Assembly (NCBI GenBank): GCA_000196815.1
Contig: FP929003.1
Coordinates: 3,681,501 to 3,745,500 of the forward strand
Reading direction: 5' to 3'
DNA length: 64,000 bases
Source: Nitrospira defluvii
Lineage (GTDB): Bacteria; Nitrospirota; Nitrospiria; Nitrospirales; Nitrospiraceae
The first letter of the stretch is position 1. Each line of letters begins with the position of its first letter. Shown here in pieces: positions 1 through 64,000 of this stretch. A program made the translations under genes and the position numbers. Below the pieces are notes generated by a model that saw nothing but the letters and a program-made list of their open reading frames with translations, ran no database searches and was not told where the DNA came from.

Positions 1-91
1 GATGCACTTTCGGCACGCGTTGCTTGGCCTCGGCTTGGGTTACCACCGAAACCAGCATGAGGATGACGACAGTCCAGGTAAGTGGTCGCAT
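1..91 (-). CDS. Secreted protein, N-terminal fragment (runs off left edge)
   Basis: The first 30 codons of a reverse-strand gene are visible. They encode a typical signal peptide: a basic start (MRPL), a hydrophobic core (VVILMLVSVV) and a likely cleavage site after QAEA, followed by KQRVPKV. An AGGAG ribosome-binding site lies just upstream of the ATG, at about positions 95-99. The rest of the gene is outside the window, so the function cannot be judged beyond export through the inner membrane. Confidence 0.6.
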   Translation of the reverse strand, partial: MRPLTWTVVILMLVSVVTQAEAKQRVPKVH

Positions 92-258
92 GGGCTCCTA
101 CGCATCTCCCGGTAGTATCCGGCGGCAGGATACGAAGATTGGCGGGGCCAGTCAACGAACCGCAGAGGGGAAACCAAACTGGACCAGAACCCTTAACCGC
201 CCTCTACGGGACCGGGATGTACACTCGCATCGAACCACACCCACCGCCAGCGCGCGCA
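92..258. other. Short intergenic stretch
   Basis: This stretch lies between the divided secreted-protein gene and the HxlR-type gene, both reverse strand. It carries the ribosome-binding site of the left gene. I see no further gene or obvious hairpin. Confidence 0.4.
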
Positions 259-543
259 TCATGGCTCTGTGGCGATCTCGCATTGAAGCTGCTCAAGCGC
301 ATCCAGAATGCGGATGAATTTCCTGGCAAACGGGGTGACGGCATACTCCACGCGCGGCGGACTCTCATTATAATTGGTAAGGGCGATGATCTCGAAGGCC
401 ATGTTCCATCGCGGACACTCGTTGAGCACTTTGGTCGTCAGCCACTCGACGCTGCGCACCATGTCGCCCGGCCGATTGATCCCGTCTGCCAACAGACGAT
501 AGACCGTCAGCGACCATTTGCATCCATAGATCGTTTCGACCAT
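259..543 (-). CDS. HxlR-family winged-helix transcriptional regulator
   Basis: This 94-residue protein has the HxlR layout. It has GCKWSLTVYRLLADG at the start of the winged helix (family form: GGKWT.LIL..L..G) and the closing PPRVEYAVTPFARKF (family form: PPRVEYSLT..G). It should be a small dimeric DNA-binding repressor or activator. The usual N-terminal arm with a sensing cysteine is short or absent from this start; a GGAGCGGAG stretch before the ATG supports the start. No clear target gene lies beside it. The divergent region 544-972 has no convincing coding sequence. Confidence 0.7.
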   Translation of the reverse strand: MVETIYGCKWSLTVYRLLADGINRPGDMVRSVEWLTTKVLNECPRWNMAFEIIALTNYNESPPRVEYAVTPFARKFIRILDALEQLQCEIATEP

Positions 544-972
544 TCTGGCGCTCCGCTCCGGAGCCGATTGTCGAGATTTTTTTCGCGCGTGGGATCTTCA
601 AGATGGACCGATTCGTACCTACCACACCGGATTGTGCCTGCTGTCGGCATGCCGCGAATCTTCGTAGACTGCGTCGGTATGTTTTGCCTTTCCGCGCGGG
701 AGACTTCGGCGTGAAGGACAACGTCGTGGCCTGTGGCATTAAGCCAGCGGGTGAGTATGACGGTCATTCCAACTTCAAGAAGCTGGTGTCACAGGGGTAT
801 CAGATCATCACGTTCTAGTGGTCTAATACATTCGGTAGAGCAGAAACGAGGGAGTCTTTCGCCTCCGTTCTGCCGGGACCGCGTTATGCTAGTAGGCAAT
901 CACCTGATCCGTTTCCGAGAAGAGCCGCACCATGCGATCGAGTGTCAATGGAGTGACGCCAGAGGAAGCGGA
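544..972. other. Region without a convincing gene
   Basis: No open frame here has a supported start and a recognisable product. A forward frame ending at 818 closes with an HpcH/HpaI-aldolase-like C-terminal string (GHSNFKKLVSQGYQIITF), but nothing upstream in that frame looks like the rest of such an enzyme. It could be a remnant or chance. The right end leads into the promoter of the first arsenic operon. Confidence 0.35.
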
Positions 973-1001
973 TTGACGTGGACAAGACGGGTTGGTACAT
1001 A
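973..1001 (+). promoter_or_regulatory. Candidate sigma-70 promoter of arsM1 operon
   Basis: TTGACG at 973-978 and TACATA at 996-1001 are separated by 17 bases, a good sigma-70 layout. It lies 44 bases before the arsM1 ATG. I did not find the ATCAA-N6-TTGAT type ArsR site here, unlike at the other ars promoters in this window. Confidence 0.45.
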
Positions 1002-1045
1002 GACACGTCGTGTATCGTGTGACTGAAACCGAAGGAACTCCATCC

Positions 1046-2233
1046 ATGGCCATCGACGATATCACCCAGAAAGTCAGCGACCGCTATGCCCGGGCCGCCG
1101 CAACCGGCGAACAAATGTGCTGCCCGACCGGGTACGACTTTGCCGACCTCAAATCGTTTGTTCCGGAAGAAGTCCTGACCATCTCTTACGGCTGCGGCAC
1201 TCCCGCCGGATTGAACACCGTTCGACCGGGCGAAACCGTGCTGGATATCGGCTCCGGCGGCGGGATCGATTGTTTTGAAGCGGCGCGCCGGGTGGGGCCC
1301 ACCGGCCGGGTCATCGGCATCGACATGACGGACACCATGCTGGAGATTGCCCGCCGCAACGCGCCCATCGTGGCCGGAAACCTCGGGTACGCGACATCGA
1401 ATATCGAGTTCCGCAAGGGCATGGCCGATGCCATGCCGGTGGAGGACGCCAGCGTCGATCTGATCATTTCCAATTGTGTGATCAATCTGGCTCCCGACAA
1501 GCGCAAGGTCTTCCGCGAGATGTACCGCGTAATCAAACCGGGCGGCCGGTTTACGATTTCCGACATCGTGTCGGACCAGGTTGTGCCGCAATACCTGGTG
1601 CATGACGCAGCCAAGTGGGGCGACTGTCTGTCCGGCGCCTTGCAGGTGCAGGACTACATCGGCGGGATGGTCGATGCGGGATTTCGCGCCGTCCATCAAA
1701 TCAAGTCCACGCCCTGGCAGTCGATCGACGGCATCCATTTCCTCTCGGTGACGCTCACCGGATACAAGCTTCCGGCCATCGCCGACGAACAGGTCTCGTC
1801 CTATGCCACGCTCCGGGGCCCTTTCTCGAGCGTCACAGATGAATTGGGCCAACGGTACGAACGCGGCGTACCTCACCGCATCGATGGCCCCAGCGCGCAA
1901 CTGCTGCAGAGCGAGCCGCTTCGTTCGCTGTTTCTTCTCGGCCCCGCGCCCGTCACACTCACCGACTCCGACCCACGCTGGTGCGCGATCCATCCGGAGC
2001 AGAAGCCCTGCGTCTGGCAGGGCACCTATGCGATTCTCACCGGGCCGATCATCAGTGCCGAGGACGACGATCATCACCAGTACTACCGCGGCGTGCCGTT
2101 GGAAATCTGTTCCAAGACCCTCCAGGTCCTGACGCAGGAGGCCTATCGCCCTCACTTCACGATCTACCAGCGAGCCTCGGCAGGGGTGGACGGTGAGGCG
2201 GTGAGTTGTTCGCCTGAAGGGAATTGCTGCTGA
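1046..2233 (+). CDS. arsM: Arsenite S-adenosylmethionine methyltransferase, long C-terminal form (ArsM1)
   Basis: This 395-residue class I methyltransferase transfers methyl groups from SAM to arsenite. The SAM motif is VLDIGSGGGID at about residues 65-75. Cysteines sit at the ArsM positions: C25/C26, C50, the ISNCVINL motif and the WGDCLSGAL motif. About 130 extra C-terminal residues end in a cysteine-rich tail (SCSPEGNCC) that could hold arsenic. The ATG at 1046 was chosen because the protein then starts like other ArsM proteins; an earlier in-frame ATG at 992 would lie in the promoter. The stop overlaps the start of arsR1 and arsS follows. This order is known from arsenosugar biosynthesis loci, so the product may feed ArsS rather than simply being volatilised. 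Confidence 0.88.
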   Translation: MAIDDITQKVSDRYARAAATGEQMCCPTGYDFADLKSFVPEEVLTISYGCGTPAGLNTVRPGETVLDIGSGGGIDCFEAARRVGPTGRVIGIDMTDTMLEIARRNAPIVAGNLGYATSNIEFRKGMADAMPVEDASVDLIISNCVINLAPDKRKVFREMYRVIKPGGRFTISDIVSDQVVPQYLVHDAAKWGDCLSGALQVQDYIGGMVDAGFRAVHQIKSTPWQSIDGIHFLSVTLTGYKLPAIADEQVSSYATLRGPFSSVTDELGQRYERGVPHRIDGPSAQLLQSEPLRSLFLLGPAPVTLTDSDPRWCAIHPEQKPCVWQGTYAILTGPIISAEDDDHHQYYRGVPLEICSKTLQVLTQEAYRPHFTIYQRASAGVDGEAVSCSPEGNCC

Positions 2234-2589
2234 TGCCGCACTCAACGATCGGTAACCTCACGACTCCGCGTCAGTGCGCCGCAGTCTTGAAGGCCATGGG
2301 CGACGAAACGCGCTTGCGTATCCTGGAATCGCTGCTGTTGAGCGAAAAATGTGTGAGCGAACTCACGCAAGAGTTGCACTGCCCGCAGCCGCATGCGTCT
2401 CACCACCTTCGGATTCTTCGGAATGCCGGATTGGTGGAGGGGCATAGGCACGGCAAACAGGTTTGTTATCGAGTGTCGCCAACCCTGCAGCGAGCGCTCA
2501 GGGGCCGGGAAGGACAGACACTGGATTTCGGCTGTTGTGAGCTGCGCTTCCCTACCACAACCTTGCTAACGCTACGCCAGAAACGCTGA
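2233..2589 (+). CDS. arsR: ArsR-family arsenical repressor (ArsR1)
   Basis: This 118-residue winged-helix repressor overlaps the arsM1 stop by one base (TGATG), so translation is coupled. The HTH region has AMGDETRLRILESLLLSEKCVSEL, then LHCPQPHASHHLRILRNAGLV. C-terminal cysteines (FGCCEL) and the cysteines at the SEKC and LHC positions are candidate arsenite ligands. The classic CxC pair on the recognition helix is absent, so the metal site probably differs from the plasmid-type repressor and from ArsR2 in this window. It likely controls the arsM1-arsR1-arsS-PiT operon. Confidence 0.85.
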   Translation: MPHSTIGNLTTPRQCAAVLKAMGDETRLRILESLLLSEKCVSELTQELHCPQPHASHHLRILRNAGLVEGHRHGKQVCYRVSPTLQRALRGREGQTLDFGCCELRFPTTTLLTLRQKR

Positions 2590-2641
2590 GAAAAGAGAGT
2601 TTGCCCGTGACATGCTCCCCGTATCATGACGAAGGTAGACG

Positions 2642-3682
2642 ATGGCGTTGACGCTGCTCGGCCAACACAACCCGCTCGCATCTTCCGCTGAGCAATTGAA
2701 GGTACTCGCAGGCACACAGGCCTGTGCCCCGTTTGAGGAACAGCTTCAGCGCACCGGCCTCTTTCCGCTTCACGCGACCGGCATCTCGGTCTTTCAGATC
2801 AACGTGGGAAAACTCTGTAATCAAACCTGCCGTCATTGCCACGTGGACGCGGGACCGGACCGGACAGAAAGCATGTCGCGTGAGACGGCCGAATTGTGTA
2901 TGGCCGCATTGGCAGGCACTGACATCCCCACAGTAGATATCACAGGGGGCGCGCCGGAGCTCAATCCCAATTTTCGATGGCTGGTCGAGCAGGCCCATGC
3001 CCTCGGTCGCCACGTCATGGATCGCTGCAATCTCTCGGTGCTGCTGATTCCCTCTCAAGCGGACCTCGCCGGGTTTCTTGCCGCCCATCGGGTGGAGATC
3101 GTCGCATCCCTCCCCTACTACCGGGCAACTCAGACCGATGCCCAGCGCGGGGAAGGCATCTTCGATAAATCCATCGAAGCGCTTCGCCGTCTGAACCAAC
3201 TCGGTTATGGACGCGAAGGATCCGGCTTGATACTCAATCTCGTCCATAATCCGGTGGGGGCCTTTCTCCCGCCAAGACAGGATGCGATTGAGGCCCAATT
3301 CCGGAAGGAACTTCGCACCCGGCACGGCGTGGAATTCAACCGTCTCTACACCATCACCAACATGCCCGTGAGCCGGTTTCTCGAATTTCTGCTGGAAAGC
3401 GGGAACTACGATGGTTACATGGAACGGCTTGCCGCGGCCTATAACCCCACCGCCGCCGCCGGCGTCATGTGCCGGTATACCCTCTCCGTAAGCTGGGATG
3501 GCAGACTCTACGATTGCGACTTCAATCAGATGCTGGAACTCCCGGTAGACAGCAATGCGCCTTCGCACATCCGCGACTTTGATGCGTCGCGTCTCCACCG
3601 GCGCCGCATTACCACGCGCAACCATTGTTACGGCTGCACGGCTGGATCAGGTTCGTCCTGCGGCGGGTCCGTCACTTCTTAA
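2642..3682 (+). CDS. arsS: Arsenosugar biosynthesis radical SAM protein (ArsS)
   Basis: This 346-residue radical SAM enzyme has the cluster motif C59-x3-C63-x2-C66 (CNQTCRHC), followed by the SAM-binding TGGAPELNPNF segment. A C-terminal cysteine region (MCRYTLS, YDCDFNQ, CYGCTAGSGSSCGG) should hold auxiliary Fe-S ligands. The whole matches the ArsS/DUF3641 family. ArsS is thought to transfer an adenosyl-derived group to methylated arsenic in making arsenosugars. Co-transcription with a methyltransferase and a phosphate-type transporter fits that. The ATG at 2642 lies 52 bases after arsR1. Confidence 0.88.
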   Translation: MALTLLGQHNPLASSAEQLKVLAGTQACAPFEEQLQRTGLFPLHATGISVFQINVGKLCNQTCRHCHVDAGPDRTESMSRETAELCMAALAGTDIPTVDITGGAPELNPNFRWLVEQAHALGRHVMDRCNLSVLLIPSQADLAGFLAAHRVEIVASLPYYRATQTDAQRGEGIFDKSIEALRRLNQLGYGREGSGLILNLVHNPVGAFLPPRQDAIEAQFRKELRTRHGVEFNRLYTITNMPVSRFLEFLLESGNYDGYMERLAAAYNPTAAAGVMCRYTLSVSWDGRLYDCDFNQMLELPVDSNAPSHIRDFDASRLHRRRITTRNHCYGCTAGSGSSCGGSVTS

Positions 3683-3687
3683 CCGGC

Positions 3688-4821
3688 ATGGATCTATCCT
3701 GCCTGACATTCCTCCTCGTCCTGGCATTGGCGTTCGCCAACGGGACGAACGATGTCTCGAAAGCCATCGCCACCCTTGTGGGCAGCGGAGTGACCGATTA
3801 TCGCACGGCTATCGCATGGGGAACGGCGTGGACCATGGCCGGAGCGGGGGCTGCGGCCATGGTGGCGGGAGCCATGGTCAAAACGTTCAGCAACGGCCTC
3901 CTGCAAACCGGCACGATCATTTCGTCTACGATCACATTGGCGATTCTCTTCGGGGCAATGGCCTGGGTATTCTTCGCGTCACGGACAGGACTGCCCGTCT
4001 CAACGACCCATGCGCTCACCGGCGCCATCGTCGGGACCGGCCTGGCCGCATTTGCAGGAGAAGGGTTACTTTGGCCGGCCATCGGAAAAAAGATCGCCCT
4101 CCCCTTGCTGTTGAGTCCCTTTCTCGCCCTCGGCATCTCACTCCTTCTCCATCCGTCCGTGCGCCTGCTGGCAGATAGATGGGCAGGTGCCTGCCTCTGC
4201 GTGATGCCGGCTTCCCGCGCACTCGTGACGATCAGCGCCAAGGGAAATACCCGAACCGTTTTTCAAAGTACAAGCTTCGGACAGCCGGTCGTAGACATCC
4301 CCGCTCATTGTGATCGCGCCGGCTTGGAGGGACTGGTTCTGGGCCTGGATACGATCCATTGGATATCCAGCGGTCTTGCGTCGTTTGCGCGCGGCACGAA
4401 CGACGCGCCGAAAATCGTGGCCATGCTGCTCCTCGGAAGTGCGAGCGTCACATGGCCAAGCACCCTGTTCCAGATAACCGCCTTTGGAGGCGTAGCGCTG
4501 GCAATGGGATTGGGCAGCTATTTCGGCGGACTGCGGGTGACGGAGGTATTGGCAGAAAAAGTCACTCGCATGGACCATGCTGAAGGCCTCACGGCAAACC
4601 TCACGACCTCCACGCTGGTGCTCTCTTCAGGCTGGCTGGGACTGCCTGTTTCGACGACGCACGTCAGCAGCTCAGCCATCATCGGCATTGGCCTGATCAA
4701 AGGTCTCTCTGCTATACGCTGGAGCACCGTACGTGACATGGTGCTGGCCTGGGTAATTACCTTGCCCGCCGCCGCAGGATTTGCGGCTCTGGCCTACCTG
4801 CTGCTCTCCCGCTTGTCGTAG
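3688..4821 (+). CDS. PiT-family inorganic phosphate transporter in arsenosugar operon
   Basis: This 377-residue membrane protein carries the two inverted PiT signature repeats, ANGTNDVSKAIATL near the N-terminus and ARGTNDAPKIVAML in the second half, each followed by a GLPVSTTH motif. It starts five bases after the arsS stop, so it belongs to the operon. An upstream in-frame ATG at 3625 would overlap arsS and add a non-membrane basic stretch, so I prefer 3688. PiT proteins carry phosphate with a cation and can carry arsenate. Here it may bring in or export an arsenic compound, or supply phosphate under arsenate stress; the substrate is not visible in sequence. Confidence 0.85.
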   Translation: MDLSCLTFLLVLALAFANGTNDVSKAIATLVGSGVTDYRTAIAWGTAWTMAGAGAAAMVAGAMVKTFSNGLLQTGTIISSTITLAILFGAMAWVFFASRTGLPVSTTHALTGAIVGTGLAAFAGEGLLWPAIGKKIALPLLLSPFLALGISLLLHPSVRLLADRWAGACLCVMPASRALVTISAKGNTRTVFQSTSFGQPVVDIPAHCDRAGLEGLVLGLDTIHWISSGLASFARGTNDAPKIVAMLLLGSASVTWPSTLFQITAFGGVALAMGLGSYFGGLRVTEVLAEKVTRMDHAEGLTANLTTSTLVLSSGWLGLPVSTTHVSSSAIIGIGLIKGLSAIRWSTVRDMVLAWVITLPAAAGFAALAYLLLSRLS

Positions 4822-4956
4822 CCTCACTGGCCTCTTGTATAAAAAACTTCCACCCCGCCGTTCGCATGCACTTTACATATAGACATATCTCAATCTATTG
4901 ATGTATCAGTACCCTCTCAATTCTTCGACACTTTCAGAGAGGAGAGAGGTCTGCTC
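4822..4956 (+). promoter_or_regulatory. Leader of porin-aioBA operon with ArsR-like operator
   Basis: This region is AT-rich compared with its surroundings. It contains a perfect inverted repeat TCAAT-CT-ATTGA at 4890-4901, extended on the right to ATTGAT. The half-site matches the operators before arsM2 and in the arsR2 promoter. A TTTACA at 4872-4877 could be a -35 box, but no good -10 is placed. A GGAGAGAGG stretch about 8 bases before the ATG is the ribosome-binding site of the porin gene. Confidence 0.5.
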
Positions 4957-6432
4957 ATGCCCCGCCATCATCGATCACTCTTGAGATTGTTTTCATGCGC
5001 CTTGTTATTGGGCGCAATCACGCTTATTCCCGCCCCTCCTGTGCAGGCCGACAACCTGCCCTTCCCCGAACCGGCGAATGAAAATGCCTATGCCGTCCCG
5101 CTGGAGAGTCTTCGTCTGCGGGTCTGGGCTCAATATCGTGTCCTCTACAATGCCAGCAATATCCCAAGTGGTATCAACAACGGCAGTTTGCCCACGGCGG
5201 GAACCGGATCCGGGAAGCTCAACTACGGCGATACGACCAGTTACGATTTCTTTCGCCAGCGTATGCGGCTGGCGTTCGATATTCAGCGAAAAGATTCGGA
5301 CAACGTCGGCGCCTACATGCAGATGGAATATCGAGGCGGATTCGGCGGATCGAGCCCTGCCTCGAGCGATCCGCGCGGTGAAAGCGGGGGCAATACGGAC
5401 GGCACACCGAACGCGTTCAACCGGCTTCAGGCGCGTGGTATTCGCTATGGCTATATTTATGTGACGCCGATCGAGAACCACACGTTGGTGGTGGGCATTC
5501 TTCCAACCATCGACCAGGTGGGCCGGGTACTCTGGGACGGCGAGTGGGACTTCTTCGTGGGCGGAGCATCATTGGGCGGAAAAATCGGCAACGGCGACTA
5601 TCGGCTCGGATTTTACCGGATTGCAGCGGACCTCAAAGCCGGAACCATCGGCCAGGGGTTCGGCAAAGACGGCGACATGTGGGTGGCCGACTACAATAGG
5701 CCGGTCAAGCTGGGCAGCTACGACCTAAAGATCGGCGGACACTTTTATACGCTAAACCTCGGCAAGACAGAAAACATTTCCATCGGAGACACGCACGAAA
5801 ACTGGGCCGCCCTGACGGCATCCGGGGCGCTCCTGGGTGGCGCCTGGAACGCGTACCTGATGCTCAACAGCGGCCGAATCGGCACCGGCCTGACCGGCAA
5901 CAACCACACAGGGTATTCGGGAAAATTCGAAGGATCCGTACCGATCGGTTCCAGCACGTTCAACCTGTTCGCGCTCTATGCGTCAGGCGATACGGCGGGG
6001 CAGACGTCGAACCAGTTCACCACGCCGGAAGCGATTTTGGGAACGAACGGCTACTGGGGCTACTCTCATATTTTCAACGCCAATGCGCCGGGCGATGTGA
6101 ACGATTTCGGTGTCAACCTCAACAACGGGGGAGCCGGGCTGGTGACGGTGCAAGCCCAACTCAAATTTCCCATCATGCCCCGTCTGACCGGAACTCTGGA
6201 AAGCGCCTATTTTGCCGCCGCACGATCCCGGGACTTCGGCACGCGCGGCGGAACCAGCTATATGGGCACGGAAACAGGGGCCATGGTGACGTACAATATC
6301 GCGAAGAATCTTAATCTCGATGTCGGCGCGGCCTATGCATCCATGGGCGGCTTTCTCGCGAACCGAACGCAGGCCACCGGCGTCGAACGTTCGATCTATG
6401 AAGTCTTCACTCGATTCCAATATGCGCTGTAG
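4957..6432 (+). CDS. Outer-membrane beta-barrel porin linked to arsenite oxidase
   Basis: The 491-residue product starts with a signal peptide (LLRLFSCALLLGAITLIP) with likely cleavage after PPVQA. The mature part is rich in alternating aromatic/polar strands and glycine-rich turns (LRVWAQYRVLY, DFFRQRMRLAFDIQRK, MQMEYRGGFGG) and ends in an aromatic-rich strand FTRFQYAL. This is the pattern of an alginate-export-like or general outer-membrane porin. It is the first gene after an ArsR-like operator and lies 33 bases before aioB. It may therefore let arsenite in or arsenate out of the periplasm, where the oxidase works. That role is inferred from position only. Confidence 0.75.
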   Translation: MPRHHRSLLRLFSCALLLGAITLIPAPPVQADNLPFPEPANENAYAVPLESLRLRVWAQYRVLYNASNIPSGINNGSLPTAGTGSGKLNYGDTTSYDFFRQRMRLAFDIQRKDSDNVGAYMQMEYRGGFGGSSPASSDPRGESGGNTDGTPNAFNRLQARGIRYGYIYVTPIENHTLVVGILPTIDQVGRVLWDGEWDFFVGGASLGGKIGNGDYRLGFYRIAADLKAGTIGQGFGKDGDMWVADYNRPVKLGSYDLKIGGHFYTLNLGKTENISIGDTHENWAALTASGALLGGAWNAYLMLNSGRIGTGLTGNNHTGYSGKFEGSVPIGSSTFNLFALYASGDTAGQTSNQFTTPEAILGTNGYWGYSHIFNANAPGDVNDFGVNLNNGGAGLVTVQAQLKFPIMPRLTGTLESAYFAAARSRDFGTRGGTSYMGTETGAMVTYNIAKNLNLDVGAAYASMGGFLANRTQATGVERSIYEVFTRFQYAL

Positions 6433-6465
6433 CGTCGGCGCCAGAACAGCGACTGGGAGGAGCCT

Positions 6466-6990
6466 ATGAGTAACGTCTCGCGAAGGAATTTTTTGAGGCT
6501 GGGAGCCTGTGCGATCAGCGGGGCCTGCGCAGTCAACGCCCTGCCCGCCATCGGCAGGGCAGCGGAGTCCCCCGACATCACGACGCTCAGGACGACCCTC
6601 CCCTACCCCCGCATCAAACTTGCCGCAATTGGGCGACTCAAAGCCGGAGTCGAGCACCTGACCGCCTATCCCGATCCGGCCTCGCCTGTCGTATTGCTGA
6701 AATTGGGACGACCGGCGATCGAAGGAATCGGTCCTGATCAGGACATTGTGGCCTTCAGCCGGCGTTGCTCGCACATGGGCGGCGCCTTGGTGTTTCGCGC
6801 TGAAACGGGCACTTTTCATTGCCCGCTTCACTACGCGATGTTCGACGCCCAGAAGGACGGCCTCATGGTGATCGGGCAGGCGACCGACAACCTGCCCCGC
6901 ATCGAGTTGGAACTGGATGCGACCGGCGACATTTACGCGGTAGGCGTCAAGGGACTGCTGTACGGACGGCAAGCGAATGTTCTGGCATAA
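6466..6990 (+). CDS. aioB: Arsenite oxidase small subunit, Rieske protein (AioB)
   Basis: This 174-residue protein has a twin-arginine signal (SRRNFLRLG, R6-R7), so it is exported folded, probably together with AioA. The Rieske [2Fe-2S] ligands are C101-x-H103 (CSHMGG) and C119-x2-H122 (CPLHYAMFD). The positions that form a disulfide in some Rieske proteins are G106 and L121, so no disulfide can form; this resembles the Rhizobium NT-26 type rather than the Alcaligenes type. It takes electrons from the Mo site and passes them to a cytochrome. A GGGAGGAG site precedes the ATG. Confidence 0.93.
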   Translation: MSNVSRRNFLRLGACAISGACAVNALPAIGRAAESPDITTLRTTLPYPRIKLAAIGRLKAGVEHLTAYPDPASPVVLLKLGRPAIEGIGPDQDIVAFSRRCSHMGGALVFRAETGTFHCPLHYAMFDAQKDGLMVIGQATDNLPRIELELDATGDIYAVGVKGLLYGRQANVLA

Positions 6991-7022
6991 CCGGATTGAT
7001 CCATGAGAAGGAGATCTCGAAC

Positions 7023-9485
7023 ATGAGTGCGATCTATCACGGCGACGACCGGGTTCCCATTCCTCCCTCGGACGCTCAACAGTTCTCCACCGTCTGTTCC
7101 TATTGCATCGTCGGCTGCGGCTACAAAGTCTACAAGTGGCCGCTCGGCAAGGAAGGCGGGGCACTCCCGCATCAAAACGCTTTGCAAGTTGATTATACCA
7201 AGCAGCAGCCGGAACAATCCGGCACCTGGATTTCTCCAGCCATGCACAACGTGATCACGGAGCGGAACGGCCGCCGCTTCAACGTCGTTGTCCTGCCGGA
7301 CAAGGACTGCATCGTAAACAAGGGCAACCATTCCGTCCGTGGCGGGACGCATGGTGATGTGCTCTATGCATCCGATCGCCCCACCGCGGATCGATTGACC
7401 CATCCGCAACTCTATCGCGGCGGGGGACAATTCCCCACGACGTGGGATGAAGCCATCGAGCTAGGCGCGCGGGTGATCAAAGCCAGTCTGGACAAGTGGG
7501 GGCCCGACACGATCGCCATGAAGTTCTTTGACCACGGAGGCGGCGGAGGAGGGTTTGAAAATAATTGGGCCGTCGGCAAATTCTTCTTCACCGGCATCGG
7601 CACCAAGATGGCCTCGATTCACAACCGCCCGGCCTACAATAGCGAAGTCTTCGCATCCGGCGATGCCGGTATCGCCCCGCTGCCTTCCGCCTATCTCGAT
7701 GCGGAGTTGGCTGATACGATCATGCTGATCGGCGCCAACTCTTACGAAACACAGTCCATCTACTTTCTCGAACATATACTGCCCAACCTAGGCGGCGCGA
7801 CGATCGATCAAAAACAACGCCTGATTCCAGGTGAGACGCACGCTTCCGGCAAACTTATCGTCGTGGATCCACGGAGGACGGCCACCGTGGCCGTGGCGGA
7901 GGCCCATGCAGGGAAAGAGAATGTGCTGCACCTCCAGATCAACAACGGCACCGACATCGCGCTCCTCAATGCGCTCTCTCGACTTATCTATGAACAGCGC
8001 TGGGCGGATCAAAACTTCATCACACAGCGGACGAACAATTTCCCAGCGTTTCAACAGGTGTTCCAGTCGCAAAGTCTCGACGAAGCGATACGCCTGACAG
8101 GCATCTCGAAAGCACAGATGATGACGGCTGCAGAGTGGATCGCCAAACCCAAAGCGGACACCGCAAGACGACGTACATTGTTTTTGTATGAGAAGGGATT
8201 GATCTGGGGTCTCAAAAACTATGAAAACGTTGCCTCGGCCGTCGACCTCGCGCTGCTGACCGGTAATCTGGGCAAGCCGGGAACCGGCTGCGGCCGGTTG
8301 GGCGGGCATCAGGAAGGGTATAGCCGGCCAGCCTATCCGGGCCAACGCCCGCCGGTCAATGTCGATGAGGTCGCAATTAAAGGCGGCGCATCAAAAGTGT
8401 TCTGGGTCGCCGGCTGCAATCCCGTTGGCGGCACGTTAAATGCCCAGAGTTTCCGCGTCGCCCTTGCTCAGCGCACGGCACTGGTAAACCAGGCCCTGGG
8501 TTCGACGAACGGAGGAAGCCTCGACGAGAAGGTGAGCGCGATCATGAACGCGCTCGACAAGGGCGGGTTGTTCCTGATCGTGCAGGATATTTATCCGATC
8601 GAAACCGCCCAATACGCTCACCTGGTATTACCCGCCGCGCAATGGGGGGAGATGAACCTCACGTCCATCAACGGAGAACGGCGACTGAGGCTCTACCAGA
8701 AGTTCATGGACGCCCCCGGCATCGCCGAGCCGGATTGGAAGATCATGGCACGAATGGCGCACCGCCTTGAGTCCGCCTATCGCGCAGAAGGAAAGACGGA
8801 GATGGCGGCCCGCTTCGCCGGATTCGCCTGGAACACTGATGAAGAGGTCTTTCGCGCTGCCTCAGCCGGCGTAAAAGGCGCCCAGGAAGACTATGGAGAG
8901 ACGACGTATGCCATGCTTCAAGCACTGGGCACGAACGGTGTGCAGACACCCGTGCAGGAAATCAGGAATGGTGTGCCAATGGGCACGACCCGCCTGTACA
9001 CGGACGACAAAATGTTTACGTTCATTCCCGCACCCTGGCCGGGCTTCCCCCGACAAATCCAGACACTGATCGACGATGCGCGATATCCGTTTTGGGTGAA
9101 CAACGGCCGGGCCAACCACGGCTGGCAAACCCTCTATGACGATCTTCGCAAACCGTATGTGATGGGACGTGAGCCGCTTCCCCATGTTGAAATTCATCCG
9201 CAGGATGCCGGTCAGCTCGGCATCACCAACGGAGAGCTCGTTGAACTGTTTAATCCCTATGGGTCCGTCACGGCAATGGCCGTCATCGTCGACGCCAATG
9301 CGCCCGGACACGTATTCATGCTGTTCGAGCATCCGAAGGGCTGGCTCAACAACCTGACGACCGACTATGTAGATCCGGCCACCACGATCCCCTATTACAA
9401 AGGAACAAAAGCGGGGATTCGTAGAATCGGCGGACTGCCGGGTATGAACGAGTGCTTGAGTTTCGTGCCCACGAATCGTGCTTGA
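7023..9485 (+). CDS. aioA: Arsenite oxidase large molybdopterin subunit (AioA)
   Basis: This 820-residue member of the DMSO-reductase superfamily has the 3Fe-4S motif C25-x2-C28-x3-C32 (CSYCIVGC), with a serine near residue 104 in the fourth-ligand position. The arsenite-binding residues of AioA are all kept: H171 and E179 in FDHGGGGGGFENNW, and the R and H of CGRLGGHQEGY. It oxidises arsenite to arsenate in the periplasm, carried there by the Tat signal of AioB. The ATG at 7023 has an AGAAGGAG site 8 bases upstream and matches the usual AioA N-terminus; the open frame to the left overlaps aioB and is not coding. No aioX/S/R and no cytochrome c gene lie next to it. Confidence 0.95.
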   Translation: MSAIYHGDDRVPIPPSDAQQFSTVCSYCIVGCGYKVYKWPLGKEGGALPHQNALQVDYTKQQPEQSGTWISPAMHNVITERNGRRFNVVVLPDKDCIVNKGNHSVRGGTHGDVLYASDRPTADRLTHPQLYRGGGQFPTTWDEAIELGARVIKASLDKWGPDTIAMKFFDHGGGGGGFENNWAVGKFFFTGIGTKMASIHNRPAYNSEVFASGDAGIAPLPSAYLDAELADTIMLIGANSYETQSIYFLEHILPNLGGATIDQKQRLIPGETHASGKLIVVDPRRTATVAVAEAHAGKENVLHLQINNGTDIALLNALSRLIYEQRWADQNFITQRTNNFPAFQQVFQSQSLDEAIRLTGISKAQMMTAAEWIAKPKADTARRRTLFLYEKGLIWGLKNYENVASAVDLALLTGNLGKPGTGCGRLGGHQEGYSRPAYPGQRPPVNVDEVAIKGGASKVFWVAGCNPVGGTLNAQSFRVALAQRTALVNQALGSTNGGSLDEKVSAIMNALDKGGLFLIVQDIYPIETAQYAHLVLPAAQWGEMNLTSINGERRLRLYQKFMDAPGIAEPDWKIMARMAHRLESAYRAEGKTEMAARFAGFAWNTDEEVFRAASAGVKGAQEDYGETTYAMLQALGTNGVQTPVQEIRNGVPMGTTRLYTDDKMFTFIPAPWPGFPRQIQTLIDDARYPFWVNNGRANHGWQTLYDDLRKPYVMGREPLPHVEIHPQDAGQLGITNGELVELFNPYGSVTAMAVIVDANAPGHVFMLFEHPKGWLNNLTTDYVDPATTIPYYKGTKAGIRRIGGLPGMNECLSFVPTNRA

Positions 9486-9492
9486 AGTGTCG

Positions 9493-10527
9493 ATGTCCAC
9501 ATGGTTTCATCTCGACTGGCGGAGGAGTGGTCCTGTGCAGATGCTTCTCATCATCGTGCTATCGATTGTGATCGCGGGCTGTACCACAACATTCCCTCCG
9601 GCAAGAGTCATTCGGGAGTCCCCCGAACTCCTCGTTCGGTTGGACCATGACAAGAACTGTGAGGCCGGCAACGGGGAGAAACCCCTGTCACACCCAGTAC
9701 GTTTCACCGGGAATCAGGTACGGCGGCTGCTGGCCGCGTTGTCAGCCAGGGAAAAGGTGGGACTCCTGAGCTCCTTCTCCGGCACATCGAACACCCCACG
9801 ACTCTTTGACCATCGTGATCTCGACCTGCTCGTTCCACATATCGAGGACGCTTTTGCAACAGCCACCCCGAAAGAAGTCGTAGTGTTCCTCCTGGTGACA
9901 CCCGTGAACGAATCACTGAACCTCATCACATCAGGAACGCTCGCCATCCGCGATAATACGCTCTCGGTAGCGTTACACAATTTCAGGCATCCGGTGCGTA
10001 CCACGCTATCAGAAGTTGGCGCGTCCGATCGCCTCGGCGACGTGAGAGAAACCCTGCGCTACGTCCGGAGGTTTCCATGCGCCTCCGTCGGCGAGCAAGA
10101 TTTTGCCGTATTTTTTGACGTTCCTCATTTCCAAACAGAAGCCCGCTCGGGCAGTCTCATCCGCTACCCTGAGCGGACCCTGTCGATCGCCTACCCGGAT
10201 TTTCTCGCGACACATTCTGATGCGACAGGCGGTGAAATGGAGGGCCTGAGTTCTCATCCGAAATCCGTAAGCGACAGGACGGAAACCCAGGCCATCTCGG
10301 ACCTCAAACGCCGAATTGCCGAACTTGAGCGCACCAACCAGGCTCTCATCGATCGCAGGCCCATCAGCGCGTCAGCCGAGGGTTCTAGCAAGACGCTCCA
10401 ACCAGCCACCGACAACGCGCCACCTATAGCTGCTGACGCACAGGCTCGACTCATGGAGATCATTAGACGCCTGGAAACGCGCGTCTCCGAACTGGAACGT
10501 CGCACAGGGCAAGACTCTGCACGCTGA
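9493..10527 (+). CDS. Lipoprotein of unknown function with C-terminal coiled coil
   Basis: I do not recognise the family. From the ATG at 9493 the protein has 344 residues. It has a signal sequence (MLLIIVLSIVIAGC) whose cysteine fits a lipobox, a globular region of about 230 residues, and a C-terminal part with heptad-like segments (LKRRIAELERTNQAL and IIRRLETRVSELERR). A GGAGGAG at 9521-9527 favours a GTG start at 9535, but the positive charges needed before the signal core (WRRSG) favour 9493. It begins 8 bases after aioA, so it is probably co-transcribed. A helper role for the oxidase or the envelope is only a guess. Confidence 0.65.
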   Translation: MSTWFHLDWRRSGPVQMLLIIVLSIVIAGCTTTFPPARVIRESPELLVRLDHDKNCEAGNGEKPLSHPVRFTGNQVRRLLAALSAREKVGLLSSFSGTSNTPRLFDHRDLDLLVPHIEDAFATATPKEVVVFLLVTPVNESLNLITSGTLAIRDNTLSVALHNFRHPVRTTLSEVGASDRLGDVRETLRYVRRFPCASVGEQDFAVFFDVPHFQTEARSGSLIRYPERTLSIAYPDFLATHSDATGGEMEGLSSHPKSVSDRTETQAISDLKRRIAELERTNQALIDRRPISASAEGSSKTLQPATDNAPPIAADAQARLMEIIRRLETRVSELERRTGQDSAR

Positions 10528-10535
10528 CTCCTGCT

Positions 10536-10952
10536 TTACGCCTTAGTCGTGGTGAGGAATCTGCGAAGCGCAGCGGCGATTTCGTCGCGCACGCGCCGGA
10601 AACTCGCTCGCCGCTCGCCCGCACCGGTGACTTCCGCCGGATCGTCAAAACTCCAATGCAACAGATGTGTGGGCCCCGGCCAGATCGGGCAGGACTCCTT
10701 GGCCCGGTCGCAGACCGTAATGACGTACTCGAACGGCTGCGTCAGGAATTCAGAAACAGACTTGGAGCGGTGCGCCGAAATGTCGATGCCGACCTCGGCC
10801 ATCGCTTCGACGGAGACAGGATTCAAACCGACCGGGTGAGTGCCCGCACTGAACACTTCAAACCGATCACCCGCCAGATGCCGCAACCACCCCTCCGCCA
10901 TCTGACTGCGCGCAGAGTTACCGGTGCAGAGAAATAACACTCGGGCCTTCAT
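10536..10952 (-). CDS. arsC: Arsenate reductase, thioredoxin-linked low-molecular-weight phosphatase type (ArsC)
   Basis: This 138-residue protein has the phosphatase-like loop CTGNSARSQ near the N-terminus. It also has the second and third redox cysteines in VITVCDRAKESCPIWPG, the three-cysteine set of thioredoxin-coupled arsenate reductases. It reduces arsenate to arsenite in the cytoplasm for export by Acr3. Its ATG overlaps the acr3 stop by four bases (ATGA), and it is the last gene of the reverse ars operon. Its stop lies only eight bases from the stop of the converging lipoprotein gene, leaving no room for a separate terminator. Confidence 0.93.
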   Translation of the reverse strand: MKARVLFLCTGNSARSQMAEGWLRHLAGDRFEVFSAGTHPVGLNPVSVEAMAEVGIDISAHRSKSVSEFLTQPFEYVITVCDRAKESCPIWPGPTHLLHWSFDDPAEVTGAGERRASFRRVRDEIAAALRRFLTTTKA

Positions 10953-12010
10953 GCGCCGACCTCCTGATTGAACCAATGCCTGGTCTTGTTGCAGACACTG
11001 CAGACGGACAACATCACCGGCACTTCCACCAACACCCCGACCACCGTCGCCAACGCGGCACCCGACTCCGGCCCGAACAGTGCGATGGCCGTCGCCACAG
11101 CCAACTCGAAAAAGTTGCTGGCACCGATGAGCGCTCCCGGCGCAGCGATCGCGTAGGGAACTCGCCAGCGATGCATCAGGCCATAGGCCAGCGACGAATT
11201 CATGTAAACCTGCAGGAGAATCGGCACCGCGATCAACACGACATGTACGGTTTTCCCCAGGATGTTTTGCGACTGAAACGCAAAGATGCACACCAACGTG
11301 AGGAGCAGCGCCGCGATCGTCAGCGGCGCGAGTCGGGGCAGAAACTGTTCTTCCATCCACCGCAGCCCATACCGACGAACCAACCACAGTCGAAGCCCGG
11401 CGCCGACGAGCAACGGAATGACGATAAACATCGCCACCGAATACAACAGCACATCGAACGGCACGGTCAACGATGACGCCCCGCTCACCAGCAACCCGAC
11501 AATCGGAACAAACAGCACGAGCATGATCAGGTCGTTCACGGCCACCTGGACGAGCGTGTAGGCGGGATCCCCGTCCGTCAGGTAACTCCACACAAACACC
11601 ATTGCCGTACAGGGCGCCGCAGCCAGGATAATGGTCCCCGCGATGTATTGGTCGGCCTCGGCGGGTGAGATCCAGGCTGCGAAGACGTACCTGAAAAACA
11701 CCCAGGCAAAAAACGCCATGGAGAAGGGCTTCACCACCCAATTCACAAACAGGGTAATCAGCAGGCCGACCGGCCGCTTGCCCACATCACGAATCGAGGC
11801 AAACTCAACCTTCATCATCATCGGCACAATCATCAGCCAAATCAGTACGGCAATCGGTAGATTGATGTGGCTGCCCTGCCCGACTTCAGCCCCTCGCAGG
11901 CTCGACACCACACCCGGCACTGCCTGTCCGATCAGCACACCGGCCACCATGCAGAGCGCCACCCAAAGCGTGAGATACCGCTCAAAGAACGACAGCCGCT
12001 TCGTGGCCAC
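10949..12010 (-). CDS. acr3: Arsenite efflux permease, Acr3 family
   Basis: The 353-residue membrane protein has ten predicted hydrophobic segments. It carries the conserved Acr3 cysteine in AAAPCTAMVFVWSYL and the conserved glutamate in ASNFFELAVATAIALFG. It exports arsenite across the inner membrane using the proton gradient. It follows arsM2 by 70 bases and overlaps arsC, so it is in the arsR2-arsM2-acr3-arsC operon. Together with AioBA this would let the cell move arsenite out and oxidise it in the periplasm. Confidence 0.94.
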   Translation of the reverse strand: MATKRLSFFERYLTLWVALCMVAGVLIGQAVPGVVSSLRGAEVGQGSHINLPIAVLIWLMIVPMMMKVEFASIRDVGKRPVGLLITLFVNWVVKPFSMAFFAWVFFRYVFAAWISPAEADQYIAGTIILAAAPCTAMVFVWSYLTDGDPAYTLVQVAVNDLIMLVLFVPIVGLLVSGASSLTVPFDVLLYSVAMFIVIPLLVGAGLRLWLVRRYGLRWMEEQFLPRLAPLTIAALLLTLVCIFAFQSQNILGKTVHVVLIAVPILLQVYMNSSLAYGLMHRWRVPYAIAAPGALIGASNFFELAVATAIALFGPESGAALATVVGVLVEVPVMLSVCSVCNKTRHWFNQEVGA

Positions 12011-12080
12011 CTACGGCTCATGAACCGATAGTGCGAGTTCCATACCCTTGGCTCCTTGGTGCTCTGGCTGCCCGGCGGAG

Positions 12081-12905
12081 TTAGACCGTCACAGCCGGCT
12101 TCTTGGCCCGAATGAATGCGCTCATGAACTTGCCCTCGACTTGAGCGACGAGCAGATCACTGGAGAGGTCTGCACCGACCAGCAACTCCTTCACGTCATC
12201 GGCGTGATAGATGCGCGTCGGCTCGATTCCGATCTCGACGAACCCCGCCTGGGCCAGCATGTCCCGATATTCCGTCTCTTCCAATGCGCCCGCCACACAA
12301 CCGGCCCATAATTCGAGATTCCGTCGGATCTCCGAGGGGACCGCCCCTCGCACCACAATATCGGACAACGCCAGCCGGCCGCCGGGACGCAGGACGCGAA
12401 AGGCTTCCGCCAGCACGCGCTCCTTTTCGCCCGACAAATTCACGACGCAATTGCTGATGATCACGTCCACGGAACGATCAGGCAGGGGGAGGTGCTCGAT
12501 TTCGCCCTTCAGAAACTCGACATTCTCCACGCCGGCTGCGCGCTGATTCTCCCTGGCCAAGGCCAACATCTCCTCGGTCATGTCCACCCCGTAGGCTTTT
12601 CCCGTCGGACCGACTCGCTTGGCGGAGAGCAACACGTCGATGCCGCCGCCGGACCCCAGATCCAACACCGTCTCACCGGCATGTAGTTCAGCCAGAGCCG
12701 TTGGATTTCCGCAGCCCAGCGATGCCGCCACGGCATCCGCCGGCAACTCCTGGCGCTCCTGATCTGAATACAGGTTGGACGTGATCGGATCGACATTCAT
12801 GAGCGCGGGAGAGGCTCCGCAGCAGGAACTGCCTCCGCTCTTGGCTCGTGCAGCGGCTTCACCGTATGTTTCCTTGACAAGATCTCGAATCGCTTGTGCG
12901 TCCAT
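12081..12905 (-). CDS. arsM: Arsenite S-adenosylmethionine methyltransferase, standard form (ArsM2)
   Basis: This 274-residue ArsM has an N-terminal cysteine pair (GGSSCCGAS), SAM motif [14 protein letters not shown], and catalytic cysteines in ISNCVVNL and WAGCVAGAL. It lacks the long cysteine-rich C-terminal extension of ArsM1. The ATG at 12905 follows a GGGGAGG site and matches the usual start ([18 protein letters not shown]); an in-frame upstream ATG would lie in the operator. It converts arsenite to mono- and dimethyl forms. It lies between arsR2 and acr3. Confidence 0.92.
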
Positions 12906-12927
12906 TTCGTCGCCTCCCCTTTTATGC

Positions 12928-12943
12928 ATCAATATTTATTGAT
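12928..12943 (-). promoter_or_regulatory. ArsR operator before arsM2
   Basis: There is a perfect inverted repeat ATCAAT-ATTT-ATTGAT, fitting the ATCAA-N6-TTGAT pattern also found in the arsR2 promoter. It lies between the arsR2 stop and the arsM2 ribosome-binding site, so arsM2-acr3-arsC may be repressed from a second operator in addition to the arsR2 promoter. Confidence 0.65.
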
Positions 12944-12962
12944 CTATTCGGCAGAAAAAAAA

Positions 12963-13283
12963 TCAACAGCAGCCGGTGGCGCGACGCGCCCGCTTCGTCT
13001 GCTTGAGCGAATCGACGAGGTCATCGAGCTCGGCAAGGGCATCGGCGTTCACGGAGTAGTACATCCATCGACCCTCCCGTCGATCCAAAATCATTCCCGC
13101 ATCCTTGAGCACCTTCAGATGAAATGAGAGCCGCGACTGCCCGGCCTGCAGGCGGTCCGTCAGCTCGCACACGCAGCACTCGCCTTCTTTCAGCTCGTCC
13201 AGAATCTCCAATCGCGTCGCGTCCGCAAGCGCGTGAAACAACTCTGCCGCCCGCGCTGGATGTCGTACCGTGTTTCCCTTCAT
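12963..13283 (-). CDS. arsR: ArsR-family arsenical repressor (ArsR2)
   Basis: This 106-residue winged-helix repressor has ALADATRLEILDELKEGECCVCEL, carrying the CxC arsenite-binding pair at the start of the recognition region. The recognition and wing motifs follow (QSRLSFHLKVLKDAGMILDRREGRWMYYSV), and two cysteines close the protein (TGCC). It is the first gene of the reverse operon. The ATG at 13283 gives the normal family length. The in-frame extension upstream to 13319 would run through the promoter and operator and is rejected. Confidence 0.92.
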   Translation of the reverse strand: MKGNTVRHPARAAELFHALADATRLEILDELKEGECCVCELTDRLQAGQSRLSFHLKVLKDAGMILDRREGRWMYYSVNADALAELDDLVDSLKQTKRARRATGCC

Positions 13284-13289
13284 GGGAAA

Positions 13290-13319
13290 AACATACATCA
13301 ACAACTCTTGATAAGTCAA
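13290..13319 (-). promoter_or_regulatory. arsR2 promoter with ArsR operator in the spacer
   Basis: On the reverse strand, TTGACT (forward 13314-13319) and TATGTT (forward 13290-13295) are 18 bases apart. The spacer contains the inverted repeat ATCAA-N6-TTGAT at 13297-13312, so repressor binding would block polymerase. The expected transcription start falls near 13283, the arsR2 ATG itself, which suggests a leaderless or nearly leaderless message. Confidence 0.65.
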
Positions 13320-13409
13320 CCGGACACCTTTATGTGTTGCTCGACGGTCCTCACTTTGCTAAGGTGATCCGCTGGCGACATTGCCACCCTCACTGAATTG
13401 AGCCACTAC

Positions 13410-14447
13410 ATGGTCTGGGACCCCAAAGACCCTTGGAGCAAGAAGGGCGACGATTTGGATCAGGCCTTCAAACAGGCCCAAGGCCAACTTCGCAATCTGC
13501 TTCCGACCGGCGGTTTTCGCAACCTGCTCCTCGTCGCCTTCACGGTCTTCCTCATCTGGCAGAGCGCCTTTATTGTGGCGCCGGACGAAGAAGGCGTGGT
13601 GAAACGCTTCGGCATCCCCGTGCGCGTGGTGGATCCGGGCCCACACATGAAGATTCCCATCATCGAAAGCGTCTTGCAACCGAAGGTCGCGAAGCTTCAC
13701 CGAGTGGAAATCGGGTTTCGAAAGGATCGCCAGGGCCGCCAGCAGATGGTGCCGCAAGAAGCCTTGATGCTGACCGGCGACATGAATATTCTGGCGATCG
13801 AATTTATCGTCCAATATAAAATCAAAAGTTCGCGCGAGTACCTCTTCAATGTGGCCGATATCGACGAGACCATCGGGAAGGCGGCTGAAGCTTCTATGCG
13901 GGAAGTGATCGGCAAGAGCAAAATCGATGAGGCTCTCACTACGGGCAAAGCACAAATCCAGAACGACACCCAGGAACTTCTCCAACACATCCTCGACGAC
14001 TATAGGACCGGCGTGCAGGTCGCTGCGGTCCAGTTGCAGGATGTCGACCCGCCGGAAGCCGTGGCGGCCGCATTCAAGGACGTCACCAACGCCAAGGAAG
14101 ACCGCGAAAAGCTGATCAACCAGGCACAGGGCTACCGCAACGATATCACCCCCAAGGCCAAGGGTGAAGCGGCTCAGTTGGTGAACCAGGCCAAAGGGTA
14201 TGCGCAGGCGCGGCTCAACCGTTCCCAGGGCGAATCCAACCGATTCCTCGCGACACTGAAAGAATACAACCAGGCAAAAGACATTATCAGCAAGCGGATC
14301 TATATCGAGACCCTTGAAGACGTGCTCCCCCACATCGATAAATTTGTCCTGGATGGCAAAGGGGCGGACCGCGCCCTGCCGTATCTGCCGCTGGATCGGT
14401 TCTCCAAGCCGGCCCCCTCCAGTTCGACACAGGAGCGCACGCCATGA
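13410..14447 (+). CDS. hflK: FtsH protease modulator HflK
   Basis: This 345-residue protein starts with a glycine-poor, charged N-terminal region (WDPKDPWSKKGDDLDQ). It has one membrane segment (NLLLVAFTVFLIWQSAFIV), then the SPFH/Band-7 domain (APDEEGVVKRFGIPVRVVDPGPHMKIP) and a long helical C-terminal part with an alanine/glutamine-rich repeat. HflK and HflC form a large membrane complex around the FtsH protease. The ATG at 13410 was preferred to a TTG at 13398. The stop overlaps hflC by four bases (ATGA). Confidence 0.93.
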   Translation: MVWDPKDPWSKKGDDLDQAFKQAQGQLRNLLPTGGFRNLLLVAFTVFLIWQSAFIVAPDEEGVVKRFGIPVRVVDPGPHMKIPIIESVLQPKVAKLHRVEIGFRKDRQGRQQMVPQEALMLTGDMNILAIEFIVQYKIKSSREYLFNVADIDETIGKAAEASMREVIGKSKIDEALTTGKAQIQNDTQELLQHILDDYRTGVQVAAVQLQDVDPPEAVAAAFKDVTNAKEDREKLINQAQGYRNDITPKAKGEAAQLVNQAKGYAQARLNRSQGESNRFLATLKEYNQAKDIISKRIYIETLEDVLPHIDKFVLDGKGADRALPYLPLDRFSKPAPSSSTQERTP

Positions 14448-15304
14448 GCAAACAAGGATTTATTCTGGCTTTTGTCGGCATTGCTCTCGGACTGCTCATC
14501 CTCGGTGCGTCGCCTTTTTACATCGTAGATGTGACCCAGAATGCCATCGTGGTTCAGCTCGGGAAACCGGTCCGGAACGTCACCGAAGGGGGTCTCTACC
14601 TCAAAATGCCGTTCATCGAAGAAGTCACCTACTTCGACAAGCGCCTCCTGGACTACGACTCCAATGCGCAGGACGTCATTACCCAGGACAAGAAGACCCT
14701 GCTGCTCGATAACTTTGCAAAATGGCGAATCACCGACCCGCTGAAGGTCTATCAGGCGTTCCAAAGTCAGCGCGGCGCGCTCCAGCGCCTGCACGATATT
14801 ATTTACTCAGAACTGCGGGTTGAATTGGGCCGGCACGATCTGGCGGAAATCGTCTCCTCGGCCCGTGCACAGCTCATGGCCGTGGTCACCCAACGTGCCA
14901 ACGAAAAAGCGTCTGCCTATGGCATCGAAATCCAGGACGTGCGGATTAAACGAGCCGACCTGCCTGAACAGAATGAAAAAGCCGTGTTCTCGCGTATGCA
15001 AGCCGAGCGGGAGCGACAAGCGAAGCAGTATCGCGCCGAGGGCGCGGAAGAGGCGCAGAAGATCAAGTCGGAGGCGGAGAAAGATCGGGAGATTATCCTC
15101 GCAGAGGCCTATCGGGAATCAGAGGAATTGCGCGGAGGCGGAGACGCCAAAGCGTTCCGCATCTATGCCGATGCCTATCGTCAGGATCCGCATTTCTTCG
15201 AGTTTACTCGCACCATGGAAGCCTATCGCAAGACCCTCAAGGACAAGACCACCATCCTCGTCAGTCCCGAATCAGAATTCTTCCGGTATCTGAAACAGCG
15301 TTAA
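14444..15304 (+). CDS. hflC: FtsH protease modulator HflC
   Basis: This 286-residue partner of HflK has one N-terminal membrane segment (FILAFVGIALGLLILGASPFYIV). The SPFH domain follows (VTQNAIVVQLGKPV, GLYLKMPFIEEVTYFDKRLLDYD), then a charged coiled-coil region (RMQAERERQAKQYRAEGAEEAQKI). Overlap with hflK by four bases shows coupled translation. It converges on fhs with an eight-base gap. Confidence 0.94.
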   Translation: MSKQGFILAFVGIALGLLILGASPFYIVDVTQNAIVVQLGKPVRNVTEGGLYLKMPFIEEVTYFDKRLLDYDSNAQDVITQDKKTLLLDNFAKWRITDPLKVYQAFQSQRGALQRLHDIIYSELRVELGRHDLAEIVSSARAQLMAVVTQRANEKASAYGIEIQDVRIKRADLPEQNEKAVFSRMQAERERQAKQYRAEGAEEAQKIKSEAEKDREIILAEAYRESEELRGGGDAKAFRIYADAYRQDPHFFEFTRTMEAYRKTLKDKTTILVSPESEFFRYLKQR

Positions 15305-15311
15305 TACGCCA

Positions 15312-16994
15312 TTACTGCAGGCCCACAATTTGACCCGATTGTGGATCGACATCGATCCGTTCCCCGGCAGGCTTCTTCGGTAGACCCGGCATCAACTGAA
15401 TGCCCGAGCAGACTGCGGTGAGAAAGCCGGCCCCGGCCAGAATCCGCAACTCCTGAATCGGCACCGTGAACCCGGAGGGCCGCCCCTTCACCGTCGGGTC
15501 GTGCGAGAGCGAAAGCGGGGTCTTCGCCATACAAATGGGAAGCCGATCGAATCCCAATCGTGTTGCCAGCTCTACGTCCCGCTCCGCCTGAGGCGAGAAT
15601 GACACGCCGGCCGCCCCATAGATCGTGGTGGCAATGGTCTCAATCTTCTTTTTGATGGGCGAGGTCACCTCATAGAGATGATTGAATTGCGTACCTTGCG
15701 CCGCGACCTTGACGACCGCCCGGGCCAGTTCCTCGGCTCCACGCCCGCCATCGGACCAATGAGTCGACACCGCAGCTGCCGACGCGCCTGCCGCCAATGC
15801 CCGTTCACATACCCAGTTCAGTTCCTCGGCTGAATCGTCCTTGAACGCGTTCACTGCAACCACCACCGGCACTCCATGCGCCCGGACATTGGCGATATGC
15901 TGTTCGAGGTTTGCAAAGCCCCGCGCCAGCGCCGCCGGATTCGGCCCCGTGACACCGGGAGGCAGCGGAGCACCGGATTTCACGATGCCCCCACCGCCAT
16001 GAAGTTTGAGCGCACGCAAGGTCGCCACCACCACCCCGGCATCCGGACGAAGACCTGACGTGCGGCACTTAATGTTGAAGAACTTTTCCGCGCCTAAATC
16101 ACTTCCGAATCCAGCCTCGGTCACCACATAGTCTGCACAACGCAACGCCAACCGATCGGAGACAATCGAGCAATTCCCATGCGCGATGTTGCCGAACGGC
16201 CCGGCATGAACGAATGCGGGAGTCCCTTCCAAGGTCTGCACCAAATTCGGCAGTAACGCATCCTTCAGCAACACGGCCATGGAGCCGGCGCAACTGAATT
16301 CCTCGGCACGGACCATCTGTCCACCCTCTGTCAATCCAACCAGAATTCTCCCGAGGCGCTGGCGAAGATCTGCATGATCCGTTGCCAGGGCCAGCACCGC
16401 CATGACTTCCGACGCCTCTGTAATCACAAACTTTCCCGGCCGCCGTCCGGTTTCCTCTCCCAGGAGAATGTCGCGAAGCGCGCGATCACTTACCCCAAGC
16501 GTGCGAGGCCATCTGATCCCTTTCGGATCGACCTTGAGCGTATTGCCGTGAAACAGATGGTTCTCGACAAATGCGGAGAGAAGATTGTGGCTCGCAGAGA
16601 CGGCATGCGCATCGCCGGTGAAATGCAGATTGATATCTTCCATCGGGTGGACCTGGGCTCTCCCGCCTCCGGTACCGCCCCCCTTGATCCCAAAGACCGG
16701 TCCCAAGGAAGGCTGCCTGAGCGTGACGGCGGCCCGATGGCCTAAACGGCACAACCCCATGCTCAGCCCGATTGAAGTCGTCGTCTTGCCCTCGCCAAGA
16801 GGCGTTGGATTGATGGCCGTCACCAGAATGTATCGTCCCAGCGGTCGGTTCTGGATTCGCTCACCCAGCGTGGGGCCGATCTTGGCCTTGTAGCGCCCAA
16901 AGGGGATGAGATCATCGGAATGAATACCTAAGGACTGTGCGATTTCGAAAATATGCTTGTGAGGGACGGAACGGGCTATCTCCAGATCAGTCAT
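15312..16994 (-). CDS. fhs: Formate--tetrahydrofolate ligase
   Basis: This 560-residue protein has the ATP-binding loop TPLGEGKTTTSIGLSMGL and the family signature GIKGGGTGGGRAQVHPMEDINLHFTGD. It joins formate to tetrahydrofolate with ATP to give 10-formyl-THF, the entry of formate into C1 metabolism. Length and motifs match the family throughout. The gene stands alone, with about 200 bases of non-coding sequence between it and the M23 peptidase gene upstream. Confidence 0.96.
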   Translation of the reverse strand: MTDLEIARSVPHKHIFEIAQSLGIHSDDLIPFGRYKAKIGPTLGERIQNRPLGRYILVTAINPTPLGEGKTTTSIGLSMGLCRLGHRAAVTLRQPSLGPVFGIKGGGTGGGRAQVHPMEDINLHFTGDAHAVSASHNLLSAFVENHLFHGNTLKVDPKGIRWPRTLGVSDRALRDILLGEETGRRPGKFVITEASEVMAVLALATDHADLRQRLGRILVGLTEGGQMVRAEEFSCAGSMAVLLKDALLPNLVQTLEGTPAFVHAGPFGNIAHGNCSIVSDRLALRCADYVVTEAGFGSDLGAEKFFNIKCRTSGLRPDAGVVVATLRALKLHGGGGIVKSGAPLPPGVTGPNPAALARGFANLEQHIANVRAHGVPVVVAVNAFKDDSAEELNWVCERALAAGASAAAVSTHWSDGGRGAEELARAVVKVAAQGTQFNHLYEVTSPIKKKIETIATTIYGAAGVSFSPQAERDVELATRLGFDRLPICMAKTPLSLSHDPTVKGRPSGFTVPIQELRILAGAGFLTAVCSGIQLMPGLPKKPAGERIDVDPQSGQIVGLQ

Positions 16995-17190
16995 GCGATG
17001 TTCCTCGTGACAGGAAGAATTTCAGGAAAGGGCCGAGTATACCACGGCATTCGACGAAGTCAGGGGAAGCAGGAACTGCGTAGCGCAGGACCGGAAGCGC
17101 TGGAGCTTCACGTGGGCAGCTGGGGATTATGAGGGGAATGGGAAGGGAACAGGTACGCGTTATTCGAAATCTTGGAGGAATGCGAAAAGA

Positions 17191-18210
17191 CTAGTCGAGA
17201 ATAAACTTGGTCGGATCCAACGCCTGGCCGTTCTTCTTGACCATGTAATGGAGATGTGGTCCCGTGGAAAGCCCGGTGCTGCCGACAAGCGCGACCACAT
17301 CACCGCGCTTCACTCGCTGCCCCTCTTTCACCAACGACTTGGCAAGGTGCCCATAGACCGTCTCAATTCCATAGCCATGGTCCAGCTTGACCATATTACC
17401 CATTTTCGAGTCAAAGGCCACGGTGACGACACGTCCGAGCGCGGGAGCCTGGACGGGCGAATTTGCCTGAGCGCCGATGTCCAGACCGTCATGCCAGGCC
17501 GGCTTTTCGGTGAATGGCGAGACCCGAGGGCCAAACGCCGATGTCACCCATCCGCGCACAGGCCAGATGGAGGGAGTTGACGCCCACTGAGTTGAGCGCT
17601 GCTCTGCAACCTGGGTCAGGCTTTCGAGGGCCTCCTCCTGTTGCTTGGCCTCCCGGACGAGAGCATCGAGGCTTTCGCGGACTTGCTGCGTCGCTTCCTC
17701 AATACTTTCCGTAGCATAATCAACTTCGGACTGATTGGTATCACGCGCTTCAGAAACCTGCTGCCGCGGCTCCAGCCCAGAAGTGGCTGATCCAGCCCCC
17801 TGCACTCCGGCTTTTCCATCGGGTAATGGACCGTCCTCACCACCCCGTCCATTGGCCAAATCCCCGGCCGGCTTACTGGCGTCAATTCCCAGCATGACCC
17901 GAAGCCGTTGATTCACCTCTCCCATAGTCGAAAGACGCTTCTTGAGGTCATCAATCGCGGCGGAAAAGGCAGCCGTCTGCTCACGCGCGCCCATAGCTTC
18001 AGCCCGGAACGCCGACAATTGCCATACCTCTCCGGTCCGAATCACATAATGAGAGATAACGAGCAGATCCGCCACGACCAGGATCGCAGCCAGGATCAGG
18101 AGCTTGCGCACGAATTTCCGTGGAAAACTAAACCGCAACGGCTTGGAGGAGGACCCCCGAAAAACCACCACGGTGTAGGCATCACTTGTTTCGGCCGCTT
18201 GTTGGCTCAT
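17191..18210 (-). CDS. M23-family murein endopeptidase with membrane anchor and coiled coil
   Basis: The 339-residue product has an N-terminal cytoplasmic stretch, one membrane segment (LLILAAILVVADLLVISHYVI) and a coiled-coil region. A glutamate/serine-rich linker follows, then a C-terminal LytM/M23 domain. The zinc ligands are visible in PAWHDGLDIGAQ (H and D) and GPHLHYMV (HxH). It should cut peptidoglycan cross-bridges in the periplasm or regulate an amidase. The domain order resembles envelope-anchored M23 proteins that act at division or elongation sites. Confidence 0.88.
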   Translation of the reverse strand: MSQQAAETSDAYTVVVFRGSSSKPLRFSFPRKFVRKLLILAAILVVADLLVISHYVIRTGEVWQLSAFRAEAMGAREQTAAFSAAIDDLKKRLSTMGEVNQRLRVMLGIDASKPAGDLANGRGGEDGPLPDGKAGVQGAGSATSGLEPRQQVSEARDTNQSEVDYATESIEEATQQVRESLDALVREAKQQEEALESLTQVAEQRSTQWASTPSIWPVRGWVTSAFGPRVSPFTEKPAWHDGLDIGAQANSPVQAPALGRVVTVAFDSKMGNMVKLDHGYGIETVYGHLAKSLVKEGQRVKRGDVVALVGSTGLSTGPHLHYMVKKNGQALDPTKFILD

Positions 18211-18327
18211 AGGACGCTCTCCCCTTCACGGATTCAACCAAGAATTCAGCCACTGACTTTTGCAGTGTACTGATCTCTGGCGCGATGGTCAACCCTTTGT
18301 TTTCAAAAATTACTCTATTAGAATCAA

Positions 18328-18657
18328 CTACTTACGAGTCTCATCCCTGACCCATTTCAGATAGGGTGCCGATCCCGCAATGACCGGGAGTGCGATAATC
18401 TCAGGGATGGAATAGCTATGGTGCCGTCGGATGACTGCTTCGAGCTCCGGGTATCGCTCCAGGGTTGTTTTGATGAGCATCAGACACTCATTTTCGACGT
18501 TGACCTTATTCTCCCAACGGAAGATCGATCGAATGCCATTTAAGACATTCGCGCAGGCGGCAAGTCTGGACTCCACAATGATCAGCCCGAGTCTTTCTGC
18601 CTCCTCGGCCGTTGCCGCAGTCACAAACACCACTACCTCAGAACAGTTCGCTCCCAC
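18328..18657 (-). CDS. cutA: Divalent-cation tolerance protein CutA
   Basis: This 109-residue protein matches CutA over its length (VVVFVTAATAEEAERLGLIIVESRLAACANV, SIFRWENKV, LMLIKTT, HSYSIPEIIALPV, YLKWV). CutA forms a stable trimer and has been linked to copper tolerance, though its biochemical role is uncertain. I chose a GTG at 18657, preceded by GGGGGA, because it gives the normal family length. An in-frame ATG at 18729 would add about 24 residues with no family counterpart. Confidence 0.88.
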   Translation of the reverse strand: MGANCSEVVVFVTAATAEEAERLGLIIVESRLAACANVLNGIRSIFRWENKVNVENECLMLIKTTLERYPELEAVIRRHHSYSIPEIIALPVIAGSAPYLKWVRDETRK

Positions 18658-18729
18658 ATTTCCCCCATAGTCTAAGCAAATTGCGTGCCGATGCAAAGCG
18701 GCGAATACTGTTTGCGCTTCAGTTATCAA

Positions 18730-19007
18730 CCACTTAGTTCAGAATTCTACCCCGTCTCCGTGCCGCTTACGCTCAACAAACTAGGCAGGATTTGCACAAT
18801 TCGACAAAAAACGACCATCTCCAGAAGCGCGACCTGCCCACCGATTGTTAGGCCCGGCCCTCATCCTCTCATCCCTACGCTTCGGTCTGAATCCGCTAAG
18901 TCTTGAGGTCAGACCCCATGCGACGAGTGGCTGACCACACCGGAGTTGACACCCCTTTTACAGCTCCTTATGATCCAACCGTATAGATGATAGATGGAGG
19001 TGCACTG
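18730..19007. other. Intergenic region between cutA and rhodanese genes
   Basis: Divergent spacing of about 280 bases. It holds the GGAGG ribosome-binding site of the rhodanese gene near its right end. I see no gene, RNA gene or clear terminator in it. Confidence 0.35.
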
Positions 19008-19328
19008 ATGAGTTTCACGATTACCCCTAAGGATCTCAAGTCGAGGCTGGATAAAGGTGACAAGCTGGTGCTGGTAGACGTCCGGGAGCCATGGGAATAT
19101 GCCATCGCCAAGTTGGAGGGATCCATCCTGGTCCCGCTGGCGACCCTGCAGCAATCTCTCGGCAAACTGGACCGTGACGCCGAGATTGTCGCCGTATGCC
19201 ACCACGGCATGAGAAGTGCGGACGCGACAGGGTTTCTGCTGCAGCAAGGCTTCGGAAAGGTGAAAAACCTGATCGGAGGCATCGATGCCTGGTCTACTCA
19301 GGTAGACCCATCCGTGCCCCGCTACTAG
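19008..19328 (+). CDS. Single-domain rhodanese-like sulfurtransferase
   Basis: This 106-residue protein has one rhodanese domain. It has the VLVDVREPWEYAIAKLEGSILVPL segment and the active-site loop CHHGMRS, whose cysteine would carry a persulfide. This is the GlpE-like class that moves sulfane sulfur to an acceptor such as thioredoxin or cyanide. The ATG at 19008 has GGAGGT upstream. It converges on the epimerase gene with a nine-base gap, so there is no operon clue to its partner. Confidence 0.87.
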   Translation: MSFTITPKDLKSRLDKGDKLVLVDVREPWEYAIAKLEGSILVPLATLQQSLGKLDRDAEIVAVCHHGMRSADATGFLLQQGFGKVKNLIGGIDAWSTQVDPSVPRY

Positions 19329-19337
19329 CTCAAGCGG

Positions 19338-20261
19338 TTACCCGAGCCCATCGCGGAAATACTCGACCGTCCGCCGCAGTCCCTCCCGAAGATCGACCTT
19401 CGGTTCCCACCCAAGGTCGCGGTGGAGCTTTGTGGAGTCGATGACGCTTCTGGCTTGCTCGCCTCGCTTCGCCGGGCCATGCACTTCCTTAAACTCTACC
19501 TTGGTTAAATCGACGACGATTTTGAAGAGGTCGTTCACGGACGTCTCGATTCCCGTGCCCACGTTGTACACGCCCTCCACCTCAGGACCCATCGCCATCA
19601 AATTCGACTCCACGACATCCTCGACAAACACAAAATCCCGAGTTTGACGCCCATTTCCGTTCACCACCGCCTGTTCGCCACGCAGCATCTTTTGAATGAA
19701 AATGGCAACAACTCCTGCCTCACCCTCCGGATCCTGCCGCGGCCCGTACACATTCGCATATCGGAGACTTACCACTTGGATGCCGCTCAACCGGTGGTAG
19801 TAGCCAAGATAATGCTCCCCGCATAACTTACTGATACCGTAAGGGGACAGTGGCTGGGTGATGTGGGTTTCCGGTGCGGGAAAGGCCAGCTGCTCGCCAT
19901 AGATCGCCCCGCCGGATGAGGAAAAGATGACCTTGCGCGCACCATGTTTCGACGCTTGCTCCAGCACATTGAGCGTTCCGAGCACATTGACCTGCGCATC
20001 GAACATCGGATCTTCGACCGAACGCCGCACGTTCATCTGAGCGGCGAGGTGGAACACGATCGACGGCCGTTCATTGCGAAAAATCCGTTCCAGCTTGGGA
20101 TTTTCTATATCCAGTTTGTAGAATTGGGCCGCCTTGGGGACGTTTTTCCGCTTTCCTGTGACAAGGTTATCGACCACCACAACATCATGCCCCTCCTGGA
20201 GCAAACGATCCACGACATGTGACCCGATGAACCCTGCCCCCCCCGTGACCAAGACTTTCAT
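19338..20261 (-). CDS. NAD-dependent sugar-nucleotide epimerase/dehydratase (GalE-like)
   Basis: The 307-residue extended SDR protein has the NAD-binding motif VTGGAGFIGSHVVDRLL and the catalytic Y-x3-K in PYGISKLCGEHY. DHRDL-type segments are replaced by VVVVDNLVTGKR. It resembles UDP-glucose 4-epimerase and related enzymes that make sugar nucleotides for surface polysaccharide. The ATG at 20261 follows GAGGAG; a longer frame to 20315 lacks family similarity. The exact sugar cannot be read from the sequence. Confidence 0.88.
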   Translation of the reverse strand: MKVLVTGGAGFIGSHVVDRLLQEGHDVVVVDNLVTGKRKNVPKAAQFYKLDIENPKLERIFRNERPSIVFHLAAQMNVRRSVEDPMFDAQVNVLGTLNVLEQASKHGARKVIFSSSGGAIYGEQLAFPAPETHITQPLSPYGISKLCGEHYLGYYHRLSGIQVVSLRYANVYGPRQDPEGEAGVVAIFIQKMLRGEQAVVNGNGRQTRDFVFVEDVVESNLMAMGPEVEGVYNVGTGIETSVNDLFKIVVDLTKVEFKEVHGPAKRGEQARSVIDSTKLHRDLGWEPKVDLREGLRRTVEYFRDGLG

Positions 20262-20431
20262 ACGTCTCCTCGCCTCTCCTTCGTCTGCGGATGTACCGCT
20301 CCCCTCACCGAACATTTGAAGGTCAGCCTACACCTTCCGCAGGCTTCCGCAAAGTATTTTCGTGTTGCCCTTGGGCGTGAATGTGTTGGACGAACCCCTC
20401 CGCAGCCCACTGATATCCATACTCGTATCCC

Positions 20432-21187
20432 TCACGCCCTGCGCCGGAACCAGGCCAAGATTTCCCGATTGCCCTTTCGGCCCTCGATGGGCGATTCCAT
20501 ACGCTCCGCCAGCTCCAGCCCCAACTGCTGCGCGCATGCCACCACTTTGTCGGCCGCCCCTTCCCGCAAGTCATCGTCACGAACAATTCCACCCCGTCCG
20601 ACAAGACCTTTCCCCACCTCGAACTGCGGTTTGATCAACGTGATCACAAACCCCGACTCAGTGAGGTAGGGCACAACACAGGGCAGCACCAGGATCAGCG
20701 AGATAAACGACACATCGATGACAATCAGATCGATCGGATCCCGGATGGCACCCGGCTCGAGATACCGGATGTTGGTCCGCTCCATGAGCACCACGCGCGG
20801 GTCCTGCCGTAAGCGCCACTCAAACTGGCCATACCCCACATCGACCGCATAGACGCGTGCGGCGCCGCGCTGTAGCAGGCAATCGGTAAATCCTCCGGTC
20901 GAACACCCGACGTCGAAGCAGATCATCCCTTTCGGATCGACCTGAAATTGATCCAGCGCGCCGGCTAACTTCTCTCCTCCGCGACCGACATAGGGCGACC
21001 CAGGCCCGGTCAGCTCCACTTTCGCACCCGACAAGATCGGTTTCGCCGCCTTATCAACCACCACCCCGTCCACACGCACGAGGCCGGCCAGGATGAGTCG
21101 AGCCGCGTCTTCCCGACTGGCGACCAAACCTCGGCTGACCAGCACGCGATCCAGCCGTTCCCGCTCTGGGCGTAATTTCTGGCTCAT
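20432..21187 (-). CDS. tlyA: TlyA-family rRNA 2'-O-ribose methyltransferase / hemolysin A homologue
   Basis: This 251-residue protein has an N-terminal S4 RNA-binding domain (RLDRVLVSRGLVASREDAARLILAGLVRVDG) and an FtsJ/RrmJ-type methyltransferase domain with the SAM motif FDVGCSTGGFTDCLL and catalytic lysine region IKPQFEVGKG. TlyA methylates cytidines in 16S and 23S rRNA at the subunit interface. It is the last gene of the run rny-ymdB-xseA-xseB-tlyA, a grouping often seen in bacteria. Confidence 0.92.
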   Translation of the reverse strand: MSQKLRPERERLDRVLVSRGLVASREDAARLILAGLVRVDGVVVDKAAKPILSGAKVELTGPGSPYVGRGGEKLAGALDQFQVDPKGMICFDVGCSTGGFTDCLLQRGAARVYAVDVGYGQFEWRLRQDPRVVLMERTNIRYLEPGAIRDPIDLIVIDVSFISLILVLPCVVPYLTESGFVITLIKPQFEVGKGLVGRGGIVRDDDLREGAADKVVACAQQLGLELAERMESPIEGRKGNREILAWFRRRA

Positions 21188-21253
21188 AGGCTGTGATGGG
21201 AGTTCAACTGCGACAGACACGGGCAATGTGATACCCGAGCATCGATCAGATCG

Positions 21254-21520
21254 TTACTGAGGGCGCTCCGGCTCATCCTCACCGGGAGAAAACGCTTGAA
21301 TCCGCTTCTTGCCGTCCTTCTCTTGCACCAGGATTTCAACCTTCCGCTCGGCATCCTCCAGCATCTTCAGGCAGGTCTTGGACAACCGAATCCCCTCCTC
21401 GAAAATCTTCAGCGAGTCATCGAGAGGAAGATCGCCCTTTTCGAGTTCAGCAACAATCGTTTCCAATCGTGCCATTGCATATTCAAATTTCACGGCGGCC
21501 ACAACAACTCCCTTGCTCAT
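21254..21520 (-). CDS. xseB: Exodeoxyribonuclease VII small subunit
   Basis: This 88-residue protein matches XseB: KFEYAMARLETIVAELEKGDLPLDDSLKIFEEGIRLSKTCLKMLEDAERKVEIL. It wraps around the XseA large subunit in the enzyme that degrades single-stranded DNA to oligonucleotides. It lies 39 bases after xseA and 66 before tlyA, in the same direction. Confidence 0.94.
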   Translation of the reverse strand: MSKGVVVAAVKFEYAMARLETIVAELEKGDLPLDDSLKIFEEGIRLSKTCLKMLEDAERKVEILVQEKDGKKRIQAFSPGEDEPERPQ

Positions 21521-21559
21521 CCATCAAACAGAATATTATTGCCTGCCCCACCGGTGAGG

Positions 21560-22918
21560 TCAAGGCATCGAAGGCGGCAACACTTCATTGACGCGACACA
21601 ACAGACGCCCCTCGGCCAGCCGTGCCTGCACCACATCCCCCACCGCCACCTCTGACGCCAGCCGGACGATCCGCCCGGACGGAATGGCCTGGATGACGCT
21701 ATACCCGCGGCTTAAGATCGCCAATGGACTGAGAGCGTCCAATGCCATCATGTACGACGCAACCGCTTGCCGCCTGGACATGAGTCCCCGCCTGGTTTCC
21801 TGCTCCAACCGTTTGTACAGTTGCGGGATCACCACCAACGCGGTCTGAATCCGGCGGTGCGGTCCTTGAGCCAGCAACGCATGTTGGCGTTCAACCATCC
21901 CGCGGTGGAGCAGAGTCAACCGTTCGGTCAGCGTGCGCGTCAATCCGTCGCGCAATTCATCGAGACGCTGGGCATGCGCCTGCACTCGAAAGCGCATCTC
22001 GCGCATCACGCCGACCGATCGCTCGAATCGATGACGCTGCATCTCCAGCAAAGTGCGCACGATTCGATCCAAACGATTCGAGGTCTCACCTAATCGCTCC
22101 ACGATCTCGTCCAACACCGGCACCACCGCCTCGGCCGCAGCTGAAGGAGTCGGAGCCCGATAGTCTGCGGCAAAGTCGGCAAGGGTCACATCGATTTCAT
22201 GCCCTACCGCAGACACGACCGGAACCTTCGACTGCACAATGGCGCGAACGACCACTTCTTCGTTGAACGCCCACAAGTCCTCTGAGGCGCCCCCTCCACG
22301 CCCGACGATCATTACCTCAACCTGAGGCATACCGCTTAACGTCGTGATCGCGTCCGCAATTCGCTCGGCAGCTCCCTCGCCCTGGACCGGCACGGGCGCG
22401 ATAAGAATATTCGCGACCGGACAGCGGCGACGGAGGACCGCCACAATATCGCGGACCGCGGCCCCCGTGCGAGAGGTCACCACCCCGACCGTGCGCGGAA
22501 AGGGAGGCAAGGGACGTTTTCTCGCGTCATCGAACAATCCTTCTCGCGCCAACCGCTCCTTGAGTTGCTCGAACGCCAGTTGAAACGCCCCGACGCCCTT
22601 CGGCTCTAGCGAATCGACGATCAGTTGGTACTCGCCCCGCGGCTCGTACACCGAAATGCGCCCGCGCGCGACGATCGTCAGGCCCTCCTGCAGCGCAAAC
22701 CGAAGCCGCAAGGCCCCTGACCGAAAGAGCACTCCGCGAAGCTGGCTCTGCTCATCTTTCAAGGTAAAATACAGGTGCCCGGAAGACGGAGCGCGGAGGT
22801 TGGTAATTTCACCCTCGATCCAGATATCCCGGAACTGCGCTTCCAGGGAATCGCGGATAAGTCGCGTCACGTCGGATACGGAAAGAAGCAGAGGGAGCGG
22901 AAGGGTGTGGCCGGTCAT
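21560..22918 (-). CDS. xseA: Exodeoxyribonuclease VII large subunit
   Basis: The 452-residue protein has an N-terminal OB-fold (FRDIWIEGEITNLRAPSSGHLYFTLKDEQSQLRGVLFRS). The catalytic core contains GVVTSRTGAAVRDIVAVLRRRCP and VGRGGGASEDLWAFNEE, followed by a long coiled-coil domain and a C-terminal segment (ILSRGYSVI). It cuts single-stranded DNA from both ends and takes part in repair. Length is normal. Confidence 0.95.
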   Translation of the reverse strand: MTGHTLPLPLLLSVSDVTRLIRDSLEAQFRDIWIEGEITNLRAPSSGHLYFTLKDEQSQLRGVLFRSGALRLRFALQEGLTIVARGRISVYEPRGEYQLIVDSLEPKGVGAFQLAFEQLKERLAREGLFDDARKRPLPPFPRTVGVVTSRTGAAVRDIVAVLRRRCPVANILIAPVPVQGEGAAERIADAITTLSGMPQVEVMIVGRGGGASEDLWAFNEEVVVRAIVQSKVPVVSAVGHEIDVTLADFAADYRAPTPSAAAEAVVPVLDEIVERLGETSNRLDRIVRTLLEMQRHRFERSVGVMREMRFRVQAHAQRLDELRDGLTRTLTERLTLLHRGMVERQHALLAQGPHRRIQTALVVIPQLYKRLEQETRRGLMSRRQAVASYMMALDALSPLAILSRGYSVIQAIPSGRIVRLASEVAVGDVVQARLAEGRLLCRVNEVLPPSMP

Positions 22919-22955
22919 ATCTTACCGAACCTGAGAAATTGGCTGGACGAACCGA

Positions 22956-23735
22956 TCAATCCACCACTCGGATCCGTTCGATCGACAAAGCCTTGCCGAG
23001 CGTGGCATCCAGCTCCATCAATACCGCGCAGAACACGACGGGACCCGAGGCCACTTCAAAGCGCCGCGGCATGCCGGTGAGAAACTTTTCGATCGCCAGT
23101 TCTTTCTTAATTCCGATCACCGAATGAAGCGGGCCGGTCATGCCGATGTCCGTGATGTACGCGGTGCCTTTCGGAAGGATTTGCTCATCAGCCGTCTGCA
23201 CATGGGTGTGCGTCCCCGCCACGACCGTCACCAGCCCGTCCAGGTAATGCCCCATCGCCATCTTTTCAGAGGTCGCCTCAGCATGCATATCGACCACGAT
23301 CGCAGAGACCTGCGTCTTGAGACGTTCGATTTCCCGCTTCGCGACCTGAAACGGACAGTCGATTGTCGGCATGAACGCGCGTCCCATCAGATGCAGGACA
23401 CCCAAGGATTCGCCGCCGGGCGTGGTAAACACATAACTGCCTCGGCCCGGCACTCCGGTGGGATAATTTGCCGGACGCAAGAGACGCGGTTCACGAGGAA
23501 ACACCTCGAGGATTTCCTTCTTGTCCCACGCGTGATTCCCCGTGGTGATGACCGACACCCCGAGATCGAACAGATCATCCACCAAGTCCGGGGTAATGCC
23601 GAATCCGCCGGCCACGTTCTCGCCGTTGCCGACCACCACATCGATGGAATGGTTGGCAATCAGTTTCGGCAGGAGGCGAGCCACGGACCGACGCCCTGGC
23701 TCGCCCATGATATCGCCGATCATCAGAACTTTCAT
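22956..23735 (-). CDS. ymdB: YmdB-family metallophosphoesterase
   Basis: This 259-residue dinuclear metal phosphodiesterase has ligands in GDIMGEPGRRS, GNGENVAGGFG, TTGNHAWD and VVAGTHTHVQTADE. Bacillus YmdB cleaves 2',3'-cyclic nucleotides and affects biofilm and RNase Y function. The gene follows rny by ten bases, the same pair order as in Firmicutes. The ATG at 23735 gives the usual N-terminus MKVLMIGDIMGE. Confidence 0.93.
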   Translation of the reverse strand: MKVLMIGDIMGEPGRRSVARLLPKLIANHSIDVVVGNGENVAGGFGITPDLVDDLFDLGVSVITTGNHAWDKKEILEVFPREPRLLRPANYPTGVPGRGSYVFTTPGGESLGVLHLMGRAFMPTIDCPFQVAKREIERLKTQVSAIVVDMHAEATSEKMAMGHYLDGLVTVVAGTHTHVQTADEQILPKGTAYITDIGMTGPLHSVIGIKKELAIEKFLTGMPRRFEVASGPVVFCAVLMELDATLGKALSIERIRVVD

Positions 23736-23745
23736 AACCGTTCAC

Positions 23746-25323
23746 TCATTTCGCGAAATCAACAAACCGGCTCTCCCGGATCACCGTCACCTTGATTTGC
23801 CCCGGGTAAGTCAGCTCCTGCTCGATCTTCTTCGCCAGATCCCGTGACAACTGGAAGCATTCCGGGTCCGTTAAATCTTCCTGCTTCACAATGACACGAA
23901 TTTCACGACCCGCTTGAATCGCATAGGCCTTCTGCACACCCTTGTGAACGGTGGCCAGCGACTCCAACTTCTCCAGCCGCTTCACATACGACTCCAACGC
24001 TTCACGGCGCGCCCCCGGCCGTGCCGCCGACAGCGCTTCCGCCGCCGCCACCAGTACGGTCTCCGGACAAATGGGCTCAACCTGTTCGTGATGCGCCGCA
24101 ATGGCATTCACCACTTTGGCGTTTTCGCCGTACTTCTTGGCGATCTCCGCACCCAGCATGGCATGCGGGCCTTCTTCCTCGTGACTCACGGCCTTTCCGA
24201 TATCGTGCAACAAGGCGCCGCGTTTGGCGAGCTTCACGTCGAGCTTCAACTCGGAGGCCATGATGCCGCAGATGTAGGCCGCTTCCCGCGCATGGTACAG
24301 ATTATTCTGCCCATAGCTGGTTCGGTACTTGAGCCGCCCCAAGACCTTGACTAACTCGGGGTGAAAATCAGACAAGCCGACCTCGAAGATCACCTTTTCA
24401 GCCTCTTCGATCATCAGCTTCTCGATATCGACCTTCACCTTTTCGACGATCTCTTCAATACGCGTCGGATGAATTCGGCCGTCGTGCATGAGCCGCTCAA
24501 GCGAGACCTTGGCGATCTCACGACGCAGCGGATCGAACCCTGAAATAATGACCGCTTCCGGCGTTTCATCGATAATGAGGTCGATCCCCGTCGCCGCCTC
24601 GATCGCCCGGATGTTCCGTCCTTCTCGACCGATGATCCGGCCCTTCATCGCATCGTTGGCAATCGGCACCACCGAGATGGTCGCTTCATTCACATAATCC
24701 CGCGTCACGCGCTGGATGGAACTGGCGATGATTTCCCTGGCCTCCCGGTCGGCATTTTCCTTAGCCTCTTCGAGCAGGCGTTTGGCCAGGCCGGCCGCTT
24801 CCAATCTCGCCTGGCTATCCAGCTCCTGAATGAGTTGCCGCTTGGCTTCCTCAGCCGTCAAGCCGGCCACCCGCTCAAGGGCCTCCCGATGCTGCTTCAG
24901 CGCCTGCGCGCAGGCCGCGTCCTTCTGGACCAGTGTCTCTTCGCGCTTGAGCAACTCCTGCTCCCGCTTGAGCGCTTCCTGGTCCCGCTTCTCCAGCAGG
25001 CCGAGCTTGCGATCCAGCCCCTCTTCCCGTTGGGACACACGCCGTTCCGAATTGGACACTTCGGCAAGCTTGGCCTTTTGTTCCTTTTCGAGTTCGATTC
25101 TTGCTTGAAAGACCAGATCCTTGGCCTCCAGCTTGGCCTCTTTGACGAGATTCTCTGCTTCACGCTGAGCCGATTGAACGATCTGCGCCGACTGGTCCTC
25201 GGCCTCGGCACGACGAGCCAACGCCGACCGACGGCGAAAGACCTCATACAGCCCGACACCCAGGACCGCTCCCACTAATCCGACAAAAATGTACGCAACA
25301 ACGCTGAGAGAAATGGGAACCAC
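23746..25323 (-). CDS. rny: Ribonuclease Y
   Basis: This 525-residue protein has an N-terminal membrane anchor (VVAYIFVGLVGAVLGVGLYEVF) and a long coiled coil (roughly residues 35-200, rich in E, K, A and Q). A KH RNA-binding domain follows (GRIIGREGRNIRAIEAATGIDLIIDETPEAV), then an HD phosphohydrolase domain (ALLHDIGKAVSHEEEGPHAMLGAEIAKKYG, AIAAHHEQ). It starts mRNA decay at the membrane. Length and domain order match Bacillus RNase Y. Confidence 0.96.
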   Translation of the reverse strand: MVPISLSVVAYIFVGLVGAVLGVGLYEVFRRRSALARRAEAEDQSAQIVQSAQREAENLVKEAKLEAKDLVFQARIELEKEQKAKLAEVSNSERRVSQREEGLDRKLGLLEKRDQEALKREQELLKREETLVQKDAACAQALKQHREALERVAGLTAEEAKRQLIQELDSQARLEAAGLAKRLLEEAKENADREAREIIASSIQRVTRDYVNEATISVVPIANDAMKGRIIGREGRNIRAIEAATGIDLIIDETPEAVIISGFDPLRREIAKVSLERLMHDGRIHPTRIEEIVEKVKVDIEKLMIEEAEKVIFEVGLSDFHPELVKVLGRLKYRTSYGQNNLYHAREAAYICGIMASELKLDVKLAKRGALLHDIGKAVSHEEEGPHAMLGAEIAKKYGENAKVVNAIAAHHEQVEPICPETVLVAAAEALSAARPGARREALESYVKRLEKLESLATVHKGVQKAYAIQAGREIRVIVKQEDLTDPECFQLSRDLAKKIEQELTYPGQIKVTVIRESRFVDFAK

Positions 25324-25882
25324 CTCCCTTACAGCAGCGGGACAGTAGATGCTGTCACCCTGCGAATAGTCACAACCAGTGTTAAAGGGGGAGCATGGAG
25401 CGTGAGAAAGGAATGTCTACGCGTGAAGGAGAAACATCTGACTTCTTGAGCCAGTAGAAACGAAGCGTGGAATCGCCGCCGTTAATTCACGTGGAGGAGT
25501 AGTCGACTTCGACCCGAATCAATTCGTCTGTCACGTCGAAAGCGCACAGACCACGGCCCCCGGTCGGGGATCGTCACAAGTTGCGAGCACAGCGCAGACC
25601 ATGACACATCCGCAAGCACCTGCTCTCCGCCCCTTGCTACACGTGGCGAACACGCCTGCGGAGCAGACATGCCAGCCTGGGAGCCGTCTCTCATCCACAC
25701 CATCAAGACTACTGTGAACAACAGCACAAAAACCAGCGATTCCATATGTTTAGCGCTCAAAAACCGTCGTCAGATTTTCCGTCCTTGTTCGAAGCTTCCT
25801 TTCCTCTCCTGCTCTTGCTGACCCTCAGGTCAATACAACACGGAAACGATAACAAAGCAGTACAGTGAAAGCAAGGCGAAAC
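25324..25882 (-). other. 559-base interval between rny and zapA
   Basis: No recognisable gene lies here. A reverse-strand frame from 25745 to 25482 could encode an 87-residue protein with a signal-like start (MESLVFVLLFTVVLMVW), but it has no good ribosome-binding site. The same stretch can fold as a long hairpin (see the ncRNA candidate). The interval must also hold the promoter for rny-ymdB-xse-tlyA. Confidence 0.4.
25550..25690 (-). ncRNA. Candidate structured RNA, possibly 6S RNA
   Basis: On the reverse strand, nine bases at forward 25679-25687 can pair without mismatch (one G-U) to nine bases at forward 25553-25561, enclosing about 117 bases with further GC-rich hairpins (GCTCCGC paired with GCGGAG inside). 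A 6S RNA gene often sits directly after zapA, which is the gene order here. I cannot confirm the 6S consensus by eye, so the identity is tentative and the ends are approximate. Confidence 0.25.
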
Positions 25883-26179
25883 TCACCGGGACAGGATGGA
25901 GGGCATCTGCTGATCGATCGATTCCATGAGGGAGGCCACGCGACGATCCGCGTCGGCCTCTCCCTGCCGGGATTTTCGTTCTGATTCCATCAATTCGTGG
26001 GCAAGATTGAATGCGGCAAGGACGGCCAACTTGGCCGGGGTGGCGGACCGCATACCGGCCGCCACCTGCTTCATCTGCCTATCGACCATATCGGCCAATT
26101 GCTTCACGTACGATTCGTCCGCTTCCCCAGTGATGCTGTACCGCTGGCCATAGATCTCCACGTCAATGGTCTTAGTCAA
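25883..26179 (-). CDS. zapA: Cell division protein ZapA
   Basis: This 98-residue protein matches ZapA: TKTIDVEIYGQRYSITGEADESYVKQLADMVDRQMKQV, then LAVLAAFNLAHELMESE and a C-terminal coiled coil. It binds FtsZ and cross-links filaments at the division ring. The start is a TTG at 26179, preceded by GGAGGT seven bases upstream, which gives the usual N-terminus. It overlaps the end of the zapB-like gene by eight bases, so translation is coupled. Confidence 0.88.
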   Translation of the reverse strand: MTKTIDVEIYGQRYSITGEADESYVKQLADMVDRQMKQVAAGMRSATPAKLAVLAAFNLAHELMESERKSRQGEADADRRVASLMESIDQQMPSILSR

Positions 26180-26426
26180 CAGCCACCTCCTTGGGTTCAT
26201 CCAGGCACTCCAACAGATCGATCTCGCCCAGGACCTTCTCGATCCGTGAACGGATATCGATCCGTTCCTGTTCCCAGCGACGGTTTTCGTCATCACGCAC
26301 CGCAACACGCTCCCGCGCCAACCGCAGATCGTCTTCCAATGAAACGTTTTTCCGCTTGAGATCCTGCACCAGCTTCACCAAATCGCGAATCCGAATTTCA
26401 AGGGCGTCGAGACGATCTAAAGTCAT
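26172..26426 (-). CDS. ZapB-like coiled-coil division protein
   Basis: This 84-residue, almost fully helical protein carries heptad repeats (LDALEIRIRDLVKLVQDLKRKNVSLEDDLRLARERV) and has the size and composition of ZapB-type proteins. Overlap with zapA by eight bases supports a joint role at the division ring. Sequence alone cannot separate ZapB from other short coiled coils; the call rests on the neighbour. Confidence 0.7.
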   Translation of the reverse strand: MTLDRLDALEIRIRDLVKLVQDLKRKNVSLEDDLRLARERVAVRDDENRRWEQERIDIRSRIEKVLGEIDLLECLDEPKEVAVD

Positions 26427-26520
26427 GGTAATTCCTCATTTCAAAGTGGTGGTCAAACACGTTGGGTGACGGGGGCGAAATATAGAAAGTTCGCTCCGGC
26501 TTGTCAAGAAAACGGCCCCG

Positions 26521-28758
26521 CTACGACGTGCCGTTGTGGAGACGGCGATATTCTCCGTAGCTGCGCAAGACCCGCTTCACGTACAGCCGCGTTTCCTGAT
26601 AGGGAATGAGTTCCACGAACTCATCCTGCTCCCGTCCGCGATGTACCGCAATCCAATTGTTCACGGCAATCGGGCCGGCGTTGTAAGCTGCGACCGCATG
26701 GGCCAGATTCCCGCCGTATTGCTCGAGCAACTGCCCCAGATACCGCACACCCAATCGAATGTTCGTTTCCTGATCGAAGAGTTCTTCCCGTCCCACCGCC
26801 GGAAACCCGTACCGCTGCGCTACGGCATTCGCCGTGACCGGCATCAACTGCATCAACCCCACGGCTCCCACCATCGAGAGGGCCTTTTCATCGTACTGGC
26901 TCTCTTCGCGAATGATCGCGGCGGCCAGATAGGGGTCCACCGCGGTGACGCCCTGCGCGGTGATCGTCGGAAGGAGGCCGGTCGGATAGGCCACAGTCCA
27001 TAGGGCAGGCGCCGTGGGCAGCCCGCTTCGTTCCAGTTTCTCCTTAAAATGAACCTTAGCCACGCGTAACGCTGGATGGTATGCGCCCACCTCGCTGAGC
27101 AAGGTTGAGAAGGCCAGCAACACCTCCGGGTCACGACTATACTGCTCTGTAAGCGAGCCCAGTTCGCGAGCCGCATCCTGGGCGAACCCCAATATCTTGA
27201 GCTCAATGCCGCGTTGATACACCACGTGCCGTTCAATTTCAGAACGCCGATTCTCCGGCAACCGTGACGCCTCGTCGCCTGTCGGGCGCTCCGCGTCGGT
27301 CGCAACCGGCGTAACGGGCGGCAACGAACCTCGCCGGGCAGCCAGTTGGCAGTAGTAACTGTATGCGTGCCGCTGACAGAGGCGCGTGTATTGATCGACA
27401 ACGGTGGTATTTTTCTCATGTTCGTCCGCCCGAGCCGCCCAATACATGGCCTGAGGCTCAAACCCATTGACATGCAACTCCACAACGGAACGAAAGGTCT
27501 CAGCGGCATCCCGATAGCGGGCCGTCCGGTATTGCGCCCACCCGGCACGCCACAGACCTTCCGCACGCTGGCTCGCCGAGTCTCCCAACTTCGCCACCTG
27601 CCGGAACATCCCGATCGCCTCATCGAACTGCCCCTGATCCTCCAGCCAGACCCCGGCGAAGAGATGCACCGTCGCCCGCTGGTCGCCCCCCAGGGCCCCC
27701 TGCGCGACCGATCGCGCCAATCCAATGAGTTTGTCGCCCTGACTCTGCCGCAGATAGACCCGAGCCAACCATACCGTGGCCTCGGATGATTCCTGCACCC
27801 GATCCGCTACTAGCGCGCGAAACGTCTCACGGGCCTGGTCGTATTGCTTGAGCCGGACATAGGCCACTCCCAACTTCAGGCGGGCATCAAACCGGCGGGG
27901 GTGCCCGGGAGCCATCGCCAGAAAGCGGCGCAGTTCTTCGACCGCCTCCGCTTGCATGGCCAGTCCCAGGAAGGCCTGTGCGCGAATCGAATGATCTTCG
28001 GCCGTCGGCGCCCAGGATTCTCCGCCCAATGCCGTATCCAGTCGGGCTTTCGCCTCTCGTGCTTCAGGCGAGTGGGGATACCGAAGCCAGAGTTGTTTCA
28101 ACGCGGTTCGCGCCTCCGGCAGTCGATTCTCCCGGATGTGGCACTCAGCCTGGTGCCACAAGGCCAACGGAGCCGCCGGATCCTTCTCCGCAAGCACCAC
28201 AGCCCGCCCCAGCCAGTCCACCGCCCGGAAGCACACATTGGCGCTATACCAGGCTTCGCCTGTTCTGTAGGCAGCCTTGGCAATCAAGCTCGAGTCCGGC
28301 ACGATCTTGGGAATCGTCTCCAGCAATTCGGCCGCTTGGATCGGTTCATTCTGCTTCAGCAACGATTCCCCGATCCAGAGGCGGAGATAGTCGTCGAGCA
28401 CCGGCATGTCCGGCTGGACAACACGCAGACGTTTCGCCGCCTCGACCGGCTCCCGCTCGATCAACAACACGCCTAACACCACCCCGGCCCGCTTAGCCCA
28501 GATCGTGGAAGGATAGAGATCCATCACCGACCGCAGTTGGTCGATCTTCAGCATCATCGTTTGATCGCGTTGAGCGGGCGAGCCCGAACGTTCATTGAGC
28601 GCCACAGCGGAACGGAAACAATCTTCCGCAGAGACGCAGGGTGCAGCGGCAACGGGCAGGGGGCGCGGTGACTCGGCTGTGGCCGTCAAGAACAGGCTCG
28701 ACAGCACAGACCACACGGCAAGAGCCGACAAGCTGATCCGCCAGGGAAGTGCGGTCAC
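26521..28758 (-). CDS. Soluble lytic murein transglycosylase, Slt-type, with TPR-like superhelix
   Basis: The 745-residue protein has a signal peptide (LSALAVWSVLSSLFLTATAES) and about 500 residues of helical repeats that resemble TPR units (for example FDARLKLGVAYVRLKQYDQARETFRALV). A C-terminal SLT domain follows, with catalytic glutamate in AAIIREESQYDEKALS and the motifs GLMQLMPVTA and AVAAYNAGPIAVNNW. It cleaves peptidoglycan glycan strands in the periplasm, giving anhydro-muropeptides. It is a single gene 94 bases upstream of the zapB-like gene on the same strand. Confidence 0.92.
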   Translation of the reverse strand: MTALPWRISLSALAVWSVLSSLFLTATAESPRPLPVAAAPCVSAEDCFRSAVALNERSGSPAQRDQTMMLKIDQLRSVMDLYPSTIWAKRAGVVLGVLLIEREPVEAAKRLRVVQPDMPVLDDYLRLWIGESLLKQNEPIQAAELLETIPKIVPDSSLIAKAAYRTGEAWYSANVCFRAVDWLGRAVVLAEKDPAAPLALWHQAECHIRENRLPEARTALKQLWLRYPHSPEAREAKARLDTALGGESWAPTAEDHSIRAQAFLGLAMQAEAVEELRRFLAMAPGHPRRFDARLKLGVAYVRLKQYDQARETFRALVADRVQESSEATVWLARVYLRQSQGDKLIGLARSVAQGALGGDQRATVHLFAGVWLEDQGQFDEAIGMFRQVAKLGDSASQRAEGLWRAGWAQYRTARYRDAAETFRSVVELHVNGFEPQAMYWAARADEHEKNTTVVDQYTRLCQRHAYSYYCQLAARRGSLPPVTPVATDAERPTGDEASRLPENRRSEIERHVVYQRGIELKILGFAQDAARELGSLTEQYSRDPEVLLAFSTLLSEVGAYHPALRVAKVHFKEKLERSGLPTAPALWTVAYPTGLLPTITAQGVTAVDPYLAAAIIREESQYDEKALSMVGAVGLMQLMPVTANAVAQRYGFPAVGREELFDQETNIRLGVRYLGQLLEQYGGNLAHAVAAYNAGPIAVNNWIAVHRGREQDEFVELIPYQETRLYVKRVLRSYGEYRRLHNGTS

Positions 28759-28869
28759 ATTCTCATCCTGAGAAGAGGGTGAACCGGCCTTATTATAGCT
28801 GAACGCCGTATAAACGCGACCACGTTCGCCTTGCTTGTCACAAGTTTTTTCCCTGTGCTAGGCTCCGGT

Positions 28870-29955
28870 ATGCTTCAACAGACCGAGAGTCGCACCAATC
28901 TGCTGGCCCTGACCGAAAGCGAAATGGCCGCCTTCGTCGCGTCACTCGGATGGCCGGCCTATCGCGCGTCGCAAATCCTGCGCTGGCTCTATCAGGAACG
29001 TGCCCGCACGTTCGCCGAGATGAGCAATCTCTCGCAGAAGGACCGCGAGTACCTGACCGGCAGCAGCCGTATCGAACGGACTTCAGCAGTCCAGATCTTT
29101 TCGTCGCAGGATGGCACCAAGAAATTGGTGCTCACGCTGGCCGACGGCAATCAAGTCGAGTGTGTGCTCATCCCCGACGAAGACCGGCTCACCCTCTGCC
29201 TGTCCACGCAGGTCGGCTGCACGCTCGATTGTGGATTCTGCCTGACCGGCACACTGGGGCTCCAACGCAACCTGCGGGCACATGAGATCATCGACCAGGT
29301 CCTCCTCGCCCAGGACCATTTGCAGGAGGGCCAACGGCTGACCAACCTGGTCTTCATGGGTATGGGCGAGCCTCTCGCCAACCTGGATGCCGTGGCCGAT
29401 GCCGTCACCCGCCTCACCAACCAAACCTGGGGCCTGGGCTTCTCGGGTCGCCGCATCACGATCTCCACCGCAGGTCTGGCCTCGCGGATCAAGGACGTGG
29501 CCCCCCTCAAGGTGAACCTCGCCATCTCGCTGAATGCAACCACCGATGCACTCCGCGATCAACTCATGCCGGCGGCCAACCGGCTCCATTCGCTCGACGC
29601 CTTGCTCGCCGCCTGTCGCGCCTATCCGCTGGCGGACCGTGATCGCCTCACCTTCGAATACGTTCTGCTCGCAGACGTGAATGATCGCACGGAGGATGCC
29701 GCCCGGTTGGTGAAGTTGCTTCGAGGCCTCCGCTGCAAGGTCAACCTGATCGCCTTCAACCCGTTTCCGGGCAACCCCTACCGGCGCCCCTCAGACGCGG
29801 CGATTGACACGTTTCAGGACACCCTCCGCCGAGGCCATGTGGATGTCTACCTTCGCCGAAGCCGTGGCCGCGATGTATTGGGCGCTTGCGGCCAACTCGG
29901 ACGCCTCGATACGTCCGAGGCCCAGGTTGCCTTGACACAGATTCAGACCCGTTGA
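28870..29955 (+). CDS. rlmN: Dual-specificity rRNA/tRNA adenine-C2 methyltransferase RlmN
   Basis: This 361-residue radical SAM enzyme has the cluster motif CTLDCGFC, the GMGEPLANLD loop and a C-terminal cysteine near RDVLGACGQLG, the methyl-carrying cysteine position. It methylates A2503 of 23S rRNA and A37 of some tRNAs. The ATG at 28870 gives the normal length. It begins a forward run rlmN - M16 pair - larE. Confidence 0.95.
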   Translation: MLQQTESRTNLLALTESEMAAFVASLGWPAYRASQILRWLYQERARTFAEMSNLSQKDREYLTGSSRIERTSAVQIFSSQDGTKKLVLTLADGNQVECVLIPDEDRLTLCLSTQVGCTLDCGFCLTGTLGLQRNLRAHEIIDQVLLAQDHLQEGQRLTNLVFMGMGEPLANLDAVADAVTRLTNQTWGLGFSGRRITISTAGLASRIKDVAPLKVNLAISLNATTDALRDQLMPAANRLHSLDALLAACRAYPLADRDRLTFEYVLLADVNDRTEDAARLVKLLRGLRCKVNLIAFNPFPGNPYRRPSDAAIDTFQDTLRRGHVDVYLRRSRGRDVLGACGQLGRLDTSEAQVALTQIQTR

Positions 29956-29972
29956 TAGCATGTTCTTCGTAC

Positions 29973-31364
29973 ATGCCTAACCAGAGCTCAACTCCCAACT
30001 CAGCTTCTGTGCGCTTCTCCATCCTCGCCTGTTCATTACTCAGCTTCATTGTGTTCGCGAGCCAGACCTCCCCGGCCCATGCCGTCGAGCCCAAGGAATA
30101 CACCTTGTCCAACGACATGAAAGTGATCCTCGTGGAAGTCCCGAAGGCTCCCGTGGCGACCGTGCAGGTCTGGTACAAGGTGGGGTCACGAAACGAGGTC
30201 ATGGGCCGGGCCGGGTTGTCCCACATGCTTGAACATATGATGTTCAAAGGCACGGCCAAGTACCCCAAGGGCACCTTCTCCCGATTGGTTCGCAAGAACG
30301 GCGGAATGGATAACGCGTTTACCAGCCAGGACTTCACCGCCTACTTTGAGAACCTGGCCGCCGATCGCGTGACGCTCGCCCTCGAACTCGAAGCCGACCG
30401 CATGCAGGGGCTGATTCTGGACGCGAACGAATTCAAGACCGAGCGGGAAGTGGTGAAAGAAGAGCGCCGGTTGCGCAATGAAGACGATCCGCAAGGCGCG
30501 CTCGTCGAAGCGCTCTTCGCGCAGGCCTTCATGAGTCACCCGTACCACTGGCCGGTGATCGGATGGTTCTCCGATCTCGACGCGATGAACCTCGACGATC
30601 TCCAGCGCCACTACGACACCTACTATTCACCGAATAACGCCACCCTGATCGTGGTCGGCGACATTAAGGCGGACACGCTGCTGCCGACTATTGCCAAACT
30701 CTTCGAGCCGATCCCTAAAGGTCCATCCCCCAAAGCCCTGGCCGTAACAGAAGCGCCACAGCACGGGGAGCGCCGGTTCCTCCTGAAGCGGGAGGCGCAG
30801 GTGCCGTTCGTCATGATGGGCTACCGTGTCCCCAACTATTCGAGCGACGACTCCTATGCCTTGAACGTGCTTGAATCGATCTTGTCTCACGGCAAGAGCG
30901 CCCGGCTCTATCAGAGCCTCGTGTATGAGCAAAAGACCGCCCTGGCAGTGGGAGCCGACTATGGCCTGATGCAAGCCGACCCGGGACTGTTCTATTTTTA
31001 TGCCGTGGTCAAACCCGGCGAGAAGGTTGAAGCGGTTGAAGACGCGGTGCTCAAGGAGATCCAACGGATCCAGACCGAACCGCCAAGCGAACTTGAACTC
31101 CAGCGCGCGAAAAATCAGATCGAAGCGGCCCACATTTTTGAGCAGGATTCCAATTTCCGTCAGGCCATGCTGCTCGGAGAAGCCGAAACCATCGGGGCCG
31201 GATGGCGCAAGGTCAACCAGTTTGTAGAGCGCACCCGCGCCGTCACCGCACAGGACGTGCAGCGTGTGGCATCGCACTACCTGGCCGCCGATATGCGCAC
31301 CACGGGAACCCTGGTTCCTCAACCTCCGCAAACCCAGGCCGCGTCACCGACACAACCTCACTAG
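29973..31364 (+). CDS. M16-family zinc peptidase, active subunit
   Basis: This 463-residue protein has a signal-like N-terminus (FSILACSLLSFIVFASQTSPAHA). The inverted zinc motif HxxEH is present in LSHMLEHMMFKGT, with the downstream glutamate in the EADRMQGLILD region. It is the processing-peptidase-like (YmxG/PqqL) class and acts on peptides in the envelope. It starts 18 bases after rlmN and is followed by a second M16 gene that lacks the motif, so the two probably form a heterodimer. Confidence 0.92.
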   Translation: MPNQSSTPNSASVRFSILACSLLSFIVFASQTSPAHAVEPKEYTLSNDMKVILVEVPKAPVATVQVWYKVGSRNEVMGRAGLSHMLEHMMFKGTAKYPKGTFSRLVRKNGGMDNAFTSQDFTAYFENLAADRVTLALELEADRMQGLILDANEFKTEREVVKEERRLRNEDDPQGALVEALFAQAFMSHPYHWPVIGWFSDLDAMNLDDLQRHYDTYYSPNNATLIVVGDIKADTLLPTIAKLFEPIPKGPSPKALAVTEAPQHGERRFLLKREAQVPFVMMGYRVPNYSSDDSYALNVLESILSHGKSARLYQSLVYEQKTALAVGADYGLMQADPGLFYFYAVVKPGEKVEAVEDAVLKEIQRIQTEPPSELELQRAKNQIEAAHIFEQDSNFRQAMLLGEAETIGAGWRKVNQFVERTRAVTAQDVQRVASHYLAADMRTTGTLVPQPPQTQAASPTQPH

Positions 31365-31376
31365 CGAGCGATCCCG

Positions 31377-32756
31377 ATGACGCAACAACCAATCACCCGT
31401 CTCTCGCGCCAACACCGAAGCCGCCGGTCTGTGGGCCGAGCACTAGGCCTGCTCTGTCTGGCGCTCTGCCTGCCCTTCGCCTCGGCGCAGGCTGCGGACA
31501 TCATCCCGACCCGCTCCGTCACCGCCAACGGCATGACCGTGTTGTTCCTGGAACAGCATTTTCTTCCGACCGTGGAAATCCACGCGCTGGTCAAGGTGGG
31601 GTCGGCGCAGGATCCGCCCGACAAAGCAGGACTGGCCAATCTGACCGCCAGCCTCCTGGACGAAGGCACGCTGACCCGGACATCTCGACAAATCGCCGAA
31701 CAAATCGATTTTGTGGGAGGCTCGCTGGAAGCTCATGCGGCAGAGGATTTCACCACCGCCTCCACCCGTGTGCTCAAGAAGGATGCAGACCTCGGCTTTG
31801 CGCTTCTCGCTGATATGCTCCAGCATCCTGCGTTTCACAAACAGGAATTCGAACGCGTCCGCACGCAGATCCTCGGCGAAATCGTCAGCGATGACGATGA
31901 TCCCGGCAATGTGGCCATGAAAGCCTTCCACCAACTGATTTTTCACGGCCATCCCTATAGCTGGCCGGCCCATGGCACGGAAGAGACGCTCACCAAGATC
32001 ACCGTCGCTGACATCCAGCAGTTTCATGCCAGGGAATACCTGCCGAATCAAACGATCCTGGTCATCGTGGGGGACCTGACACAGGATCAGGCCGCCACGC
32101 TGGTCCAGACCCATTTCGGGTCGTGGAAGAAGGGAACCCCCTCGCCCTACCAGATGAAAAAGCCGGCTTCGATCGAACGGAAAATGGTCCAGCTCATCGA
32201 GAAGGATCTGACGCAGTCCACGATCGTCCTGGGGCATACGGGAATCAGCCGGACAAACCCTGACTACTATGCCGTCACGGTCATGAACTATATCCTTGGC
32301 GCCGGTGGGTTTTCCTCCCGCCTCATGGATTCCATTCGTGACAAGCAGGGACTGGCCTATGGCATCATGAGCCAATTCGACTCCCGCTTAATGCCGGGCG
32401 CCTTTTTTATCAGCCTGCAGACCAGAACCGACGTCACGAACCAGGCCATCGCAGGTGTCCTCACGGAGATCAAAGGGATGCGCGATGCCCCGGTCACGGA
32501 TCAGGAACTCAACGAGGCCAAGTCCTTCATCGTCGGCAGCTTCCCTCTGCGGGTCGATTCCAGCGCAAAATTGGCCAACGTCCTCGCCCAGGTCGAGCTC
32601 TACAACCTCGGGTTGGACTACTTCACACAGTACCCAAGAGCCATCGAAAAGGTGACGAAGGACGATGTCCTACGAGTCGCCAAGCAGTATCTCGACCCCC
32701 AACATTACGCCTTGGTCGTCGTCGGATCGATCGCGAAGGCTAAAGTCAAACAATAG
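31377..32756 (+). CDS. M16-family protein, non-catalytic partner subunit
   Basis: This 459-residue protein has a signal peptide (ALGLLCLALCLPFASAQAADI) and the same fold as the preceding gene. The HxxEH zinc motif is missing; the equivalent region reads DKAGLANLTASLLDEGT. The R/Y substrate-binding segment is kept (SSRLMDSIRDKQGLAYG). This is the usual split of M16B enzymes into a zinc subunit and an R/Y subunit. The gap to the first M16 gene is 12 bases. Confidence 0.92.
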   Translation: MTQQPITRLSRQHRSRRSVGRALGLLCLALCLPFASAQAADIIPTRSVTANGMTVLFLEQHFLPTVEIHALVKVGSAQDPPDKAGLANLTASLLDEGTLTRTSRQIAEQIDFVGGSLEAHAAEDFTTASTRVLKKDADLGFALLADMLQHPAFHKQEFERVRTQILGEIVSDDDDPGNVAMKAFHQLIFHGHPYSWPAHGTEETLTKITVADIQQFHAREYLPNQTILVIVGDLTQDQAATLVQTHFGSWKKGTPSPYQMKKPASIERKMVQLIEKDLTQSTIVLGHTGISRTNPDYYAVTVMNYILGAGGFSSRLMDSIRDKQGLAYGIMSQFDSRLMPGAFFISLQTRTDVTNQAIAGVLTEIKGMRDAPVTDQELNEAKSFIVGSFPLRVDSSAKLANVLAQVELYNLGLDYFTQYPRAIEKVTKDDVLRVAKQYLDPQHYALVVVGSIAKAKVKQ

Positions 32757-32800
32757 CCGGCCACTGTCCCCCAGCCGGGCCGCACAGGTCCAAAAATCCC

Positions 32801-33622
32801 ATGCTATCCACAAGTCCGTTGATCGACAAACTCGCCCGGGCACGACAGATCCTTCACGAGATGGGCTCGGTCATCGTGGCCTTCTCAGGCGGGATCGACA
32901 GTTCCCTCGTGCTCAAATTGGCGCATGATGAACTGGGCGAGCAGGCCGTCGGCGTCACGGCCGTCTCCCCGACGCTTCCGGCGGCTGAGCTGGACGCGAC
33001 ACAGACAATCGCCGCTGAGATCGGCGCGCGCCATCGCATCGTTGAGACCGATCAACTCGACATTCCCGAATTCGTCCGGAATGATGCCACCCGCTGTTAC
33101 CACTGCAAGACCGACTTATACTCCCTCCTCGAAACCCTCCGGACTGAGTATGCGGCTGGATACATTGTCGATGGCACCAACATGGATGACCTGGGAGACG
33201 ATCGGCCCGGGCTCAAAGCCGCTCGCGAACGAGGCGTCCGTAGCCCGTTGCTCGAAGCCGGATTCTCCAAGGCCGACATCCGCGACGTCGCGAGGGAACT
33301 AGGCCTCTCCAATTGGGACAAGCCGGCGGCCGCCTGCCTCTCTTCTCGCATACCACGCGGGATTACGATCACGAGAAGCACGCTCTCACGCGTGGAGCGT
33401 GCGGAAGATGCTCTCGCACAAGAAGGCTTTCGCCACTATCGTGTGCGAGACCATGGGGAGATCGCCAGAATAGAATTGGGCGCAGAAGAACTGCCTGGGC
33501 TGTTACAACCGGGACGCCGGGAACGGCTGGCGGAAACCCTGAAGAAACTCGGCTATCGCTTTGTGACGGTTGATTTGGAAGGATACCGCCAGGGGGGCGT
33601 GAGTCTGACCCCCCCGGCGTAA
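32801..33622 (+). CDS. larE: ATP-dependent sacrificial sulfur transferase LarE
   Basis: The 273-residue protein has the PP-loop VAFSGGIDSSLVLKLA, the family cysteines RCYHCKTDLY, and PAAACLSSRIPRG, which carries the cysteine that gives up its sulfur in some LarE proteins. LarE completes the nickel-pincer cofactor (NPN) of lactate racemase and relatives. No larA, larB or larC lies in the window. It follows the M16 pair by 44 bases and converges on atpF with a six-base gap. Confidence 0.9.
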   Translation: MLSTSPLIDKLARARQILHEMGSVIVAFSGGIDSSLVLKLAHDELGEQAVGVTAVSPTLPAAELDATQTIAAEIGARHRIVETDQLDIPEFVRNDATRCYHCKTDLYSLLETLRTEYAAGYIVDGTNMDDLGDDRPGLKAARERGVRSPLLEAGFSKADIRDVARELGLSNWDKPAAACLSSRIPRGITITRSTLSRVERAEDALAQEGFRHYRVRDHGEIARIELGAEELPGLLQPGRRERLAETLKKLGYRFVTVDLEGYRQGGVSLTPPA

Positions 33623-33628
33623 GAGAGG

Positions 33629-34141
33629 CTAATTCCGGCTCTGATAGCTCTTTGCGAGGGCATCGAGGGCTTCGTCCGCCAGGCGACGATGATCGCCTTC
33701 CGTCAGTGCCCGCCCGACGACTTTCTCAGCCACCATCATCGCCAAGTCGGTCGTTTGCGAACGGATGTCCTGGATGGCCTTCCGGCGCTCGGTCTCGATT
33801 TCGCGCGTCGCGTCACCCTTGATGCGTTCGGCATCCGCCGTCATGCGCTGTTCGTTCTCTTCCATCAGGCGTTGGGCGCGTTCTTTGGCCTGTGCCAGGA
33901 GCGCCTCTGCGTCTTTGGCCGCCGTCGCCAGCTTGGCTTCGTATTCCTTCAGCCTGCGCTCGGCTTCGGAACGGTGACGTTCCGCCTGATCGAGACTGTC
34001 CTTGATCTTTTTCTCGCGCTCTTCCAGCATGCCCAACAAGCCGGGAAACGCATACTTGTAGAGCAGGAAGAAGAGGATCCCGAAGGAGAGCACCTCCCAG
34101 AAGATCAGGGACGAAAAGAAATGTGATTCAAATTGAGGCAT
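33629..34141 (-). CDS. atpF: ATP synthase F0 subunit b
   Basis: This 170-residue protein has an N-terminal membrane segment (LIFWEVLSFGILFFLLYKYAFPGLLGML) followed by a long charged helix (ERHRSEAERRLKEYEAKLATAAKDAEALLAQAKERAQ), the peripheral-stalk layout. It is the last of four reverse genes atpI-atpB-atpE-atpF. No delta or F1 subunit gene follows; the next gene, larE, is on the other strand. Confidence 0.94.
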   Translation of the reverse strand: MPQFESHFFSSLIFWEVLSFGILFFLLYKYAFPGLLGMLEEREKKIKDSLDQAERHRSEAERRLKEYEAKLATAAKDAEALLAQAKERAQRLMEENEQRMTADAERIKGDATREIETERRKAIQDIRSQTTDLAMMVAEKVVGRALTEGDHRRLADEALDALAKSYQSRN

Positions 34142-34215
34142 AGTCTATTACCCACATGAGTTGAGGTTCTGAGCCGGGAATAGGCCCCAGCATCAGGGCT
34201 CAGCCGTCGAAACGA

Positions 34216-34446
34216 CTACTTACGCAAGCCCATGATGATGAACGCAATGACCAGCCCGTACAGTGCAATGGCTTCGACCAACGCGAATCCGATCCACATG
34301 TACTTGCCGACGCGGCCTTCCGCTTCCGGCTGCCGGGCCACGGCCTCGATCATTTTCCCGAAGATATACCCGATGCCCACGCCGGCGCCGGCAAATCCTG
34401 CCGCCGCCAATCCCATACCCACCAACGCTGCTGCTGCTGCATCCAT
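34216..34446 (-). CDS. atpE: ATP synthase F0 subunit c
   Basis: This 76-residue hairpin of two membrane helices has an alanine/glycine-rich first helix (LVGMGLAAAGFAGAGVGIGYIFG), polar loop ARQPEA, and ion-carrying glutamate in FALVEAIALYGLVIAFIIM. The residues next to the glutamate (EAIAL) lack the serine/threonine set of sodium-binding rings, which suggests proton coupling. Confidence 0.95.
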   Translation of the reverse strand: MDAAAAALVGMGLAAAGFAGAGVGIGYIFGKMIEAVARQPEAEGRVGKYMWIGFALVEAIALYGLVIAFIIMGLRK

Positions 34447-34482
34447 TGTTTGTCCTCTCCTCCCTTATGTAGACAACTCGAC

Positions 34483-35232
34483 CTAGTGTGCGTGCTCGCT
34501 ATGGCCGTGCAGGGTAACCGCATCACCCAGATACACACAGCTCAGCACGGTAAAAATATAGGCTTGAATAAACGCGATACCGACTTCGAGTCCGTTCATG
34601 GCAATCGTGAACGCAAACGGCAGCCACCCGATCAATAGTCCGCCGCTGATTGCCAGACCGAACAAGACGCCCAGAATGACGTGACCCGCAGTCATATTCG
34701 CAAACAGACGGACAGCCAGGGAAATGGGTCGCGCCAACTGACTGATCAATTCAATCGGAATCATCAACGGCAGGAGCCACCCCGGTGTGCCGGGCGGCAC
34801 GAGAATACCGAGGAACTTCATGCCATGGAGCGAAAATCCGAGCACCAGGCTCAATCCGTAAATCCCGACGGCAAAGACCGCCGTCACAATAATCTGACTC
34901 GTCACGGTGTAAGAACCGGGAATCAACCCGAGCAGATTGGCGAAGAGAATAAAGAGGAACAACGTAGCGATCAGCGGGAAATATTTCATCCCTGCCTCGC
35001 CCATCGTGTCCAGAATAATCCCGCGAATGAACTCGACGATCAATTCGGCCATGTTCTGCAACTTGCCCGGAACCAACTTACGGGCCGCCGCAGCCGAGAT
35101 CATCAGGAACGCCACCAGGCCGACGATCACCCACATCAGGATTACGGCCTTGTTGATGGAAATATCCACCCCGGCCGGAACCAAGGGAATCAGATCGTGC
35201 AGTTCAAACGCATGTAACGGACTTTCTTCCAC
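34483..35232 (-). CDS. atpB: ATP synthase F0 subunit a
   Basis: This 249-residue membrane protein has the conserved arginine helix (ISQLARPISLAVRLFANMTAGHVIL), where the arginine faces the c-ring, and a C-terminal histidine-rich tail (HGHSEHAH). It forms the ion half-channels. Spacing to atpE is 36 bases. Confidence 0.95.
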   Translation of the reverse strand: MEESPLHAFELHDLIPLVPAGVDISINKAVILMWVIVGLVAFLMISAAAARKLVPGKLQNMAELIVEFIRGIILDTMGEAGMKYFPLIATLFLFILFANLLGLIPGSYTVTSQIIVTAVFAVGIYGLSLVLGFSLHGMKFLGILVPPGTPGWLLPLMIPIELISQLARPISLAVRLFANMTAGHVILGVLFGLAISGGLLIGWLPFAFTIAMNGLEVGIAFIQAYIFTVLSCVYLGDAVTLHGHSEHAH

Positions 35233-35262
35233 GATGATCCTTTATCAGTCAGACGATTCTGG

Positions 35263-35547
35263 TTAACTCTGCCATCGTTGCGCCGATCGATACGCATTCC
35301 GCACACCGGCCGCAGCCCCGAACCCCAGCCCTACCACCAATCCCCAGGGATTAGAATCAAGCAGATAGGTATCGACGACCCAACCCAGGCCTCCCCCGAC
35401 GATCAACGCAGCGAGCAGTTCCGTCCCGATCCGGACAGCCTGCCCGAGCCCCGCATATAACGGATCCTGAGAGGGGGGCATCAGATGCTCACGTGCGGCA
35501 CTCTTCAGCGCAATCGGAAAGAGTGCACCCATCGGCGGGCGCGCCAT
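35263..35547 (-). CDS. AtpI/AtpZ-type F0 accessory protein
   Basis: This protein of up to 94 residues has two hydrophobic helices (IGTELLAALIVGGGLGWVVDTYLL and GLVVGLGFGAAAGVRNAYR), the layout of AtpI or AtpZ. It starts the atpI-B-E-F group. AtpI helps assemble the c-ring and may carry magnesium or calcium. No strong ribosome-binding site marks the start; alternatives are 35532 and 35481. Confidence 0.75.
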   Translation of the reverse strand: MARPPMGALFPIALKSAAREHLMPPSQDPLYAGLGQAVRIGTELLAALIVGGGLGWVVDTYLLDSNPWGLVVGLGFGAAAGVRNAYRSAQRWQS

Positions 35548-35656
35548 TCAAGCAAATTCGCTGGGGGCTTGTCAAGAAGTTGGCCACCTATGACCCGGCC
35601 GCTCGATGCGGTATAGTCATTTCTTCAGGTAGGGCACCCCTCTGAAACGCAGGTTC
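35548..35656. promoter_or_regulatory. Divergent promoter region atpI / pabB
   Basis: A 109-base gap separates two divergent transcripts, so both promoters must lie here. I cannot place -10 and -35 boxes with confidence. Confidence 0.35.
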
Positions 35657-37141
35657 ATGAGTTTTTCCTCTCACCAGACATTCTTAAGCGGACCTCCGCA
35701 ACCGCTGGTGGTCGTGCGCCCACAACCGGATGCCGACGCGTTCGAGTTGTACTGTCGGCTAGCCCCGGCCGCACGTCCCTCGTTTCTCCTGGAAAGCGCC
35801 AACGGCACCGACAGCACCGCGCGCTATTCTTTTTTCGGACGCGACCCCTATCTCACTCTGACAAGCCGCGCGCAGGACTATCGGATCGAGACCGGGGGAC
35901 AGATCCGGCACTATCAAGGCTCCGGCCTTCAGGCCCTCCAACAGGCGCTTGCAAGATCGACCATTACCAGGCCGGAAGGCCTTCCGCCGTTTTATGGCGG
36001 CGCGGTCGGATACCTCAGCTACGACCTCGTTCGGTCGTTTGAAGCACTTCCGACCCTGGCCGTTGACGATCTCACCCTCCCTGACCTGCACATGGCCTTT
36101 TTCGACGTCATCGCCGCGATCGATCACCATACGCGACAGCTCTACCTGATGTATTGCCCTCCCTTGTCGCGATTTCAAGCGGAACCTCGTGAAAAACTCT
36201 ATCGCGAAGGTCGTGACCGGCTGGCAGAGTTGGAAGCCCGCCTCACGAGTCCGGTCGCGCCTCTTATCTCCTCGCCTTGGGCCCCACAAACCACCTTTGT
36301 GCCCAGCCAATCGCGCGAGGCCTACAACACTCGCGTGCGACGTTGCCAGGACTACATCGGCGCCGGCGATATCTACCAGGCAAATCTGTCTCACCGCTTT
36401 ACGCTCGACCTCAACGCCGCCGTTTCACCCACCGGGTTCGAAGGGTCCTCACCGGAACTCTATCGCCGCCTTCGCCGGATCAACCCTGCGCCGTTCGCGG
36501 GGCTCGTCAGATTCCCTGACCTCAGCCTCGTCAGCAGCTCTCCTGAGCGGCTCGTGCGGCTGACCGGCTCACAGGCCAGCACCAGACCCATCGCCGGCAC
36601 CAGGCCCCGAGGCACCGGTTTGCAACAGGACCAACTGCTGCGCGCGGAGTTGCTCGCCAATCCGAAGGAACGCGCCGAGCATGTCATGCTGGTGGATCTG
36701 GAACGCAACGATCTCGGAAAGGTCTGCCGCTATGGCTCGGTGCGGGTCGATGAGTTCATGACCATCGAACAGTATTCTCATGTCAGCCACCTGGTGTCAG
36801 ACGTGGTCGGCACGCTGCAACCGGGCGTCTCACCCCTCGACCTGGTGAAAGCCGTGTTCCCCGGCGGAACCATCACCGGGGTCCCCAAACTCCGCTGCAT
36901 GGAAATCATCGAAGAACTGGAGCCGGTGCGGCGTGGACTCTATACCGGCGCACTGGGGTATTTCAGTTGGAACGGCGACCTGGACTTGAACATTCTCATT
37001 CGCACGCTCGTGTTGACCAAGAACAGAGGGTATCTGCAGGTCGGTGCCGGCATTGTGGCCGACTCGGATCCTGATCGCGAATATGATGAAACGCTCGCGA
37101 AAGCGGGCGCATTTTTCAAAATACTGGAGGCTGGCCGCTGA
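35657..37141 (+). CDS. pabB: Aminodeoxychorismate synthase component I (TrpE/PabB family)
   Basis: The 494-residue chorismate-binding enzyme has GAGDIYQANLSHRF, RPIAGTRPRG, HVMLVDLERNDLGKV, and PGGTITGVPKLRCMEIIEELE. The PGG form and the neighbouring lyase/aminotransferase gene favour PabB over TrpE. The residue that is the nucleophilic lysine in E. coli PabB (PIKGT) is alanine here (PIAGT), as in TrpE and in many other PabB proteins. It would make 4-amino-4-deoxychorismate for folate. The stop overlaps the next ATG by one base. Confidence 0.85.
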   Translation: MSFSSHQTFLSGPPQPLVVVRPQPDADAFELYCRLAPAARPSFLLESANGTDSTARYSFFGRDPYLTLTSRAQDYRIETGGQIRHYQGSGLQALQQALARSTITRPEGLPPFYGGAVGYLSYDLVRSFEALPTLAVDDLTLPDLHMAFFDVIAAIDHHTRQLYLMYCPPLSRFQAEPREKLYREGRDRLAELEARLTSPVAPLISSPWAPQTTFVPSQSREAYNTRVRRCQDYIGAGDIYQANLSHRFTLDLNAAVSPTGFEGSSPELYRRLRRINPAPFAGLVRFPDLSLVSSSPERLVRLTGSQASTRPIAGTRPRGTGLQQDQLLRAELLANPKERAEHVMLVDLERNDLGKVCRYGSVRVDEFMTIEQYSHVSHLVSDVVGTLQPGVSPLDLVKAVFPGGTITGVPKLRCMEIIEELEPVRRGLYTGALGYFSWNGDLDLNILIRTLVLTKNRGYLQVGAGIVADSDPDREYDETLAKAGAFFKILEAGR

Positions 37142-38022
37142 TGTGGGTGTTTCTCAATGATCGGTTTGTACGTAAGGAAGAGGCTGTGGTGTCCGTGTTC
37201 GACCATGGATTTCTCTATGGTGACGGCGTCTACGAAACCCTTCGCTCCTATGGATCCCGCATCTTCATGCGCGACCAGCACCTGGCCAGACTCCGGCGCT
37301 CCGCCGAAGCCATCGGCCTGGACATTCCTATACCGGAGTCACAATGGCCGGAGCTGCTCCATGAAGCGATGTATCGCAACGGGATCGGCAACGCTCAAGC
37401 GGACGCGTACCTCCGAATCACCGTCTCACGCGGCACAGGGGAAATCGGCCTCGATCCCAGCCTCTGCCCGCGGGCCACAGTGGTCATCATGGCGAAGACG
37501 CTCCACCCCACCCCTTCCGCCCTCTCACGCGACGGGGTGGCTCTGACCGTCGCCAAGACCAGGCGCAATCTTCCCGAAGCGCTGTCTCCGCAGATTAAGT
37601 CCACCAATTTCCTGAACAATATTCTTGCCAAACGTGAATCGATTGCGGCCGGCACCTTCGACAGCCTGTTTTTGAATTGGAAGGACGAACTGACCGAATG
37701 CACGATCAGCAACCTCTTCTTCATCTGCGGCGGAACCCTCCATACCCCCGCGCTGGACTGCGGCATCCTGGATGGCATCACGAGAACCATCGTCATGACC
37801 CTCGCGCAAGAGGAGGGATTGCCCGTCCAGGAAGGTCACTATCACCTTGCGGACCTTCAGCGCGCCGAGGAATGTTTTCTGACCAATACCAGCATGGAAA
37901 TCATGCCGGTGAGCAGGGTCGATTCGCTCGCCATCGGCGATGGCCGTCCGGGCCCGCTGACCCGTCGGCTGCAGACGCGATTCGCCGACAGCCGGACGAG
38001 GTTTCTTGAGCCGGCCTCATAA
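37141..38022 (+). CDS. pabC: Class IV aminotransferase, aminodeoxychorismate lyase candidate
   Basis: This 293-residue PLP enzyme has the fold-type IV start (VFDHGFLYGDGVYETLR) and the PLP lysine in SPQIKSTNFLNNILAKRES. It also has TECTISNLFFI and LTNTSMEIMPV. The lysine region resembles D-amino acid or branched-chain aminotransferases as much as PabC. Translational overlap with pabB favours 4-amino-4-deoxychorismate lyase, which releases p-aminobenzoate. Confidence 0.8.
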   Translation: MWVFLNDRFVRKEEAVVSVFDHGFLYGDGVYETLRSYGSRIFMRDQHLARLRRSAEAIGLDIPIPESQWPELLHEAMYRNGIGNAQADAYLRITVSRGTGEIGLDPSLCPRATVVIMAKTLHPTPSALSRDGVALTVAKTRRNLPEALSPQIKSTNFLNNILAKRESIAAGTFDSLFLNWKDELTECTISNLFFICGGTLHTPALDCGILDGITRTIVMTLAQEEGLPVQEGHYHLADLQRAEECFLTNTSMEIMPVSRVDSLAIGDGRPGPLTRRLQTRFADSRTRFLEPAS

Positions 38023-38173
38023 CGGAAATGGCCCTACATATCCACGGTATCAATGGGTTATGCGGAGCCAATCGAGCTCGTCCGAGTCTTGGTTTTTTGA
38101 CAGGTCGGGGGTCCGATGCTACGGTTGAAACAGCCGAATGCGAACGTGCGACTTCACTGGATTCACCGTCCAC

Positions 38174-38854
38174 ATGCCCAATGTCGGCCGCATACCAGCG
38201 ATCCTCTCGATCTCCGCGGCCCTGTTCCTGAGCGCCCTCCCCAGCCGGGCCGACGTGTATCAGTACATCGATGCCAACGGCACCATTTCTCTCACCAACG
38301 TGCCGAACGATCCTCGATACAGACGAGTCATTGCTGAACTGCCTCGCTCGCGCGCGGTGATCTCGGACGGGGAATTGGAGCCGGTGATCGCACGACATTC
38401 CAGAGCCCACCGCCTCCATCCGGCGCTGATTCGCGCCGTGATCAAAACGGAATCCGACTTCGACCCGCTGGCGGTGTCACGCGCCGGCGCCGTCGGACTG
38501 ATGCAACTGATGCCGCAAACAGCGGTGCGCTTGGATGTGCGGGATTCCTATAATCCAGATGAGAATATCGGCGGCGGGACGAAATATCTGCGACAGTTGC
38601 TGGACCGGTTTAACGGAAATCTGCCGCTGGCCTTAGCGGCATACAATGCCGGCGAGCATACCGTGGAGCGTTACCGGGGGCTTCCTCCTATTCCGGAAAC
38701 CAGGCAGTATGTCCAAAAAGTGCTTCGGTACTACCGCACCTTCCTTACGAACGACCGGCTTTCTTCTTCCCGGGCCTACCGCGCACAGGCGCTGGGGGCG
38801 AAAGCACGAGCGCTCGCTCCTTCGCTGCCGACTCGCTCGCCTGACCGTCCGTAA
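38174..38854 (+). CDS. Small lytic transglycosylase with DUF4124-like N-terminus
   Basis: This 226-residue protein has a signal peptide (AILSISAALFLSALPSRA), a short DUF4124-type segment (DVYQYIDANGTISLTNVPND), and an SLT domain with the catalytic glutamate in RAVIKTESDFDPLAVS. GLMQLMPQTA and LALAAYNAGEHTVERY follow. It should cleave murein in the periplasm. The last 110 bases overlap the 3' end of nadB on the opposite strand. The start at 38174 was chosen for the signal peptide. Confidence 0.88.
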   Translation: MPNVGRIPAILSISAALFLSALPSRADVYQYIDANGTISLTNVPNDPRYRRVIAELPRSRAVISDGELEPVIARHSRAHRLHPALIRAVIKTESDFDPLAVSRAGAVGLMQLMPQTAVRLDVRDSYNPDENIGGGTKYLRQLLDRFNGNLPLALAAYNAGEHTVERYRGLPPIPETRQYVQKVLRYYRTFLTNDRLSSSRAYRAQALGAKARALAPSLPTRSPDRP

Positions 38855-40421
38855 ACAGCAACTGACTGTGCTGCCGCCATCCAGGCCGATTGGCCTCCGG
38901 AAAATCTGAACGATAGTGGGCCCCGACACTATTCTCCCGCCACAATGCCGCGTCAGTGATACAGCGGGCGACCTGCACCATATTCTTGACCTCCAGGGCC
39001 GCTCGCGAGGCAAACGGCTTGGTCAGCAGGCGCATCCAGCGCACCAATTGCGCGGAGGCACTGATCAACGAATCGCCTGAGCGCACGAGTCCTACCTTCC
39101 CCCACATCAAACGACGCAGTGAGCTGCGCAACTTCTCGGGATCGTCGAAGTCGGTCGGCCGGCCCTGTTCGAGTTCTTCCAGGTGGGGCAGGCGCACCGG
39201 CCCCGGGAATCGTCCGGCATGGGCCACCGCAGATTGCGCAGCCCGCATGCCGAAGACCAGACCTTCCAGGAGCGAATTGCTCGCCAGACGATTCGCGCCA
39301 TGCACACCGCTGCAGGCGACCTCGCCGGCCGCACACAAGCCGGGCAACGTCGTCGCCCCCTGCACATCCGTCCAGACACCGCCCATCATGTAGTGGGCAC
39401 TGGGCGAGACAGGGATCCATTCTTCAGTCATGTCGATGTCGTAGCGCAGACAGGTGGCATAGATGGTGGGGAATCGCCGTTTGACGAAGGCTGCGCCCAG
39501 ATGCGTCACATCCAGGTACACATGGCGCGCGCGAGTCGCCGCCATTTCGGACCAGATCGCCCGCGACACCACATCACGCGGCGCCAGCGCGCCGTCCGGA
39601 TGGTAGCGGTGCATGAACAACTCGCCTTTGATATTGCGCAACTGACCACCTTCCCCACGGATGGCCTCCGAGAGGAGAAACGGCGGGCTCGACGGCAGAT
39701 ACAGGGACGTGGGATGAAATTGCACGAACTCCATATCCATCAACAACGCCCCGGCCCGGAGGGCCATCGCCATGCCGTCCCCCGTCGCGTTGCCCGGATT
39801 CGTCGTCCGCGCATAGACCTGCCCGGCGCCACCGGTCGACAACACGACGGCGCTGGCCGGTAGCACCGTGCGTTCGCCGGTCATCTCATTCAGTACAACG
39901 GCGCCGCAGCAACGCCCGTCGACGACCGCCAAGTCGACCGTGAATCGCCGATCCAACCGTTGAATGCGCGGCTGCCTCGCGGCATAGGTCATGAGGGCGC
40001 GCACCATCTCGTTGCCCGTGGCATCGCCTCGCGCGCGCAGAATGCGGCTCCGGCTGTGGGCCGCCTCACGCGTGAAGGCGAAGCGCTTTCCGATCTTGTC
40101 GAACTTCGCGCCCCAGGCGATCAGTTCCTGGATCCGTTCAGGCCCTTCTTCGACCAACACCCGCACGGCTTCCCGTCGACACAGCCCGTGGCCGGCCTTC
40201 AGCGTATCGGTCAAATGGCTGCCGACATCATCTTCTTCACTCAACGCGACCGCGACGCCGCCCTGGGCATACATGGAATTGCTTTCCAGAGGATGCCCCT
40301 TGGTCAACATCAACACACGCCCGGCCCGGCTGAGTTCGATCGCCGCGCGTAAACCCGCGACGCCGCTTCCGACCACGAGAAAGTCTGTTTCAATTTTGGA
40401 GGAGGACAACCTGACAGACAT
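38745..40421 (-). CDS. nadB: L-aspartate oxidase
   Basis: This 558-residue flavoprotein has FAD motif VVGSGVAGLRAAIELSRAG, the NSMYAQGGVAVAL segment, VQFHPTSLYLPSS, and EAIRGEGGQLRNIKGE. It oxidises aspartate to iminoaspartate, the first step of NAD synthesis. The ATG at 40421 was chosen by family N-terminus; the longer frame to 40607 runs into the upstream gene. Its basic C-terminal tail overlaps a convergent gene by 110 bases. It lies two bases after the lipoprotein gene in the same direction. Confidence 0.93.
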   Translation of the reverse strand: MSVRLSSSKIETDFLVVGSGVAGLRAAIELSRAGRVLMLTKGHPLESNSMYAQGGVAVALSEEDDVGSHLTDTLKAGHGLCRREAVRVLVEEGPERIQELIAWGAKFDKIGKRFAFTREAAHSRSRILRARGDATGNEMVRALMTYAARQPRIQRLDRRFTVDLAVVDGRCCGAVVLNEMTGERTVLPASAVVLSTGGAGQVYARTTNPGNATGDGMAMALRAGALLMDMEFVQFHPTSLYLPSSPPFLLSEAIRGEGGQLRNIKGELFMHRYHPDGALAPRDVVSRAIWSEMAATRARHVYLDVTHLGAAFVKRRFPTIYATCLRYDIDMTEEWIPVSPSAHYMMGGVWTDVQGATTLPGLCAAGEVACSGVHGANRLASNSLLEGLVFGMRAAQSAVAHAGRFPGPVRLPHLEELEQGRPTDFDDPEKLRSSLRRLMWGKVGLVRSGDSLISASAQLVRWMRLLTKPFASRAALEVKNMVQVARCITDAALWRENSVGAHYRSDFPEANRPGWRQHSQLLFTDGQASESAAKERALVLSPPAPVRGRPGKKKAGRS

Positions 40422-40423
40422 GG

Positions 40424-40939
40424 CTATGGCTTGGCTTGCCCGCGTGCCGGGTCTTCGCCCACGCTGGCGCGCGCGCCCATGCCGAAGGGCAGATCGCCCT
40501 GAGCTTCCCGAAGCAGAATGGACTGCGTGCCGACCCAGGCCAACCGCCCGTGGCCACGCTGGCGCGTACCCGCCTCGGCAGGGTCCCGTTTCCACTGGCC
40601 CTGCCAATGGACAAACACATCGATATTGTCCCCTTCGATCAAGATACGCTCGATGGAAAACTCCAACTGAATGTCGCGAAAGGTATCGAAGTCGGCGTGA
40701 ATCTCACGTTGCACCTGATCCAGATTCCCCGAGGGAAGGAATAACGCCTCCAGCGCACTGCGATCCCGTTCCACATAGGATTTGCGCAGCGATTCCACGG
40801 CCTGGTCGATGCGAAGAATACGGTCGTGATCGTCTTTATACTGAAGGGTTTTTCCTGCACAACCCACGGTCGTGATCAACACCATGGCAAGGAAGACACG
40901 ACTGAGATACAGGCGGATCGGCGGGCACGATTCAATCAT
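40424..40939 (-). CDS. Lipoprotein of unknown function, upstream of nadB
   Basis: This 171-residue protein has a signal and lipobox (YLSRVFLAMVLITTVGC). The mature part (LRIDQAVESLRKSYVERDRSALEALFLPSGNLDQVQREIHADFDTF) resembles an NTF2-like/SnoaL ligand-binding fold with a helix pair then strands. Its stop is two bases from the nadB start, so they are co-transcribed; a functional link is not apparent. The ATG at 40939 gives a clean signal peptide; the longer frame does not. Confidence 0.7.
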   Translation of the reverse strand: MIESCPPIRLYLSRVFLAMVLITTVGCAGKTLQYKDDHDRILRIDQAVESLRKSYVERDRSALEALFLPSGNLDQVQREIHADFDTFRDIQLEFSIERILIEGDNIDVFVHWQGQWKRDPAEAGTRQRGHGRLAWVGTQSILLREAQGDLPFGMGARASVGEDPARGQAKP

Positions 40940-41114
40940 GGCGCAGTATAGGAACCTTGGCGGAAAGAGGTCAAGCCGACTGGCTCGCCCCACGTTCGAT
41001 CTTCGGCGGCAGACCGCCATGCGACCGATCGACAAGCAACAACGCAGAATCTTGGCTTGCATTTTGGAGCGAAACCCACTAGACTCCCGCGCCTAGCAGT
41101 TGGAGATTGAATGT

Positions 41115-41210
41115 ATGGCGAGTGTCCTCAAGAAACGCCGGAAGAAGATGCGCAAGCACAAGTATAAAAAGTTGCGCCGGCGTCAGAAATTCTTGCGTCG
41201 CAAGAGCTGA
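41115..41210 (+). CDS. 31-residue basic protein, AURKAIP1/COX24-type
   Basis: This tiny gene encodes MASVLKKRRKKMRKHKYKK followed by LRRRQKFLRRKS. About two thirds of the residues are lysine or arginine. The KKRRKKMRKHKYKK core is the signature of the AURKAIP1/COX24 (mS38-like) family, small proteins thought to bind the small ribosomal subunit. A GGAG site is ten bases upstream. It is followed by a short conserved gene on the same strand. Confidence 0.8.
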   Translation: MASVLKKRRKKMRKHKYKKLRRRQKFLRRKS

Positions 41211-41241
41211 GCCCATCACGACATAATGGACGGAGGGATCC

Positions 41242-41460
41242 GTGCCCGAAGGAAAAAAAGTTCGCATCCGCGTTCGAACGGTGAACTGTGTTTACGTCGG
41301 GGATTTCCTCATCCCGCCCATGCGAAATCGTGTGTCAGATGCGATCAACGAAGAGCAGCGGCTGTTCATCAGCCTGACTGACGTGTTGATCAACGATAAG
41401 GATCGGTCTGACTTCGTGGCGATCAATAAAAATTTGATCGAGTCCATCGCTCAGCTCTAG
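41242..41460 (+). CDS. Short conserved protein, DUF6812-like
   Basis: This 72-residue protein (VRIRVRTVNCVYVGDFLIPPMRNRVSDAINEEQRLFISLTDVLI) looks like a small beta-rich RNA- or ligand-binding domain. It starts at a GTG preceded by CGGAGGGA and lies 31 bases after the basic small protein. I recognise it as a conserved type but know no function. Confidence 0.7.
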   Translation: MPEGKKVRIRVRTVNCVYVGDFLIPPMRNRVSDAINEEQRLFISLTDVLINDKDRSDFVAINKNLIESIAQL

Positions 41461-41563
41461 CGAGATCTCACCTCATCACGAAGGTCATGTCGTATGCGTA
41501 TCACCGCCACCGACGGTGATACGCTACAGGCCTGCCCCCTCTGAAACGATTGTCGTAACATCC

Positions 41564-43294
41564 ATGTTCTCGTTTAACCGATTCTACCCCTTCCTCAAGC
41601 CCTACGTTCCCCGGATGATCGCCGCCGCCATCATGGTCATGGCGGTTGCAGCCATCAACCTTGCCCTCCTTCGCTTAGGCGGCACCCTGTGGGACGTCAT
41701 CACCGTCCAGCACGATGCCGCGCGCATGACAGAAATGATCCTGCTCTTGTTGGGCTTGGTCTTGATCCAGGGGCTATGTTCGATGGGACACAGTTACCTC
41801 ACCGCCTGGGTCTCCCAACGGGTGATGGCCGATTTCCGGATCCATCTCTTCGCACATCTCGAGACGCTGTCGGTCAACTTCTTCTCGAAGCGCCGAACCG
41901 GCGAATTGATGTCCCGCCTCATGAACGATGTCACCGTCATTCAGAACGTCGTGACCGATACACCGATCGATGCGGCGAAACAAATCGTCACGTTCATCGG
42001 TGGCGCGGGCTTCCTGTTCGCCATGAACTGGCAACTCTGCCTGCTCATTCTGGTGCTGCTCCCGATGCTGGTCGTCGTGGCCAAACTGTTCGGGCGGCGA
42101 CTCCGGGCGCTGTCTACCAAAATCCAGGACCAAACCGCCGCCGTCAGCACGCTGGTCGAAGAAGTCATTGCAGGGATCCGCGTCGTGAAATCCTTCGTCC
42201 AAACGAAACGGGAAGAAGAACGGTTCGTGGCTCAGGTCCAGTCCGCGATGGAGCTGTCACTGCGCCGTGCCACCATCATGGCCTGGTTCGTGCCAACCAT
42301 CATCTTCGTCACCTTTGCCGCCGCCGCCCTCGTCTTGTGGTACGGCGGCCGCCAGGTCATCGACGGCTCAGTCTCCCCAGGCGACCTGTTTGCCTTTGTG
42401 CTATTCGCCGGCATTCTGATCGGACCGTTCGGATCGGCAGCCCGGGTGTTCGCGCAGATCAAGGAAGCCCAAGGGGCCATGCAGCGCGTCTTTGAGATTC
42501 TCGACACCCATGCCGAAATTGCCGATGCCCCGGGCGCCGTCGACCTGCCGCCCATTCGTGGTCACGTGCGCGCGGAGCACATCAGCTTTGCCTACGATCC
42601 CCGGCAGCCGATCCTCTCGGACCTCTCCTTCGAGGCCAAGCCCGGCGAGTTGATTGCGATCGTCGGTCCCACCGGGTCAGGCAAGACGACGATCATGAAC
42701 CTCCTGCACCGATTCTACGACCCGACCGCCGGACGGCTCACGGTGGACGGCCACGATGTCAAAGACGTTCGCCTCGACAGCCTGTACCGCCAGATCGCCC
42801 TGGTGCCGCAAGACACGATTCTGTTTGGCGGGCCCATCCGGGACAATATTCGGTACGGGCGTGAAGACGCCAGCGAAGAAGAAATGATCGCTGCCAGCAA
42901 GGCCGCGCATGCCCACGAGTTCATCGTGGGATTTCCGGACGGCTATCAAACCATCGTCGGAGAAAAGGGCATCAATCTCTCAGGCGGTCAACGCCAACGT
43001 GTCGCTATTGCGCGAGCCATTCTGAAGAATCCCAGAATTCTCCTGCTCGACGAGGCCACCTCCGCCCTGGATACGGAATCCGAACGGCTGGTGCAGGAGG
43101 CGTTGGAGCGCCTGATGGTCAACCGCACCACTTTCGTCGTGGCACACCGGCTCAGCACCATTCAACGCGCCGATCGCATTCTGGTTCTGAATAAAGGGAA
43201 GATCGTGGAAGAAGGGACCCATGCCGCGCTGCTGGAGCAGCGGGGTCTCTATCATTACCTGTATACCCTGCGACTCAGCGAACTGCCCGTGTAA
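41564..43294 (+). CDS. MsbA-like ABC exporter (fused membrane and ATPase domains)
   Basis: The 576-residue half-transporter has six membrane helices in the first 320 residues and an ATPase domain with Walker A GPTGSGKTT, Q-loop, signature LSGGQRQR, Walker B ILLLDEATS and H-loop VVAHRLST. It belongs to the lipid/multidrug exporter class and would flip lipid A precursors or export drugs as a homodimer. The ATG at 41564 starts the first membrane region (MFSFNRFYPFLKPYVP); an in-frame ATG at 41516 is less likely. Confidence 0.9.
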   Translation: MFSFNRFYPFLKPYVPRMIAAAIMVMAVAAINLALLRLGGTLWDVITVQHDAARMTEMILLLLGLVLIQGLCSMGHSYLTAWVSQRVMADFRIHLFAHLETLSVNFFSKRRTGELMSRLMNDVTVIQNVVTDTPIDAAKQIVTFIGGAGFLFAMNWQLCLLILVLLPMLVVVAKLFGRRLRALSTKIQDQTAAVSTLVEEVIAGIRVVKSFVQTKREEERFVAQVQSAMELSLRRATIMAWFVPTIIFVTFAAAALVLWYGGRQVIDGSVSPGDLFAFVLFAGILIGPFGSAARVFAQIKEAQGAMQRVFEILDTHAEIADAPGAVDLPPIRGHVRAEHISFAYDPRQPILSDLSFEAKPGELIAIVGPTGSGKTTIMNLLHRFYDPTAGRLTVDGHDVKDVRLDSLYRQIALVPQDTILFGGPIRDNIRYGREDASEEEMIAASKAAHAHEFIVGFPDGYQTIVGEKGINLSGGQRQRVAIARAILKNPRILLLDEATSALDTESERLVQEALERLMVNRTTFVVAHRLSTIQRADRILVLNKGKIVEEGTHAALLEQRGLYHYLYTLRLSELPV

Positions 43295-43310
43295 CGCGGA
43301 GGGGCTTCAC

Positions 43311-44186
43311 ATGCGCGCATGCGTCCTGGCCGTCTGTATCCTGTGGATGGCTCTCCCCTTCGGGCTCGAAGCCGTTTCCGCCCAGACGCCCCTGCCCAAG
43401 CCCGACCATATCGTGATCGTGATCGAGGAGAACCATTCGTTCGCCCAGATCATTGACTCACCGTCGGCCCCCTACCTCAACGGACTGGTCCGCAGAGGCG
43501 CGCTGCTGACCAACTCCTACGGCATCACCCATCCCAGTCAACCCAACTATATCGCCCTGTTCGCGGGATCCATCGACGGAGTAGCCGGGAACACGTGCCC
43601 GCTCGCGTTGACGGCCCCGAATCTTCATAGCACCCTGGCGCAAGCCGGTCAGACGTTCATCGGGTACGCCGAAGATTTGCCTGCCGTCGGCGCCACCGAT
43701 TGCGTGGCAGGGGCCTATGCACGCAAACATAACCCATGGGTCAATTGGCAGTCGTCTCCCATCAACACCGTGCTGCCCGCCGACAATCGTCCGTTCACCG
43801 ACTTCCCGGCCGATTTCCACACCCTGCCTACCGTCAGCATGGTCATCCCCAATCAACTGAACGACATGCATAACGGCAAGGATCCCGAACGCATCGAGCG
43901 CGGGGACCACTGGCTCCGGACGAATCTGGAGGCCTATGTGCAATGGGCGGACACCCACAACAGCCTCCTGATCGTCACCTGGGACGAGGACAACGGAAAA
44001 TCAGACAACCATATCCCGACAATTCTGGTGGGACCGATGGTGCGGCAGGGACGGTTCGGCGAACAGGTCGATCATTACGGATTGTTGCGGACGGTCGAGG
44101 ACATGTACGGCGCGAAACCGGTTGGGTTCAGTCGGCAAGCCAGCCCCCTCACCACCATTTGGGCCGTACCTGCCCCCGCGCCCTAG
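43311..44186 (+). CDS. Secreted phosphoesterase (acid phosphatase / phospholipase C family)
   Basis: This 291-residue protein has a signal peptide (VLAVCILWMALPFGLEAVSA) and the PF04185-type core: HIVIVIEENHSFAQII, PSQPNYIALFAG, VTWDEDNGKSDNHIPTILVGP. Metal ligands are spread as E/N, then the D/E and H residues of the last motif. It hydrolyses phosphate esters in the periplasm. A GGAGGGG site precedes the ATG. It may follow the MsbA-like gene in one transcript (16-base gap). It converges on the next ATPase gene with a four-base overlap. Confidence 0.88.
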   Translation: MRACVLAVCILWMALPFGLEAVSAQTPLPKPDHIVIVIEENHSFAQIIDSPSAPYLNGLVRRGALLTNSYGITHPSQPNYIALFAGSIDGVAGNTCPLALTAPNLHSTLAQAGQTFIGYAEDLPAVGATDCVAGAYARKHNPWVNWQSSPINTVLPADNRPFTDFPADFHTLPTVSMVIPNQLNDMHNGKDPERIERGDHWLRTNLEAYVQWADTHNSLLIVTWDEDNGKSDNHIPTILVGPMVRQGRFGEQVDHYGLLRTVEDMYGAKPVGFSRQASPLTTIWAVPAPAP

Positions 44187-46906
44187 CGCGCTTCAGCGAC
44201 AGGTTCCCGCATTCGCCTCCACGCCTTCCACAGTTCCATCACCACGAACGGCAGAACGCCGAGTCCCAACATCAGCTCCCATTCGTCGGCTCGAAGCGGA
44301 ACGACTTTGAAAATCTCCTGCCCCCAGGCGCTCAACAGAATCCCTGCCTGTAACAGGGCAGAAAGCAGCACGGCCCCCACAAGCGCTCGATTGGTCATCA
44401 CTCCGATTTGAAACAAAGAATACCGTTCATGGCGACAACTGAAGGCGTGCAGCAGCTGTACCGACACCAGCGTGGTAAAGGTCATGGTTCGCGCGAAGGG
44501 CACCTCATCGTGCCAGATCGTGAGAGAGATCCCGAAGACGGCCAACGTCACCAATGCCATCACCGTGCCCTGGAGACAGACAGCCAGAAATCGCTCTCGA
44601 TCCAACAGGCGGGCCTGCGGGTCGCGAGGCGGCCGTTTCATCACATCGGGATCTTTCGGATCGACGGCGAGGGCCAGAGCCGGAAATCCGTCGGTGACCA
44701 GATTGATCCAGAGAATGTGAATCGGAAGCAGCGGCAGGGGCCAGCCCAGCAACGTGCTGCCCAACATCACCAACACCTCGCTCAAGTTACACGACAGCAG
44801 ATAATGCACGGCCTTGCGGATATTGTCGTAAATACTACGCCCCTCCTCGACCGCCGCCGCGATTGAGGCGAAGTTGTCGTCGGTGACGACCATGTCCGAC
44901 GCATCTTTCGTGACATCCGTACCGGTCAGGCCCATCGCAATGCCGATATCCGCTTCCCGCACCGCCGGGGCGTCGTTCACCCCGTCGCCGGTCATCGCCA
45001 CCACCGCTCCCTGTGCGCGCCAGGCCTTCACAATGCGCAGTTTGTGCTCAGCCGATACCCGCGCGTATACCGCAATGTCCCGGACCCGCGCGGACAGCTC
45101 GCCATCGGTCAGCCCGTTCAACTCCAGGCCGGACAGCGCCTGCGCCGCGCCGCCCGGGAAGCCCGCCTCACGCGCAATGGCCAAGGCCGTCTCCTTGTGA
45201 TCACCGGTAATCATCACCGTCGCGATACCCGCCGACCGGCAGAGCTCGACGGCCACCTTGGCTTCGGGACGCAAGGGATCTTTCATGGCGGCTAACCCGA
45301 GAAAGACCAACTGCCGCTCAATGGTCTCGGAGTCGTAAGTCGACGGCTCTTGATCGAGGCGCCGCCGGGCAAGGGCGACGACACGAAGGGCTTGCCCGGC
45401 GAACCGCCGGTTGAGAGACAGAATGGACTCTCTCATCGAATCGGTGAGCGGCCGCACCTCTCCCTCGACCGACAGATAGTCGCGACAACGGCCGAGGAGA
45501 ATATCCGGGGCGCCCTTCACATAGGCCACGATGTCTGAGCCCGATCGTCGAACCACCGTCATCATCTTGCGTTCGGAATCGAAAGGAATTTCCCCCGCCA
45601 CCGGATGCGCCCGCTCCAGGTCTTCTTTCCGCCATCCGGCCTTGCCGCCCGCAACGAGTAACGCCCCTTCCGTGGGATCGCCCACCACTTTCCAACTGCC
45701 ATCGACTTCCTTGAGCGTCGCGTCGTTGCACAACAGTGCGCTCAACAGAAGCTGCTGCAAGCCTCCCTCGCGCGGATCCCCTCCGGTGATGGCGCCATCC
45801 GGCCCATAGCCTTCTCCGGTCACCTCATACACCAGTCCATCGAGGGCCAGGCGCGTCACCGTCATTTCGTTCTTCGTCAGGGTCCCGGTCTTGTCCGTGC
45901 AGATCACCGTTGCCGCCCCCAGCGTCTCCACGGCCGGCAATCGCCGGATCAGAGCATGCCGCGTCACCATGCGCATGACGCCGAGTGCCAGGGTCGTCGT
46001 CACGATCGCGGGCAGACCTTCCGGGATGGCCGCGACGGCCAGACTCACGGCCGTAAGAAACATGTCGAAGACCGGTTCGCCTCGCCACAAGCCCAGCACG
46101 AACACGACGACGACGATCCCGAGCGACAGCAGCAGCAGCACATGGCCGAACTGCTCCAACCGCCGCTGGAGCGGGGTCGGCTCGACAGGCACCGACGTCA
46201 TCAACGTGGCGATCCGCCCCAGCTCGGTTCCACGGCCGGTTGCGACGATGAGCGCGCGGCCCTTCCCTCCCGTGACGGTGGTCCCCAGAAACACCATGTT
46301 CCGCCGATCGGCCAGGGGCAGGTCGCTGTCAGGGAGCACCCCGCCTGACTTATCGACCGGCGTGGATTCCCCGGTCAGCGCGGCCTCCTGCGTGCGCAAC
46401 GCCGCGGCCTGAATGAGGCGCGCATCCGCCGGAATGTGATCCCCCGCCTCTACGTCGATGATGTCGCCGGGAACCAATTCCGTGGAAGACAGCGAACGCC
46501 GCGAGCCGCCGCGAATCACCCGCGCATAGGTCACCGCCAGGGTTTTTAATGCCGCCAGCGACTGTTCGGCTCGATACTCTTGAACAAAACCCAGAAATCC
46601 GTTCAGCAGGACGATGGCGAGGATGGCGCCGGTATCGACCCATTCTCCGAGCAGGCCGGACACGATCGCCGCGCCGATCAGCACCCAGACAATCAGGCTG
46701 GTGAACTGCGCTCCCAGAATGGTCCAAGGGGAAGCGGGCGGGGCTTCCGGCAGTTCATTACGGCCGTGCATCGACAGGCGGTGCGCAGCGTCCTCCTCGC
46801 GCAATCCCTCGGCGAGGCTCACGTCAAGAGCCCGCGCAAGCTCATCGGGTGACCGTGCGTACCACCGAGTGTGGATGTTTTGCCCCCGCTCGACCATAAC
46901 CTCCAA
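44183..46906 (-). CDS. P2A-type cation ATPase, calcium-transporter class
   Basis: This 907-residue pump has an N-terminal cation ATPase domain ([22 protein letters not shown]), the actuator motif TGES, and the TM4 ion-site motif [18 protein letters not shown]. The phosphorylation motif [24 protein letters not shown], and TM5-6 NLSEVLV and [12 protein letters not shown] follow. PEGLP and the TM6 pattern are those of SERCA-like calcium pumps of bacteria, though sodium or manganese cannot be excluded. Confidence 0.9.
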
Positions 46907-47202
46907 TCTCCCGGCCTGACCGGTTCTGCTATGGGGTCCTGATCCCCTACGTACCCATCCCGAGCGCGACCGCTATTCAGGTAAGTGCTTCAGCTTCCAG
47001 GCGAAACCGCCGGTTTCTCTCACGTCTACGACGCGGCCCTACAAAAAAAATGTGGCCCTCCCGGTGCCGAAGACTCAATCCTTGCGAAAACACGCCGATA
47101 GAGTATCCACGAAGGACGGAGCATCGGCCCTGGATCGGGCGTCATTCCTGTGGTGGGAACAACCGTCGCTTGAAGCTGTGGATCTGTTAGGATTGGTGGT
47201 AT
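46907..47202. other. Divergent spacer between the cation ATPase and a forward hypothetical gene
   Basis: About 300 bases that must hold the ATPase promoter and the start of the forward gene. A forward frame (47052-47330) overlaps the next gene and lacks a recognisable product, so I leave it out. No RNA gene or hairpin terminator is evident. Confidence 0.35.
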
Positions 47203-47655
47203 ATGACACGTTCTTCCTGGTCGGCTCAGAATCCGATTCCGGACAGTTTGCGCCGCAGCCTCAAAGACCTCCGCCACGGCCTGCTTGGCCTGCACAAGTC
47301 CCTCATCGTCTCCGAACAAGTCACCTATGAACGCATCTACGGGCGCGTCTCCTCGGCGGGGCAACTGCTGCAGCTGGTCATGAACGACCCCTGGTTCGCC
47401 TGGCTTCACCCCTTGTCACACCTCGTCGTCCGCATCGATGTCGTCCTCGAAGATCAAGATGACACGACCCTGGAAGCGGCACAGGACCTCCTGTCGGAAG
47501 CACGTACGATGCTGCGTCCCTCCGAGGAGGGAGATGGTTTTGAACGCAGCTACTACGAAGCGCTGCAACGGACACCCGACGTAGTCCTAGCCCATGCCAG
47601 CGTCAAGAAACTGCTCGGCACTGCTGCCACGGCCGCATCCGCCGCGGCAGCCTAA
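47203..47655 (+). CDS. Conserved-looking hypothetical protein, mostly helical
   Basis: I do not recognise this 150-residue protein. It is predicted helical (LRRSLKDLRHGLLGLHKSLIVSEQVTYERI) with a conserved-looking core (LLQLVMNDPWFAWLHPLSHLVVRIDVVLEDQD). The C-terminus is alanine-rich. There is no signal peptide or membrane segment. It converges on the NTF2-like gene with a ten-base gap. Codon use matches the neighbours, which supports it being real. Confidence 0.65.
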   Translation: MTRSSWSAQNPIPDSLRRSLKDLRHGLLGLHKSLIVSEQVTYERIYGRVSSAGQLLQLVMNDPWFAWLHPLSHLVVRIDVVLEDQDDTTLEAAQDLLSEARTMLRPSEEGDGFERSYYEALQRTPDVVLAHASVKKLLGTAATAASAAAA

Positions 47656-47665
47656 TCACTCCCGC

Positions 47666-48265
47666 TTAGAACAGAGGATGGTGCGGGGACGAGGAAAAAG
47701 GCGCCGAACGCGGCGCATCCCCTCGATTTCCAAGAAACCGCCATCCATTCTTGTCCCGCACCAGATAGTGAACCTCCTGGAACCAACTATCCAGCGTGAT
47801 GCGGGCGCCTGACTGCGCCTCTGTGCCATACAGACCGCCGGTACAGGTCAACTCCACCCGAGGCCCCTCCTCCGTCTGCACCACCTTCATCTCGGAAAAC
47901 AAATGCGTCGAGGATAACGCGCGATAGTGCTCGAACACCTCGCCCCAGATACGTTCCACGTCCGCCACATGTAAGCCGTGATAGTTGTAGCCGGACGCAT
48001 AAAACTGCATCAGCGCGCTGAGATCCTGCCGTTCCAACGCGCGTTCGGCACGATCGAAGGCCGTCAGAATTTCCTGCATCGTCTGATCGGCGCGAATCGC
48101 CTTGGCTCCGGTGATGGTCCGCCCTTCACGCTTCAGCGTCATCTCAGGCAGCACCTGCACGGTAGCATGCGCCGACGGCCCCGCCATCATGAGGCTTCCC
48201 GCCAATACCCAGGCGACTCGCCGCCGTCGCCGAAACTCCGGTAGCCCCGTGGTTCGTTGCTGCAT
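47666..48265 (-). CDS. Secreted NTF2-like protein
   Basis: This 199-residue protein has a signal peptide (RRVAWVLAGSLMMAGPSAHA) and an NTF2/SnoaL-like middle (ILTAFDRAERALERQDLSALMQFYASGYNYHGLHVADVERIWGEVFEHY), then strands ending in WFQEVHYLVRDKNGWRFLGN. Such folds bind small ligands or act as small enzymes, and the function is unknown. The ATG at 48265 gives a clean signal peptide. Confidence 0.7.
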   Translation of the reverse strand: MQQRTTGLPEFRRRRRVAWVLAGSLMMAGPSAHATVQVLPEMTLKREGRTITGAKAIRADQTMQEILTAFDRAERALERQDLSALMQFYASGYNYHGLHVADVERIWGEVFEHYRALSSTHLFSEMKVVQTEEGPRVELTCTGGLYGTEAQSGARITLDSWFQEVHYLVRDKNGWRFLGNRGDAPRSAPFSSSPHHPLF

Positions 48266-48619
48266 CCTTGCTCCTTCCGTTCTGCGGCCGGCATGACCGG
48301 CCCACGATACAAATACATCCTTGCCCCACACAATGCAAAGCCGGTACCTCAACGGCCGTTGAGGGAGACGGGCCCGAGTCCCCAATCACACCCACGCCCG
48401 CGCGACATTCGGTGATCGTGACAGATCTTCCCACCACCGACACCGTCCCCCCTGAAGGCAAATACCCCAGACACACCTCGATACTGTCGCAGGACGCCAC
48501 AATTGATACCGACCACCTCTCCGTAAACCTGCCGGGACGCAAGGCGCCGTGACGCTGGTTTCGCACTTTTTCTTTGGCCGGCGGGGCGTGAACGTTAGAC
48601 TACAGTCACCTCACGACCT
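48266..48619. other. Non-coding stretch before the first dispersed repeat
   Basis: I see no supported gene in about 350 bases. The reverse frames here lack a recognisable product and ribosome-binding sites. The promoter of the NTF2-like gene should lie at the left end. Confidence 0.35.
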
Positions 48620-48813
48620 AGCAGGCTGCGCAAAAAGGCCGTCCAGCAAGGCCGCCACAAGCGAAGAGGCGAATCCTACTGGCACCCTACGGTGAGCCTC
48701 TGAGGTGCACGACGCGCTGAATACCGCGCGTCACGTCTGTGAACGCCGCCGAGATGGTGAGGCGGCCGTGTCTTGCGAGAACGCTGCTGGCGGAATTTTT
48801 TCCGCAGCCTGCT
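48620..48813 (+). repeat. Dispersed MITE-like element, copy 1
   Basis: A 194-base element starts AGCAGGCTGCGCAAAAA and ends with the near inverse (TTTTTTCCGCAGCCTGCT), so it has imperfect terminal inverted repeats. It encodes nothing. Bases 48688-48784 are identical to 50510-50606 in copy 2. Its right end contains the small palindrome GCGGAA-TTTT-TTCCGC at 48790-48805, which could act as a terminator-like hairpin. Confidence 0.8.
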
Positions 48814-48844
48814 GGACTCGAACGAAAGAGGGCAAGGAGATCCC

Positions 48845-49834
48845 ATGCCATCATTCACACAGTCAGTCCTAATCGGCGTGCTCGGCCTGATCCTGTTCGC
48901 ATTCGGGACCGCCATGGCAACGGAGTCACCGCAGCCTGCACCCATCGCCCTCGTGGAACAGCCGTGGGCCGTGAGCCTCGACATGACCGGTTTCCATGTG
49001 CAGATCGACGGGGTCAAACCGGATGGACGGCGATATGTCTTCGCCACCAACAGCGCCGCATCGATGCATCTCTCGGTCACGTTGGAAGCGGTGTCCGGTC
49101 AGGCTACGGAACAAGGTTGTCTTGCCCATCTGGAACGCATCGCGCGGACATCACCGGAACAACCCCGGCAGAACATCACGCGATACGAAATCAGGCAGGT
49201 GCCTGTCCTCGAGTATCTGCTTGCCGAGGGCAATGGCACTCAAATCGACCGCCTCCATCTTTTTGCCTGTGTCCGTAAAGACACCGTCTACGCAGACATC
49301 CACGTTGCTAAAACCGGTTTCACGACCGGAGATGAGTCTCGATTGCGAGAGGTGCTGCAGAGCCTCGACATCGTCCCCGCCCCCCTGGCCGGCAGCCTCG
49401 ATCACTTTCGAGCAGGCAGCGCACCCTACCTTCAAGGGCGCTTCAGACACGCCATTGCGCACTATGAGCAGGCGATCGCGCTGGAACGAGCACACTCGAC
49501 CCTCGATAAGGCCGTCTGGCGCCTGCTCGTCCATAACTTGGGGGTGGCCTACGGCATGACCGGCGACCTCACACGCGCCAAGGCCACGTTGGACTATGGC
49601 CTCTCACAAGATCCTGCCAACTCACTGTTTCATTACCACCTCGCCCGCACCTACGCAGGGATGAACGACCGGGAAAAGGCGATGCAATCCCTCCACGCCG
49701 CCTTCCGCCACGATCGTCAGCGAAAGGGGGGTGACCGCATACCGGATCCCCGACAGGATGTTTCATTCAGGCGATTCATGCTGGATCCAACATTCAGGGA
49801 CTTGGCAGAGTCTCTCATGCAGCCGGCTATTTGA
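48845..49834 (+). CDS. Secreted protein with C-terminal TPR repeats
   Basis: The 329-residue protein has a signal peptide (FTQSVLIGVLGLILFAFGTAMA), a globular domain of about 170 residues, and TPR-like helices near the C-terminus (GRFRHAIAHYEQAIALERAHSTLDKAVWRLLVHNLGVAYGMTGDLTRAKATLDYGL and LFHYHLARTYAGMNDREKAMQSLHAAF). It likely binds a partner in the envelope. The start at 48845 has AAGGAG upstream; the frame further left lies in the repeat element and is not coding. Confidence 0.8.
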   Translation: MPSFTQSVLIGVLGLILFAFGTAMATESPQPAPIALVEQPWAVSLDMTGFHVQIDGVKPDGRRYVFATNSAASMHLSVTLEAVSGQATEQGCLAHLERIARTSPEQPRQNITRYEIRQVPVLEYLLAEGNGTQIDRLHLFACVRKDTVYADIHVAKTGFTTGDESRLREVLQSLDIVPAPLAGSLDHFRAGSAPYLQGRFRHAIAHYEQAIALERAHSTLDKAVWRLLVHNLGVAYGMTGDLTRAKATLDYGLSQDPANSLFHYHLARTYAGMNDREKAMQSLHAAFRHDRQRKGGDRIPDPRQDVSFRRFMLDPTFRDLAESLMQPAI

Positions 49835-49964
49835 ACGGAGGGCCAACAGGCTGATCCCGCATCGGATGGGGTACATGTCTGCCACGCCGTGCTTGTTACA
49901 GGTTTGTTTCGAAAACGCACGGCCTCGATTCCGTCACACAATCGCAGCAGGGAAAGGGCAATCG

Positions 49965-50333
49965 ATGGCGAAACGGAAGAACATACGAGTGGAGATGAAC
50001 CGGCCCATTGAACTTCAAGGGCCTCGCGGAACCAGCCAGGGCGTCGTGCGGGACTTCTCCCCCGGCGGGTGCCGGATCGAACAGCCTGAGGCCAAGGTGC
50101 ATTGCGGAATGCGATTGACGTTGCGCCTCTCACTCCCCGATCGCCGGGAACCGATCGAAATCAAACCCGCCGTCGTCACCTGGACCGGTAAGGATTCGTT
50201 CGGGGTCGAATTCCTGTCGCTCTCTCAAGACATACGGGCCCGTGTGAAAATGGTGTACGATTTGCTCCTGGAGGCACAGTCAAGCGCAGAGAGCGAGCGA
50301 GTCATCTCCCTCCCCTCCGTCTCCTGGACATAA
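49965..50333 (+). CDS. PilZ-domain protein
   Basis: This 122-residue single-domain protein has the cyclic-di-GMP motif pair, KRKNIRVEMNRPIEL (basic RxxxR-type start) and DFSPGGCRI (D/NxSxxG), then the beta strands of PilZ. It would sense c-di-GMP in control of motility, adhesion or polysaccharide. The ATG at 49965 follows GGAAAGG. It lies 130 bases after the TPR gene, and the pair is flanked by two copies of a dispersed repeat. Confidence 0.85.
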   Translation: MAKRKNIRVEMNRPIELQGPRGTSQGVVRDFSPGGCRIEQPEAKVHCGMRLTLRLSLPDRREPIEIKPAVVTWTGKDSFGVEFLSLSQDIRARVKMVYDLLLEAQSSAESERVISLPSVSWT

Positions 50334-50438
50334 CCGCCCAAGAGGTGGCGTGACTGAACACATCCTCGTGGGTTGCGGCAAACTTTGATTTTGCACCATA
50401 CATTGCGATCAGCTCACGGCGTGTGTTGGTATCAGAAT

Positions 50439-50634
50439 AGCTGCACGATGCGCAAACAGACCGTCCGGCAAGGCCACAGCGAGCGAAGCAGCGCATCGTA
50501 CTGGTGCCGTACGGTGAGCCTCTGAGGTGCACGACGCGCTGAATACCGCGCGTCACGTCTGTGAACGCCGCCGAGATGGTGAGGCGGCCGTGTCTTGCGA
50601 GAACGCCGCTGGCAGACTTTTTCCGCATTCTGCT
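50439..50634 (+). repeat. Dispersed MITE-like element, copy 2
   Basis: This 196-base element in the same orientation as copy 1 shares a 97-base identical core (50510-50606) and diverged ends (AGCTGCACGATGCGCAAAC at the left, TTTTTCCGCATTCTGCT at the right). The terminal inverted repeat is weaker than in copy 1. It ends 17 bases before the stop of the downstream antiporter gene. Confidence 0.8.
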
Positions 50635-50650
50635 CGGGGCGCGTCAGGCG

Positions 50651-51667
50651 TCATCGGAACAACAGCCAGAGGCCGAGCAGATACCCGAGGATCATCACCA
50701 GGCTGTCCGGTTCAATGAGCCAGTACCGCTTCTCCACTCGATACACAATTCCCATCAGCCCTACATTCATCATCAGAATGCCCCAGAGGGCGGTCAGCGC
50801 ATGGGTGGAGTCGATCGCGCCGAGTAATGGCCCACCGGCGTATGCCAGATCGGCAAATAAGAAGGCCGCCATGTTGAAGGCATTACTGCCGAAGAGATTG
50901 CCCACTGCAAGATCGAAGGCCCCGAGCCGGACGGCGGCCAGAGACGTGACCAACTCGGGCAACGTCGTCACCACCGCCACGAGCGACGTCCCGACGAAGG
51001 TCGTGCTGACTCCGGATTGATCCGCGATATCCTTGGCTGACTTCGCAAGCAGTGGAGCAGCGATGATCAAGATCGTCGTGGCGGCGACGAATCCGATGGC
51101 GGCACGGCGCAATCCGTCACGCCGGGCTGACTCTCGCGTACCGTCGTCGTGAGCCTCCGCCTCGGCAAGGAGTTGTTGTGCCCGCTGACGCCGCTTCACA
51201 TCTTCCTGCCGAAACACCATCCGCATGCCGAAAACATAGGCCAGAAAAAGCAGAGCGCTTCCCCCTTCGATGGCCGAAGGGCCTGCCGCGTTCCGAAACA
51301 ACACCAGAAACGCGGCGAATCCAGTGAGGAGCATCGCCAGCGCAGCCACGAGCGTATGCTCGAAGGCCGCCTGCTCCCAGACGCGCTTGTCGCGATGGAC
51401 AAGGTCGATGAGGCCAAGGGTGAACATGTTGGCAAGCACCGCGCCGAAGAGATCCCCGGCGGCCAGGTCCGGCGCATCGAGCACACCGGCGCTGACGGTC
51501 GTGAATACCTCGGGCAGCGACGTCGCAGCCGCCATCAACACGACGCCGACCCACAGTCGCCCGATCCCTGTCAGCGCCGCTATCTGATCGCCGCAGCGCG
51601 AGAGTTTCGTCCCCGCCATGACGATCATGGCTCCACTCAGCACGAGAATGGTCCATGACGCGAGCAA
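50651..51667 (-). CDS. Sodium/calcium exchanger-type cation antiporter
   Basis: The 338-residue membrane protein has the two inverted alpha repeats of the cation/Ca exchanger superfamily: AAATSLPEVFTTVSAGVLDAPDLAAGDLFGAVLANMF and AVVTTLPELVTSLAAVRLGAFDLAVGNLFGSNAFNM. The acidic residues of both repeats bind the cation. It would export calcium in exchange for protons or sodium. It stands near a P2A ATPase and MgtA-type genes. Confidence 0.9.
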   Translation of the reverse strand: MLASWTILVLSGAMIVMAGTKLSRCGDQIAALTGIGRLWVGVVLMAAATSLPEVFTTVSAGVLDAPDLAAGDLFGAVLANMFTLGLIDLVHRDKRVWEQAAFEHTLVAALAMLLTGFAAFLVLFRNAAGPSAIEGGSALLFLAYVFGMRMVFRQEDVKRRQRAQQLLAEAEAHDDGTRESARRDGLRRAAIGFVAATTILIIAAPLLAKSAKDIADQSGVSTTFVGTSLVAVVTTLPELVTSLAAVRLGAFDLAVGNLFGSNAFNMAAFLFADLAYAGGPLLGAIDSTHALTALWGILMMNVGLMGIVYRVEKRYWLIEPDSLVMILGYLLGLWLLFR

Positions 51668-51902
51668 TCGTCTCTCCTTACCACGCCCTCAGGTCTATGA
51701 AGCGGGATCCGCAATGGCCGGGAGTGTGCCGACTCCTCCACTCCGGCGTCAAGCCGTCATCCGCGTCGATTCGAGCCGTCGGTTACGAACCCCTTATGCC
51801 TGCAGGCAGGATCGTAACGGCACCACCGGCGGCCATCGGGAAGCGGGCTGCATACGGGCAGGGATTGATCCAATCAGGATAGTCGCATCACAGCTCGCCC
51901 TA

Positions 51903-53417
51903 CTACGAGCGTGTGGGCGAGAGCAATTCGGCCACCTTTTCGATAATGGCCTGGGGGAGAAACGGTTTCTGCAAATAGGCGGCTTGCGCATCGACCCCGT
52001 GCGAGACCAGCATGTCGCCGGAATAACCGGAAATATAGAGCACTTTGATGTTCGGAAACATCGTCCTCGCGCCCTGTGCCAGCACGGCCGCTTTCATTCT
52101 CGGCAGGATCACATCCGTGATCAGGAGGTCGCAGCCCCCTTTTCGCAACTGCAGCATTTGCAGAGCCTCGACGCCGTCGGTGGCCGCCAGCACCTCATAT
52201 CCCTGGTCTCGAAGCACGGCTGAGACGAGACGCCGAATGCCCTCATCGTCTTCCACAAGCAGGATGGTCGCGCAGGCGGCAGGAACCGCGCGAGACGCCG
52301 CCACTGGCTCAGCTTCTCCTGTTTGCGTCAGCACCCGGGGCCACATCACCGTAAACCGAGAGCCGCGTCCCGGCTGGCTGGTCACATCGATATAGCCGCG
52401 GCTTTCCTTCACAATGCCATACACAGTGGCTAACCCCAAGCCGGTGCCTTTGCCGAACTCCTTCGTGCTGAAGAACGGCTCGAAGATATGGGCGAGAGTC
52501 TCAGCGTCGATCCCGCATCCGGTATCCTCCACCACGAGTTTGACGTAGGGACCAGGAACCGCGCCGGGGTGGGCACGCACGTACGCCTCATCCAAATCGG
52601 CATTGCCCGTCTCGATCGTGAGAATCCCGCCTTCGGCCATGGAATCGCGCGCATTGAGGGCCAGATTGAGTAACACCTGCTCGATCTGCACGGGATCGCC
52701 CAACACATGCCCGGCCTTGGAATCGAGCACGATCACCGTCTGAATCTGCTCGCCGATTAAACGACGCAGAATGTCTTCCATGTCGCGAATCAACGTATTG
52801 AGCGGCACATCCCGCTGCTCCAGCACCTGACGCCGGCTGAACGTCAGCAGCTTCTTCGTCAAGGCGGCCGCCCTGCTCCCAGCCTGCCCGATCATTTCCA
52901 CTTCATGATGGCAGGGGTGCGAGCCGAGTTGCTGTGCCACCCGTTGCGCATGGCCGATCACCACCATGAGCAGATTGTTAAAATCGTGCGCGATGCCGGC
53001 CGCCAGCCGCCCGAGTGCCTCCATCTTCTGCGACTGCCGCAGGCTCTGCTCGTCCTGCTTGCGTTTCGTCACATCCACGATCGTTTCTATGACATGTATC
53101 CGTCCATCCGTCGTCGGGGCCTTGGCCCAATGGATCTGGAGACGGCGGCCATCGGGCATGTCCACCTCCTCGGACACCACACCTCCCCGCGCCAACGCCT
53201 CAGGCATGCGGCAAAACTCACAGGGAGCCGCCTTCCCCGCGATTTTCGCATGGCATCTGGAACCGGCCATGTCACCGAATACTTCGCGCGAGGTTCGATT
53301 TTGGAACTGCACGGAATGGTCGGCAGGGTCGATCACATTCACGGTCACCGGCTGTGAATCGAGCAACACCTGCGGATCATACGACGGAGTATTGGAGCGC
53401 GGCGTGGAAACGGCCAT
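51903..53417 (-). CDS. Hybrid sensor histidine kinase with PAS domain and receiver
   Basis: This 504-residue cytoplasmic kinase has an N-terminal PAS-like domain with cysteines in RCHAKIAGKAAPCEFCRMPEA (a zinc- or redox-type motif seen in other PAS kinases). The phospho-acceptor is in LAAGIAHDFNNLL, the ATPase region has VLLNLALNARDSM and GTGLGLATVYG, and the C-terminal receiver has aspartate in LLITDVILPRM. No membrane segment is seen, so it senses a cytoplasmic signal. No response-regulator gene lies beside it. Confidence 0.9.
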   Translation of the reverse strand: MAVSTPRSNTPSYDPQVLLDSQPVTVNVIDPADHSVQFQNRTSREVFGDMAGSRCHAKIAGKAAPCEFCRMPEALARGGVVSEEVDMPDGRRLQIHWAKAPTTDGRIHVIETIVDVTKRKQDEQSLRQSQKMEALGRLAAGIAHDFNNLLMVVIGHAQRVAQQLGSHPCHHEVEMIGQAGSRAAALTKKLLTFSRRQVLEQRDVPLNTLIRDMEDILRRLIGEQIQTVIVLDSKAGHVLGDPVQIEQVLLNLALNARDSMAEGGILTIETGNADLDEAYVRAHPGAVPGPYVKLVVEDTGCGIDAETLAHIFEPFFSTKEFGKGTGLGLATVYGIVKESRGYIDVTSQPGRGSRFTVMWPRVLTQTGEAEPVAASRAVPAACATILLVEDDEGIRRLVSAVLRDQGYEVLAATDGVEALQMLQLRKGGCDLLITDVILPRMKAAVLAQGARTMFPNIKVLYISGYSGDMLVSHGVDAQAAYLQKPFLPQAIIEKVAELLSPTRS

Positions 53418-53576
53418 GACGTCCTCACGAGAATCGGCAGCGGGGAGTACACAGGGTCTGAACTTCTTCCTTTGGTTGTACTACATCACCATGCACAGTC
53501 AAGGAGATGATCGATTACAGGGAGCCGCAACCTGACGGTGCGTCTCACCTCTCTCTCTTCCGACGGCCTCGCCACG

Positions 53577-56102
53577 CTAACTCCCATTGTGAACCTGCCG
53601 GTAAAACCATTGCTTCGCGAACTCCGCCACCACCACATAGGCCAACAGAATTCCGAGCATCGCCGCCCAGAAGATCGGTGGCAGCGGCTCGAATCCCAGA
53701 AACGCTCCCACCGGAGTCACCGGCAGCAACATGGTCCCCAGCCCCGTCAGGAGCGTCGTGATCAACAAGGCGGAAGAGGGCCGGCTGGTATAACAGGGCC
53801 GGCGGGTGCGAATGACCAACACGATCAACGACGCCGACAGCACGGACTCGACAAACCAGCCGGTGCGAAATTGGCCGGTCGTTGAGTGCAACAGCAGCAA
53901 GAGAACTCCGAACGTGAGGTAGTCGAACAGGGAACTCACCAGACCGAAGGTGAGCATAAATCGCCGGATGAACGGAATATCCCATCGGCGAGGCCGCTCG
54001 ATCAGTTCGTGATCGACCCGATCGGTGGCAATGGTCATTTCCGGAACGTCGGTCAGGACATTCGTCAGCAGGATCTGCTTCGGCAGCAACGGGAGAAACG
54101 GCAGGAACAGCGAGGCGCCGGCCATACTGAACATGTTGCCGAAATTCGCACTGGTGGCCATAAACACATATTTCAACGTATTAGCGAAGGTCATGCGGCC
54201 CTCGCGAACGCCTTGCACCAGCACGCCCAGATCATGCTCCAACAGGACGAGATCGGCCGCTTCTTTGGCGACATCGACGGCGCCATCGACTGAAATCCCG
54301 ACATCCGCCGCGTGGAGGGCCGGGGCATCGTTGATGCCGTCGCCGAGGTATCCCACCACATGGCCGGACGCGCGCAGCGCACGGATGATGCGTTCCTTTT
54401 GATTGGGTTCGATTTCCGCGAAGATATCGATGCTGTTTGCGCGTGCGCGTAGCGCGTCGTCGCTCATGCCGCGCAGATCAGTTCCCGTAAGCAGGTGCGG
54501 ATTCTCCAGCCCAACCGCTCGCCCGACATACGCCGCCACCAGCGCCTGATCCCCGGTCACCATTTTCAACGAGACCCCGAGGCCTTTGAGCGTCGCAATG
54601 GTCTCGGCCATGCCGGGCTTCGGAGGATCGGCAAAGGCCACCAGGCCCAGAAAGGTCATCGCCGTTTCATGTTCCTTGGAGACACGGTCAGCGGCGCCCA
54701 TGTCACGGCAGGCCAGCCCCAGCGTGCGAAATCCTTGCGCACTCAGTTCGCGAACCTGCTGTCGAATCGAATCCCGGACCTCATCGATCGACACCACGGT
54801 GCCGTCCGACTGTTCCGCATCGAGACAGGCCGTCAGCATGCTGTCCACGGCCCCTTTCGTGATCAACAGGTGCGTCTGCGGAGTCGCCACCAGGATCGAG
54901 AGCCGTTTGCGCACGAAGTCGTACGGTTCTTCCTCCAGCTTGCGATAGCCGGTGAGATCGACCGACCGGTGTCGGCGCAACGCGTCATCCAACGGATTCG
55001 GGAATCCGGATTCGAACATCGCGTTCAGCTGGGCGAGGAATAACACCTTCTCGCTCGGCCGGCCCTGAAGATCCAGTGCCGCGTGCAGGCGCATGGACCC
55101 CATGGTGAGAGTGCCGGTCTTGTCGGAGCACAACACATTCATGCTGCCGAAGTTTTCAATCGAGGTCAGGCGTTTGACGACCACCTTCTGGCGCGCCATT
55201 CGCTTGGCGCCGTGGGAGAGGTTGACGCTGATGATGGCCGGTAACAGTTGCGGCGTCAGGCCGACGGCCAGCGCCATGGAAAACAGAAAGGACTCCAGGA
55301 CCGGGCGTTCCAAATACACGTTCACCGCGAAAATCGCGAACACCAACAGCAGCGTGACTTCCAGCAACAGATACCCGAATCGGCGCACGCCTCGCTCAAA
55401 TTCCGTTTCCGGCGCCCGGACCTGCATCCGATGGGCGATGCGGCCGAATTCCGTCTCCTTGCCCACCGCCACGATCACGGCCCGCGCCTGCCCGCTTACC
55501 ACATGGGTGCCCAGAAACAGGCTGTTCGTGCGCTTCTGCAAGGGGACCGCAGCCGTGAGTGTTCCTGTCGATTTCTCTGCCGGATAGGTCTCCCCCGTCA
55601 AGGTCGCTTCATCGACGAACAGATCCTTAGCATCGAGCAACCGCGCGTCCCCGGGCAAACTCGACCCTGCCGAGAGCTCCACGATATCGCCCGGCACGAT
55701 GTCGTCGGCAGGCACCTCGCACAACCGGCCGTCCCGCCATGTCTGAGCCGTGATCTGCACGAGCGCCAACAGGCCGGCCACGGCGCGAGCTGCGCTGTAT
55801 TCCTGCCAGAAACTCAACAGGGCGCTGACCAGAATGATGGCCAGGATGATGAGCGCATCACTATGTTCGGCGAGAAAAAACGACACCCCGGAAGCGAAGA
55901 GCAGGATGAGGATGATGGGGCTTCGGAACTGGGCGAGCAAGAGCCGGAACGGCTGACTATCTCGCTGGGGTGTGAGCCGGACGGACGCGGAGGCGGCCTG
56001 CCGTTGTTCGGCCTCGCCGGTGCTCAACCCCTCCGGTACGGCGCACAGGTCGCGAAGCACCTCATCCGGAGAACAGGCCCAAAAAGGTCGTCCGTTCTCC
56101 AT
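53577..56102 (-). CDS. mgtA: Magnesium-translocating P-type ATPase (MgtA/MgtB type)
   Basis: The pump of about 841 residues has the P3B pattern: TGET actuator motif, TM4 GLTPQLLPAIISVNLSHGAKRM, phosphorylation motif CSDKTGTLTMGSM, GDGINDAPAL and six C-terminal membrane helices. It moves magnesium into the cell. I prefer the ATG at 56102 with GGGAG upstream; a GTG at 56129 would overlap the RND gene. It follows the RND genes on the same strand and is probably co-transcribed with them. Confidence 0.88.
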   Translation of the reverse strand: MENGRPFWACSPDEVLRDLCAVPEGLSTGEAEQRQAASASVRLTPQRDSQPFRLLLAQFRSPIILILLFASGVSFFLAEHSDALIILAIILVSALLSFWQEYSAARAVAGLLALVQITAQTWRDGRLCEVPADDIVPGDIVELSAGSSLPGDARLLDAKDLFVDEATLTGETYPAEKSTGTLTAAVPLQKRTNSLFLGTHVVSGQARAVIVAVGKETEFGRIAHRMQVRAPETEFERGVRRFGYLLLEVTLLLVFAIFAVNVYLERPVLESFLFSMALAVGLTPQLLPAIISVNLSHGAKRMARQKVVVKRLTSIENFGSMNVLCSDKTGTLTMGSMRLHAALDLQGRPSEKVLFLAQLNAMFESGFPNPLDDALRRHRSVDLTGYRKLEEEPYDFVRKRLSILVATPQTHLLITKGAVDSMLTACLDAEQSDGTVVSIDEVRDSIRQQVRELSAQGFRTLGLACRDMGAADRVSKEHETAMTFLGLVAFADPPKPGMAETIATLKGLGVSLKMVTGDQALVAAYVGRAVGLENPHLLTGTDLRGMSDDALRARANSIDIFAEIEPNQKERIIRALRASGHVVGYLGDGINDAPALHAADVGISVDGAVDVAKEAADLVLLEHDLGVLVQGVREGRMTFANTLKYVFMATSANFGNMFSMAGASLFLPFLPLLPKQILLTNVLTDVPEMTIATDRVDHELIERPRRWDIPFIRRFMLTFGLVSSLFDYLTFGVLLLLLHSTTGQFRTGWFVESVLSASLIVLVIRTRRPCYTSRPSSALLITTLLTGLGTMLLPVTPVGAFLGFEPLPPIFWAAMLGILLAYVVVAEFAKQWFYRQVHNGS

Positions 56103-56119
56103 GGTCTCGTGAACTCCCT

Positions 56120-59100
56120 TCACACCCACTCCGGGGCATGTTCCTTCGCGACCTCCTGTTCGGCAAAAGTCCGGTACAGGGCCGGGAGGACCAGCAACGT
56201 CAACGCGGTTGAGGTGAACAGGCCGCCGACGACCACGGTGGCCAGGGGCCGCTGCACTTCGGCGCCGATGCCCTGCGCCAGAACCAGCGGCAGGAGGCCG
56301 AGCAGCGTCGTCATCATCGTCATCACGACCGGGCGAAGCCGCAAAACACAGCCCGTCATAATCGCCGCCTCCGTCTGCTGCCCCTCATTCCGCAACTGAT
56401 TGATGTAGGAGACGAGTACGATGCCGTTTCCCACCGCCAACCCAAACAGTTCGATAAACCCGATCGAGGCGGGCACACTCAGATACTGATCGCTGAGCCA
56501 CAGCGACACGACACCGCCGATCAAGGCGAACGGCAGATTCAGAATGATCAAGGAGGCATACCGCAGCGAGTGAAACGCCCAGAAGAGCAGAAAGAAGACC
56601 AACCCGAGCGTGATCGGCACCACCACCAACAACCGCGCATTCGCGCGTTCCATATTCTCGAACGCCCCGCCCCACGCTACCGTGTACCCTTGCGGCAGCC
56701 GGATCCGTTCGGCCAGCAGCTTCCGGCCTTCGTCCACGACACTGCCGATGTCCCGCCCGACGACATTGAACCCGATGTAGATCCGCCGCTTCGCCTGCTC
56801 ACGACTGATGCGCGCGGGCCCTTCGCGCATCTCGATGGTCGCGAGTTCACTCAAGGGAATCGGCGCGCCGGATGCGGATCGCACCCGGATATCTCCGATC
56901 GCCCCGATACTGTTGCGAGAGGGCTCCGGGAAACGCAGGGTCAGCTGAAATCGACGCTCGCCTTCGTACACCTGCGTGGCCGGCTTGCCGCCCACCGCCG
57001 TCGTAATGATGTCGTGCACATCCGACACATTGATGCCGTAACGGGCGATTTTCTCCCGATCGATGTCGATCGTCAGATAGGGCTGTCCGGCAACCTGTTC
57101 GACCTTGACGTCTTTGACCCCTTCCACCGTACGCATCAGCCCCGCGATCGCGTCGGCATTCTGATACAGCAGATCGAGATCATCTCCGAACAACTTGACG
57201 GCGCATTCAGTACGGATGCCGGAGATCAACTCATCGACCCGCTCCTGAATCGGCTGGCTCATCAGGACGGAAATTCCGGGAATCTCCGCAAGACGCTTCC
57301 GCATCGCATCGACCAGGCCCGATTGTGTCTGTGCCGTGGTCCAGGTGTTGCGCGGACGCAGCGTCACGATCGGATCGCTCTCATTCGGCTCCTCCGGACC
57401 GACGGCGATATCGGGGCGGCCGATCTTGCTCACCGACATCTGCACCTCCGGAAACTCCAGCATGGCCTTCTGGGTTTGTTTCTCAATCGCGATCGACTCC
57501 TCCAACGAGACACTCGGCAGCCGCACAATTTGCGGCGTCAGCGCGCCCTCCTCCAGAATCGGAATGAATTCCCGCCCCACGAACGGCAGCAGGGTCAGAC
57601 TCGCCAGCACCACCGCCGTCGATCCCAGCAACACCGGCACCCGATGGTCGAGCGTCCAACGGAGCACCGGCTGATAGCGGGCCTTCATCCACCGGGTAAG
57701 CCGGGTCTCCTCCGGATGGTCGCCGCGCAGGATCAGGGACGCCAGAACCGGCGAGAGGGTCAAGGTGACGACCACCGACATCAGCAGCGAAATCACCAGC
57801 GTATAGGCCAACGGGGCGAACATTTTCCCTTCCATGCCGTGCAGAGTCATCAGGGGAAGGAAGACAACGCTGATAATCAGGATGCCGAACACGATCGGCC
57901 GCCCTACCTCGCTGGTGGCCCGGAAAATCACCTCCAGCCGGGACCGCTGATGCAAATGATTTTCTGAGAGATGGCGATAGACATTCTCCACCACGACCAA
58001 CGATCCGTCGGCAATTTCCCCGATCCCGATCGCCAAGCCACCCAAGGTCATGAGATTGGCGGAGAGCCCCACGCGTTGCATTACCAGGAATGTCATCAGC
58101 GGCGTCACCAGCAGAGACACGGTGACGACGATCGCGCTCCGCACATGGCCCAGAAACAGGAAAAATACGACGGTGACCAGCACGATTCCCTCGATCAAGG
58201 CATCGCGCACGGTATTGATGGCCGCGGTCACGAGCTCGATCCGGTCATAAAACGGGATGATCTTGAGGCCTTCCGATAACAGGCCATCCTGCTGAATCGT
58301 GTCGACCCGGCGTTTCACAGCCTGAACGACTTCACGCGCATTGCCTCCGCGCAGCATCAGCACCGTGCCCGCCACCACCTCCCGCTCGCCGTTCAGCACG
58401 GCCGCGCCATGGCGCACCGCATGACCGATACGCACCTCTGCCACATCACGGACGAACACGGGTGTGCCGCCCGCTTCCTTCACGACGATACGCTCGATGT
58501 CAGGCAGGGTTTTGATGAGTCCCAGTCCCCGCACAATGGCGCGTTCCGCATGCCGTTCCAGCACGTTGCCGCCGGAATTGGCATTGTTCTTCTGCACCGC
58601 CTCATAGATGTCGTGCAGCGTCAGGCTGTACTTGCGCAACTTGTCGGGATCCACCAGCACCTGGAACTGCTTCACGAATCCGCCCAGGCCGTTCACATCG
58701 ATCACGCCCGGCACACTCTTCAGCAGGGGGCGGAGCACCCAGTCCTGCACCGTCCGCTGATTCGTCAGCTCCGCCTCCACTCTCGCGGCACTGGTCGCAT
58801 GGGCTTGCGGGCCTTCGAGATAGTATTGGTAAATTTCCCCCAGCCCGGTCGTGACCGGCGCCAGGACCGGATCGATGCCCGGCGGCAACCGCTCCTTGAC
58901 CGCCATGATCCGCTCCAACACCAACTGGCGGGCAAAGTACACATCCACATCGTCCTCGAACACCACCGTCAGCTGGGAGAGCGCAAACTTGGACAAGGAA
59001 CGGATTTCCGTCAGACCCGGCAGGCCGTTCATCTGCAGTTCGATCGGATAGGTGATGAAGCGTTCCACTTCAACGGGAGAGAGGCCAGGCGCTTCCGTCA

Positions 59101-59248
59101 ACACCTGCACCTGCACATTGGTCACATCGGGATAGGCATCGATGGGAATGGATTGAAAGGCGAACAGACCGGCCACGGAAAACATGCAGGCCAGTCCGAT
59201 GACGAGGATCGATTGGCGGAGCGAGAACTCCAACAATGAGGCAATCAT
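56120..59248 (-). CDS. Heavy-metal efflux RND transporter (CusA/CzcA class)
   Basis: This 1042-residue inner-membrane pump has 12 helices and two large periplasmic loops. The start IPIDAYPDVTNVQVQVLTEAPGLSPVEVERFITYPIE is typical of the heavy-metal RND group. TM4 reads GLAIGIGEIADGSLVVVEN, which differs from both the CzcA and CusA consensus, so the metal cannot be named. It overlaps the adaptor gene by four bases (ATGA). No outer-membrane factor gene lies in the window. Confidence 0.92.
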   Translation of the reverse strand: MIASLLEFSLRQSILVIGLACMFSVAGLFAFQSIPIDAYPDVTNVQVQVLTEAPGLSPVEVERFITYPIELQMNGLPGLTEIRSLSKFALSQLTVVFEDDVDVYFARQLVLERIMAVKERLPPGIDPVLAPVTTGLGEIYQYYLEGPQAHATSAARVEAELTNQRTVQDWVLRPLLKSVPGVIDVNGLGGFVKQFQVLVDPDKLRKYSLTLHDIYEAVQKNNANSGGNVLERHAERAIVRGLGLIKTLPDIERIVVKEAGGTPVFVRDVAEVRIGHAVRHGAAVLNGEREVVAGTVLMLRGGNAREVVQAVKRRVDTIQQDGLLSEGLKIIPFYDRIELVTAAINTVRDALIEGIVLVTVVFFLFLGHVRSAIVVTVSLLVTPLMTFLVMQRVGLSANLMTLGGLAIGIGEIADGSLVVVENVYRHLSENHLHQRSRLEVIFRATSEVGRPIVFGILIISVVFLPLMTLHGMEGKMFAPLAYTLVISLLMSVVVTLTLSPVLASLILRGDHPEETRLTRWMKARYQPVLRWTLDHRVPVLLGSTAVVLASLTLLPFVGREFIPILEEGALTPQIVRLPSVSLEESIAIEKQTQKAMLEFPEVQMSVSKIGRPDIAVGPEEPNESDPIVTLRPRNTWTTAQTQSGLVDAMRKRLAEIPGISVLMSQPIQERVDELISGIRTECAVKLFGDDLDLLYQNADAIAGLMRTVEGVKDVKVEQVAGQPYLTIDIDREKIARYGINVSDVHDIITTAVGGKPATQVYEGERRFQLTLRFPEPSRNSIGAIGDIRVRSASGAPIPLSELATIEMREGPARISREQAKRRIYIGFNVVGRDIGSVVDEGRKLLAERIRLPQGYTVAWGGAFENMERANARLLVVVPITLGLVFFLLFWAFHSLRYASLIILNLPFALIGGVVSLWLSDQYLSVPASIGFIELFGLAVGNGIVLVSYINQLRNEGQQTEAAIMTGCVLRLRPVVMTMMTTLLGLLPLVLAQGIGAEVQRPLATVVVGGLFTSTALTLLVLPALYRTFAEQEVAKEHAPEWV

Positions 59249-60483
59249 GGCGTGGGCTCGATTTTGTGGATATCGAACTCCGACTTGATTGCAAAAGCTC
59301 CTTTGACGACCACGTCTTCCCCCTCGTGCAGCCCCTCCAGGACGAGAGCCTTCCCATCCAGCTCGTCTCCCAGGAGAACCCGGCGCGATTCAAACCGATT
59401 GTCCGGTCGCCGCACGAACAGCAATTTGCCCGTGCCGTCCTGCTGCACGGCCGTGAGCGGCACCGCCAGCGCCTCCGGTTGAGGCGACGCGAAGACACGG
59501 ACCATGGCGAACATCTCTGGCTTCAAGGTCCGATCGGGATTGAGGACGGTGACACGGACGCGCATCGTCCTGGTCGATGGATCGAGGACATCGCTGATGT
59601 AGGTCACGGTACCGGAGAACAGCCCGTGCGGATAGGCCGGAACCATCACATGAACCCGATCCTTCGGACGAACGAAGCGCACGTCCTTTTCCGGCACGTT
59701 GGCCACCACCCAGACATCTGACAGGTCGGCGATGGTGAAACAGTTCCGCGAGGTCTCCACCACCTCCCCGCGCGTAATATTGCGCATGATCACACGGCCC
59801 GCAAAGGGCGCTCGAATGGCGACGTCCGAACGGATCGTCTGCTCGCGTTCGAGCCGTTGGAGTTCCTGGGCCGGCACGCCGAGCAGCGCAAGCCGATGCG
59901 AGGCTTCCCGCGCATCGGCGCGCGCGGTTTTCATTTCCGCTTCCCGGCGTTGCAGTTCGGCCAGGCTGATCGCACGATGCTCATGGAGATTTTCCGCCCG
60001 CTCAAAGGCCAGTTGCGCTTCATGTTGCCTCGCCGCCGACTTGAGGTATGCGCCTTCGGCCATGCCGAGATCGGTACTGTCGAGCAACGCCAGCCGCTCC
60101 CCCTTCTTCACATCCTTCCCCACATCGACCAGCACTTCGACGACCCTCCCTCGGATAAGGGTCGTGACCTCCGCCAGTTCATTTTCGTTGGCTTGCACGG
60201 TCGCGGGAAATTCGCGATGGAAGGTAAACGGCTCTTTCTTGACCGTCATCACCTCGATGCCGGCCCGGACAATTTCAGGATCGGTCAGCTGCACCATCCC
60301 ATCGGCGGCTCTGCTCACCGGCTTGCCGGCCGGCGGCGTCACGGGCGCATCCCGATCGCAGGCTGCTGCCAGGATCAGTACCAGCCCGATCACCAGGCAT
60401 CGTCCCGCAGGAGAAGGCCAGTCACCGGATCGCCGATGCTGCCCCTCTGAATTCCGCCTGAAAACCCTCGCTGTTTCTGTCAT
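59245..60483 (-). CDS. RND efflux periplasmic adaptor lipoprotein
   Basis: This 412-residue membrane-fusion protein has a lipobox-like signal (CLVIGLVLILAAAC), an HlyD/CusB-type barrel-sandwich (LIRGRVVEVLVDVGKDVKKGERLALL), an alpha-hairpin, and beta-barrel (DVAIRAPFAGRVIMRNITRGEVV). No histidine- or methionine-rich metal site is evident near the N-terminus. It links the RND pump to an outer-membrane channel encoded elsewhere. It is the first gene of the reverse adaptor-RND-MgtA group. Confidence 0.9.
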   Translation of the reverse strand: MTETARVFRRNSEGQHRRSGDWPSPAGRCLVIGLVLILAAACDRDAPVTPPAGKPVSRAADGMVQLTDPEIVRAGIEVMTVKKEPFTFHREFPATVQANENELAEVTTLIRGRVVEVLVDVGKDVKKGERLALLDSTDLGMAEGAYLKSAARQHEAQLAFERAENLHEHRAISLAELQRREAEMKTARADAREASHRLALLGVPAQELQRLEREQTIRSDVAIRAPFAGRVIMRNITRGEVVETSRNCFTIADLSDVWVVANVPEKDVRFVRPKDRVHVMVPAYPHGLFSGTVTYISDVLDPSTRTMRVRVTVLNPDRTLKPEMFAMVRVFASPQPEALAVPLTAVQQDGTGKLLFVRRPDNRFESRRVLLGDELDGKALVLEGLHEGEDVVVKGAFAIKSEFDIHKIEPTP

Positions 60484-60672
60484 GCGTCGATCGTCTGCCT
60501 TGGGCGTCCCTGCTGGTCCTGAGAACAGCAGGGACCATGCCGTGAGAGAGTCCGGATTTCGAGAGGAATGGGATGCCGGTAGCAGCGTTTTGCTACGCTA
60601 CCGGCCCTGAGAGCGGGGTGAAATGCCACAGCAGTGTTTATTGTTCGAGAGATGGACCTCCGGCGAACGATG

Positions 60673-61527
60673 CTACCGGACCACGAGCACCGAGCAGGTA
60701 CTGTGCTGCACGACCTTGGTCGAGACACTGCCCAGCAGGAACCGGGCGACGGCCCCCATACCTTTGGCCCCGGTCACGATCAGATCGACTTTCTTCTTCG
60801 TCGCCACTTTCAAGATCTCATCGGCCGGTTTTCCGAGCTGGACCACTTCATCGACCACATACCCGGCCTTCAGCAGCTTGTTCGCACATTGCTCGACCAG
60901 GCGGGCGCCGGCTTCTTTGAGTTCCGGATACTTCAGGAACGGCATGGCGTGCATCACCACCACATCGATCGGCTCCAGGCCTTCCCGCTCTTCCGGGTGC
61001 AGTTTAGTCAGCAGGAACCGCAATGCCTTCTCCGAGGCCTTGGACCCGTCGGCGGCGAAGAGAATCCGGCTCAGCGGGCGCGGTTCTTCCTTCACGATGA
61101 GAACCGAGCAGGGCGCATGCAGCGTCACCTGGGTCGAGACACTCCCGAGCATGAACCGGTCGAGGGCGTCCAACCCCCGGCTCCCGATCGCCACAAGCCC
61201 GTCACGCTGCGGCGCCCGTTCAAGAATGGTCGGACCCGCAGCTCCGCGCTCAGACACCAGCTTGCCTTTCAGCTTGAGCGACGCCATCTGAGCCTTCGCC
61301 TCGGCCATGGCCGTCTTTCCACGGGCTTCGATCCGTTTGATTTCTTCCTGAATAAACGGCTCATTGCCGATCACCACCGGCTGAAACATGAACGGCGCGC
61401 GCAGGGCCTCGACATCTGTCACATGCAGGACGCTCACATCCGGCTTCTCCGCGAACGGCATCCGTGCCACCCATTCCGTCGCCCACTTCCCGTATTTCGA
61501 TCCATCGGTCGCAATCAAAACTTTCAT
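60673..61527 (-). CDS. Tandem universal stress protein (two UspA domains)
   Basis: The 284-residue protein has two UspA domains. The first starts MKVLIATDGSKYGKWATEW. Each ends with a GSRGLDALDRFMLGSVSTQVTLHAPCSVLIV or GAKGMGAVARFLLGSVSTKVVQHSTCSVLVV segment, the ATP-binding G-x2-G-x9-G-S pattern. It may bind ATP and respond to starvation or metal stress. A GAGGGG site precedes the ATG at 61527. It stands 190 bases upstream of the RND adaptor on the same strand. Confidence 0.9.
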   Translation of the reverse strand: MKVLIATDGSKYGKWATEWVARMPFAEKPDVSVLHVTDVEALRAPFMFQPVVIGNEPFIQEEIKRIEARGKTAMAEAKAQMASLKLKGKLVSERGAAGPTILERAPQRDGLVAIGSRGLDALDRFMLGSVSTQVTLHAPCSVLIVKEEPRPLSRILFAADGSKASEKALRFLLTKLHPEEREGLEPIDVVVMHAMPFLKYPELKEAGARLVEQCANKLLKAGYVVDEVVQLGKPADEILKVATKKKVDLIVTGAKGMGAVARFLLGSVSTKVVQHSTCSVLVVR

Positions 61528-62234
61528 AGGTCGCCCCTCATCGTTCAATCTGTTACCGACTTGAGTAGCAGGCTTTGTGCCAACGCTGCCGCATCTTCGC
61601 CCCAACGGATCGGCGGGTCAATAGCTTCTTTCCGCAGAAATGCGGGAAGGCCCCGCTTCGCCCTGTGGAAGGTCATAGGAAGGGTGCCGCCTGGGCGGGA
61701 GACCTATGCGTTGAGCGAAGAACCGAAGAAAGGACGGAGACACACAAAGCAGAACAACGAGGGGGCGGAATGGCAATCAACCGGACGGGATGCCGCCGGT
61801 CACTTCATGCGACCATAGACCGCCGTGGATCGCGGCGCGGAGCAACCGACCGATGTGTGTCCCCAGGGGGAGCGACGCTCTTGTTCACGACCGATTCGGC
61901 CCCAGGTCACCTTGTAGAGCAACGACCACACCGAGCGCAGAAACGACCAACCGAATACTCGCTGGGCTTCAGGCCTTCCACCGGCCTGACACCAGGAATG
62001 CCACAATCCGGACCGTATCCTCCGCCCGGCGACGACACCATAGATTCGACGTTGAGTCTTCACTGGTTGGCCTCCCACATGGGTACCGGAAAAGTCCACT
62101 CACTCCCTGCGCAGGTCATCATGAAGAACCGTACCATGTGGTTGCCGATCCGCCAAAAGAGAATTACATTTGAGACGCACCGTCGATCGGAGTCAGATAC
62201 AGAAGACCGATCAAATTAATGAGGCCAGGAAATC
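61528..62234. other. 707-base interval without a supported gene
   Basis: Open frames run through this GC-rich stretch on both strands but none has a family match, a signal peptide or a good ribosome-binding site. It should hold the promoter of the UspA gene at its left end. A promoter for the acetyltransferase may lie in the AT-richer bases 62200-62234. Confidence 0.35.
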
Positions 62235-62699
62235 ATGCCGCAACATCACGACATAGGACGGGTAGAACTGACCGACTGGACCACCACAGGGTCGGCCATC
62301 AGAGCGATTCGTGAAACGGTGTTTATCCACGAGCAGGGAGTGCCGGTGGAACTGGAGTGGGATGGGCTCGATTCAGCTTGCGCCCATGTGCTGGCATGGA
62401 ACAACCGAGGAGAGGCCATCGGCACGGCACGCATGCAACAGAATGGCACCATCGGCAGGATGGCAGTCCTCAAGGACTGGCGCGGCCGCGGCGTCGGACG
62501 GGCCCTTCTCCGGACGTTACTGGATCTGGCGACGAGACGAGGGCTCTCCCGCGTGACCTTGTCCGCACAGACCCATGCGCTTGGATTCTACGAACGAGCG
62601 GGGTTCGATGTGGTCGGCGAGCCTTTCATCGACGCCGGCATTCCGCATCGGAAGATGGTGAAAGAACTATACGGTGTCGCCGATACCGTCCAACCTTGA
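62235..62699 (+). CDS. GNAT-family N-acetyltransferase
   Basis: The 154-residue protein has the GNAT layout: FIHEQGVPVELEWDGLD, IGTARM, acetyl-CoA loop MAVLKDWRGRGVGRALLRTLL, then ALGFYERAGFDVVGEPFIDAGIPHRKM. The EWDGLD and GIPHRKM motifs are those of the ElaA-like branch. The acceptor is unknown. Confidence 0.88.
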   Translation: MPQHHDIGRVELTDWTTTGSAIRAIRETVFIHEQGVPVELEWDGLDSACAHVLAWNNRGEAIGTARMQQNGTIGRMAVLKDWRGRGVGRALLRTLLDLATRRGLSRVTLSAQTHALGFYERAGFDVVGEPFIDAGIPHRKMVKELYGVADTVQP

Positions 62700-62780
62700 C
62701 CCAATAGCTTCCCACGATAGGAGGACCGGCCAAAGTTCGTTCAGCCGAAAGTGCAAGCTATTGCATTCACCGCCATCCCT

Positions 62781-63233
62781 CTAAACGTGCTGAGCATTTG
62801 GGAGCAAGTTCATACTCGATGACTTAGCCTTAAGCACTTCATCAGCCCGCAAATACCTAAAAGATTGGGGCGGTGAAAACCCGATCCAAGAGCTCCTCAA
62901 TGCTACGAGTGACATCGGCTTTCCCAGCCTCCAGACTGTCTCAATGCAGATGCCGAAGCCCAAAGACGACCCGGAATAGTATTGCTGGAATTGGGTTTTG
63001 GTGAGGCCAGATTCATCGCCAACCAGTTTCCATAACTTTTTAGGCTGCGCAGCAATAACTCTATTCACCGCAAATCCACCGACCAGCGCCATGATGGGGC
63101 GTGGGGTATAGATTAGAACAATATCGCCTCTCTCTAGCCTGGGGCGTATTCTTCTAAGTTCTACTTTCTTTGTGCCCTTGAGAATATCCTGGGCGTGTCT
63201 CTCCTTGATAGAAAGCACCAGAACCGTCTTCAT
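62781..63233 (-). CDS. ASCH-domain protein
   Basis: This 150-residue protein opens with VLVLSIKERHAQDILKGTKKVELRRIRPRLERGDIVLIYTPRPIMALVGGFAV, the ASCH/PUA-like beta-barrel that binds RNA or a base. Its ATG overlaps the stop of the upstream gene by one base (TAATG) with GAGGAG upstream, so the two are translated together. The DNA is visibly more AT-rich than the rest of the window. Related pairs may belong to mobile or defence-type gene sets; that is an inference. Confidence 0.8.
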   Translation of the reverse strand: MKTVLVLSIKERHAQDILKGTKKVELRRIRPRLERGDIVLIYTPRPIMALVGGFAVNRVIAAQPKKLWKLVGDESGLTKTQFQQYYSGSSLGFGICIETVWRLGKPMSLVALRSSWIGFSPPQSFRYLRADEVLKAKSSSMNLLPNAQHV

Positions 63234-64000
63234 TAATTCTCCTCACAGCCCGTTCCTTGCCTGTAAAGCTTCGCAAACACCTTTGATGGTATCGACTGAG
63301 GAGACTGGAGCTGTGTGCGCACACCAGCATCCCGAAGCACTGACTGGAAACTATCCCAGGGAATTGGATTCAGCATCAACTGCGTATCACTATATCTAAT
63401 AGCCATTATCCGTTGATCCTCATTACCGTTGGCAAGCTCAATGAGATTCTTCCATGTATATATCCCCAGCCTATCAAAGCGGCGAAATAGCTCCTTGGGA
63501 CGCCCAACCACAACTTCGTCAAGAAATGAACAGCCTCTAATTTGCTTCGCGCCCTGATACCTTTTATCATCACTGACATACCACAGAATCCTACCGGGAG
63601 CAGTAAGACCTCCCGTGAATTTAGTCGAACGATAATACACACCTTCTCTGTTCAAACTTAGCTTGGTTCTAGCCCCAAAAAGATCCTGGTTTGCAAGCTC
63701 ATCATCAAAGAGTTCTGCCGCCCACCGTGGCTGGATCGCAATTATGTAGCTGGGTATAGGAGCGTCGATAATTTTTAGTGGCCAATACGCACGCTCTAGC
63801 CTGGAAGCAACCAGCGCATCGGATCTTATGATGTCAGATCGACCTGGCCTTGCTGGGGCAACGCTGGGAGTCACATCTTGAGCATGTAACGAGTTAATCT
63901 CTTCGACAAAACCCTTAGCGTTCACAATTTTTGGCATCGTATATTTGACCCAATCTCTACTCTCCAGATAAAAGCCATCCTTCCTTAGTTCTTCTTCAAC
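63233..64000 (-). CDS. Unrecognised protein, C-terminal part (runs off right edge)
   Basis: An ATG at 63937 could start a 234-residue protein, but the frame stays open for a further 21 codons to the window edge (VEEELRKDGFYLESRDWVKY at the end). That segment reads like the end of an acetyltransferase-type domain, so the true start probably lies outside. The visible part (RSDALVASRLERAYWPLKIIDAPIPSYI, then WAAELFDDELA) is not a family I know. Codon use and AT content match the ASCH gene, with which it is translationally coupled. Confidence 0.65.
   Translation of the reverse strand, partial: VEEELRKDGFYLESRDWVKYTMPKIVNAKGFVEEINSLHAQDVTPSVAPARPGRSDIIRSDALVASRLERAYWPLKIIDAPIPSYIIAIQPRWAAELFDDELANQDLFGARTKLSLNREGVYYRSTKFTGGLTAPGRILWYVSDDKRYQGAKQIRGCSFLDEVVVGRPKELFRRFDRLGIYTWKNLIELANGNEDQRIMAIRYSDTQLMLNPIPWDSFQSVLRDAGVRTQLQSPQSIPSKVFAKLYRQGTGCEEN

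Follow-up and report, generated by a model that had tools for sequence, protein, structure and literature searches.

Organization of the locus

The stretch of DNA analyzed here (the window, 64 kb; G000:C1:3681501-3745500) belongs to a Nitrospira defluvii genome that consists of a single contig of 4,317,083 bases. The forward strand carries, in order, arsM, arsR, arsS, pit, a promoter-like element, a gene for a porin-like protein, aioB, aioA, and a putative lipoprotein gene, which is followed on the reverse strand by arsC-like, acr3, arsM, and arsR genes (Table 1). Both oxidase subunits exceed the curated NCBIfam equivalog scores, which places them in the AioAB arsenite oxidase family. The porin gene ends 33 bp ahead of aioB, and aioB is separated from aioA by 32 bp, confirming the claim of an earlier note on this DNA that the porin is the first gene and lies directly upstream of aioBA. 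The porin-aioB interval contained no site listed by a terminator scan. The spacing, the absent terminator, and the conserved promoter element together suggest that the porin gene and aioBA are co-transcribed, and that arsenite would induce them. The true start of the phosphate permease probably lies further into the open reading frame than called. The lipoprotein gene comes after aioA at every Nitrospira locus examined, and none was detected at 71 other aio loci.

The promoter-like element occurs once in the 64-kb window. Among 13 Nitrospira loci compared (with the starts of L036 and L037 set by hand), the element was present upstream of the porin in nine, compared to a mean of 0.03 and a maximum of 1 in shuffled sequences; the strict form was missing from L042, L043, L058, and L060. 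A sigma-70 scan of the window did not list this site. The ArsR-like site that the earlier note had placed right before the porin is real as a sequence, a perfect palindrome within the spacer of the element, to which an ArsR-type regulator may bind.

Table 1. Features of the aio locus, in window coordinates.
Feature	Position	Strand	Basis
ArsR-family regulator, candidate to bind at 4890-4901	2224..2589	+	NF033788, 88.7 bits
Phosphate permease of Pit/PHO4 type, final gene of the ars group upstream	3625..4821	+	PF01384, 223 bits
Promoter-like element, TAGACA-N18-TATCAG	4880..4909	+	In 9/13 Nitrospira loci
Perfect 12-base palindrome TCAATCTATTGA, ArsR-type operator candidate	4890-4901		Inside the spacer of the promoter-like element
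Outer-membrane porin-like protein, 491 aa, ATG start	4957..6432	+	ORF call, composition, profile homology
Signature EYRGGxGGSSPAxSDPRG...NAFNRLQARGxRYGY, porin codons 124-166	5326..5454	+	Common to aio-linked porins of both phyla
aioB, Rieske subunit, Tat-like leader	6466..6990	+	TIGR02694, 153 bits (cut-off 95.65)
aioA, arsenite oxidase large subunit	7023..9485	+	TIGR02693, 1017.4 bits (cut-off 359.05)
Putative lipoprotein, lipobox VIAGC (by eye)	9478..10527	+	No family match in Pfam or NCBIfam
Flanking arsenic-resistance genes: arsC-like, acr3, arsM, second arsR	10536..13319	-	

The porin and its relatives

The N-terminus of the porin resembles a signal peptide, and the mature part contains no cysteine, 14.8% glycine, and 12.2% aromatic residues, a composition compatible with an outer-membrane protein. 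Nineteen amphipathic strands were counted, compared to 14.2 in shuffled sequences (sd 2.6, max 21). Two AlphaFold predictions gave models with mean pLDDT values of 27.5 and 31.9, a confidence too low for use; the low-confidence model was mainly beta. In an alignment of the family, the last residue is phenylalanine in the Aquificota members (see below) and leucine in the Nitrospira members. The gene is present in a single copy in the genome of the window, where the second match is negligible (E 0.003 over 53 residues).

The porin alone gave no Pfam match above cut-off (the best was YfaZ, 15.9 bits against a cut-off of 23) and no NCBIfam match. Sequence searches of the PDB with the porin itself and with profiles A3 and A6 revealed no relative; two PDB matches at E 0.5, both to arylsulfatase, were dismissed as chance. 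Plasmid and viral collections contained no relative of the porin. In alignment A3, 7 of 17 members matched the Alginate_exp family weakly (best 6e-4), and the highest score against PF13372 among the 17 members scanned was 19.1 bits, below the cut-off of 25.2. At the Pfam gathering score, the window porin is therefore not a member of PF13372. It does belong to the broad Alginate_exp superfamily through profile homology to true PF13372 members: profile A4 aligned with profile A6 over 171 columns (A4 columns 231-411) with an hhalign probability of 98.6 and an E of 1e-15 in a single comparison, and all five of the A6 members scanned, which are weak Nitrospirota homologues, scored above the PF13372 cut-off (A6 has seven members; L203 and L205 were left out). 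Judged from its sequence, the protein is probably a divergent porin of the outer membrane, related to the alginate-export-type porins and lying outside PF13372 as filed. It shares with them a C-terminal half that can be aligned by profile, a similar length, and a signal peptide, but differs in the missing PF13372 match, in its linkage to aio, and in the signature at residues 124-166, which was seen here only in the aio-linked group.

The alignment of both phyla (A4) contains 98 invariant columns, 34 of which fall within residues 96-168 (hand count). This segment includes eight invariant arginines, which suggests an oxyanion path. Two distant homologues, L045 and L046, align without the signature.

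Linkage to aioBA in Nitrospirota

Among 395 Nitrospirota genomes, a close porin was found in 12 and aioA in 13, with both present in 12 (Fisher p = 5e-22, uncorrected for genome relatedness, with the close porins only in the table and the G376 fragment and two distant homologues left out). All 12 close porins lie directly upstream of aioB. The genomes are kin to one another, and these counts are not independent events. At a threshold of 1e-5, the porin query detected 15 of the 395 genomes, 12 with at least 81% identity, two with distant homologues (G054 and G069, 33-35%), and one with a fragment (G376). A wider profile search of 390 Nitrospirota genomes gave a clear break, with 12 genomes below E 1e-190, then approximately 1e-55, 1e-54, and 1e-35, and then 1e-12 and weaker. 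A scan of GTDB contigs yielded 80 aioA loci, in which all nine Nitrospira loci carry the porin, adding two further genomes (L058 and L060). One Nitrospira MAG contains two porin-aioBA copies on two contigs (L055 and L056), with both porins cut at contig ends; in G348, both porin copies are cut by contig ends.

The earlier note had proposed a dedicated channel, which would be contradicted by the absence of the porin from the aio loci of close relatives. The proposal withstood this comparison: the synteny is kept at every Nitrospira aio locus examined except that of G179, the thirteenth aioA genome, where aioA is truncated to its C-terminal part and comes after pit, with the porin and aioB missing by deletion or misassembly. 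In G300, an intact porin stands beside a frameshifted aioA, which counts against the dedicated-channel reading. When 12 Nitrospira loci were compared pairwise, the porin had a mean identity of 0.847, AioA 0.814, AioB 0.684, and the fast-evolving lipoprotein 0.475, and the distances of porin and AioA are correlated (r 0.91, Mantel p 1e-4).

A second phylum and the wider distribution

The 71 non-Nitrospira aio loci contain a single homologue, at L125, an Aquificaceae MAG, where it lies directly behind aioA. Among 136 Aquificota genomes, the porin profile matched 12 and aioA was present in 14, with both in 10 (Fisher p = 1.5e-10, uncorrected for genome relatedness). These porins are 34-41% identical to the window porin. 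In 8 of the 10 genomes, the porin directly follows aioA (G395, G452, G454, G458, G506, G511, G544, and G546); the porin contig of G511 starts with aioA residues 749-814. Porin and aioA are on separate contigs in G491. In G479, aioBA is elsewhere, and the porin adjoins a set of three genes, for a PhnD-like protein, a kinase, and a regulator, that resembles the set adjoining aioBA in relatives. Several Aquificota aio loci (L162, L165, L167, L163, and L173) carry a PhnD-like binding protein, a kinase, and a sigma-54-type regulator, an AioXSR-like set. Four of the 14 aioA-bearing Aquificota have no porin (G472, G482, G495, and G497). All three signature-bearing or fragmentary porins found in genomes without aioA are broken: G471, which lacks the 3′ end, and the G481 fragment in Aquificota, and the G376 fragment in Nitrospirota.

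The porin is thus linked, and largely restricted, to aioA-bearing genomes in two phyla. The proposal that it is dedicated to the aio locus is borne out by its kept place in Nitrospira and by a relative tied to aioBA, in another gene order, in the second phylum. Synteny in all intact Nitrospira loci, together with the second phylum, rules out a chance neighbor. Across 464 genomes from three further phyla, no close member was found (150, 95, and 219 genomes from the phyla of G442, a Campylobacteraceae MAG, G397, a Rokuibacteriota MAG, and G418, a Gammaproteobacteria MAG), where five genomes gave weak matches, the best at 2.6e-10. In 49 aio-bearing genomes, representing 50 of the 71 non-Nitrospira loci less L096, no porin was found except in the L125 genome, and five annotated plasmid aio loci, for which the gene table is incomplete, showed none. 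A heuristic screen for barrels near aio loci recovered the porin at six of the nine Nitrospira loci and gave no convincing barrel at the 71 other loci, with three doubtful proteins (L085, L107, and L131); the screen missed L060, both of the truncated copies, and the likewise truncated L125, and its negatives are weak. Since 70 of the 71 non-Nitrospira loci scanned showed no porin, and 4 of the 14 aioA-bearing Aquificota lack it, arsenite oxidation has no general need of it.

Proposed function

The partnership of porin and aio is real, being both repeated and specific, and the porin is likely to serve as an arsenic channel, as judged from gene content and sequence. We consider it reasonably probable that the protein forms a beta-barrel channel in the outer membrane and acts together with the periplasmic arsenite oxidase. 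It probably moves arsenic for the enzyme; because the conserved segment at residues 96-168 is arginine-rich, an oxyanion path, and with it arsenate exit, is no less likely than the entry of arsenite. In the proposed mechanism, arsenite entering the cell would cause the ArsR-type repressor to let go of the promoter, and the porin, AioB, AioA, and the lipoprotein would be produced together. The channel would then pass arsenious acid into the periplasm, arsenate out of it, or both, and could keep the enzyme from substrate starvation or product choking. The broader proposal, an arsenic-dedicated channel family that was joined separately to arsenite oxidase in Nitrospirota and Aquificota, and whose arginine-rich loop selects arsenite or arsenate, is more tentative and falls a little short of probable. 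Arsenic crossing of the outer membrane is usually ascribed to general porins, and arsenious acid, which is small and neutral, should cross them, which counts against the need for a dedicated channel.

A rather unlikely alternative is that the porin is a phosphate channel, supplying the neighboring phosphate permease while the periplasm fills with arsenate. At most Nitrospira loci the Pit permease immediately precedes the porin, at L043 its place between arsS and the porin is taken by what read as Pst-type ABC phosphate transporter genes (L043:9532-12330, by eye), and aio islands are known to include phosphate genes, as described in the available part of PMC3834237. However, Pit was not found adjoining the porin in L044, and neither Pit nor Pst was recognized beside the Aquificota porins when neighbors were compared with the window genes and by eye, leaving aioBA as the constant partner. 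In addition, Porin_O_P, the family of OprP-type phosphate porins, was absent among the Pfam families matched at E up to 1 by the 17 members scanned. Still less probable is an ordinary general porin carried as a passenger on arsenic gene islands. The Nitrospira aio loci do form one clade, and arsenic genes move between genomes (PMC3834237, as far as available), but a passenger would not be expected to be broken in all three cases where aioA is absent, to recur in a second phylum with a different gene order, to be more conserved than AioA, or to be so restricted in occurrence.

The porin may also have a role other than transport, as an alternative to arsenite entry, arsenate exit, or phosphate entry. 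A structural barrel, comparable to the barrels of porin-cytochrome complexes, that anchors or organizes the oxidase or its electron carriers in the outer membrane would fit the lipoprotein gene that follows aioA in Nitrospira, and in Geobacter the porin-like ExtI has effects on haem proteins and on the reduction of selenite and tellurite (PMC5877670, available portion). Against this are the Aquificota locus L125, where the lipoprotein was not found, and the operon itself, in which an unsystematic look revealed no multihaem gene; we regard this reading as the least probable. An outer-membrane channel serving arsenite oxidase remains the preferred interpretation.

The available part of PMC3834237 describes aioBA arsenic islands with ars and phosphate genes, Ca. 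Nitrospira defluvii among them, and the window shares this gene content. The islands differ in that the word "porin" is absent from the main text of that paper, as far as it was available, and no porin role is given there. ExtI of Geobacter sulfurreducens, whose loss slows the handling of selenite and tellurite, is similarly a porin-like outer-membrane protein tied to metalloid oxyanions, but it is part of a cytochrome cluster and has effects on haem proteins, according to the portion of PMC5877670 available; the two proteins are likened by description. A Thioalkalivibrio porin was named as a possible arsenite entry route because it was down-regulated (PMC6620896, in part). The earlier note knew of no described porin for this role, which agrees with the open literature searched: no aio-operon porin appears in the available portions of PMC3834237, PMC5767232, PMC6620896, PMC10732223, PMC4563254, PMC11154318, PMC9048795, PMC3665934, and PMC5877670, and an earlier mention is possible in the Nitrospira defluvii genome paper or the Hydrogenobaculum aio paper.

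An oxidase-linked porin that is found in two phyla and broken without aioA offers a defined target for gene deletion and a protein for reconstitution. It is also relevant to whether nitrite-oxidizing Nitrospira, which are common in water treatment, truly oxidize arsenite. If the proposed function is true, the porin would represent a channel paired with a single respiratory enzyme of the periplasm.

Evolutionary history

In AioA trees of 58 and 27 rows (the former built in quick mode from chosen rows that cover 40 of the 80 contig loci), the Nitrospira enzyme falls with a Caldilineae sequence and the Aquificota enzyme with Thermus. No porin was found at those Caldilineae and Thermus aio loci. 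A single clade for the AioA of both porin-linked groups was rejected (p-AU 1.9e-5, 27 rows), and co-inheritance from one aio ancestor was rejected with it as the sole cause of the pairing. It follows that the pairing of porin and aio was made twice, or was made once and then lost in between, or that the porin moved between phyla. An old linkage may have been lost, for example, in the single-membrane Chloroflexota.

The distant homologue at L046 is part of a cluster (L046:5020-14244) that also encodes an 888-residue molybdopterin enzyme, an iron-sulphur subunit, a TorD-like chaperone, and cytochrome-like proteins. This cluster raises the possibility that the porin group may be a companion of other periplasmic molybdoenzymes. 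At L047:9332-15334, a porin fragment with the arsenic-type signature adjoins a TtrB-like protein and an NrfD-TtrA-like fusion of 1358 residues.
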